Shown piece after piece: positions 1 to 36,675 of a stretch of DNA of 36,675 bases (position 1 is the stretch's first letter; every line of letters starts with the position of its first letter). The stretch lies in NCBI GenBank assembly GCA_003151415.1, contig PLXK01000129.1, forward strand, positions 5,618-42,292. Direction: 5' to 3'. The notes beneath the pieces are model-generated. The model did not search any database, had not been told where the DNA came from, and saw only the letters and a program-made list of their open reading frames with translations. The position numbers and the translations under genes were made by a program. The DNA is from Bacteroidota bacterium. Its GTDB lineage: Bacteria; Bacteroidota; Bacteroidia; Palsa-965.

Positions 1-2592
1 AAGAATCGCTCTTTTGTTGCATTTATGTTCGGTCAGTTCATTCACACAGATCATGAAATTACTCACCGAAGTGTTGAACGAATACCGTTCGATATCATCC
101 TTTACCTTTTTGATGCTTTTGTGCAAAATTTTCAATTCGGCTTTTGTGGCTGGTTCTTCCGATATTGTAAATACGTCTTTCTCTTGCCCATGATATAGTC
201 TCCAAAGTTTTCTGATAAAACCCGAAACCCCGGTGATCCCGTTTGTGTTCCAGGGTTTGCTTTGCTCCAGGGGACCTAAAAACATTTCATACAAACGCAG
301 ACAATCGGCTCCGTACTGTTCGCAGATTTCGTCGGGACTGACAACGTTGTGTTTGGATTTTGACATTTTCTCCACTTCACTGTCGCACAGATAGCGGCCT
401 TCTTCGAGAATGAATTGCGAATTCTTGAAATCTTCGCGCCAGTTTTTGAATTTGGCGATATTCAAAACCATGTTTTCCACCATACTCACATCCACATGCA
501 ATTTACTCAGGGAAACCTCAGGACTCTTTTCAAGGGCAGGGATCAGCTCCTTGATGTTATTCGAAGAAAGCAATTCAAGTAAATAGGCTTTGCCTTTTTT
601 CAGATTCAATTCGGCATGGATATATTTTGCAAACAAACCAGCTGAAATGAACACGTTGATGGAATCAATCCGGTAAGCAAAAGCAGAAGATCCCTGAATC
701 ATTCCCTGGTTAATCAATTTCTTTGCCGGTTCATGGATTGATATCAAATCCAGGTCTTTCAAAAATTTGGTCCAGAAACGAACATAGAGCAAATGGCCGG
801 TGGCATGTTCGGCACCCCCAATGTATAAATCGACTTCCTTCCAGTAATCGGTTGCTTTGCGCGAGGCAAATTCCAGTTCGTTCTTGGGATCCATGTACCT
901 GAGGTAATACCAGGATGACCCGGCCCAACCGGGCATTGTTGTCGTTTCGTATGCGTACTGTCCTTTGTACTTCCAGTCTTTCGCGCGGCTCAGCGGAGGT
1001 TCTCCGTTTTCTGCTGGTTGAAAGGAATCGATTTCAGGCAATACCAGTGGAAGGTCCTGTTCTTCCATGGTGTAGGGAACGCCATCCTTGTAATATACCG
1101 GGATAGGTTCACCCCAATAACGCTGACGGCCAAATGCTGCATCGCGCAGACGGTAGTTTGTTTTTGCCTTGCCCAAACCTCTTTTTCCGATTTCGTCAAT
1201 GATGTGTTTCAGTGCGTCTTTCACTTCAAGGCCATTCAGAAAATCGGAATTGATGAGCTTGCCCTCTTTTGCATCGTGTGATTCTTTGCTGATATCGCCG
1301 CCGCTGACCACCTCTGTAATCGGTAAATCAAAATGACGCGCAAATGCATAATCGCGCGAATCATGAGCAGGCACACCCATTACCGCGCCTGTTCCATATC
1401 CGGCCAAAACATAATCGCCGATCCAGATCGGAATTTGTTTTCCGGTAAAAGGATGCGTGGCATAGGCTCCGGTGAATTGCCCGGTAATCTTTTTCACATC
1501 GGCCTGGCGCTCACGCTCCGAACGGTTCTTTGCATAAGCGACATAGTCTTCAACAGCCTTCTTCTGATCCGCAGTGGTTATTTTTGACACCAGTTCATGC
1601 TCCGGAGCGAGGGTCATGAAAGAAACTCCGAAAACAGTATCGGGTCTTGTTGTAAATACTTCCAACGGAATTGCTGCCCCCGACAGGGTAAACATCAGTG
1701 AAGTGCCGGTGCTTTTTCCGATCCAGTTGCGCTGCGATTCCTTCATGCTTTCTGTCCAGTCGAGTGCATCCAGATCGTTGAGCAGGCGTTCGGCATAGGC
1801 TGTAATGCGCATGCTCCACTGCGGCATGCGTTTGCGTTCAACCGGATAGCCACCTCTTTCCGAAACGCCATCCTTCACTTCGTCATTGGCCAGCACAGTA
1901 CCCAATGCCGGGCACCAGTTTACCCAGGCCTCGCTCAGATAAGCCAGGCGGTAATTCATCAGAACGGCTTGCTTTTCTTTCTCGCTGAAGGTTTTCCACT
2001 GCATGGCAGAAAACAATCCGTTTTGATCTGCATCTGGCTGAAAAGGAAGAGAAAGGATTTCGTCGCAAACGGCTTTCACTTCTGTGTTTCCGTTTTTTTC
2101 AAATTCGGCAATGAGTGATGTTATGTTTTCTGCCCGATCTGTTTTTCTGTTGTACCAGGATTGATAGATACGGATAAAAATCCATTGGGTCCATTTGTAA
2201 TAGGAGGGATCCGAGGTGCGCACCTCTCTGTCCCAGTCGAAGGAGAAGCCAATGCGGTCCAGCTGTTCACGGTAGCGGGCAATATTTTTTTCTGTTGTAA
2301 TTTTCGGGTGCTGCCCGGTTTGAATGGCATACTGTTCGGCGGGCAATCCGAATGAATCAAAGCCCATGGGGTGCATCACATTGAAACCGTTGAGGCGTTT
2401 AAAACGCGCCACGATATCGGAAGCAATGTACCCCAGGGGATGTCCGACATGCAATCCGGCTCCCGATGGGTAGGGGAACATGTCCAGCACATAATATTTT
2501 GGTTTGTTCGAATTGTCTTCAGCCTTGAAAGTCTTGTTTTTTGCCCAATACTTCTGCCAGTTCATTTCAACTTCCCGGAAATTGTAGTCCAT
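1..2592 (-). CDS. leuS: Leucyl-tRNA synthetase, C-terminus cut by window edge
   Basis: Cytoplasmic class I aminoacyl-tRNA synthetase that charges tRNA-Leu with leucine. The frame is open from the ATG at 2592 to base 1 (864 codons) with no stop, so it is partial at the 3' side. Visible motifs are the HIGH-type signature inside [13 protein letters not shown] (residues 39-51), the CP1 editing-domain threonine-rich motif TTRPDTVFG (about 314-322) and the catalytic-loop KMSKS at residues 742-746. In E. coli LeuRS about 240 residues follow KMSKS; here 118 are present, so roughly the last hundred residues, in the tRNA-binding region, lie outside the window. The start was chosen because [16 protein letters not shown] matches the usual LeuRS beginning and no in-frame alternative is better. 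It is divergent from the DAHP synthase gene, with about 260 bases between them. Confidence 0.97.
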
Positions 2593-2651
2593 AATAATCT
2601 TGGTATGATTTATTTTTACACGCTGCTTAAAAACGATTCTGCGCCTTAGCG

Positions 2652-2701
2652 GGCAATACCTGGTTTTAAGCTATGAAATTAAGGAATATTTTGGTATTGC
2701 C
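2652..2701. repeat. 9-bp inverted repeat between leuS and DAHP synthase
   Basis: GGCAATACC at 2652-2660 and GGTATTGCC at 2693-2701 are exact reverse complements separated by 32 bases. It lies in the divergent intergenic region, 60-110 bases upstream of the leuS start and about 75 bases before the -7 box of the plus-strand gene. It could be a weak hairpin or an operator-like site. Nothing else shows its role, and an arm of this length can occur by chance. Confidence 0.35.
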
Positions 2702-2754
2702 GGGCAGAAGCCGTTGAAGCAGGGCCTTTAGCCACGACTGAATTTGCCGGGCTT

Positions 2755-2785
2755 CTGGATCTTCATGCCATTTTGGGTATCTTTG
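2755..2785 (+). promoter_or_regulatory. Bacteroidota-type promoter for DAHP synthase
   Basis: The -7 box TATCTTTG lies at 2778-2785, matching the TAnnTTTG consensus. At the expected 20-base spacing upstream there is CTG (2755-2757) in place of the -33 TTG. Transcription would start near 2790, giving a leader of about 65 bases before the ATG at 2856. The same octamer forms the -7 box of the queA promoter in this window. Confidence 0.55.
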
Positions 2786-2855
2786 CACGACAGACAGAGA
2801 TCAGAGACGCAAAGCATGGATGGCTCTTTGATTAAAGGATATAAAGACCTGAGCA

Positions 2856-3959
2856 ATGAATCCGAATCTTACAATCACCCCAATCAAGGAATGGCTCCCG
2901 GGCATCAAGCGCCCCCTTGTTATCAGTGGCCCCTGCGCTGCTGAAACAGAGGAACAAGTTTTGCAGACGGCAAGAGGCATTGCCAAACTCAACAGAGTCA
3001 GTGTTTTCCGGGCGGGTGTCTGGAAACCCCGCACTAGACCCAATGCTTTTGAAGGGGCAGGAAACAAAGCGCTGCCCTGGCTCCGGCAAGTCAAAGCCGA
3101 AACCGGACTGCTTACTGCCGTGGAAGTGGCCCGGGCAGAACATGTGGAAGAAGCCTTGAAGCATGGCATCGATATTTTATGGATTGGAGCCCGCACCACG
3201 GTCAACCCTTTCTCGGTTCAGGAAATTGCTGAAGCACTAAAAGGCACAAATGTTCCGGTGATGGTGAAAAATCCTGTTCATGCCGATGTCCAGTTGTGGA
3301 TCGGTGCCCTGGAGCGTGTCAACCAGGCTGGAATCACCAAACTGATTGCCGTGCACCGTGGTTTTTACACCTCAGATAAAACACAATACCGAAACATTCC
3401 CCGCTGGGAAATACCCATCGAGCTTCAGACTCTTTGTCCGGATCTGCCTGTTGTCTGCGACCCCAGTCACATCTGCGGCCGTACGGATACCCTTCAGGCC
3501 GTTGCCCAGAAAGCCCTGGATCTGAATATGGCCGGACTGATGATCGAGTCGCATATCCACCCGGCCTCGGCACTGAGTGATGCGGCCCAGCAGCTGACAC
3601 CGGATGCGCTCGGATCGCTGCTAAACGCTCTTTCTGTACGCGATGTGTGTTCGGAAAACAAGGCCTTTACCGATAAACTGGAATCGCTGCGACTCATCAT
3701 CGATGAAATTGATGAAAACATCGTTCGGAACCTGGCGCACCGCATGGCTGTTGTCGGCCAGATTGGCGAATACAAACAAGACAACAACGTCACCGTTTTC
3801 CAGATGGAACGCTGGCTCGAAATACTGCGCTCCAGAATAGCTTCAGGTGTTGTTCATGGACTGGATGAATCGTTCATGAAAGAGTTGTGTGAGCTGCTCC
3901 ACAAGGAATCCATCCGCAGGCAAACGGCCATTCTGGAAGTGAGAAACCGGAATCTTTAA
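2856..3959 (+). CDS. Bifunctional DAHP synthase / chorismate mutase
   Basis: A 367-residue fusion enzyme. Residues 1 to about 255 form a type I-beta 3-deoxy-7-phosphoheptulonate synthase, which condenses phosphoenolpyruvate with erythrose-4-phosphate at the first step of the shikimate pathway. Recognisable segments are LVISGPCAAE (21-30), FRAGVWKPRTRPNAFEG, VMVKNPVH, AVHRGFY and the metal-site region VVCDPSHICG. From about residue 270 onward comes an AroQ-type (all-helical) chorismate mutase with the usual LRLIIDEIDENIVRNLAHR start, which turns chorismate into prephenate. This domain order is known in Bacteroidota such as Porphyromonas and Prevotella, where the mutase domain also mediates allosteric inhibition by prephenate. 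The start codon follows a purine-rich AAAGGA about 17 bases upstream. No other shikimate genes are adjacent. Confidence 0.95.
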   Translation: MNPNLTITPIKEWLPGIKRPLVISGPCAAETEEQVLQTARGIAKLNRVSVFRAGVWKPRTRPNAFEGAGNKALPWLRQVKAETGLLTAVEVARAEHVEEALKHGIDILWIGARTTVNPFSVQEIAEALKGTNVPVMVKNPVHADVQLWIGALERVNQAGITKLIAVHRGFYTSDKTQYRNIPRWEIPIELQTLCPDLPVVCDPSHICGRTDTLQAVAQKALDLNMAGLMIESHIHPASALSDAAQQLTPDALGSLLNALSVRDVCSENKAFTDKLESLRLIIDEIDENIVRNLAHRMAVVGQIGEYKQDNNVTVFQMERWLEILRSRIASGVVHGLDESFMKELCELLHKESIRRQTAILEVRNRNL

Positions 3960-4004
3960 TCTGTCCGGCGCCTTAGCTGTGCATTAACCGACACTGTTTT
4001 AAAT

Positions 4005-4883
4005 ATGTTTACCCGCAAGCAGTCGCTTCTTTTTTTCGTATTGGCCTTAACGATTTCTTTGTTTGGCTCTTTTTCGCGACCACACTACACGCCCGATTCT
4101 CCTCCTCCCGCAGGTAAAAAGTATATGTTTAAAAGCATTGTCTATGGGCCCGATTACCGGAATACGCTGGATCTGGTATTGCCCAAAAACAGATCGGTTG
4201 AAAATACGCCGCTCATTGTTTTCATTCACGGAGGGGCCTGGGTGCTTGGCAACAAGGATTACTTCCGGCGCGAGATCAGGCAATTTGCCGATTCTGGCTT
4301 TGCCTGTGCGAGCATCAATTACCGTTTTGTCAGCAACGAAAAAAACATTCACCACAAAGAAATCACTTCCGATGTGCTGCTTGCACTGGACTATCTTCGG
4401 GCCCATGCTAAAATCTGGAACATTTCTCCGGATCGCATCGGACTCATCGGGCACAGCGCCGGGGGGCAGCTGGCTATGATCATCGCATATACACAGAATG
4501 CCGACCGCCGGATCAAAGCAGTAGTTTCCTGGGCCGGACCTGCCAATTTTTTAGATTACGCACAGATCGCCGGAGGAAAAAAGCCCAATGTGTTTACCAT
4601 ATACACCGGAACTGAAGCAAAGACAAAGGCCGATACCTTGTTGTGGAAGCAGGCCAGTCCGTTTTGGATGGTTCAGTCAACCAGTGTTCCCACCTTGCTT
4701 GTTCAGGGCGATCACGATCCGCTTGTTCCCGCCCGTCATGCAGAGGAAATGAAAGTCAAACTGGATTCTCTGGGTGTCGTCAATAAACTGCTGATGCTTC
4801 CATACACCGGCCACATATATGTCGGTAAGAGCTGGAGGGTGGCGAAAGACGCCACTTATTCCTGGTTAAAGGAGCGGTTATAG
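4005..4883 (+). CDS. Exported alpha/beta-hydrolase (carboxylesterase-like)
   Basis: A 292-residue serine hydrolase of the alpha/beta-hydrolase fold, closest in pattern to the HSL/BD-FAE-like esterases. A hydrophobic N-terminus (residues 7-22, LLFFVLALTISLFGSF after MFTRKQS) suggests a signal peptide or membrane anchor, so it probably acts outside the inner membrane. The oxyanion-hole motif HGGAW is at 75-79. The nucleophile elbow GHSAGG is at 149-154 (Ser151). The acid is probably Asp238 (or Asp236) in GDHDPLVP, and the base His270 in TGHIY. The substrate cannot be told from sequence; small acyl esters are the family norm. It lies 45 bases after DAHP synthase on the same strand but has no functional link to it, so co-transcription is possible but not shown. 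Confidence 0.88.
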   Translation: MFTRKQSLLFFVLALTISLFGSFSRPHYTPDSPPPAGKKYMFKSIVYGPDYRNTLDLVLPKNRSVENTPLIVFIHGGAWVLGNKDYFRREIRQFADSGFACASINYRFVSNEKNIHHKEITSDVLLALDYLRAHAKIWNISPDRIGLIGHSAGGQLAMIIAYTQNADRRIKAVVSWAGPANFLDYAQIAGGKKPNVFTIYTGTEAKTKADTLLWKQASPFWMVQSTSVPTLLVQGDHDPLVPARHAEEMKVKLDSLGVVNKLLMLPYTGHIYVGKSWRVAKDATYSWLKERL

Positions 4884-4976
4884 AAAAAATGTATATTTCT
4901 TTTACAGAAACATTTGCATCCTTTTTGAAAATTTCAATTCCGAAAAAGTCGAAACATTGTAGGCCTGAAATGGATA

Positions 4977-5010
4977 TTCATCCGGGAAAAAGAATGATTG
5001 GCCGGATGAA
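4977..5010. repeat. 9-bp perfect hairpin before recJ
   Basis: TTCATCCGG (4977-4985) and CCGGATGAA (5002-5010) are exact reverse complements with a 16-base loop. It lies in the 185-base gap between the hydrolase stop and the recJ start. No T-run follows on the plus strand, so a standard intrinsic terminator is unlikely. It may be a transcript-end hairpin or a protein-binding site. Confidence 0.45.
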
Positions 5011-5053
5011 CAAGACGATTGTATTGTTTCTGTCTGAAGGGCTTAATTTTCTG

Positions 5054-5061
5054 TAATATTG
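5054..5061 (+). promoter_or_regulatory. Degenerate -7 box right before recJ
   Basis: TAATATTG differs from the TAnnTTTG consensus at one position. It ends 7 bases before the recJ ATG at 5069, a spacing seen with exact boxes elsewhere in this window. No -33 TTG is present at the standard spacing. Weak on its own. Confidence 0.3.
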
Positions 5062-5068
5062 CTGTCGG

Positions 5069-6772
5069 ATGATTAAACGCTGGAACATCAAAAAAAAGGC
5101 CGACCCGGGCAAGATAAAAACGCTTGCTGGAGACTTGTCTGTAAGTCCGGTGATCGCCTCCCTGCTGCTTCAAAGGGGTATTGAAACCTTTGAAGAAGCG
5201 AAAGATTTTTTCCGGCCTGATTATTTGAAGCTTCACGATCCCTTCCTGATGAAGGATATGGACAAGGCCGTGGCCCGCATTGAAAAAGCGGTGACCGCCG
5301 GAGAAAAAATCCTTGTCTATGGCGATTACGATGTAGATGGCACAACAGCTGTGGCCCTGGTTTATTCCTTTCTGAAAACGTTTTACCCTGAAGTTGGATA
5401 TTACATTCCCGATCGGTACAAAGAGGGGTATGGAATTTCTTTTGCCGGAATAGACTTTGCAAAAGAAAACGGGTATACGCTGATCATTGCCCTGGATTGC
5501 GGAATCAAATCGAACGACAAGGTAAATTATGCGGCGGCGCGGAACATCGATTTTATCATTTGCGATCACCACCGTCCCGGAAAAGATTTGCCTGCTGCCG
5601 TTGCGGTACTCGACCCCAAAAGAAGCGATTGCACATATCCTTTTGATGAACTCAGCGGTTGCGGGATAGGCTTTAAGCTTGTGCAGGCATGTGCCATACA
5701 CAGAGGCATTCCGGCAGATGCGCTGGAATGTTACCTGGATCTGGTGGTGGTCAGCATTGGCGCCGATATTGTTCCGATTAACGGCGAGAACAGGATTCTT
5801 GCCTTTCACGGACTGAAACGGATCAACTCCAATCCGCGTCAGGGTTTTCGGGCCATACTGAAACTTTTGAATGTAAAAAAGGAACTGGGTATTACAGACC
5901 TGGTTTTTCTGATAGCCCCGCGCATCAATGCAGCCGGTAGAATAGAGAGTGGAAGCAGGGCCGTCGACTTGCTGGTTTCCGAAACACCGGAAGCTGCTGA
6001 AAGTATAGGGGCGCACATCAACCAAAACAATACCGACCGCCGCGATCTGGATATGAGCATCACCCAGCATGCCCTGTTGATGATTGAGAATAATCCCGCA
6101 TTGAAGGAAAAAAAATCGACAGTTGTGTTTCATGCCGAATGGCACAAAGGTGTTGTGGGAATTGTGGCGTCCAGACTCACCGAAAAATATTACCGTCCCA
6201 CCATTGTGCTCACGCAGTCGGGCGATCTGATTACCGGTTCGGCCCGATCAGTGAAGGATTTTGATGTCTACGAAGCCATTGATGCCTGCAGCGACCTGCT
6301 GGTGCAGTTCGGCGGACACAAATACGCAGCGGGTCTGACACTGAAACCCGAAAACCTGGAAGCCTTTATTGAAAAGTTTGAATCTGTTGTCAGTTCCAGT
6401 ATTGCCGAGTATATGCTTGTTCCCGAAGTGGAAATTGATTCGGAACTGGGTTTGTCCGATATCGATCAGAAACTTTTCCGCATCATCAAGCAATTTTCTC
6501 CTTTCGGTCCTGGAAACATGTCGCCCGTGTTTATGACGAAAAGCGTGACAGACAAAGGGTATGCACGTATTGTGGGGAATAACCATCTGAAGCTGGATAT
6601 TCTGGACTCCGATTTTCCGAAACAGGTCTTTGCTGCAATTGCATTTGGTCAGGGAGAACACCTGGATCTGGTTTCCAAAAAAATCCCCTTTGATGTGTGT
6701 TATGCCATTGAGGAAAATGAATACAATGGAACCGTTTCCATGCAGATAAATATCAAGGATTTGAAGATCTGA
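5069..6772 (+). CDS. recJ: Single-stranded-DNA-specific exonuclease RecJ
   Basis: A 567-residue 5'-3' exonuclease of the DHH phosphoesterase superfamily, acting on single-stranded DNA in recombinational repair and base-excision/mismatch processing. The length matches E. coli RecJ (577). The metal-binding motifs are in order: YGDYDVDGTTA (DYDVDG at 86-91), ALDCGIKS (DCG 143-145), the namesake DHH at 166-168 in CDHHRPG, and PRINAAGRI (284-292). The DHHA1 substrate-binding part has GGHKYAAG at 415-422, and an OB-fold-like tail follows to residue 567. The ATG at 5069 gives the usual MIKRWNIKKK start. It converges with dnaG, leaving 63 bases between the stops in which I see no clear terminator. 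Confidence 0.97.
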   Translation: MIKRWNIKKKADPGKIKTLAGDLSVSPVIASLLLQRGIETFEEAKDFFRPDYLKLHDPFLMKDMDKAVARIEKAVTAGEKILVYGDYDVDGTTAVALVYSFLKTFYPEVGYYIPDRYKEGYGISFAGIDFAKENGYTLIIALDCGIKSNDKVNYAAARNIDFIICDHHRPGKDLPAAVAVLDPKRSDCTYPFDELSGCGIGFKLVQACAIHRGIPADALECYLDLVVVSIGADIVPINGENRILAFHGLKRINSNPRQGFRAILKLLNVKKELGITDLVFLIAPRINAAGRIESGSRAVDLLVSETPEAAESIGAHINQNNTDRRDLDMSITQHALLMIENNPALKEKKSTVVFHAEWHKGVVGIVASRLTEKYYRPTIVLTQSGDLITGSARSVKDFDVYEAIDACSDLLVQFGGHKYAAGLTLKPENLEAFIEKFESVVSSSIAEYMLVPEVEIDSELGLSDIDQKLFRIIKQFSPFGPGNMSPVFMTKSVTDKGYARIVGNNHLKLDILDSDFPKQVFAAIAFGQGEHLDLVSKKIPFDVCYAIEENEYNGTVSMQINIKDLKI

Positions 6773-6835
6773 GGGGCATGTAAATTTCGGAAACGGTTAT
6801 TTGAAGAAGAATGCAGCGATTTTGACTGGACGTTC

Positions 6836-8824
6836 CTATTTAAGAACGATCCGTCCCAGCAGCGCTGAAAATATTTTCTTTGCCTTGATCAGCGAATGTT
6901 GTTCCTCGAGCAGAATAAGCTGCTCTTCCCAGTTCCCGCTTTCTTTCATGCGTTTCTGGTTGTCGTGAATCATCATTTCAATTTTACGGATCTTTAAGGC
7001 ATACATGGCATGAGCGGCACTTTGCTTGAGGTTCATGCTTTCAAGCTGTATGCCAATGCTGTGTTTTTCCCAGTTGGCGAGCGAGTAGGGGCTGCTCAGG
7101 ATATTGACAACAGTTGTTGATATTTCCGGATCGGGATGCTGTATGAAATAGTTGGCATCTGGAACATCTTCCTGTTTTTGAATAAATTCCTGGAATATTT
7201 TGAGATAAACGGGGTTCTCTATTTCAATATTGTCTTTCTGGATTTCATAAATAATGTATTCGCACACGCTGTATTCTTCTTCCGTTTTTTCTCCGGCCTC
7301 GTTCTCGGCTTCTATTTTGAGTTTCTCTTTCCCGAAATTGATCAAGATGCGGATGATGTCCTTCTCCTGATGTTCGGCGCTGGACTCATCGATTTTATAA
7401 ACCGCTTTTTCTCCTTCAGCGAAATGCAGGAGCTCTTCCGGAACCTGGTTTTCTTTTTCTTCCTGTCTTTGTGCGTCGGGCTGTTTTTTTCGTCGGAGTT
7501 TATTCAGTTCCGAAAGCAATGCCTGCTCGTCCACATCCATAATCCGGCTGCATTCCTTGATGTATACAGAGCGGTAGATGGGTTCGGGAATCAGGGAAAT
7601 GCTTTCCACGATTTCCTTGATGAGGCCCGCTTTCTTAATCGGGTCGTGCGAGGATTCGTTGTACAGCAACTGCGCCTTGAAAGCAATGAAGTCCTGCGTC
7701 TTCTCTTTGATGAACGTTTTCAGTTCGGCGCCGCTTACCTTTTTTGAAAACGAATCGGGGTCTTCTCCATCGGGGAAAAGAAGCACCCTCACATTCATGC
7801 CTTCGGTGAGTACAAGGTCTATGCCCCTGAAACTGGCTTTGATACCGGCGCTGTCGCCATCAAAAAGGATGGTGATGTTTTTTGTGTAGCGCTGAATCAG
7901 GCGGATCTGGTCTACGGTAAGCGCTGTGCCCGAAGAGGCCACTACGTTTTCGATACCGGCCTGATGCATGGAAATGACATCGGTGTATCCTTCCACAAGG
8001 TAACAATTGTCTTCTTCGGCGATTTTCTTTTTTGCAAAGTAAAGGCCGTAGAGAACCTTGCTTTTGTGGTAAATATCGGTTTCGGGAGAATTGATGTATT
8101 TGGCGATCTTCTTGTCTGTCTTCAGCGTTCTTCCGCCAAAAGCAATGATCCGGCCGCTGACATTGTGCACCGGGAAAATGACACGCGCAGAAAAACGATC
8201 AAAGAAACGCGGCTGATTGTCTCTTGTGCCCGGCTCTGCGGGTTCGTTATTTTCTTTCGAAATGGTTAGTCCCGCCCTGACCAGATAATCAAGTTTATGG
8301 CCGGCCTTGATGGCAGCATCGCTGAAGCCGCGCCATTGATCGAAGCTGTAACCGAGCTGGAACTTCTGAATGGTCTGATCGGTAAATCCGCGCTGATGAA
8401 AATAGCCCAGGCCCACAGATTTGCCTTCATCGCTGTCCCAGAGGTTTTCTGAAAAGTTTTTTTGTGCAAAGGAGCAAACGACATAGAGGCTTTCGCGTTC
8501 GTTATTGGCGGTAAGCTGTTCGGGCGTTTGTTCTTCTTCCTCAATGGCAATGTTGTATTTTTTGGCCAGCCAGCGCAGGGCTTCGGGGTAGCTCAGCTGT
8601 TCGTGATCCATGATGAAATTCACGGAGTTCCCGGCTTTGCCGCAACCAAAACATTTGTAAATGCCTTTTGCCGGGGAAACATTGAACGAGGGAGTTTTCT
8701 CGTTGTGAAAAGGGCAAAGACCGATCAGGCTCGCACCTCTTTTTTTAAGGGCAACAAATTCACCAACCACCTCGTCAATACGGGCAGCCTCAAATATGGA
8801 GGAGATGGTTTCTTTCGGGATCAT
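6836..8824 (-). CDS. dnaG: DNA primase DnaG
   Basis: A 662-residue replicative primase that makes RNA primers at the replication fork. The N-terminal CHC2 zinc finger has Cys37, His40, Cys58 and Cys61 (LCPFHNEKTPSF ... KCFGCGKAG). The RNA-polymerase core includes RFFDRFSARVIFPVHN (206-221). The TOPRIM catalytic site shows EGYTD (278-282), DGDSAG (322-327) and DGEDPDSF (352-359). The C-terminal part, from about residue 380, is helical and would bind the DnaB helicase. The start ATG overlaps the stop of the upstream MORN_2 lipoprotein gene as ATGA (4 bases), which indicates translational coupling and co-transcription. Confidence 0.98.
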   Translation of the reverse strand: MIPKETISSIFEAARIDEVVGEFVALKKRGASLIGLCPFHNEKTPSFNVSPAKGIYKCFGCGKAGNSVNFIMDHEQLSYPEALRWLAKKYNIAIEEEEQTPEQLTANNERESLYVVCSFAQKNFSENLWDSDEGKSVGLGYFHQRGFTDQTIQKFQLGYSFDQWRGFSDAAIKAGHKLDYLVRAGLTISKENNEPAEPGTRDNQPRFFDRFSARVIFPVHNVSGRIIAFGGRTLKTDKKIAKYINSPETDIYHKSKVLYGLYFAKKKIAEEDNCYLVEGYTDVISMHQAGIENVVASSGTALTVDQIRLIQRYTKNITILFDGDSAGIKASFRGIDLVLTEGMNVRVLLFPDGEDPDSFSKKVSGAELKTFIKEKTQDFIAFKAQLLYNESSHDPIKKAGLIKEIVESISLIPEPIYRSVYIKECSRIMDVDEQALLSELNKLRRKKQPDAQRQEEKENQVPEELLHFAEGEKAVYKIDESSAEHQEKDIIRILINFGKEKLKIEAENEAGEKTEEEYSVCEYIIYEIQKDNIEIENPVYLKIFQEFIQKQEDVPDANYFIQHPDPEISTTVVNILSSPYSLANWEKHSIGIQLESMNLKQSAAHAMYALKIRKIEMMIHDNQKRMKESGNWEEQLILLEEQHSLIKAKKIFSALLGRIVLK

Positions 8825-9309
8825 TTTTTTGCCGGGAGGCTTGTTTCTTTACCGGTTCCATAATCTTCATCATGGTTCAGGCTGCCATCGGTATTGTAAT
8901 ACAGCCATTTGCCCACCATGACGCCTTCTTTATAAGTGCCTTCATACATTTTTTGACCCGATTCAAAATATACGGTCGCCTGGTGATCGCGCTTGCCGTG
9001 GGTGAAAAAGCCTTCACTCTGTATTTTCCCCGAAGGAAAGAAAGCGGCCCATTCTCCCTCGCGCTTGCCGTTGATGTAAAAGCCTTTCATCTGAATGACA
9101 CCGTTGGGATAACGCATCGTGAAATCACCGTCTTTCAGGGTATCGAAGCTGGCCCTGGGTTCAGCAATGGCAGGCTTGGAAGCCTTTGGCTCTGGAGTCG
9201 GACTTGTTTTGACGGCATCGTCTTTTTTCTTTTCCGGACTTCCCGGCGAGCAGGAAAGAAGCAGTAAAGCGGATGAAATGGCGATAAGGGCTGACCGTAA
9301 TGTGCGCAT
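8821..9309 (-). CDS. Lipoprotein with MORN_2-type repeats
   Basis: A 162-residue predicted lipoprotein. The N-terminus MRTLRSALIAISSALLLLSC ends in a lipobox with the lipidated Cys at residue 20. A Lys/Pro/Glu-rich linker (about 21-58) follows. Residues 60-150 hold about four 22-24-residue repeats of the MORN_2 type (YPNG.IQMKGFYINGKREGEW; FPSGKIQSEGFF; FESGQKMYEGTY; NTDGSLNHDEDY). Automatic pipelines often name such proteins YwqK-family antitoxin, but nothing here shows a toxin partner. The role is unknown; the likely location is membrane-anchored in the periplasm or outer membrane. The gene sits 17 bases after the prenyl synthase and overlaps dnaG by 4 bases, so it is in the middle of an apparent operon of essential genes. 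Confidence 0.85.
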   Translation of the reverse strand: MRTLRSALIAISSALLLLSCSPGSPEKKKDDAVKTSPTPEPKASKPAIAEPRASFDTLKDGDFTMRYPNGVIQMKGFYINGKREGEWAAFFPSGKIQSEGFFTHGKRDHQATVYFESGQKMYEGTYKEGVMVGKWLYYNTDGSLNHDEDYGTGKETSLPAKK

Positions 9310-9326
9310 GATTTGGAAATGGTTTG

Positions 9327-10301
9327 TTATTTTTTACGTTCGGTGGTATAAATAACCAATTGTTCAAGTGAGTTTCGGGCAGCCGTTTCGGGCATTGTTT
9401 TCAAAAGCAGGATGGCTTTGTCGCGGTATTCCAGCATTTTGGTACGCGTGTATTCGATGCCTCCGCTTTCGATAACAAAACGGATCACCTCGGCCACTTT
9501 GTTCGGATCCTCGCTGTTGTTTTTTACTATACGGATGATCTTTCGTTTATCAGATGCCGAAGCATGGTTCAGGGCATAGATCAGGGGAAGAGTCATTTTC
9601 TTTTCCTTGATATCAATACCGGTAGGTTTACCAATTGTTTCGTCGCTTCCATAATCGAACAGGTCATCTTTTATCTGGAAGGCGATGCCGGTGAGCTCCC
9701 CGAACAGACGCATTTTGTCAATGGTCTCTTCATCCGAATTGGCTGTCGCGGCGCCGCAGGAACAGCAGGAGGCAATCAGAGAAGCCGTTTTCTGGCGGAT
9801 GATTTCGAAATAAACCGGCTCGGCGATATCCAGCCGGCGGGCTTTTTCAATTTGCAACAGCTCTCCTTCGCTCATTTCACGTACCGCATTGGAAACGATT
9901 CCCAGCAGGCGGTGTTCTTTGTTATCAACCGAGAGCAGCAACCCTTTGGAAAGAAGATAATCTCCCACGAGCACGGCAATTTTATTTTTCCAGAGCGCAT
10001 TGACAGAAAAAAATCCGCGTCTCAGATTGGAATCATCCACGACATCGTCATGCACCAAGGTCGCTGTGTGCAGAAGTTCAATCAGAGCGGCGGCGCGGTA
10101 AGTAGATTCTGTAATTTCTCCGCAGGCTTTGGCCGTGAGAAAGACAAAAAGCGGACGAAGCTGTTTTCCTTTCCGGCGGACGATGTAATTGGTGATTGTA
10201 TTCAGCAAAGGCACGGAACTTTTCATGGAAGCAACGAACTTCCCCTCAAATTCCTCCATTTCCTGAAGTACGGGTGCTTTTATCTGATCAATCGGGTTCA
10301 T
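9327..10301 (-). CDS. Polyprenyl diphosphate synthase (IspB/HepT-like)
   Basis: A trans-prenyltransferase that elongates farnesyl or geranylgeranyl diphosphate with isopentenyl diphosphate, probably making the side chain of menaquinone. I place the start at the ATG at 10301 (324 residues, MNPIDQIKAP). A TTG nine bases upstream would add only MPS, and I prefer the ATG. In this numbering the first aspartate-rich motif is DDVVD (85-89, LVHDDVVDDSNLRRG) and the second is KDDLFDY (about 211-217), both needed for Mg2+-diphosphate binding. The stretch GKPTGIDIKEKKMTLPLI is also typical. The chain length of the product cannot be read reliably. A -7 box lies 10 bases upstream of this ATG. It leads the run into the MORN_2 lipoprotein and dnaG. 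Confidence 0.92.
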   Translation of the reverse strand: MNPIDQIKAPVLQEMEEFEGKFVASMKSSVPLLNTITNYIVRRKGKQLRPLFVFLTAKACGEITESTYRAAALIELLHTATLVHDDVVDDSNLRRGFFSVNALWKNKIAVLVGDYLLSKGLLLSVDNKEHRLLGIVSNAVREMSEGELLQIEKARRLDIAEPVYFEIIRQKTASLIASCCSCGAATANSDEETIDKMRLFGELTGIAFQIKDDLFDYGSDETIGKPTGIDIKEKKMTLPLIYALNHASASDKRKIIRIVKNNSEDPNKVAEVIRFVIESGGIEYTRTKMLEYRDKAILLLKTMPETAARNSLEQLVIYTTERKK

Positions 10302-10311
10302 ACTTGGCAAT

Positions 10312-10319
10312 CAAAAATA
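10312..10319 (-). promoter_or_regulatory. -7 box for the prenyl synthase-dnaG operon
   Basis: The minus strand reads TATTTTTG, an exact TAnnTTTG match, ending 10 bases before the ATG at 10301. No clear -33 TTG was found at 20-base spacing. If used, transcription starts only a few bases from the start codon. Confidence 0.5.
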
Positions 10320-10347
10320 ATCATAATTCGGGATGATCGTTACAGGA

Positions 10348-10387
10348 TGTTTGACCGCTCTGCCTGTTTCTTTGGGCAAGTCAAACA
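10348..10387. repeat. 8-bp inverted repeat upstream of prenyl synthase
   Basis: TGTTTGAC (10348-10355) and GTCAAACA (10380-10387) are exact reverse complements. Inside them TGCC (10361-10364) and GGCA (10375-10378) can pair as a second stem. It lies between the 3' end of the secreted beta-rich protein gene and the prenyl synthase start, just upstream of the -7 box. No T-run follows on the minus strand, so operator or transcript-end hairpin are both open. Confidence 0.4.
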
Positions 10388-10458
10388 ATTCGAGGCCCGC
10401 TATGGCCAATCCTTTGGTTTACGCAGTTCTTCCTCAGTGAAATACTGAATTTGGGGCT

Positions 10459-12060
10459 TTACAGCGAGACCCTTCCCAGCCTGTAATATTTGCCTCTTCC
10501 GGAAAACAGAATGATGTCCTTGTCGTCGATTTTTTTGTTCATTTTGGGCTGAAACCAGCAATTGTTTCTCTTGGAATGATTGTCAGAAAGCTGTGTCCGC
10601 TGGGTGTTGCCTTTCATATCCATAGATACCATAACAACAACGGAACGCCCCGGATTGCCCATATTGCTGAGGTGCCCGTGTCCGATTTCAGATTCTGAGC
10701 GGTGGACATTGTCAGGGCTGTCATTGTAGATAAAATGAAGCATTTCTCCTCCGTCCACAAGCACGTACGAAGAATAAGGGCCTCCGTCATTTACCGTATG
10801 CTGGTATTTGCTTATTTTCTTCAGCAATGAAATCTGTCCTTTCGCATCGAAACCCACAACAATGATATCGTTGTAATAATAGTGATACGTGTAATTGTAC
10901 ATTCGGGAGGCCGGATTGTAATATGACACAACATCCATGAAATACTGTTCGGCCACCATCACGGCGCTGCCGTCTTCTCTGAGCAAAAGATGATCGATAT
11001 CGAAATTGTAGAGCTCCTTCCCCTTCTCAACTTTGCGGTCTGACATAAACTCCATGAGAAAATCTTTGTCGAACTCGCGTACGTTTCTCTGAGAAACCTC
11101 TTTGGTGGCCTGATCAATTTTGAGGAAGAAGGTGCCTGCCTGTGAAGTGAAAGAATTTTTTGAATAGAAGCCTGCACAGATAAGATCCTCGGTGGGGGTA
11201 ATATTAAAGGTGATGTCCGAAATGAACTTATCTCCCAGGTCGATGGTGTATTCCTTGAGCTGATCCTGTTTGTAGAAATAGGCAAAAATACTGAAGTTGT
11301 ATGCCGGTTTTCTTCGTTCAATGTTTTCCTTGTTTTTATTGATATTGGCCAGGATGAATACGTTTCCTTCTTTGTCTATGCAGAATTTCGTTATGTGAAA
11401 TTGTTTGTCTTTGTAGGGCAGTTCAAAAGACTTCGTCCAGAGTCCGGTCAGGTTTTCATCCAGCATTTTGCAGGAAAATCTTTCGAAGGGATAAAGGTCT
11501 ACCGGTTCGCTGTGAAAAACAAGCACATGCGATTTGTCTGCAGAGAGTTCAAAATTAAAGGTTCCGGCATTGCGTTTGCCATCGGCTGATATGGAATCGA
11601 TTATCCGGCTGTCCGGATTCAAAATGCCTGCTTCGGAGATGGTTTGCACATAGGCAAATTGCTTTTGCTTTTGTTTGCTGTAAAAAGAACTGAAAACAAG
11701 GAATTTGCCGTTCATGTATAGAATACGCTCTATCTGGGAAGTCCTGTATTTGCCCGAAGCAAGAAAAAACCGTTCCAGGAAATTGTTCTGCTCATTCTGA
11801 CCGGGAAGATCGAATTCGGTTGTGCTCACCAGCCCCATGCTTTTTTTGGCAAATGTGTCAATGTAAAAATGGGTATGGCTGCCTTGTCCTTTGCTTCTTA
11901 TTTTAAGTGCAAATACGCGCGAATCGTTTCCACCCAGAATGCTTTCTATGAAACTGTTTTTGGGAGAAGCTGTCTGCTGGCCTCCCCAGGCCACATCAAT
12001 CTGGGCCGGAAGATTGCATGAGAGGAGGGTAATAACGACAAGAAGAAGAGACCTTTTCAT
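10459..12060 (-). CDS. Secreted beta-rich protein of unknown function
   Basis: I do not recognise a named family. The ATG at 12060 gives 533 residues. The N-terminus MKRSLLLVVITLLSCNLPAQ is a signal peptide; LLSC at 12-15 also fits a lipobox, so lipoprotein or soluble secreted protein are both possible. The body shows repeated short beta-strand patterns ending in read-out phrases (GKFLVFSSFYSK, KSHVLVFHSEP, GNVFILANINK, TEDLICAGFYSK, GSAVMVAEQYF, IIVVGFDAKGQ), spaced about 45-60 residues as in beta-propellers. A Tyr-rich patch (YYNPASRMYNYTYHYYYND) lies at about 376-394. The more upstream in-frame codons from 12096 encode a charged stretch before the signal peptide and are not favoured. It is transcribed toward the prenyl synthase but with 157 bases and a separate promoter between. 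Confidence 0.75.
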   Translation of the reverse strand: MKRSLLLVVITLLSCNLPAQIDVAWGGQQTASPKNSFIESILGGNDSRVFALKIRSKGQGSHTHFYIDTFAKKSMGLVSTTEFDLPGQNEQNNFLERFFLASGKYRTSQIERILYMNGKFLVFSSFYSKQKQKQFAYVQTISEAGILNPDSRIIDSISADGKRNAGTFNFELSADKSHVLVFHSEPVDLYPFERFSCKMLDENLTGLWTKSFELPYKDKQFHITKFCIDKEGNVFILANINKNKENIERRKPAYNFSIFAYFYKQDQLKEYTIDLGDKFISDITFNITPTEDLICAGFYSKNSFTSQAGTFFLKIDQATKEVSQRNVREFDKDFLMEFMSDRKVEKGKELYNFDIDHLLLREDGSAVMVAEQYFMDVVSYYNPASRMYNYTYHYYYNDIIVVGFDAKGQISLLKKISKYQHTVNDGGPYSSYVLVDGGEMLHFIYNDSPDNVHRSESEIGHGHLSNMGNPGRSVVVMVSMDMKGNTQRTQLSDNHSKRNNCWFQPKMNKKIDDKDIILFSGRGKYYRLGRVSL

Positions 12061-12218
12061 TTTTTTGCTGTACCGAATATTTGTTTTTACATGCACCCTT
12101 CACGCCATACAATTCAGGCAATCAAACTTGGGGAAGATTCGATACCCTGGAGAGAATCCTAAATACTTAATAATTCCCCACGATCAGCGGGCAAATTACA
12201 TGGGTTCATTGAACCATC

Positions 12219-12226
12219 CAAAGGTA
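12219..12226 (-). promoter_or_regulatory. Possible -7 box for the secreted beta-rich protein
   Basis: The minus strand reads TACCTTTG, an exact TAnnTTTG match, 158 bases upstream of the ATG at 12060. There is no -33 TTG at standard spacing, and the implied leader of about 150 bases is long. Low confidence. Confidence 0.3.
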
Positions 12227-12296
12227 CCAATTTGCTGAAAAAAAGAAGCCTGAATCAGAATAATCAAAGATCATAGGAAAAAAGAGGGATTTGAGC

Positions 12297-12304
12297 TAAA
12301 TTTG
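12297..12304 (+). promoter_or_regulatory. -7 box adjacent to the barrel-protein start
   Basis: TAAATTTG, an exact TAnnTTTG match, ends 7 bases before the ATG at 12312. Transcription would begin at or next to the start codon unless translation starts at the second in-frame ATG at 12333. No -33 TTG is apparent. Confidence 0.45.
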
Positions 12305-12311
12305 GATTCAG

Positions 12312-13067
12312 ATGATAAACGCTGTCAAATTGATGTTCTTTCTGGTTCTTCTGCTTCCGGGTGGCGGGATTCTCCGTTCACAAACCAGCGGAGAGGGGGC
12401 CGTGCGGAAACCCAAAATTGACAAGGTGAATGTTTTCGGAGAAACCCCGGCAGATGAAAGACACGATACGGTCATCAACCGGGTCGCAACGGGGGCTTTC
12501 TGGGCTGTAAAATGCAATCCTGTAGTTCTGTTCCGGGGCGAAGTGCCGGTGTATCTGGAGCGAAGACTCAGCCGCATATTTAGCCTTGAAGCAGCTCTTG
12601 GAATGACTTTCGAAGATTTTTTCAAGACTTCCGTGGTACAGGGTAAACCTCTCTTTCCCAAAGACCCGAATGTGAATTACCTGAGCGGGTTCACCGGCAA
12701 ATTGTCTTTCCGTTATTTTCCCAGGGGCGGGGCCCTTTCCGGTCTCTATATTTCTCCCGAAATCGATTTCAAGAATTACCGCAAAGACGTAAGTGGTGTG
12801 TATCTGGGTTCCGATGCCCGGTATGCATCAGGTAAGCTTCGCGATCAGCAGAATTATATGGATCTGAAGGCCCTTGTCGGATTCCAGAAAACCGATGAGA
12901 TCAGTCATGACTTTTATTTTGACTGGTATCTGGGGGCGGGTTTGCGCGCTGGCTATGAGGACAATGTTGTGGCGGATGAAAAAAATGCGAATGTCATCAA
13001 GGTCAACCACTCCGATGTTTTGAGTCCGCTCATTACCCTGGGTGTTAAAATTGGCCTGGGTTTCTGA
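12312..13067 (+). CDS. Predicted outer-membrane beta-barrel protein
   Basis: A 251-residue exported protein. The N-terminus (MINAVKLMFFLVLLLPGGGILRSQ) is a signal peptide, and the mature part has alternating hydrophobic/polar strands with aromatic ends, as in small outer-membrane barrels. AVKCNPVVLFRGEVPVYLER followed by a strand-turn pattern to the C-terminal ITLGVKIGLGF resembles DUF3575-type Bacteroidota proteins. A function cannot be assigned. The alternative start at 12333 (MFFLVLLL) would still leave a signal peptide and would give a leader of about 25 bases. It is divergent from the secreted beta-rich protein gene and convergent with rlmN (20-base gap). Confidence 0.75.
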   Translation: MINAVKLMFFLVLLLPGGGILRSQTSGEGAVRKPKIDKVNVFGETPADERHDTVINRVATGAFWAVKCNPVVLFRGEVPVYLERRLSRIFSLEAALGMTFEDFFKTSVVQGKPLFPKDPNVNYLSGFTGKLSFRYFPRGGALSGLYISPEIDFKNYRKDVSGVYLGSDARYASGKLRDQQNYMDLKALVGFQKTDEISHDFYFDWYLGAGLRAGYEDNVVADEKNANVIKVNHSDVLSPLITLGVKIGLGF

Positions 13068-13087
13068 TCCGAAGGGGATGGTTCTGT

Positions 13088-14143
13088 TTATGGATTTGCA
13101 GCAGCTTTGTTTTTATTGGCCAGTTGACCACATGCGGCATCAATGTCTTTCCCCCTGCTTCTGCGCACGTTCACAATAATTCCATTCTTTTCCAGATGAT
13201 CTGAAAATGCTTTCAAGCGGGCTTCGGTTGTTTGCTTAAACTCCCCGTCTCCTATGGGATTGTATTCGATGATGTTCACTTTGGCGCAAACCCTTCTGCA
13301 GTAGGCAACAAGGTCCTGGGCATCCTCAATCTGGTCATTGAAATCCTTAAAAACAATGTATTCGAAAGTGACTCTGGATCCGGTCTTTTCAAAAAAGTAA
13401 TTCAGAGCATCAGCCAGGGCATCCAACGAGTTGCTTTCATTGATCGGCATGATCAGGCTGCGTTTTGCATCGTTTGCGGCATGCAGCGAGAGTGCCAGGT
13501 TGAACCGGACATTGTCATCGCCCAGTTTCATGATCATTTTGGCGACACCGGCTGTCGAAACAGTGATGCGTTGCGGAGACATACCAAGGCCTTCGGGCGA
13601 AGTGATTTTTGCAACAGATTCGATCACATTTTTGTAGTTGAGAAGAGGCTCTCCCATTCCCATATAAACAATATTTGTAAGGGGGGTGTGGTAGGTCTTT
13701 TCCGCCTGGTTTCTGATCAGCACAACCTGGTCATAAATTTCATCCGCACTGAGGTTGCGCAGGCGCTCCATCTTGCCGGTGGCGCAGAATTTACAGGTTA
13801 AGCTGCAACCCACCTGCGATGAAATACAGGCAGTCATTCGGGTGTCTGTCGGTATCAGAACACCCTCCACCACATTGCCGTCGTAGAGTTTGAAAGCATT
13901 CTTAATGGTGCGGTCGCGGCTGATCTGAAAATCGGCAACCTTAACGGCATTGATCTGAAAATGAGCCTCCAGAAGTTCACGCACTTCAAGGGAAAGATTC
14001 GTCATGTCGGAAAAAGACACGGCCGATTTTTTCCACAGCCATTCATACACCTGTCTGGCCCGAAAGGCTTTTTCTCCTTTTGATTCCAGCCAGGCCATAA
14101 TCTGCTCCAAATTCAGGGCCCGGATATCTTGTTTCTTTTCCAT
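13088..14143 (-). CDS. rlmN: 23S rRNA/tRNA adenine-C2 methyltransferase RlmN
   Basis: A radical-SAM enzyme that methylates C2 of A2503 in 23S rRNA and A37 in some tRNAs. The ATG at 14143 gives 351 residues (MEKKQDIRALNLEQ). Upstream in-frame codons encode a Pro/Arg-rich stretch unlike the family and are rejected. The 4Fe-4S ligands are Cys113, Cys117 and Cys120 (GCSLTCKFC). The two methyl-relay cysteines are Cys106 (TACISSQ) and Cys338 (DAACGQL), matching E. coli Cys118 and Cys355. GMGEP is at 162-166. The enzyme therefore looks complete. A -7 box lies 9 bases upstream of the start. It converges with the barrel-protein gene and diverges from the amidohydrolase gene. Confidence 0.97.
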   Translation of the reverse strand: MEKKQDIRALNLEQIMAWLESKGEKAFRARQVYEWLWKKSAVSFSDMTNLSLEVRELLEAHFQINAVKVADFQISRDRTIKNAFKLYDGNVVEGVLIPTDTRMTACISSQVGCSLTCKFCATGKMERLRNLSADEIYDQVVLIRNQAEKTYHTPLTNIVYMGMGEPLLNYKNVIESVAKITSPEGLGMSPQRITVSTAGVAKMIMKLGDDNVRFNLALSLHAANDAKRSLIMPINESNSLDALADALNYFFEKTGSRVTFEYIVFKDFNDQIEDAQDLVAYCRRVCAKVNIIEYNPIGDGEFKQTTEARLKAFSDHLEKNGIIVNVRRSRGKDIDAACGQLANKNKAAANP

Positions 14144-14152
14144 GGATATCTG

Positions 14153-14160
14153 CAAAAGTA
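14153..14160 (-). promoter_or_regulatory. -7 box adjacent to the rlmN start
   Basis: The minus strand reads TACTTTTG, an exact TAnnTTTG match, ending 9 bases before the rlmN ATG at 14143. No -33 TTG is present at 20-base spacing. The same octamer lies upstream of ispD. Confidence 0.5.
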
Positions 14161-14197
14161 CGAATAATCGCCGGTTTTCGGGCTGTCTGTCCCGGCT

Positions 14198-14215
14198 GGC
14201 AGGCCTGCCGGCAGG
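14198..14215. repeat. Two interlocked 12-bp palindromes
   Basis: GGCAGGCCTGCC (14198-14209) and CCTGCCGGCAGG (14204-14215) are each perfect palindromes and share six bases. They lie in the 109-base divergent region between rlmN and the amidohydrolase gene. The two forms would compete as alternative hairpins. It may be a small extragenic palindrome or an operator; its copy number in the genome would decide. Confidence 0.55.
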
Positions 14216-14240
14216 AGGGCAAACAAGCCAAACCATTCCT

Positions 14241-14248
14241 TACCTTAG
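14241..14248 (+). promoter_or_regulatory. Degenerate -7 box before the amidohydrolase gene
   Basis: TACCTTAG differs at one position from TAnnTTTG and ends 4 bases before the ATG at 14253. Supportive only in the light of similar spacings at other genes here. Confidence 0.25.
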
Positions 14249-14252
14249 CCCC

Positions 14253-15494
14253 ATGAGAAGCTTTCAGGCCGATTATGTGTTTCCGGTAAATGCTCCGCCT
14301 CTGGAGAAGGGGATACTCCTCACCGAGGATGACGGCACGGTTATCGAGCTTTTGCCTGCCGATGCCACCATTCGGTTGCAGGACATGGGTGTTTTGCTCG
14401 AAACCCACAAGGGAATCCTTGTTCCCGGTTTTGTTAACACACACTGTCATCTTGAGCTCTCCTGCATGAAAGGCCAAATCAGCCCCAAAAAAGGGATTGC
14501 CGGTTTTGTCAGCGAATTTGTGGCCAAAAGAAACAGTTTCAATGATGAGGAAAGGAAATTGGCCATAGAACAGGCCGAAAAGGAAATGATTCTGAATGGT
14601 ATTGTGGCTGTTGGCGATATTTCAAACGGCGCCGACACCTTTGGTCTGAAAGCCAAATCAAACCTGTATTACCACACGTTTATTGAATGCTTTGATCTGA
14701 ATCCTTCGAAGACGGAAGAATCATTCGGCCGGGCCCTGTCTCTGAGGGATGAATGGCTGCGGCTTTCTCCGGGTTCAGGAAAACAAATTTCTGTCGTAGC
14801 TCATGCCCCCTATACCGTAACACCGCATTTGCTTTTGAAAATTTGCGCGCTGGCCAGGGAAAGGGGATCCATCCTGTCTTTTCATAACCAGGAAAGTGAG
14901 GCGGAAAACGAAATGTTTACGGTCGGCAAGGGAAGCCTCATGGAGATGTACAAAAAGATGGGGCTCGATTTATCCTGGTTCAAAGTCAGCGGACAAAGCT
15001 CCCTTCGGTCTGTATTGCCCTGTTATGAGGGAGTGGGTAAGGTCTTGCTGGTGCACAACACATATACTTCGAAAGAAGAGGTTCAATGGGCTGAACACTG
15101 TTCTGAACAAATGAGCAAAGCAAAAACGAATCCGGCTTCCAGCCAGCGCATATATTGGGCCACCTGCCCGGGTGCGAATCTTTATATCGAGAACAGAATG
15201 CCTGAGTACGCTTTTTTTGCCGGGCAGGAACATGCTGTTACGATAGGCACGGACAGCCTGGCTTCGAACGGGAGTTTATCTGTTCTGGAAGAATTGAAGC
15301 TGATCATTGAACACAGCCCCGAAATTTCTTTGGAAACCGGAATGCGCTGGGCAACACTCAACGGCGCTGAATTTCTGGGAATAGATAAACAATTCGGAAG
15401 CTTTGAAAAGGGTAAGAAACCGGGCGTTGTGTGGATTACCGACGCAGGGCTTTCCAAACTGTCCTCCGGTTCTTCGGCAAGGCGTCTTGTTTAA
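14253..15494 (+). CDS. Metal-dependent amidohydrolase (COG0402 type)
   Basis: A 413-residue hydrolase of the amidohydrolase superfamily, cytosine deaminase/chlorohydrolase branch, predicted to deaminate a purine- or aminofutalosine-like compound; the substrate is not readable from sequence. Metal ligands in order are HxH at His64/His66 (NTHCHLELS), His184 (VAHAPYT), His211 (FHNQESE, with Glu214 as possible base) and Asp334 (IGTDSLASNG). His268 in LVHNTY and CPGAN (305-309) are also typical. The start at 14253 (MRSFQADYVFPV) is chosen over codons upstream to 14004, because those overlap rlmN in antisense and encode no conserved domain. Aminodeoxyfutalosine deaminase in menaquinone synthesis is one possibility, but no other futalosine-pathway gene is in view. 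Confidence 0.85.
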   Translation: MRSFQADYVFPVNAPPLEKGILLTEDDGTVIELLPADATIRLQDMGVLLETHKGILVPGFVNTHCHLELSCMKGQISPKKGIAGFVSEFVAKRNSFNDEERKLAIEQAEKEMILNGIVAVGDISNGADTFGLKAKSNLYYHTFIECFDLNPSKTEESFGRALSLRDEWLRLSPGSGKQISVVAHAPYTVTPHLLLKICALARERGSILSFHNQESEAENEMFTVGKGSLMEMYKKMGLDLSWFKVSGQSSLRSVLPCYEGVGKVLLVHNTYTSKEEVQWAEHCSEQMSKAKTNPASSQRIYWATCPGANLYIENRMPEYAFFAGQEHAVTIGTDSLASNGSLSVLEELKLIIEHSPEISLETGMRWATLNGAEFLGIDKQFGSFEKGKKPGVVWITDAGLSKLSSGSSARRLV

Positions 15495-15523
15495 CCGGAA
15501 AGTGGATTGGCTGTAAGCGTAAG

Positions 15524-16249
15524 TCAGGACAAGAGGCTAAGGTCGTCGGAATGATTGGCCTTGTTTGAAGAACTCAGAACACGTTTGTTTTTCAAAAGCG
15601 CATCGGCAATAATCAGGTCCTTGGGTGTTGTTACCTTGATATTGTCTGAGTTCCCGTCGATGAGATGGATTTTTTCTCCAATTGCTTCCACAATACTTGC
15701 GTCATCGGTAAAGGTGTATTTGTATTCCTGTTCATATCCTTTTTTCAGGATTTTTGTCAGAAAGCATTGGGGTGTTTGTGTGGCGCAATACTTGGTCCGG
15801 TCAACGGCAATGCTGAGCCCCGAATCGATCTGACGGATCGAATCCGTGATTGGAATGGCGGGAACTGCATTGCCATACATTTCGGTTGTTTTGAAGGCTG
15901 TCTGAATGGTCTTGATGCTCACGAGCGGTCTTGCCGAATCGTGCACACCCACAATGCCCTCTTCGGTGACAAGGGCAAGTCCCTTTTTAACTGAATGAAA
16001 ACGCGTTTCACCTCCGGTGGTGAGAGCGTGCGGAATTTGAAAGTTGTATTCGCTGCACAATTGTTTCCAAAAATCGATCTGATCCTGGCGAAGCACAACG
16101 ACGATTTCAATTTCCGGGTCTGCTTCGGCGAATTTGGAGATGCTGTGCATGAGTACAGGTTTGCCGTCGAGCAGCATAAACTGTTTGGGAACGGGAGTAT
16201 TCATCCGTGTTCCGCTGCCTCCACCCACAATAATGACGTATTTTTTCAA
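15524..16249 (-). CDS. ispD: 2-C-methyl-D-erythritol 4-phosphate cytidylyltransferase IspD
   Basis: The third step of the MEP isoprenoid pathway: it joins methylerythritol 4-phosphate with CTP to form CDP-ME. It has 241 residues. The nucleotide-binding start VGGGSGTRM (8-16) and PKQF (21-24, with the catalytic Lys22) are intact, as are GVHDSARPL and the later VTTPKDL. The start must be the TTG at 16249: an in-frame stop lies four codons upstream and the next Met (residue 16) is inside the nucleotide loop. AAGGGA immediately precedes the TTG. The tail after ADALLKN (about residues 218-241) is a polar extension. It converges on the amidohydrolase gene with 29 bases between the stops. Confidence 0.95.
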   Translation of the reverse strand: MKKYVIIVGGGSGTRMNTPVPKQFMLLDGKPVLMHSISKFAEADPEIEIVVVLRQDQIDFWKQLCSEYNFQIPHALTTGGETRFHSVKKGLALVTEEGIVGVHDSARPLVSIKTIQTAFKTTEMYGNAVPAIPITDSIRQIDSGLSIAVDRTKYCATQTPQCFLTKILKKGYEQEYKYTFTDDASIVEAIGEKIHLIDGNSDNIKVTTPKDLIIADALLKNKRVLSSSNKANHSDDLSLLS

Positions 16250-16289
16250 TCCCTTAAATTATGTTGATTCGCCGCAACCGCGTTTGTTG

Positions 16290-16297
16290 CAAAAGTA
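16290..16297 (-). promoter_or_regulatory. -7 box for ispD
   Basis: The minus strand reads TACTTTTG, an exact TAnnTTTG match, 40 bases upstream of the TTG start at 16249. It abuts the hairpin at 16296-16338. No -33 TTG at standard spacing. Confidence 0.45.
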
Positions 16298-16338
16298 AAA
16301 TCCCGGGAGGTTCCTTGTGGGTTCTTTCCGGGATTTTA
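16296..16338 (-). terminator. Hairpin between queA and ispD, possible terminator
   Basis: Arms 16296-16308 and 16326-16338 (TAAAATCCCGG core) pair over 13 positions with one G-T wobble and a 17-base loop. On the minus strand the second arm ends in T-rich sequence (TTTTACTTTTGC). It lies 130 bases past the queA stop and just before the ispD -7 box, so it could end queA transcription. An operator upstream of ispD is the alternative. Confidence 0.45.
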
Positions 16339-16409
16339 TCAACGCTCTTTTCAACAGTTACACTTAGATGGCGTGATTTTAAGAATTTTCCGCCGCTGTA
16401 TATTGTGTT

Positions 16410-16441
16410 TCAGGCGAGCCTGACTCCCGCGAAGAGCGGGA
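16410..16441. repeat. Two tandem short hairpins after queA
   Basis: TCAGGCGAGCCTGA (16410-16423) folds on itself. Directly after it, TCCCGC (16425-16430) and GCGGGA (16436-16441) form a second stem with loop GAAGA. They lie 25-55 bases past the queA stop. On the minus strand the T-run comes before, not after, the hairpins, so they do not look like a standard terminator; they may stabilise the 3' end of the queA transcript. Confidence 0.4.
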
Positions 16442-16465
16442 AAAAATTGACGAAGAAACAGGACA

Positions 16466-17515
16466 TCAGAGAATGAGCATAGCATCACCGTAGCTGTAAA
16501 AACGGTATTTGTCTTTTATGGCTTCTTTGTATGCTTTCATGACCAGGTCATACCCGCCAAAAGCACAAACCTGCATAAGAAGCGTGGATTCGGGCATATG
16601 GAAATTGGTAACCATGCAATTGGCCACGCTGAATTCATAAGGAGGAAAAATAAACTTGTTGGTCCAGCCGGCGTATGGCTTCAAAAATCCTTCCACAGAA
16701 ACCGATGTTTCAATGGCGCGCATGGTTGTAGTCCCAATGGCGCAAATCTTCCGTTTTTCAGCTTTCCCCTTATTGACGATGTCGGCGCACTGCTGGGTGA
16801 TGATGACTTCCTCGGAATCCATTTTGTGTTTTGTCAGGTCTTCGACCTCGACGGGACGGAAGCTGCCAAGGCCTGTATGCAAAGTCAGCTGGGCGAAGCT
16901 CACTCCTTTTATTTCCAGTTTCTTGAGCAATTGTTTGCTGAAATGCAAGCCGGCAGTAGGGGCAGCAACGGCTCCTTCAATCTCGGCATAAACAGTCTGG
17001 TATCTTTCGGCATCCTCAGGCATAACACCGCGTTTGATGTATTTGGGCAGGGGTGTTTGTCCGAGTGTTTCGATTGTTTTCTTGAATTCTTCGTAAGGGC
17101 CGTCGAACAGGAAGCGAAGCGTTCTGCCGCGGGAAGTGGTGTTGTCGATCACTTCAGCAACAAGCATGTCGTCGTCTCCGAAATAAAGTTTGTTGCCGAT
17201 ACGGATCTTTCTGGCAGGATCCACCAGAACATCCCAGAGCCGGCTGTCACGGTTGAGTTCGCGAAGAAGAAAAACTTCAATTTTAGCGCCTGTTTTTTCT
17301 TTGTTTCCATAAAGGCGGGCAGGAAAAACCTTGGTGTTGTTCAGGATCATCACATCCTTGTCGTCGAAGTAATTGATGATGTCTTTGAATTTTTTGTGCT
17401 CGATCTTGCCTGTTTTGCGGTGAAGAACCATCAGTTTGGCTTCGTCACGGGTTTTGGCGGGATGTTCGGCCAACAGCTCTTTGGGTAAATTGAATTTGAA
17501 TGCTGAAAGTTTCAT
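16466..17515 (-). CDS. queA: tRNA preQ1 ribosyltransferase-isomerase QueA
   Basis: QueA transfers and isomerises the ribosyl group of S-adenosylmethionine onto preQ1 at tRNA position 34, giving epoxyqueuosine. The ATG at 17515 gives 349 residues beginning [20 protein letters not shown], the normal family start (the P-x-x-L-I/L-A motif). Codons further upstream to 17728 would overlap truB and are not conserved. Other family segments are [40 protein letters not shown] and [16 protein letters not shown]. It follows truB on the same strand but with 136 bases and its own good promoter between, so it can be expressed separately. Confidence 0.97.
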
Positions 17516-17558
17516 AAATCTTACGGGATTTGTTAACGGTTTAGTAATACAAAGGGCG

Positions 17559-17589
17559 CAAAGATACACATCCGGAGAGCGAAAGTCAA
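17559..17589 (-). promoter_or_regulatory. Complete Bacteroidota promoter for queA
   Basis: On the minus strand, -33 TTG (17589-17587), a 20-base spacer and the -7 box TATCTTTG (17566-17559) match the consensus well. Transcription would start near 17552, with a leader of about 40 bases to the ATG at 17515. It lies in the intergenic gap after truB. Confidence 0.7.
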
Positions 17590-17651
17590 TGGTTTGCGCG
17601 TTTATATTATGGATTGCTTCTGTGCGTGGTTTGCAGAGGGAAAAAAAAGGT

Positions 17652-18419
17652 TCAGCCGTGTTCCGGCAAAGGGTCGGTAACGGTGGGGGCAGAACCCGAT
17701 CCCTGACATTGTTCTTCAAAGGTTTCAATGGTCAGGGCATCGCTCAATACGTAGGTGCCAATGCGGGTCCGGCAAAGGGCGGTCAGATGTGCCCCGCTGT
17801 TCAGGGCCAGCCCCATGTCTCTGGCCAGGGAACGGATATAGGTGCCTTTGCTGCAGATCACACGAAAAGAAACGTCCTGTCCGTTTATAGCTGTAATCTC
17901 AAATTCAGAAATGGTAATGGTTCGGGATTTGATTTCAGCTTCTTTTCCCGCTCTGGCCAATTTGTAAGCTCTTTTGCCTCCAATCTTGATGGCCGAAAAA
18001 AGGGGGGGTATTTGCTCCTGGGTGCCGACGAATTTGGTGGCGGCTTCTAAAATGAGGGATTCGGTAATGTGCGCGGTCGGGAAATGGAAATCGACTTCTT
18101 TCTCCAGGTCAAAACAGGGGGTTGTGGCGCCCAGCCTGAACGTTCCAGTGTATTCTTTTTCCTGGGCCTGGTACAGATCAATGTTTTTTGTTTCTTTCCC
18201 GGTGCAGACAATCAGCAGCCCGGTAGCCAGAGGATCCAGGGTGCCGGCATGACCCACTTTAATTTTAGGCTTTTCCGTGGGATTGGCTGAAATCTCCTTC
18301 AGCTTTTTGCGGATACTGATTTTGAGCTTGTTGACAGCGTCGAATGAAGTCCAGCGGTAAGGTTTGTTGATCAGGAGTACTTCCCCCTTTTGGAAGTCGA
18401 AGTGTCTTTGGTTTTTCAT
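17652..18419 (-). CDS. truB: tRNA pseudouridine-55 synthase TruB
   Basis: It converts U55 of the T-loop of tRNAs to pseudouridine. It has 255 residues. The family start [20 protein letters not shown] (12-31) is followed by the catalytic [12 protein letters not shown] with nucleophile Asp62. [18 protein letters not shown] and [15 protein letters not shown] are also conserved. The ATG at 18419 is needed, since no later Met precedes the conserved start. That places the first 155 bases of truB inside the uppP reading frame (another frame, same strand). The C-terminus (after [13 protein letters not shown]) is short and ends in a Pro/Glu-rich tail. Confidence 0.96.
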
Positions 18420-19206
18420 CTTGCAGTTTTAAACCCGTGCTGAGTGCGTAAATCAGAAAAAGGATACCCAGTCCGATGCGGTAATATCCAAAATGCTTGA
18501 ATCCGTATTTGCTCAAAAAAGCAATGAATCCCTTTACGGCAAAAATTGCCACGAGAAAGGCAATGGCGCCACCCAGACCCAAAACCATCAGGTTGTCTTT
18601 GTGGATAGAACCATGATTTTTGAATAGCTCATAACCGGAAGCGGCAAACATTGTCGGAATTGCAAGAAGAAACGAGAATTCGGCAGCTTGTTTTCTGTCA
18701 AAGCCCTGTGAAACCCCTCCAAGGATGGTGGCTGCCGAGCGCGATACGCCTGGAATCATGGAAAGACACTGAATAAGACCGATTTTGAATGCCCCCGCAA
18801 TGCTCATCGACTCGGTACCCGCATAAGCAGATCGTTTGCGGCCAGACCATTTGTCCAGGATAATGAGCAGGATGCCTCCAATAACCAGGGAAGAACTGAC
18901 CACATAAGGATTCATCAGTTTTTCCTTGATTATTTTATAGGCAAGAAAACCGATGATGCCCGTAGGCAGAAAAGCAACGGCCAGTTTGATGTAAATGTCC
19001 AGACTGACAAAAAAACGTTTGATGTACAAAGCAAAGACGGCAAGAATGGCACCCAGCTGGATAACGATTTCAAAAGTTTTGGCGAATTCGGCATCCTGTA
19101 TTTTCAGCAGGCTGTCGGCAAGAATCATGTGGCCGGTTGACGAAACAGGAAGAAATTCAGTTAATCCTTCAATGATAGCAAGGATGACAGACTGGAGTAT
19201 AGTCAT
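18265..19206 (-). CDS. uppP: Undecaprenyl-diphosphatase UppP (BacA type)
   Basis: An integral membrane enzyme that dephosphorylates undecaprenyl diphosphate, recycling the lipid carrier for peptidoglycan. It has 313 residues with about eight membrane segments. The catalytic first motif EGLTEFLPVSSTGH (13-26, Glu13/Glu17/His26) and the second motif PGVSRSAAT (152-160, Arg156) are intact. The family normally ends near residue 265, as in RIGLGILFLIYALSTGLKL here (243-261). This ORF continues 52 residues into truB in a different frame, with a hydrophilic tail unlike the family. Either a stop was lost at the gene end or translation truly extends; a sequencing error is possible. The start is 53 bases after DUF3098. 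Confidence 0.95.
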   Translation of the reverse strand: MTILQSVILAIIEGLTEFLPVSSTGHMILADSLLKIQDAEFAKTFEIVIQLGAILAVFALYIKRFFVSLDIYIKLAVAFLPTGIIGFLAYKIIKEKLMNPYVVSSSLVIGGILLIILDKWSGRKRSAYAGTESMSIAGAFKIGLIQCLSMIPGVSRSAATILGGVSQGFDRKQAAEFSFLLAIPTMFAASGYELFKNHGSIHKDNLMVLGLGGAIAFLVAIFAVKGFIAFLSKYGFKHFGYYRIGLGILFLIYALSTGLKLQDEKPKTLRLPKGGSTPDQQTLPLDFIRRCQQAQNQYPQKAEGDFSQSHGKA

Positions 19207-19259
19207 GGGCGGGTACTGGGGTTATAAAATGGGAGAAGAATCAGATAGGGAAAAAACGC

Positions 19260-19505
19260 TTATTCTTGTTCTGCTTTCGGTTTTTTCATGATTCCAAGAA
19301 GGACCGTGATGTATCCGGCAAGGATACAAATGGGCGCTACGGTGATCCTGCGGGTACTGAAAATTTCAGGGTTGAATTTGTTGGGGTCATCAGAACCGCC
19401 GCCCGACATGAGCATGAGTCCGATCACAACCAGTGCAGTGCCAGCAATGAGGTAAGTATAATTCTGTTTGTTAAAGGCAAATCCTTCTTTTTTCTTTTCG
19501 CTCAT
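19260..19505 (-). CDS. DUF3098 small membrane protein
   Basis: 81 residues with two membrane helices (about 18-34 and 53-72) joined by a polar loop with GGGSDDPNKFNPEIFS. The loop, the preceding AFNKQNY and TRRITVAPICILAGY match the DUF3098 pattern that I know from Bacteroidota. The function is unknown. It sits between ftsX and uppP, 151 bases after the ftsX stop and 53 bases before uppP, an arrangement I recall as common in the phylum. An accessory role at the division site or in the envelope is an inference from context only. Confidence 0.85.
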   Translation of the reverse strand: MSEKKKEGFAFNKQNYTYLIAGTALVVIGLMLMSGGGSDDPNKFNPEIFSTRRITVAPICILAGYITVLLGIMKKPKAEQE

Positions 19506-19656
19506 GACCTAATGTTTAATCTGTAAAATGGATATCAAAAAAACAAAGAATGCTGAATGGGCTGTTAACATTGTAATTCAAGCAGATAAACGCAATGCCG
19601 TACCTTCCAGGCTCCCCTCCGGCATCAGCTTGCTTACAGCTCATGTTTGATTGCGG

Positions 19657-20532
19657 TTAGTAATACAACTCGCTTGTCCGGATTCGAAGATATTTATGTA
19701 CCGCAAACCAGGTACAGATAAATCCTATCAAAATTCCTAAAAATACCAATGCGCCGGACAAGATGCCCAATAAATTTATATCCAGCAGCATATTCACCAG
19801 GAAAGGGAATACCTTTTCGAGGAGGTAAAAGAAGCCCAGTAGCATGAACAGGGAGATAATGGCCCCATAAATGCCCTGAATTATTCCGGTAAGAAGAAAG
19901 GGTTTGCGGATAAAACCTTGTGTGGCTCCAACGAGTTGCATGGTCCTGATCAAAAAGCGTTTGGAGTAAATGGCCAGTCTGATGGTGTTGTTGATCAGCG
20001 CAATGGCAATAAGCAGGAGCAGGCCGGTAAAAATGAGAATGACAATGCTCACGGTGCGTATATGGCTGTTCACGGCGCTCACATGGGCTTCTTTGTAATC
20101 CACATCGGCAACCAGCCCTTTTTTGTCCTGCAGGTCTTTGCGGATCCAGTTGATGCTGTCGTTGTTGGCGTATTCGGCTTTGAGGTAGATATCAATGGAA
20201 GAAGGCAGGGGGTTGTACCCGATGGAATTGACAAAATCTTCACCGAGTTCCTTGCGGAAATTGTCGGCGGCGCTCTTGGCCGAGGTAAAGGTGGTGGAAC
20301 GCACGTATCTCGTTGCATCCAGCGATTTCTGGAAGGCCATCACATCGGCTTCCTTGGCATCCGGATTCAGGTAAATGGATACCATGATGTGTTCTTTGAC
20401 GTAATCAGTCACTTTCTTGGCGCTGAGTACGACCATGGCCAGCAGGCCAACCATAAACAGCACCAGTGAAATACTGATCACCGTGGTGATTGAGCTGGAT
20501 TGAAGCCTCCTTTTGGTGTATTTATCTGACAC
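19657..20532 (-). CDS. ftsX: Cell-division ABC transporter permease FtsX
   Basis: The permease subunit of FtsEX, which couples ATP hydrolysis at the division site to activation of peptidoglycan hydrolases. It has 291 residues: a cytoplasmic start, a first membrane helix (about 17-37), a large periplasmic domain (38 to about 165) and three C-terminal helices. The family signature IRTMQLVGATQGFIRKPFLL follows the second helix. The start is a GTG at 20532; I found no in-frame ATG nearby upstream, and MSDKYTKRRLQSSSITTVIS is a normal FtsX start. FtsE is not in the window. It is the first gene of the run to DUF3098, uppP and truB. Confidence 0.95.
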   Translation of the reverse strand: MSDKYTKRRLQSSSITTVISISLVLFMVGLLAMVVLSAKKVTDYVKEHIMVSIYLNPDAKEADVMAFQKSLDATRYVRSTTFTSAKSAADNFRKELGEDFVNSIGYNPLPSSIDIYLKAEYANNDSINWIRKDLQDKKGLVADVDYKEAHVSAVNSHIRTVSIVILIFTGLLLLIAIALINNTIRLAIYSKRFLIRTMQLVGATQGFIRKPFLLTGIIQGIYGAIISLFMLLGFFYLLEKVFPFLVNMLLDINLLGILSGALVFLGILIGFICTWFAVHKYLRIRTSELYY

Positions 20533-20640
20533 AGGATACGATTTGGATACTAAAATCGGAAGAATTCGGTTCTTTCATCCGGCAAAACAAGACTAGTTGT
20601 TAACACCGCACTATGAATACAGGGGGCTGAAAAACAAGTT

Positions 20641-20687
20641 GGCAATTTGCAATGGGCAGTTTGCAAAAGGGAAACAATTTTTGCCCA
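20641..20687. repeat. Short direct repeat and weak hairpin upstream of ftsX
   Basis: Two 14-base units follow each other at 20641-20654 and 20655-20668; their first 12 bases, GGCAATTTGCAA and GGCAGTTTGCAA, differ by one base. TGGGCA (20653-20658) and TGCCCA (20682-20687) are inverted around the second unit. They lie in the 174-base gap between the SCO protein stop and the ftsX start, a gap where I see no clear -7 box for ftsX. Confidence 0.4.
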
Positions 20688-20706
20688 CTGTGAATGGCCG
20701 GCTTTT

Positions 20707-21348
20707 TCACTTATAACTTAAAACCAGTTGCTCAATGTCCACCATCAGCCTGCTTACCGCTTCCGGATCGGTTCCGTCATAAAAACCGCGGATGTGCTTT
20801 TCCTTATCGATCAGAGCGAACTGTTCGGTGTGCACAAAATCGTCGCTGCCTCCGTTGCCCTCGGTTGCGGTAACCAGGTAAGAATGACGGGCCAGATTAT
20901 AGAGTTGTTTTTTGTCGCCCGTCAGAAAAAACCATTTGTGCGGATCGGCTCCGTGAAGCTGCGCGTATTTGGCCAGACTTTCCACGCTGTCACGCAATGG
21001 ATCGACAGAATGGGAAACGATCATGACCGTAGGATCGTTTTTGAAACGCTCCTGCACACGTTCGAGTTGTGTGCTCATTTTCGGGCATATGTTTTTGCAG
21101 TTGGCGAAAAAATAATCTGCAACATATATTTTTCCTTTCAGATCTTTTTGTGTGATTGTTTTTCCTTCCTGGTTAATCAGTGAAAAATCCATGACCGTGT
21201 GAAAGATCGTGTCGCCGCCGGTTTCAGCTATTTTGTCGCCATAATACGGAAGTGTTTTTGCCGGCCTTTTGATGAATGAAAAATAAATCCCGATGCTTAG
21301 AGCAATAAGACCGGCAAAGATGAGCAGTATATTCGTTTGCTTTTTCAC
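20707..21348 (-). CDS. SCO1/SenC family copper/thioredoxin-like protein
   Basis: A membrane-anchored periplasmic thioredoxin-fold protein of the SCO family, which delivers copper to the CuA site of cytochrome c oxidase or acts as a thiol oxidoreductase. With the GTG start at 21348 it has 213 residues (MKKQTNILLIFAGLIALSIG), with an N-terminal anchor helix at about 6-24. The copper ligands are present: Cys84 and Cys88 in FANCKNICPK, and His173 in DDFVHTEQF. A TTG at 21375 would add nine polar residues and cannot be excluded. It lies 53 bases after the MORN_2-repeat protein gene on the same strand, probably co-transcribed. No oxidase genes are in view. Confidence 0.92.
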   Translation of the reverse strand: MKKQTNILLIFAGLIALSIGIYFSFIKRPAKTLPYYGDKIAETGGDTIFHTVMDFSLINQEGKTITQKDLKGKIYVADYFFANCKNICPKMSTQLERVQERFKNDPTVMIVSHSVDPLRDSVESLAKYAQLHGADPHKWFFLTGDKKQLYNLARHSYLVTATEGNGGSDDFVHTEQFALIDKEKHIRGFYDGTDPEAVSRLMVDIEQLVLSYK

Positions 21349-21401
21349 GTGTGCTGTTTTTTTAGTAATGACCAAATGCCCCTTCGGGCTATTTTGTTTT
21401 A

Positions 21402-22175
21402 TTATTTCTTGATTTCTTCTCCTTTTTTGTATTTCTGAAGAAGAACTTTTCCTTCCTCGTTGTAGTTCTTCCAGGTTCCTTCTTCCTTGTCATCAACAAA
21501 ACGGCCCTCGGTTTTCAGTTTCCCGTTTTCGTAATAGACTGTATACGGACCCTGTCTCATGTTGTTTGTGTATAAAACCTCCGATTCCCTTTCCCCGCTT
21601 TTGTAATATGTGGTCTGAACCCCATCCAGGTTTCCATTGTTGTAAACGCTCTTTGTATTTGGTTTCCCCTCCACATAGTACCATACGAAAACACCGTTTC
21701 TCACATCGTTCAGATAGGTTCCTTCTTCCTGAAGCCTTCCATCGGGATTGTAAATCCGTCTGGTGCCGTTTAGTTTTCCATTTTTATAGCTGATTTCAGA
21801 TTTTAACCGTCCTCCTCCGTAAAAGGCTCTCGATCGGCCATCAAGCACTCCGTCAACATAATACGATTCGCCCAGAAAGGTTCCGTTACGGTCTATGGTA
21901 ATGCTGATTCCGTTTTTCAACCCTCTTTTGTAGGAATCGATCATCCCGAGCAAGCCGCCCGGATAATAGGCCGTCCAGCTTCCTTCTTTGCGGTCGTCCA
22001 GGTAGCTTCCGTACCAGGTAACGGCCGCTTCAGAAATTTTCCAGAAACCTTGTTTACGGTTATTTGCGTCCACCCGGTTGGTATCTGGACCGGCAGAGGG
22101 GGGCACAAGGGCCGTATTTTGAGCTGTTCCCGCAATGGCAGGAAGAAGAAAAAGGAAAAAAAGAATGTGCTTCAT
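21402..22175 (-). CDS. Exported MORN_2-repeat protein
   Basis: 257 residues from the ATG at 22175. MKHILFFLFLLPAIAGTAQ is a signal peptide, so the protein is exported. From about residue 38 to the end it is built of roughly nine tandem 22-23-residue repeats of the pattern ...YYxNGxLxxEGxYxNxxRxGxW (for example YENGKLKTEGRFVDDKEEGT; YNPDGRLQEEGTYLNDVRNG). This is the MORN_2 type, often auto-named YwqK antitoxin without evidence. Such beta-hairpin repeats form an elongated sheet, and no catalytic residues are seen. The more upstream GTG at 22202 would put a polar stretch before the signal peptide and is rejected. It leads the SCO gene. Confidence 0.85.
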   Translation of the reverse strand: MKHILFFLFLLPAIAGTAQNTALVPPSAGPDTNRVDANNRKQGFWKISEAAVTWYGSYLDDRKEGSWTAYYPGGLLGMIDSYKRGLKNGISITIDRNGTFLGESYYVDGVLDGRSRAFYGGGRLKSEISYKNGKLNGTRRIYNPDGRLQEEGTYLNDVRNGVFVWYYVEGKPNTKSVYNNGNLDGVQTTYYKSGERESEVLYTNNMRQGPYTVYYENGKLKTEGRFVDDKEEGTWKNYNEEGKVLLQKYKKGEEIKK

Positions 22176-22257
22176 GTGAAAAGAGTTTGTTTTAATAGTC
22201 ACATGCCCGGCTGACCCCAGGGCAGGGTGTTTTATCTGATGATTCGGATAGCGGAGA

Positions 22258-22265
22258 CAAAATTA
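22258..22265 (-). promoter_or_regulatory. -7 box for the MORN_2-SCO pair
   Basis: The minus strand reads TAATTTTG, an exact TAnnTTTG match, 82 bases upstream of the ATG at 22175. There is no -33 TTG at 20-base spacing. The rest of the 22176-22444 gap is AT-rich (including TATATATATATTG near 22334) with no gene seen. Confidence 0.4.
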
Positions 22266-22444
22266 AGGAATAGATCGGGAAGCTGCTTAAAATTTATCTT
22301 TTGCCTTTACAGGGCCTTTTACGCATAGACTTTGCTATATATATATTGCGTAATAGGAACTCGGCTGTGGCTTCAATTTATGCCTCGAGCAAACATATGG
22401 CCTCTTGCGTCTAAAACTATAATTTTCCGGACAGATCCAACAGT

Positions 22445-23032
22445 TCAGATAAAGGCCTGGAAAATGGTTCCCTTGATTTCCGGCCATTCCTCTTTCAGGA
22501 TGCTTAAATAAACGGTATCTCTGATCCTGCCGGAAGCCGTCAGCATGTGTTTGCGGAATATTCCTTCCTCACGGGCGCCGATCTTTTTCATGGCCGTGCG
22601 CGACTGGATATTGAGCGAGTCGGTTTTCAGCTCGATACGATTCAGTCCCAGCGTTTCAAAACCATATTTCAGCAACTCAAATTTGACAGCCCGGTTGAGC
22701 CCGGTAGACTGAAATTGGGTTCCGATCCAGGTCCATCCAATTTCCAGCCTTTTATGCTGCGGAAAAAGATTGCCATACCGTGTCGAGCCGGCGACTTCAT
22801 TCGTTCGCTTGTCGGTGATGACAAATGGAATGGAAATGTGTTTCTCTTTTTCCATGAGCGCTTCTTTGAAATAAGCGATGAAGTCTTCCCGGCTTTCCAT
22901 TCTCCTTGGACTCATTTCCCACAAGGCCGGTTCTGCTGCTATCCGGCTGAGATCATCAAAGCAGGATGCATCCAGGGGTTTGATGAGAGCGATGTGGTTT
23001 TCCAGTTTGGCTGGAGTAATAAATGTGTCCAA
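22445..23032 (-). CDS. GNAT N-acetyltransferase (RimJ/RimL-like)
   Basis: 195 residues of the GNAT fold, of the Acetyltransf_3/RimJ-RimL type, which acetylates amino groups from acetyl-CoA; the substrate is unknown. LENHIALIKPLD is the usual first strand. IPFVITDKRTNEVAGSTRYGN and RLEIGWTWIGTQFQSTGLNR (about 96-115) cover the acetyl-CoA-binding region, and NRIELKTDSLNIQSRTAMKKIGAREEG is the typical C-terminal signature. The only suitable start is the TTG at 23032, because the oxidoreductase stop TAA lies in the same frame just one codon upstream. Only 3 bases separate the two genes, so translation is probably coupled. Confidence 0.9.
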   Translation of the reverse strand: MDTFITPAKLENHIALIKPLDASCFDDLSRIAAEPALWEMSPRRMESREDFIAYFKEALMEKEKHISIPFVITDKRTNEVAGSTRYGNLFPQHKRLEIGWTWIGTQFQSTGLNRAVKFELLKYGFETLGLNRIELKTDSLNIQSRTAMKKIGAREEGIFRKHMLTASGRIRDTVYLSILKEEWPEIKGTIFQAFI

Positions 23033-23035
23033 TGG

Positions 23036-24052
23036 TTACCAGTTTATAATGATTTTTCCTGTCGATTTGCGTGACTCTAAAAAGGCATGCGCTTCGGCTA
23101 TCCGATCGGTTTTGAAACGGCCGCCGATATGCGGATGGATCTCCTTTTTAAGTGCCAGGTCAATGACATTATTCAGGCAGCGCTGCAGGATGTCCGGCCG
23201 GTCGTCGGCCACCCGGAGCATATTCACTCCGATGATGGATTGTGATTTCATCAGCAGGAAAACCGGATTGGTAAATCCGAAGTCCATTAAAAGTTTCAGG
23301 CTGCCGAAAATGTTTTTTTTATCCATTTGTTCAGCGGCTCCGTAAGTGACGATCCTTCCTGCGGCAGAGAGCATCATTTTACTCTTTTTGAAAGTCATGC
23401 CCCCGACAGAGTCAAATACAACATCCGGCCCCATTGCATTGAGTTTTTGGATTTCCGCCTGAAAATCCTGGGTTTTGTAATTGAATGCATAATCTGCTCC
23501 GTTGGCCAGAATATAGTTTAGTTTTTCCCCGGAGCCTCCCGTGCCGTAAACGATGCAACCCCTGCGTTTGCAAAGCTGGGTGAGTGCTGTGCCCACTCCA
23601 CCGGCAGCGGCGTGAATCAACACATGGTCTCCGGCATGGAGATGAACCATTTCTTCCGCGCAAAACCAGGCGGTGCCATATTGCGTAGCCAGCGCGGCAG
23701 CCATGCCCGAATCCATGTCCTCCGGAATTTTAGCCGCAGCTCTGGCATCGGTAACGGCATATTCGGCGTAGCCCCCAAAGCGGGTGAATGCTGTGACACG
23801 GTCGCCTGCCCTGAGTGTATTCACATCTTTTGCAACCGATTCAATTTTGCCGACAACCTCGTAACCCAGCACGGACGGAAGAGCAGGTGCATCTTTGTAT
23901 TTGCCCCGGCGGGCAAGAACATCGGCGAAGTTCAGGCCAAACGACTCCACCCGGATTTGCACCTGCCCCGCTGCCGGTTCGGGTTTTGTGGCTTCCCGTA
24001 TTTCGAATGCATGTGCGGCATCTCCGTGACGAACGAGTGTTATGGCTTTCAT
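23036..24052 (-). CDS. Quinone oxidoreductase-like MDR protein
   Basis: 338 residues of the medium-chain dehydrogenase/reductase superfamily, NADPH:quinone oxidoreductase (QOR) branch, lacking the zinc-ligand cysteine set of true alcohol dehydrogenases. GLNFADVLARRGKY (39-52) and LPSVLGYEVVGKIE (58-71) form the catalytic-domain start. The Rossmann NADPH-binding motif is HAAAGGVGTALTQL (147-160). It reduces quinones or other activated alkenes; the real substrate is not predictable. The ATG at 24052 fits the family start MKAITLVRHG. It lies 20 bases after the four-helix membrane protein and 3 bases before GNAT, in the rsmI run. Confidence 0.9.
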   Translation of the reverse strand: MKAITLVRHGDAAHAFEIREATKPEPAAGQVQIRVESFGLNFADVLARRGKYKDAPALPSVLGYEVVGKIESVAKDVNTLRAGDRVTAFTRFGGYAEYAVTDARAAAKIPEDMDSGMAAALATQYGTAWFCAEEMVHLHAGDHVLIHAAAGGVGTALTQLCKRRGCIVYGTGGSGEKLNYILANGADYAFNYKTQDFQAEIQKLNAMGPDVVFDSVGGMTFKKSKMMLSAAGRIVTYGAAEQMDKKNIFGSLKLLMDFGFTNPVFLLMKSQSIIGVNMLRVADDRPDILQRCLNNVIDLALKKEIHPHIGGRFKTDRIAEAHAFLESRKSTGKIIINW

Positions 24053-24072
24053 GTTAAAAAAGTTCGGATTGT

Positions 24073-24540
24073 TTAGTTGGAGTTGGTCAGTTCTTCGGTT
24101 TCATCAAAACCGAGTTCCAGATCGGCGGCCATTTTTTCGATCGTTGGACGCGCCAGTAAAAAAGCGAAAAAGATGATTCCGAAGCCACCCAGAAAAACCA
24201 TGTTTGCTGTGAGCATAAAAGCAATGATGGAAAGAAAGGCCGGGAACTCCAGAAGAGCCCAGCGCAGCATACAGGCGGTACGGAATTCGTTCATTTTTTC
24301 TGTGGCCGTTTCCTTTGTCCTTGCAGCCGTGATTTTTGAACGATAAAGAAAATAACTCATGCTGATGCCCGAAATGCTGACAATAGAAAGGGCAATGGTC
24401 AGCGCAAGCGTCAGGTTTTTATCTGCCGCAAATGCGCTTGTTCTCAGGGTGCCTAAAAAGAAAGCAATGACGGCAAAAAAAGTCTGACCCAATCCAAGGG
24501 CGAGATACAATATCTGGAGTGTTTTGAACTCTTTTTTCAT
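24073..24540 (-). CDS. Four-helix membrane protein of unknown function
   Basis: 155 residues from the ATG at 24540 (MKKEFKTLQILYLALGLGQT). I do not recognise a family. Four membrane helices are apparent at about 9-31, 44-65, 91-112 and 114-132, with a Lys/Arg/Thr-rich cytoplasmic loop (RSKITAARTKETATEKMNEFR, about 67-87) after the second helix and an acidic tail (ADLELGFDETEELTNSN). The helix-loop pattern is like small uncharacterised Bacteroidota membrane proteins. Codons upstream to 24612 overlap the rsmI 3' end and are basic and not membrane-like. It lies between rsmI (34 bases) and the MDR gene (20 bases). Confidence 0.75.
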   Translation of the reverse strand: MKKEFKTLQILYLALGLGQTFFAVIAFFLGTLRTSAFAADKNLTLALTIALSIVSISGISMSYFLYRSKITAARTKETATEKMNEFRTACMLRWALLEFPAFLSIIAFMLTANMVFLGGFGIIFFAFLLARPTIEKMAADLELGFDETEELTNSN

Positions 24541-24574
24541 TTCAGTTTGTCTTTCGATTAAACAGAGCCGGATT

Positions 24575-25261
24575 TTAATCTTCCTGCCCTTTTTTATTGC
24601 CTTCAACGACAATCACAATTTCCCCCTTGACGGTTTTTTCTTTAAAGTAAGCAATCAGCTCTTCCATTGTTCCCCGTTTTGTTTCTTCAAACAACTTTGT
24701 CAGTTCCCTGGAAACACTGGCTCTGCGGTCTTTGCCAAAATGGAGTGCAAATTCTTCCAGAGCTTTCACCAAACGGAAGGGTGATTCATAAAACACGATG
24801 GTGCGGGGTTCCTCTTTCAGGCTGAGTAATTTTGTTTGTCTTCCTTTTTTCTGAGGAAGAAAACCTTCAAACACAAAAGCGTCGCAAGGCAGGCCCGAGT
24901 TTACAAGAGCAGGAACAAAAGCGGTAGGGCCGGGTAAACATTCAATATCAATACCTGCCTGCACGCATTCGCGGACCAGTAAAAAGCCCGGATCGGAAAT
25001 GCCGGGAGTGCCCGCATCGGTAACCAATGCAATGTTTTCTCCCGCTGCTATCCGTTCGGCAATAAAAGTGATGGTCTTGTGTTCGTTATGTGAATGATGA
25101 GGAAACATCTTTTTCTCTATGCCCAGATGTTTCAGCAAAAAACCGGTCTTGCGTGTGTCTTCGGCAAGCACGAGATCCACTTCCTTTAAGATGCGGATGG
25201 CCCGGAGTGTGATGTCCTCGAGATTGCCGATTGGAGTGGGGATGAGGTATAGTTTACTCAC
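24575..25261 (-). CDS. rsmI: 16S rRNA 2'-O-methyltransferase RsmI
   Basis: It methylates the 2'-hydroxyl of C1402 in 16S rRNA using S-adenosylmethionine; it belongs to the tetrapyrrole methylase fold. 228 residues. Typical segments are LYLIPTPIGNLEDITLRAI (4-22), AEDTRKTGFLLKHLGI, FPHHSHNE, ALVTDAGTPGISDPG, CLPGPTAFVPALVNSGL, FEGFLPQKKGRQ and VFYESPFRL. The start is a GTG at 25261 and the N-terminus aligns with the family. The C-terminus (EIVIVVEG) is complete. It leads the run rsmI > membrane protein > MDR > GNAT. The 177-base upstream gap holds a large palindromic element. Confidence 0.96.
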   Translation of the reverse strand: MSKLYLIPTPIGNLEDITLRAIRILKEVDLVLAEDTRKTGFLLKHLGIEKKMFPHHSHNEHKTITFIAERIAAGENIALVTDAGTPGISDPGFLLVRECVQAGIDIECLPGPTAFVPALVNSGLPCDAFVFEGFLPQKKGRQTKLLSLKEEPRTIVFYESPFRLVKALEEFALHFGKDRRASVSRELTKLFEETKRGTMEELIAYFKEKTVKGEIVIVVEGNKKGQED

Positions 25262-25331
25262 GTTTTGATTTCTGTTTCAGCTTCGAAGTTACGAATCAAT
25301 TTGGGAATGTTTAGAGTAGAAAAATAACAAC

Positions 25332-25435
25332 AACAAATTTACCATAGAGACATGTAGGTCATTGAGAAAAGCAAGGAGAAGGACTTTTTTCTCTATGGCC
25401 CTCTATGTTCTCCATGTCTCTATGGTTAATTTGTT
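25332..25435. repeat. Large palindromic extragenic element
   Basis: Arms 25332-25354 and 25413-25435 pair over 23 positions with a single mismatch (left core ACCATAGAGACATG, right core CATGTCTCTATGGT). Between and within them the 7-mer CTCTATG occurs at 25391, 25401 and 25418. It starts 3 bases after the stop of the M28 peptidase gene and ends about 70 bases before rsmI. The layout resembles the ACCACAGAGACACAGAG / CTCTGTGTCTCTGTGGT palindromes that I recall from intergenic regions of many bacteria; that link is from memory. On the minus strand T-rich sequence follows, so it could also end transcription. Confidence 0.8.
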
Positions 25436-25438
25436 CTT

Positions 25439-26812
25439 TCAATGTCCAGAGCGATTTGATGTGTCTAGCCATTCTTCAAAACCAGTCAGCAGATGAAAGA
25501 CATCTTCAAAGCGGCTCAGCGGCAAAGTCCCGGCTTTATCATAAATATCATGATAAGCTTTGATGCCTCCTCGTGTATAGATAAAAAAAGCCTTCACCCC
25601 ATGTTCTGAAAAAAAGTAATGATCGCTGTTGTGAGTTTGTCCCCTTAACTTGACTTCAGGCAGGAAATGCCCCTTGTCATTGATCGACTGAAGCATTTTG
25701 AACTCTTCCGGATAAGCCGTACTGTTGACAACTGTAATTCCCTCATCCCCTGTGCCCATGATGTCGAGGTTGATTAAGAATTTGATTTGTTTTAAGGGAA
25801 AAAGCGGATGTTCGGTATAATAATGAGAGCCGACAAGTCCAGCCTCTTCCGCTCCGAACAACATGAAGGCAATGGAACATTTGGGTTTGTTTTCCGGCAT
25901 GGCGTAATACCTGGCCATATTCAATAACATGGCGCATCCGCTTGCATTGTCGTTGGCTCCTGGAAAATAGGTATGCGGTCCCAGCATGCCGAGATGATCA
26001 TAATGGGCAGAGAACACAATGAATGAGTCCGGATATACGGTTCCTGGGATATAGCCGATGAGGTTTTGGGTTTGATAATCGGGGACGAATTTGCTGTCAA
26101 CATGAAATACGACAGCCCCCGCTTTTCTGAATTGCTTTCGGATGGTTTCATGAAGGCTGTCTTTGACGAGCATTTCAAATGAAGGGAAAGCCGACAGGGT
26201 CTGCGAAACTTCCCACATCAATCTTTTGCTATTGAATACAAGGACAACCCTGGCATGGACGGGGTTGTTTTTCATGGTCTCTATCTGTTTTAGCTGTTCC
26301 TTGTCCGTTATTCCGTAATCATCTATCAGTAGCGCTTTGTCGGCCCAGTTTGAGGCATAGAATTTTTTTAGATTCCGATCGGAACTCAGTGTTTTTTTAT
26401 CAAACCAAATGATTCGGGCCTTGCCTGCACTTGCGGGAGAATCGCCATGAACCAGAATTTCCTGACCTTCTTCCGGCCATTTTTGCCCTTTTGGCGCAAT
26501 AAACGTAAGCGCAATGGCATAGTCCAGGGGCGGAAACGTATTCACGCTCAGATGAAACTCCTGTCTGTAATTGGGGCTAAAACTTTTCAATCCAAAAGAA
26601 CGGAATTCATTCTCCAGATATTTGGCGGCAATCTTGTCTCCGTCATATACATAACCCCGGCCATACATGGAAGGCGAAGCAAGCGTATCCACTATTTTCC
26701 GGCCGTAGCGATAAACATCACCGTGTTCGGTTTGCTGGGCAGAAAGGGTAGTGGAAAATAATTGGATGAAGAGAAGAAGGGCGAGAGAGAGGAATCGGAA
26801 AGGATACTTCAT
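25439..26812 (-). CDS. Secreted M28-family zinc aminopeptidase
   Basis: 457 residues. MKYPFRFLSLALLLFIQLFSTTLSAQ is a signal peptide (cleavage after SAQ). A PA-like insert (about 110-240) precedes the catalytic domain. M28 metal and catalytic residues are visible: His270 (SAHYDHLG), Asp288 (GANDNASG), Glu322/Glu323 (FGAEEAG), Asp350 (INLDIMG) and His421 (AYHDIYD). It would remove N-terminal residues from peptides outside the cytoplasm; specificity is unknown. The start at 26812 is the only one ahead of the signal peptide. It lies about 125 bases after a Bacteroidota-type hypothetical gene and is bracketed by two palindromic elements. Confidence 0.93.
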   Translation of the reverse strand: MKYPFRFLSLALLLFIQLFSTTLSAQQTEHGDVYRYGRKIVDTLASPSMYGRGYVYDGDKIAAKYLENEFRSFGLKSFSPNYRQEFHLSVNTFPPLDYAIALTFIAPKGQKWPEEGQEILVHGDSPASAGKARIIWFDKKTLSSDRNLKKFYASNWADKALLIDDYGITDKEQLKQIETMKNNPVHARVVLVFNSKRLMWEVSQTLSAFPSFEMLVKDSLHETIRKQFRKAGAVVFHVDSKFVPDYQTQNLIGYIPGTVYPDSFIVFSAHYDHLGMLGPHTYFPGANDNASGCAMLLNMARYYAMPENKPKCSIAFMLFGAEEAGLVGSHYYTEHPLFPLKQIKFLINLDIMGTGDEGITVVNSTAYPEEFKMLQSINDKGHFLPEVKLRGQTHNSDHYFFSEHGVKAFFIYTRGGIKAYHDIYDKAGTLPLSRFEDVFHLLTGFEEWLDTSNRSGH

Positions 26813-26846
26813 AAAATTATTTAATCTACGTTCTTCACTTTCAACT

Positions 26847-26883
26847 CACCCCCGGTCCTCTCTCTATGAAAAATAGAGAGGGG
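26847..26883. repeat. Palindromic extragenic element 2
   Basis: CCTCTCTCTAT (26857-26867) and ATAGAGAGGGG (26873-26883) form an 11-position stem with one wobble pair around GAAAA. The left flank CTCACCCCCGGT completes a layout (GTGAGGGGG side, CCCTCTC arm) that resembles a common class of extragenic repeats I recall in bacteria. It lies 54 bases past the stop of the hypothetical gene at 26938 and 34 bases before the M28 peptidase start. Confidence 0.55.
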
Positions 26884-26937
26884 AAACCTTTGGAGAGAGA
26901 AAAGGAGAATGATTTGAAATTATCTTCAGGGCTTGAG

Positions 26938-27639
26938 TCAAAGAAACCGTCGCTGCACCAAATCAAAAAACATATCCACCACTTCATTGTCTTCTTTCCA
27001 CTCGTAAATGTTTCCGATGTTGGCCAGATAAATATCCGCTTCTTCAAAACCGCTGCAGGTATTGATCTGGTTCAGGGCGATGTGGTATTCGGTGGAGTTG
27101 CCATGAAACAATTCATTGATGTACCTGAATTTGTCATTTACGCCGATAGCCACTTTCAGATCGGGAATTGGTTTGCGGACGATCTTGGGCGCTTTCTCTT
27201 TCTCGGCCTTCATGCGAAAAGTCATTTTTGATTCGGCCTGAATGTTGCTGCCGAAAAGATCGCTTCCTGTTTTTGTTTCCGGAACCCTTTTGACTTCGGG
27301 TGTTATGGGCTTGACAGAAGGAATTGAATCTGCAATAAAATCCTGTTTTTGGGGTTCTTCTTTCGGACTGACGGGCATGGTTTCTTCTGCCGGATAGCGA
27401 ATGGGTATTATTGTTTTTGTTTCTTCGACAGGCTGAACTGCTTGACTTGGGGCTGACCTTTCTTCGGGAGCGGGGAGGTGGTGGATAAGAATGGATTTCT
27501 CGTACAGTTTCTGGATTTTGTGGTGAAAAAGCTCCAATTCCACTTTCGAAAGACTGTCTTCCGTGTTCATTCTGTCGGCCTGCTTTTTAATGCTGTCGAT
27601 CAGGGCATCAATCTCTTTTTTAAGCTCTTGCTTTTGCAT
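26938..27639 (-). CDS. Bacteroidota-type conserved hypothetical protein
   Basis: 233 residues from the ATG at 27639 (MQKQELKKEIDALIDSIKKQ); a GTG two codons earlier would add two residues. I do not recognise a named function. The first 50 residues are a charged, helix-forming, probably coiled-coil segment. A Pro/Glu-rich low-complexity linker (about 55-130) follows. The last 85 residues form a compact region with VNDKFRYINELFHGN, EYHIALNQINTCSGFEEADIYL, WKEDNEVVDMF and LVQRRF; I recall a similar C-terminal block in many Bacteroidota hypothetical proteins. No signal peptide is present, so it is cytoplasmic. It is divergent from tdk. Confidence 0.75.
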   Translation of the reverse strand: MQKQELKKEIDALIDSIKKQADRMNTEDSLSKVELELFHHKIQKLYEKSILIHHLPAPEERSAPSQAVQPVEETKTIIPIRYPAEETMPVSPKEEPQKQDFIADSIPSVKPITPEVKRVPETKTGSDLFGSNIQAESKMTFRMKAEKEKAPKIVRKPIPDLKVAIGVNDKFRYINELFHGNSTEYHIALNQINTCSGFEEADIYLANIGNIYEWKEDNEVVDMFFDLVQRRFL

Positions 27640-27684
27640 CTTCACAATTTGAAACGTGTATCCACACCGTTAACGTTTTTTACT

Positions 27685-27692
27685 TAGTTTTG
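27685..27692 (+). promoter_or_regulatory. Possible -7 box upstream of tdk
   Basis: TAGTTTTG, an exact TAnnTTTG match on the plus strand, 179 bases before the tdk ATG, with no -33 TTG. The 232-base gap (27640-27871) also has ATACTGAA (27711-27718) and TTCAGTAT (27802-27809) inverted. The use of this box for tdk is uncertain. Confidence 0.25.
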
Positions 27693-27871
27693 TTGTATTC
27701 TGTAAAGAATATACTGAAACCGGGTCAGTTTAAGGATTTGAGATCTTTAAACGGGCTTAGCAGCATATCTGCTGAAGGGCATGATCTTTTTCTCATACTC
27801 CTTCAGTATAAATATAAGGAATCTTCGTCAAAGCCCAAATTTTTTCCAAATCACAAATTTCTTTCCAATCC

Positions 27872-28456
27872 ATGTTTCTCGAAAATACGATCAATCACAA
27901 CAAGCGCAGAGGATGGATTGAAGTCATTTGCGGATCGATGTTTTCGGGCAAAACCGAGGAACTCATCCGGCGGCTGAAAAGAGCCAATTTTGCCCGTCAA
28001 AAAGTGGAGATTTTCAAACCTTCCATTGATACCCGTTACGACGCGGTGAAAGTTATTTCCCACGATTCCAGCGAAATACATTCCACCCCTGTTCCTTCCT
28101 CATCCAATATTCTCTTGCTTTCCAGTGGCATGGACGTGGTGGGTGTGGATGAGGCCCAGTTTTTTGATATGGAACTCATCAACGTGTGCAACCAGCTGGC
28201 GGCAGATGGCATTCGCGTCATCGTGGCGGGTTTGGACATGGATTACCTGGGTAAACCATTCGGACCCATTCCGGGTCTGATGGCTACGGCCGAATATGTA
28301 ACCAAAGTACATGCCATTTGTATCCGCTGCGGAAACCTGGCCAACCACTCTCATCGCATGGTCGATAAAACCGATCTGGTTGTTCTGGGTGAAACGGACA
28401 ATTACGAGGCTCTTTGCCGCGATTGTTTCAATGCCGGGTTGCAGGGAAAAGTCTGA
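27872..28456 (+). CDS. tdk: Thymidine kinase (type II)
   Basis: It phosphorylates thymidine with ATP in nucleotide salvage. 194 residues. The P-loop GSMFSGKT is at 21-28. The catalytic base lies in DEAQFF (93-98, Glu94). The lasso/substrate loop [14 protein letters not shown] (119-132) is intact. The structural zinc is bound by Cys150, Cys153, Cys182 and Cys185. The start at 27872 gives [21 protein letters not shown], fitting homologues with a short extension before the first strand. It lies 72 bases before murF-alr on the same strand and may be co-transcribed, although the latter has its own -7 box. Confidence 0.96.
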
Positions 28457-28504
28457 TCCGGTTGCACCAAAGTAACGAAGAGCGGTATAAACCGAATTTC
28501 AGCG

Positions 28505-28512
28505 TAAATTTG
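28505..28512 (+). promoter_or_regulatory. -7 box for murF-alr
   Basis: TAAATTTG, an exact TAnnTTTG match, ends 16 bases before the ATG at 28529, so the leader would be about 10 bases. It lies in the 72-base gap after tdk. No -33 TTG at 20-base spacing. The same octamer precedes the barrel-protein gene. Confidence 0.45.
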
Positions 28513-28528
28513 CAATCCGAACCCTGAA

Positions 28529-31018
28529 ATGAATTACGCCATCACTGAACTGTCTGCCGTTATTTCCGCCAAAATCTTTGGCAATGAAAATGCTGTGGCC
28601 AGTATTGATGACCTGCTCATTGACAGCCGTAAACTGATCCAGCCTGAAGCCTCTCTTTTTTTCGCCATTCGGGGCGACCGTCATGATGCGCACCGGTTTA
28701 TCAAGGATTTGTACGAGAAGGGTGTCCGCAATTTTGTGGTTTCTGCCTTGCCTGCCGCACTGATGGATTACCCGGCTGCGAGTTTTTTACTGGTTGAAGA
28801 CACTTTGCTGGCTCTCCAGGAACTGAGCGCCTGGCACCGGAAGCATTTCCATATTCCTGTAATTGGCATCACGGGCAGCAACGGAAAAACGATCGTCAAA
28901 GAGTGGTTGTACCAACTCCTGAGGGAAGATAAAAACATTGTCCGCAGCCCCAAGAGTTTCAATTCGCAGGTGGGTGTTCCCATATCCGTCTGGCTGATGC
29001 GGCCCGAACACGAGCTGGCCATTTTCGAAGCCGGCATATCCATGCCCGGAGAAATGGAGCATCTCGAAAAGATCATTGCTCCGACAATCGGACTCATCAC
29101 CAATATCGGGCAGGCTCACGATGAGAATTTCAGTTCGCTGAGACAAAAAGTGGAGGAAAAGCTCAAACTTTTCGTGCATTCTCAAATTGTATTTTATTGC
29201 AAGGATTATACAGTTATTCAGCAAGCCATTCAGGATACCAGAGAAGAAGAAATGCCCAGGTTATTCTCCTGGTCGGCCAGGACGAAAGCTGATCTCCAGG
29301 TCGGAAAAATAACAAAGAGTGTGTCCGATTCTGAAATCCAGGCGGTTTACAAAAATGAATTCATACGGATAAAAATTCCGTTCACCGACGAAGCGAGTAT
29401 CGAAAATGCCATTCACTGCTGGTGCGTGATGTTGCATCTGGGCTATGAAAATGAGATCATAGCCGCCAGAATGCTTTTTCTCAGTCCGGTGGCCATGCGG
29501 CTCGAGCTTAAGGAGGGCATCAACAACTGTTCAATCATCAACGACAGTTACAATTCGGACCTGGGTTCGTTGAGTATAGCACTTGATTTTTTAAATCAGC
29601 AAAAACAGCATCCGAAAAAGACCTTGATTCTGTCGGATATTCTGCAAAGCGGAAGAACAGAAGAGAGCCTTTATAAAGAAGTGTCGGAACTGGTCAGCCG
29701 CAAAGGAATCAGCCGGATTATCGGCATTGGCGAAGCCATATCGCACCAAAGTGAACAGTTTCAAACCGAGCGCAGTTTCTATTCGTCGACAGCTGATTTT
29801 CTCAGGCATTATAACAATTCATTTTTCAGGGATGAAACCATACTTTTAAAGGGAGCCCGCAGTTTCGGATTCGAAGACATCAGCAAAGTGCTGCAGCAGA
29901 AAGCCCACGAAACGGTAATGGAGGTCAATCTCAGCGCGATTGTACACAACCTGAATCATTACCGCAAAAAATTGAAGCCGGATGCGAAGATCATGGCCAT
30001 GGTCAAGGCATTTTCCTATGGCAGCGGAAGTTTTGAAATTGCCAATGTGCTGCAGTTTCATCATGTCGATTACCTGGCCGTGGCTTATGCCGATGAAGGC
30101 ATTGAACTTCGAAAGGCCGGAATTTCAGTGCCCATCATGGTCATGAATCCCGAAGAACAAAGCTACGACAGCATGATCCAGTTTAGTCTGGAACCCGAGC
30201 TGTTCAGTTTCCGTGTGCTGGGTTTGTTTGATGAAGCGGTAAGGCGCAACAAAATTCTTCTTGAAAGCGATCGCAAGGTAAACGTGCATATCAAACTTGA
30301 CAGCGGAATGCACCGTCTGGGCTTTGAAGAAAGAGAAATCAATGAATTGATTGTTCGTCTCCGCAACAACAAAAACCTTCGTGTCCGATCTGTTTTTTCA
30401 CACCTGGCCGGCAGTGACGAAGCCGAACACGACGATTTCACACAGCTTCAGATCAACCGCTTTGATACAATGAGTTCGGCCATTATGCAGCATTTCGATT
30501 ATCCGATTTTGCGGCACATCCTGAATTCGTCGGGAATTTCCCGTTTTGCTGCCGGAACATTTGACATGGTGCGTCTGGGTATTGGTCTTTATGGCATTGG
30601 AACCAATGAAGAAGAGCAGGCTCTGCTTCAGAATGTGAATACACTGAAAACCACCGTTTCGCAAATCAAACACATACCCAAGGGAGACAGCATCGGATAC
30701 AGCCGCAAGGGATTTGCCAGCCAGCCCATGACTATCGCCACGGTTCCGATTGGTTATGCTGACGGCTTGAGCCGAAAGCTGAGCAATGGAAAAGGAAAAA
30801 TGTTTGTGGGGGGTAAATTTGCCCCGGTAGTTGGCAATGTGTGCATGGATATGTGCATGATTGATATCACCAATATCACTGTCAATGAAGGCGATGAGGT
30901 GATTGTTTTCGGAGAGCAATATCCGATTACACAAATTGCGCGCGATTTGGGAACCATTCCGTACGAAGTGCTGACCAATGTTTCGCGCAGGGTGAAACGG
31001 GTTTATTTTCAAGAGTAA
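28529..31018 (+). CDS. murF-alr: MurF / alanine racemase fusion
   Basis: A single 829-residue protein with two steps of peptidoglycan precursor synthesis. Residues 1 to about 460 are MurF, which adds D-Ala-D-Ala to UDP-MurNAc-tripeptide: DSRKLIQPEASLFFAIRGD (32-50), the ATP loop GITGSNGKT (113-121), NSQVGVP and NDSYNSD (338-344). Residues about 463-829 are a PLP-dependent alanine racemase that makes D-Ala: Lys493 in MAMVKAFSYG binds PLP, HIKLDSGMHRLGF (587-599) follows, and the second catalytic Tyr724 is in SIGYSRKG; C772 and M773 lie in VCMDMCMIDI. This fusion is known in Bacteroidota. Both active sites look intact. No split or frameshift is seen. Confidence 0.97.
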   Translation: MNYAITELSAVISAKIFGNENAVASIDDLLIDSRKLIQPEASLFFAIRGDRHDAHRFIKDLYEKGVRNFVVSALPAALMDYPAASFLLVEDTLLALQELSAWHRKHFHIPVIGITGSNGKTIVKEWLYQLLREDKNIVRSPKSFNSQVGVPISVWLMRPEHELAIFEAGISMPGEMEHLEKIIAPTIGLITNIGQAHDENFSSLRQKVEEKLKLFVHSQIVFYCKDYTVIQQAIQDTREEEMPRLFSWSARTKADLQVGKITKSVSDSEIQAVYKNEFIRIKIPFTDEASIENAIHCWCVMLHLGYENEIIAARMLFLSPVAMRLELKEGINNCSIINDSYNSDLGSLSIALDFLNQQKQHPKKTLILSDILQSGRTEESLYKEVSELVSRKGISRIIGIGEAISHQSEQFQTERSFYSSTADFLRHYNNSFFRDETILLKGARSFGFEDISKVLQQKAHETVMEVNLSAIVHNLNHYRKKLKPDAKIMAMVKAFSYGSGSFEIANVLQFHHVDYLAVAYADEGIELRKAGISVPIMVMNPEEQSYDSMIQFSLEPELFSFRVLGLFDEAVRRNKILLESDRKVNVHIKLDSGMHRLGFEEREINELIVRLRNNKNLRVRSVFSHLAGSDEAEHDDFTQLQINRFDTMSSAIMQHFDYPILRHILNSSGISRFAAGTFDMVRLGIGLYGIGTNEEEQALLQNVNTLKTTVSQIKHIPKGDSIGYSRKGFASQPMTIATVPIGYADGLSRKLSNGKGKMFVGGKFAPVVGNVCMDMCMIDITNITVNEGDEVIVFGEQYPITQIARDLGTIPYEVLTNVSRRVKRVYFQE

Positions 31019-31054
31019 AGGCTAACCGAAGTTCCCGCCTTCCCATTTAGCATC

Positions 31055-31076
31055 GGATTGTGTTAATCCTTTTTTT
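31055..31076 (+). terminator. Short intrinsic terminator after murF-alr
   Basis: GGATT (31055-31059) and AATCC (31065-31069) form a 5-bp stem with loop GTGTT, followed by seven T (31070-31076), starting 36 bases past the murF-alr stop. It fits an intrinsic terminator for the plus-strand gene, although the stem is short. It lies between the convergent murF-alr and T9SS-protein genes. Confidence 0.5.
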
Positions 31077-31082
31077 GCCTCT

Positions 31083-33842
31083 TCATCGTTTGATAAACTT
31101 CTTACAGGATACCCCTTCTTTGTCCTGCACCCTTAGAAAATAAATCCCTTCACTCAAGGCAGAAATATCCACTGTATGCAAACCCTGTGAAAGCTCGCTC
31201 TGGAGAATAATTTGCTTGCCAGTGAGATCGAGCACGCTTAATTTATAGACGCCCTGTGTCAGGGTGTAATTCACAAACAGGATGTTTTGTGCCGGATTGG
31301 GATAGACTTCCAGATCCGGTTTTTGTTTTTGAATATCCTCCACCCCGGTATAAAAACCAAAGCACGATGGGGCATTGTGCTGTTGAAACCAGGATTCTAT
31401 TTTTTGATTATCTGCCAGGTTCTTCATAAAAAATGGCTGGGATTTTGGTGCAAGAGCGGTGTCGCGGGTAAACACGACGGCATAGTCAAAACTCACCATC
31501 GAGTCTGCTTTCAGATCAAAGGGGCCGCAAGATATAACAAATCTCCTGTCGCCGGGAGGGTTGCCGGCCGTTGGTTCGGACCAGCCGGTGGTATCGTAGG
31601 CAAAATCCGGGAACATGAATCGGGTAGCGACACTGCCACCGACTCCATTTCCTCCATAGGTAAGTAGCGATGTATCTTTCCATCTGCCGGTATTGTACTC
31701 GTAAAAATTCTGTGGATAAAGTGTGCTTGAAATTCCTCCGCCTCCCGAAGCCACCAGTCCCGGATTGCCATTGACACTGAAGTCGTTGTTGTAGGCTGTG
31801 AATCCGGTCATTAAATTCCGTTCTCCGGGTTCATCGATAACGCCGTTGTTGTTGTTGTCTATTCCATCGCCGGGTACTGCCAGCGGTCCATTGAGAATAA
31901 TGGTGCTGAGCATGGGCGGTTTGCATCCGTATGTCCCTATAGATCCTGTGCCATCGCAATTTGCGCCGTTGTATACATAGCCATAATTTCCTTTGGGATT
32001 GCAACCTACATAATCATCGCTGTAAAGACCCAGATCGCAATCTTCCCACATGCCCAATTCTACTTTGTGATAATTCCGGGAACTTCGGTTAAAGATCTGG
32101 TAATTGTAAAAAGTGGTGTAGTTAAGCACCTTGTCGCTGTCTGCAATACTCTGGCAGGAATATGAGTAGGCCGATGCATGTACTTCCACTTTTAGCGGAG
32201 TCCCTCCGCTTTCCGTATGAGCGGCAAGATTGTCATTGAAAATCCAGTAAAGCATCTCATCGCCCTTGATATCCGGATAATCTCCTCCGGTCATGGGGTC
32301 GTAGATTCCATTGTGATTCACATCGATGAAGGGAGCCATGTTGTGCATGTTTTTTCCATTCCCGTGAGCTGGCCAGCTGAGTATATCTGCAAGCGGAATG
32401 TACGTACCTGCCGCAACGGCACCCTTGTTGAAGTAATAGATAAATTCTCCGATCTTGTATTTGTCCACCTTCCAGATTTTGTCATAAGCAGCCGCCGTCA
32501 CCGAGTCTGTTCCGCCGGTAATGGTATCCAGCGGGCCCGGCCAATAATCATACCCGTTCTGCCGATAGGTCATAGCCGCCTGGTGAAGCGATCCTGAATT
32601 ATCCAGTCCGCCGATCCAAAGCGCGGAAGCAAAAATGGCCGATGCCCCTCCTCCTTTCGGGACTTCATAATGGGCGCTTACGTGGTTCCAGTCCATATCG
32701 CCTTCAACCATCATGGTGGCTTTCACTTCGTTCAGGTCAAGATCTTTGCAATTGTCATAATTGAGTCCATTCAGTTTGTCGGTATAGGCACTTGCATCAA
32801 AAGAAATCAAGCCACTCTGGGGCCCGTTTGCCGGATTTGCATTTGTGCCGCCGTTCAAGTTGACAAACCAAATTTTTCCTGTGCTTGCTTCATACGCTGC
32901 ATAATAGTTCGTTTCGATGAGTGAATCGACATAGAGGTAAGTCTTCTGGGAAGTAATTTCTGCAATTGAGCCAACCTGCATACCGGATATCCCGCCACCA
33001 CCCCCATAAACATTACACAGGGGCCCGCCATGAGGCCCTCTGCAAATTGATGCCAGAGAAGTTGCTAAACTTGCCGGGGCCTGACTAATCGTCTGACTTA
33101 TAAGCGCAAGTGTTTTGCCTGTGAGTGAATAAAGGGCTCCGGGGAGATATGTATTGACATACCCGGGACCGTTAATTCCAATCCATTTAACACCAGAGGC
33201 ATCGATGTAAATACTTTTTACAACATTGCTTTTCAAAACCGAATTGGAGGTGTTGTAAGTGGTCCACACCGATCCCTGTAAACTGCAAAAGCCCCTGTTC
33301 GTTCCCGCCCACAAAGTGCCATTGGTTTCGAAAGCCAGTGTGTAGACCGTGTCACTGGCAAGTCCTGAATTGGATGTCGAATACGAAGACCAGGTAGTGC
33401 CGTTAAATACGGAAATGCCATTGTCAGTGGCAAACCAGACATTGGGACCCTGCACATTTATCGCATTCACGTTGTTGCCTGCCAGGCCTGAATTGGCGGT
33501 ATTGTAAGTCACCCACATTGTACCGTCAAACCAACAGGCTCCTTTTGCCGTGCCCACCCAGGTAATGTTTGCAGCGGCAGGTTCAACAGCCAATACCGAG
33601 TCGCTTGCCAGACCCGAATTCAGGGTGTTGTAAACAGTCCAGCTGCTGCCGTTGAATTTCCCCAAACCCATGAGGCGGAAACAAACCCATTTGTTGTTTG
33701 CGTTGTCAATAGCCAACCCGGTTTTTTGATTGGACATATAAGCCGGATTGGAAACGGGCACCGGATAGATCTTGAATCCGTTTTGAGCATCCGAAGATGC
33801 GATAACTGCCAGGCCGAACAGGACAAGTAATTTCTTTTTCAT
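31083..33842 (-). CDS. T9SS-sorted exported protein with propeller repeats
   Basis: 919 residues, exported in two steps. A signal peptide (MKKKLLVLFGLAVIASSDAQ) is followed by four tandem 41-42-residue repeats with the SSWTVYNTxNSGL pattern at about 66, 108, 149 and 191, like the two-component-regulator propeller type. The middle (about 340-830) is a large domain with calcium-loop-like DVNHNGIYDP (507-516) and DGIDNNNNGVIDEP (659-672), and with Trp/Tyr-rich strands. The last ~75 residues (843-919: DLEVYPNPAQNILFVN ... GIYFLRVQDKEGVSCKKFIKR) are a type A T9SS sorting domain, predicting export through the type IX system to the cell surface or medium. The substrate or partner is not known. The gene is monocistronic. 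Confidence 0.9.
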   Translation of the reverse strand: MKKKLLVLFGLAVIASSDAQNGFKIYPVPVSNPAYMSNQKTGLAIDNANNKWVCFRLMGLGKFNGSSWTVYNTLNSGLASDSVLAVEPAAANITWVGTAKGACWFDGTMWVTYNTANSGLAGNNVNAINVQGPNVWFATDNGISVFNGTTWSSYSTSNSGLASDTVYTLAFETNGTLWAGTNRGFCSLQGSVWTTYNTSNSVLKSNVVKSIYIDASGVKWIGINGPGYVNTYLPGALYSLTGKTLALISQTISQAPASLATSLASICRGPHGGPLCNVYGGGGGISGMQVGSIAEITSQKTYLYVDSLIETNYYAAYEASTGKIWFVNLNGGTNANPANGPQSGLISFDASAYTDKLNGLNYDNCKDLDLNEVKATMMVEGDMDWNHVSAHYEVPKGGGASAIFASALWIGGLDNSGSLHQAAMTYRQNGYDYWPGPLDTITGGTDSVTAAAYDKIWKVDKYKIGEFIYYFNKGAVAAGTYIPLADILSWPAHGNGKNMHNMAPFIDVNHNGIYDPMTGGDYPDIKGDEMLYWIFNDNLAAHTESGGTPLKVEVHASAYSYSCQSIADSDKVLNYTTFYNYQIFNRSSRNYHKVELGMWEDCDLGLYSDDYVGCNPKGNYGYVYNGANCDGTGSIGTYGCKPPMLSTIILNGPLAVPGDGIDNNNNGVIDEPGERNLMTGFTAYNNDFSVNGNPGLVASGGGGISSTLYPQNFYEYNTGRWKDTSLLTYGGNGVGGSVATRFMFPDFAYDTTGWSEPTAGNPPGDRRFVISCGPFDLKADSMVSFDYAVVFTRDTALAPKSQPFFMKNLADNQKIESWFQQHNAPSCFGFYTGVEDIQKQKPDLEVYPNPAQNILFVNYTLTQGVYKLSVLDLTGKQIILQSELSQGLHTVDISALSEGIYFLRVQDKEGVSCKKFIKR

Positions 33843-34048
33843 AGAAGAGCTTTTTAATTAAGGGCACCCCGGGATGAAAGGAAGCTTTGTCAAACATCGG
33901 CAATTATCTCTGCCTACGATATGCAACTTAGTAAACGGATGTTTTGGATGGATAAGTGGTTGGTTTTTTTAAAGAACTGGTAAAGGCAGGAACTTGTATC
34001 GGGCAGATGCAATCGGAGATTGAAGGTTTTGTTTTTTTGCCTCTTTTT

Positions 34049-34318
34049 TCAAAGGGCTTGTTCCCCGGCATCGTTTTTAGGACTGATTTTTCCCCATTTG
34101 ATCTTGTCCCAAATCCGTTCATGATAAAAATAGGCAACTGTCGTATAAAGATTGCTCACCAGCATAAACCCAACAGCTACTTTTATTTGCCCTGTAAACA
34201 AATAAATGGAGGTAAAATCCAGAATAAGGATGGCAAGCCGGTAGCTGATTGTTTTTACAAGCGATCTCTTGAGCGTTTCGGTGCGGTGAAGCTTATTGGG
34301 AAGGAATTTTTCTATCAT
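34049..34318 (-). CDS. DUF2061 small membrane protein
   Basis: 89 residues. SLVKTISYRLAILILDFTSI (19-38) and the second hydrophobic stretch VAVGFMLVSNLYTTVAYFYHERIW (47-70) match DUF2061: two membrane helices, with the K-T-x-S-x-R start and the YxHERxW end. The function is unknown; such proteins often sit beside sulfate-assimilation genes, but none are present here. It lies 32 bases after the GNAT gene. About 200 bases between its stop and the T9SS-protein start (33843-34048) hold no gene or clear terminator that I can see. Confidence 0.85.
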   Translation of the reverse strand: MIEKFLPNKLHRTETLKRSLVKTISYRLAILILDFTSIYLFTGQIKVAVGFMLVSNLYTTVAYFYHERIWDKIKWGKISPKNDAGEQAL

Positions 34319-34350
34319 GGCTTCTTTGAAGGATTATTCGGATTGGAAAA

Positions 34351-34776
34351 TTATTCGGAAAGGCAATGTTGTTGTTCCTGTTTTTCATCTTTGGGCCAGA
34401 TGAAGGCAGACTTCTGTCTTTTCCAGCCCATCTTTTTATAAAAACCATCTTTCTCGGGAGCGGCGGTGAGGGTAACGAAATTGTATCCGGCCAGTTTTGA
34501 TTTCAGATTTTCAACAACTGTTTTCCCTAATCCCTTGCCCTGGAAATCGGGATGTACCACAACGTCTACAAGAAGTGCGTAATAGATTCCGTCGTCAACA
34601 GTTCTGCCGAAAGCTACAAGCTCTTGCTTGTCAGTACAAATAAAGCAGGTGTGGGTGCTTGCTCGAAATGATTCTTCAATCTTTTCTGGGGAGCGGTATC
34701 CCCAGCCAACGGATTCAAATAGTTCGGAAACCCGTCTCCAGTTTACATTTTCAAGATTGTTTTGAATGGTTTTCAT
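34351..34776 (-). CDS. Small GNAT acetyltransferase
   Basis: 141 residues of the GNAT fold. VDVVVHPDFQGKGLGKTVVENL (about 70-91) holds the acetyl-CoA pyrophosphate-binding Q-x-x-G-x-G/A loop (QGKGLG), and the family end GFYKKMGWKRQ follows. N-terminal RRVSELFESVGWGYR and FGRTVDDGIYYALLVDVVV match the small yjgM/yhbS-like single-domain type. The substrate is unknown. It starts at the ATG at 34776, 25 bases after the aldo/keto reductase stop, and is followed by DUF2061. Likely co-transcribed. Confidence 0.9.
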   Translation of the reverse strand: MKTIQNNLENVNWRRVSELFESVGWGYRSPEKIEESFRASTHTCFICTDKQELVAFGRTVDDGIYYALLVDVVVHPDFQGKGLGKTVVENLKSKLAGYNFVTLTAAPEKDGFYKKMGWKRQKSAFIWPKDEKQEQQHCLSE

Positions 34777-34801
34777 AGCGAATGGTTTGAATGTATACCG
34801 T

Positions 34802-35761
34802 TCAGTTCTCTTCGCCGGCCTTGTTCAGTAAGTCTATCGTGCCTGTTTGAAGAACAAGTTCAGTTGCTTTTGCAATTTCTTTCCATTGCTTGACGCTTGT
34901 TGCGCTGACAATGGGCGCTGTGATTCCCGGTCTGGCCAGGAGCCAGGCCAGCGCCACTGTGGCGGGGGTGGAATTCAGGTTTTTGGAAACGGCATCAAGG
35001 GCATCGAGAATCCGGAATCCCCGTTCGGTCAAATACCCTTCCACCCGGTATCCTCTTTCACTTTGGCCCAGGTCTTCTTTTGTTCTGTATTTTCCGGTAA
35101 GGAATCCGCTTGCCAAGGAATAGTAGTTGATGACACCTATTCCCTTTTCAAGACACAATTTTGCCAGGTCCTTTTCGAATTCTTTGCGGTCGTATAAATT
35201 GTACAAAGGCTGCAGGCTCTGGTAGGCAGGATACCCTTTTTCTGCATTGATGGCTAAGGAGGCCGAAAGTCTTTCGGCAGTGAAATTCGAGGCCCCGATG
35301 ACTCTGACCTTGCCTTGTTTGATCAGCTGCCCATAGGTTTGAAGCGTTTGCTCCACAGGGGTTTCCAGATCATCCACGTGCGATTGATACAAATCAATGT
35401 AATCGGTCTGCAGGCGTTTGAGCGATTCGTCCACTTTACGGATGAGGTAAGCGGGTTTGAGTCCGCCATGGCTTTTGTCTGCCAGGCGTTCACCGCCAAC
35501 CTTTGTGGCAATGATTACCTTGTCGCGGTTCTTTTGCTCTTTCATCCACTTGCCGATGATTCGTTCGGACTCGCCTCCCGAATTTCCGGGAACCCACATC
35601 GAATAAATATCGGCGGTATCTATAAAATTAAACCCCGATTCGGTGAAGGCATTCAGCAGTTCAAAGGATCTCTTTTCATCGGCAGTCCAGCCAAAGACAT
35701 TCCCGCCAAAACATAGCGGGGAAACCAGCAGTTCGGATTGACCCAGTTTGCGTTTTTTCAT
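34802..35761 (-). CDS. Aldo/keto reductase
   Basis: 319 residues from the ATG at 35761 (MKKRKLGQSELLVSPLCFGG). It is an NADPH-dependent TIM-barrel oxidoreductase of the AKR family, of the YghZ/Tas-like type. The catalytic tetrad is visible as Asp48 (FNFIDTADIY), Tyr53, Lys87 (IATKVGG) and His128 (YQSHVDD). GKVRVIGASNF and the C-terminal cofactor region TAPIVSATSVKQW are typical. The substrate is unknown, probably aldehydes or ketones. In-frame codons from 35827 to 35762 would precede the family start and are rejected. It lies 72 bases after the NtrC regulator, ahead of GNAT. Confidence 0.92.
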   Translation of the reverse strand: MKKRKLGQSELLVSPLCFGGNVFGWTADEKRSFELLNAFTESGFNFIDTADIYSMWVPGNSGGESERIIGKWMKEQKNRDKVIIATKVGGERLADKSHGGLKPAYLIRKVDESLKRLQTDYIDLYQSHVDDLETPVEQTLQTYGQLIKQGKVRVIGASNFTAERLSASLAINAEKGYPAYQSLQPLYNLYDRKEFEKDLAKLCLEKGIGVINYYSLASGFLTGKYRTKEDLGQSERGYRVEGYLTERGFRILDALDAVSKNLNSTPATVALAWLLARPGITAPIVSATSVKQWKEIAKATELVLQTGTIDLLNKAGEEN

Positions 35762-35833
35762 CCTGTATTGTTTTTGTCGTTCCAGCTGTATTCCTTTTCC
35801 TGCGGTTTCGATGCATAGGGGAAACAAACCGGA

Positions 35834-36675
35834 TCAGTTCTTTTCGATTTTGTATTCTTCCAGCTTTCGGTAAAGGGTGGTCAGGCCGATTCCAAGAAGA
35901 TCGGCTGCCTTGGATTTGTTTCCCTGTGCCTGGCTTAGGATTTTCAGGATGTGGGTCTTTTCAATACTGGCCAGTGAAGAAGGGTTTGTTTGGGCTGTTT
36001 CGTCACACAGCTTTGTGGTGAGTTCGGCAGGCAGCAGATCGGCAGACAGCGACTCTGTTTCGCAAAGGATCACCGCGCGCTCAATGCAATTCTTCAGTTC
36101 CCGTATATTGCCCGTCCAGTTGTATGCTTTGAGTTGTTTCAAAAAAGGTTTATCCATTTCCCGGATTCGTTTTTTGATTTTGGCTGAATAAAGTTTCATG
36201 AAGTGCGTGGCAATCTCCTCAATGTCTTCTTTGCGTTCGCGTAAAGCGGGTATGGTTATTTTGAAAGCGGAAAGCCGGTAATACAGATCGCTGCGAAAGT
36301 GCTGCTCTTCGGCTTCTTTGAGCAGGACCCGGTTTGTGGCTGCGATGATCCGCACATTCACACGGGTGGGTTTTGAATCGCCGATTTTAATAAAGGTCTG
36401 GGTTTCGAGCACACGCAGTAATTTGGCCTGCAGGTCCGGGTTCATTTCTCCGGCTTCGTCCAGAAAGAGGGTGCCGTCATTGGCTTCTTCGAACAATCCT
36501 TTTTTTTCAAATGCGGCACCGGTAAAGGCCCCCCGTTTGTGTCCGAACAGTTCGCTTTCGAGCAGCGTGTCGGGCAGGGCCCCGCAGGCGACTTCGACGA
36601 ACGGCTTCTGCCGGCGGGTGCTGAGCTGGTGGATCGCGCGGGCCGTCATGGTCTTGCCCGTGCCGCTTTCGCCGA
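35834..36675 (-). CDS. Sigma-54-dependent NtrC-type activator, N-terminus cut by window edge
   Basis: Partial: the frame is open to the right edge. It is an AAA+ activator that remodels sigma-54 RNA polymerase. Visible in order are Walker A GESGTGKT (36652-36673), the sigma-54-contacting GAFTGA loop (36515-36532), Walker B as [10 protein letters not shown], the R-finger region [23 protein letters not shown], the [10 protein letters not shown] segment, and a Fis-type helix-turn-helix at the end ([21 protein letters not shown] and [10 protein letters not shown]). The usual N-terminal receiver domain would lie outside the window. It is the first of four collinear genes with AKR, GNAT and DUF2061; whether it controls them is unknown. 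GC content jumps in the last ~135 bases. Confidence 0.93.

Follow-up and report, generated by a model that had tools for sequence, protein, structure and literature searches.

Why the reading frame of uppP, a gene encoding an enzyme of cell-wall recycling, in the contig PLXK01000129.1 of an uncultured member of the Bacteroidota does not stop at the usual end of its family, but overlaps the following truB gene, on the same strand and in another frame, by 155 bases, is the question raised by this locus: a stop codon might have been lost, the sequence might be wrong, or the extension might be a translated tail coupling both genes. The window analysed here is a stretch of 36,675 nucleotides of this contig (positions 5,618 to 42,292), in which the 313 codons of uppP and its overlap with the truB start at 18419 had been given with correct coordinates and lengths by the first-pass annotation, and in which the continuation of the frame for 52 codons beyond the motif YALSTGLKL to 18265 was confirmed. 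This motif corresponds to codons 253–261 and comprises the last family-like residues of the protein (Table 1).

Table 1. Features at the uppP-truB junction and its flanks (positions in the window)
Feature	Position	Strand	Remarks
uppP (undecaprenyl-diphosphate phosphatase, BacA family)	18265..19206	-	313 codons, extension included; ATG to TAA
Family-like part of uppP, ending in YALSTGLKL	18424..19206	-	261 codons; alignment with 73 relatives
CAA codon 262, putative lost-stop site	18421..18423	-	same-genus contig G002 has TAA there
uppP extension	18265..18423	-	52 codons plus stop TAA at 18267-18265; truB start read one frame off
truB (tRNA pseudouridine-55 synthase), intact	17652..18419	-	255 codons, ATG at 18419; TIGR00431 192.6 bits (cut-off 151.45)
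DUF3098 gene, upstream of uppP	19260..19505	-	PF11297, 3e-29
ftsX, upstream	19657..20532	-	under NCBIfam cut-offs, over Pfam cut-offs
queA, downstream of truB	16466..17515	-	family match from ATG 17515, not from the TTG of the longest ORF

With respect to the gene neighbourhood, the longest queA open reading frame (16466–17728, minus strand; 420 codons from TTG 17728) overlaps truB by 77 bases, but this overlap is a start-site artefact because the family match begins only at residue 72, i.e., at ATG 17515. No Rfam family was found at gathering score in the region from 16000 to 21000, and no terminator-like site between 17300 and 19500, by which an RNA element or terminator at the uppP-truB junction was ruled out. 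Elsewhere in the window, a single open reading frame of 829 codons (28529–31018, plus strand) combines a Mur ligase middle domain with both alanine racemase domains, MurF-Alr fusions being usual in Bacteroidota; a DAHP synthase is fused to a type II chorismate mutase (2856–3959, plus strand); and MORN_2 repeats occur in two separate open reading frames (8821–9309 and 21402–22202, both minus strand).

Both curated scores and conserved residues place the uppP product in the UppP/BacA family. It reaches 275.3 bits with NF001390 (cut-off 260), 266.3 with NF001389 (cut-off 262), 218.8 with TIGR00753 (cut-off 217.5) and 245.8 with PF02673 (cut-off 33.4; residues 7–249), nine further subgroup models match it below their own cut-offs, and 29 columns are invariant in an alignment of 74 rows, the window included. 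However, members of the family end a few residues past the last membrane helix, and here 52 more codons follow. The best family matches extend to residue 255 with NCBIfam and to residue 249 with Pfam, and 70 of the 73 aligned relatives, which were taken from 108 passing a length filter (235–300 residues, no internal stop), have no letter at all past query residue 266, the aligner having put at most four end letters beyond it in the remaining three; the unfiltered set of loci gives the same ends. In comparison with the solved BacA/UppP structures (PDB 5oon, 6cb2), residues 3–246 match in two stretches, whereas the 52 extra C-terminal residues have no counterpart. An AlphaFold model based on 74 sequences has pLDDT values of 85–98 per ten-residue block up to residue 260 and of 40–55 past it, although a low value is to be expected for a tail covered by no relative and says little alone. 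In line with its earlier description as unlike the family, the tail (8 K+R, 6 D+E) has no family match in Pfam or NCBIfam, and as no aligned relative covers it either, a conserved domain was ruled out.

The search for UppP covered 59 genomes of relatives (the window's own being among the 59), 12 genomes from the same family and 395 from the same class, with matches in 54, 10 and 368 of them, respectively; among named genomes, 414 stretches encode a UppP relative, of which the best 80 were kept. The ends of uppP were measured in those loci for which DNA was fetched, a minority of the 368 matched class genomes. From 118 such loci, after removal of two running off a contig end and five repeats, 111 distinct uppP sequences were obtained, the window among them; counted from the equivalent of residue 258, the latter continues for 55 residues and none of the 110 others for more than six. 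A tail conserved in all relatives, which the first-pass annotation had considered as a trait that would be ordinary for the clade, was accordingly found in no relative measured, nor was a long overlap common to other species found among them. Further 20 stretches, of which 19 contained uppP (nine newly measured genomes with listed open frames of at least 296 codons, and ten measured already), likewise yielded only normal ends of at most five residues. A truB start codon could be identified in 50 other tandems; relative to the uppP stop it lies at -4 to +30 in 42 of these, while two have it at -8 and six at +36 to +211. Tight spacing of uppP and truB is the rule and the 155-base overlap the exception, and within the measured sample the extension is private to this genome. 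Since no relative checked shares the overrun, it is most likely no new device but an ordinary mutation private to this genome, or else an error in the sequence.

Of the family-like part of UppP (18424–19206, minus strand) it can further be said that it is 63–76% identical to sequences from several other families of the class and only 46–54% identical to those of the eight matched genomes from other genera of its own family; judged by these identities, and with the short uppP end visible in the congener G002 (13 residues) also resembling the other type, the gene has possibly been replaced horizontally.

The junction can be compared directly with that of two congeners. In the sister genome G001, the UppP of which is 80% identical and the uppP sequence of which is that of PLYR01000074.1 (palsa_965), the gene ends with TGA and the truB ATG follows 7 bases later; carrying the match on through the tail frame, one meets six stops (four TGA, two TAA). 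At its junction, G002, a contig from the same genus, has CTG TAA A ATG, compared with CTG CAA G ATG in the window. Only 44 bases of this contig precede the truB ATG, so that no more than the final 13 residues of uppP are visible and G002 gave no UppP match; in the third congener neither uppP nor truB was found. With the end in G002 resembling another UppP type, the correspondence between its TAA and the CAA of the window is suggestive rather than strict. The distances from stop to ATG in G001 and G002, i.e., 7 and 1, are both 1 modulo 3 and the window keeps the same register, so that no frameshift or missed base is required. An extra base before ATGA would have given the common 4-base overlap, but the missed base at the end of uppP suggested by the first-pass annotation was set aside, because the offset between the two frames already equals that in both congeners.

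It is thus very probable that the stop codon which the relatives keep just upstream of truB was lost here, and that the frame overruns the first 51 codons of truB up to the next chance stop. This loss, one of two readings offered in the earlier annotation, is well supported by G001, the G002 contig and the other loci. Most simply, a single T-to-C change at 18423 would have converted TAA into CAA in a normal gene of 261 residues, an exact base change that we infer from the sequences compared. Alternatively, about 9 bases including the old TGA might have been deleted in frame: from the last UppP leucine codon to the truB ATG there are 4 bases in the window and 13 in G001, a difference by a multiple of three, and the G001 stop, being 6 bases more distant from the truB ATG, would fit a 9-base in-frame deletion, too. 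This route is nevertheless rather unlikely given that the 4-base spacing occurs in G002 together with TAA, that a stop at codon 262 yields 261 residues, a length also seen in another locus (L005), and that the spacing between uppP and truB varies widely among relatives. As a sub-case of the stop loss, the real uppP might also end normally, the assembly being wrong in a single base or in some short stretch that keeps the frame. It is a fragmented draft, 84.5% complete and in 268 contigs, a single wrong base would be enough, all relatives measured stop normally, and such cases were classed as probable errors by Palleja et al. in 2008 (PMC2478687). On the other hand, the junction lies mid-contig with nearby base runs of just 4–5 A, and queA, ftsX, ispD, the dnaG N-terminal domains and polyprenyl synthetase match almost their whole profiles unbroken. 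Moreover, in 251 kb of this assembly (20 stretches and the window), for which a crude ORF calling gave 188 accepted ORFs and 151 same-strand neighbour pairs, 70 of these pairs overlap or lie less than 100 bases apart, but no second extension of such type was seen: three overlaps measure at least 60 bases, the downstream frame scores higher only in uppP-truB, and in the remaining two the downstream ORF seems to have been started too early. With one such overlap in 251 kb, the sampled assembly is therefore not littered with lost stops. An error is a substantial possibility, yet a real mutation appears somewhat more probable. Accordingly, the counter-case named in the first-pass annotation, i.e., relatives stopping at about 18425 combined with a sequencing error here, holds for its first half, and its second half may apply.

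The extension itself is N-terminal truB DNA read one frame off, and what has to be weighed is whether it might nonetheless be a functional, selected tail with translational coupling to truB. In favour of selection, its 52 codons are open, whereas among 5000 synonymous shuffles of truB only 1.5% stay open for at least 51 codons in this frame once it is entered, a figure that also counts against a mere stop loss. The same frame is open for at least 51 codons from the start in two of 51 other truB genes, and a run of this length is unusual but not extraordinary, and one that a single stop loss could meet by chance. In the truB genes of relatives L013 and L115 the frame is open for as many as 181 and 94 codons, respectively, and a stop loss there would yield even longer overlaps. 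Within the overlap, codon usage favours the truB frame: the score per codon is 0.139 for the truB frame and -0.007 for the uppP frame, compared to a mean of 0.236 (sd 0.091) in 78 true-frame windows and of -0.186 (sd 0.106) in 78 windows taken from the same wrong frame. The tail thus scores below 77 of the 78 true-frame windows but above 76 of the 78 wrong-frame ones; it is less noncoding-like than average, which again counts against the stop-loss reading. However, the tail is absent from the relatives measured, G001 has its six stops in the same frame, no Pfam or NCBIfam family matches, the structural model is of low confidence, and termination-reinitiation coupling acts over very short distances (PMC10666635), so that a selected tail of this kind is extremely unlikely. 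The meaningful translated tail with a coupled truB, which was the other reading of the first-pass annotation, hence finds no support in any relative or family, its DNA being out-of-frame truB. That there is no real overlap at all because truB starts further downstream has a negligible probability: mispredicted starts are indeed what most commonly gives rise to long overlaps in annotations (PMC2478687), but the truB N-terminus encoded upstream of 18265 is conserved, aligning to the sister genome G001 from residue 4, and the family match begins already at residue 14, and a mis-started truB was ruled out by these alignments.

If the lost stop is real, the tail must be translated, as the uppP frame contains no earlier stop. 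In E. coli, the C-terminus of BacA is periplasmic, and a beta-lactamase fused to its last residue is active while the fusion complements a temperature-sensitive bacA strain (PMC4641660); the same side was proposed for the C-terminus in the paper on the BacA crystal structure (PMC5852022). A floppy tail is therefore probably tolerated, and by this analogy a UppP carrying it in the periplasm would probably still work. Stop-start coupling, in turn, is strongly distance dependent and falls off within tens of bases, as observed in experiments in which gaps, not overlaps, were lengthened (PMC10666635). With the uppP stop 155 bases beyond the start of truB, one would expect classical coupling to have disappeared here rather than arisen, and truB to rely on initiation of its own. 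A scenario in which the stop loss is fixed in the species, every UppP bears a 52-residue basic periplasmic tail, the first 51 truB codons are translated in two frames, and uppP ribosomes overrun the truB start and thereby throttle TruB in place of stop-start coupling is, as a whole, very unlikely. If fixed and real, the locus would offer a small natural test of what becomes of a downstream gene once stop-start coupling is removed. In any case it advises caution, as a conserved enzyme that is 20% longer in a draft genome may reflect a private mutation or an error.

With regard to known systems, a functional long overlap would be expected to keep both overlap and tail across species, which was not seen for uppP-truB in the relatives measured. 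A literature search by title and start of abstract, with most subscription journals outside its coverage, returned no paper on a uppP-truB overlap in Bacteroidetes. Lengthening of the upstream gene at its 3' end is a known origin of long overlaps, a class to which Palleja et al. assigned 68 of 715 co-directional overlaps of more than 60 bases (PMC2478687). In their category iii the upstream gene is longer than its orthologs at the 3' end, as is uppP with 55 residues compared to at most six in the 110 others, and the downstream gene is ortholog-like in length and start, as is truB; from what that survey gives on this class, the present case differs in no point of substance, being the uppP-truB pair of a draft genome. 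According to a model published in 2013, overlaps arise by elongation of the upstream 3' end twice as frequently as by elongation of the downstream 5' end, and long ones are mostly in phase 1 (PMC3887535). Like the unidirectional overlaps attributed there to stop disruption, the uppP-truB overlap is in phase 1, as assigned by the series -8, -11, -14 (PMC10666635), which is the prevailing phase among long overlaps, but with 155 bases it exceeds the 60 bases above which the model placed selection against overlaps. The uppP-truB overlap is a further example of this known class, and a clean one of how a long same-strand overlap may arise from the loss of one stop codon.
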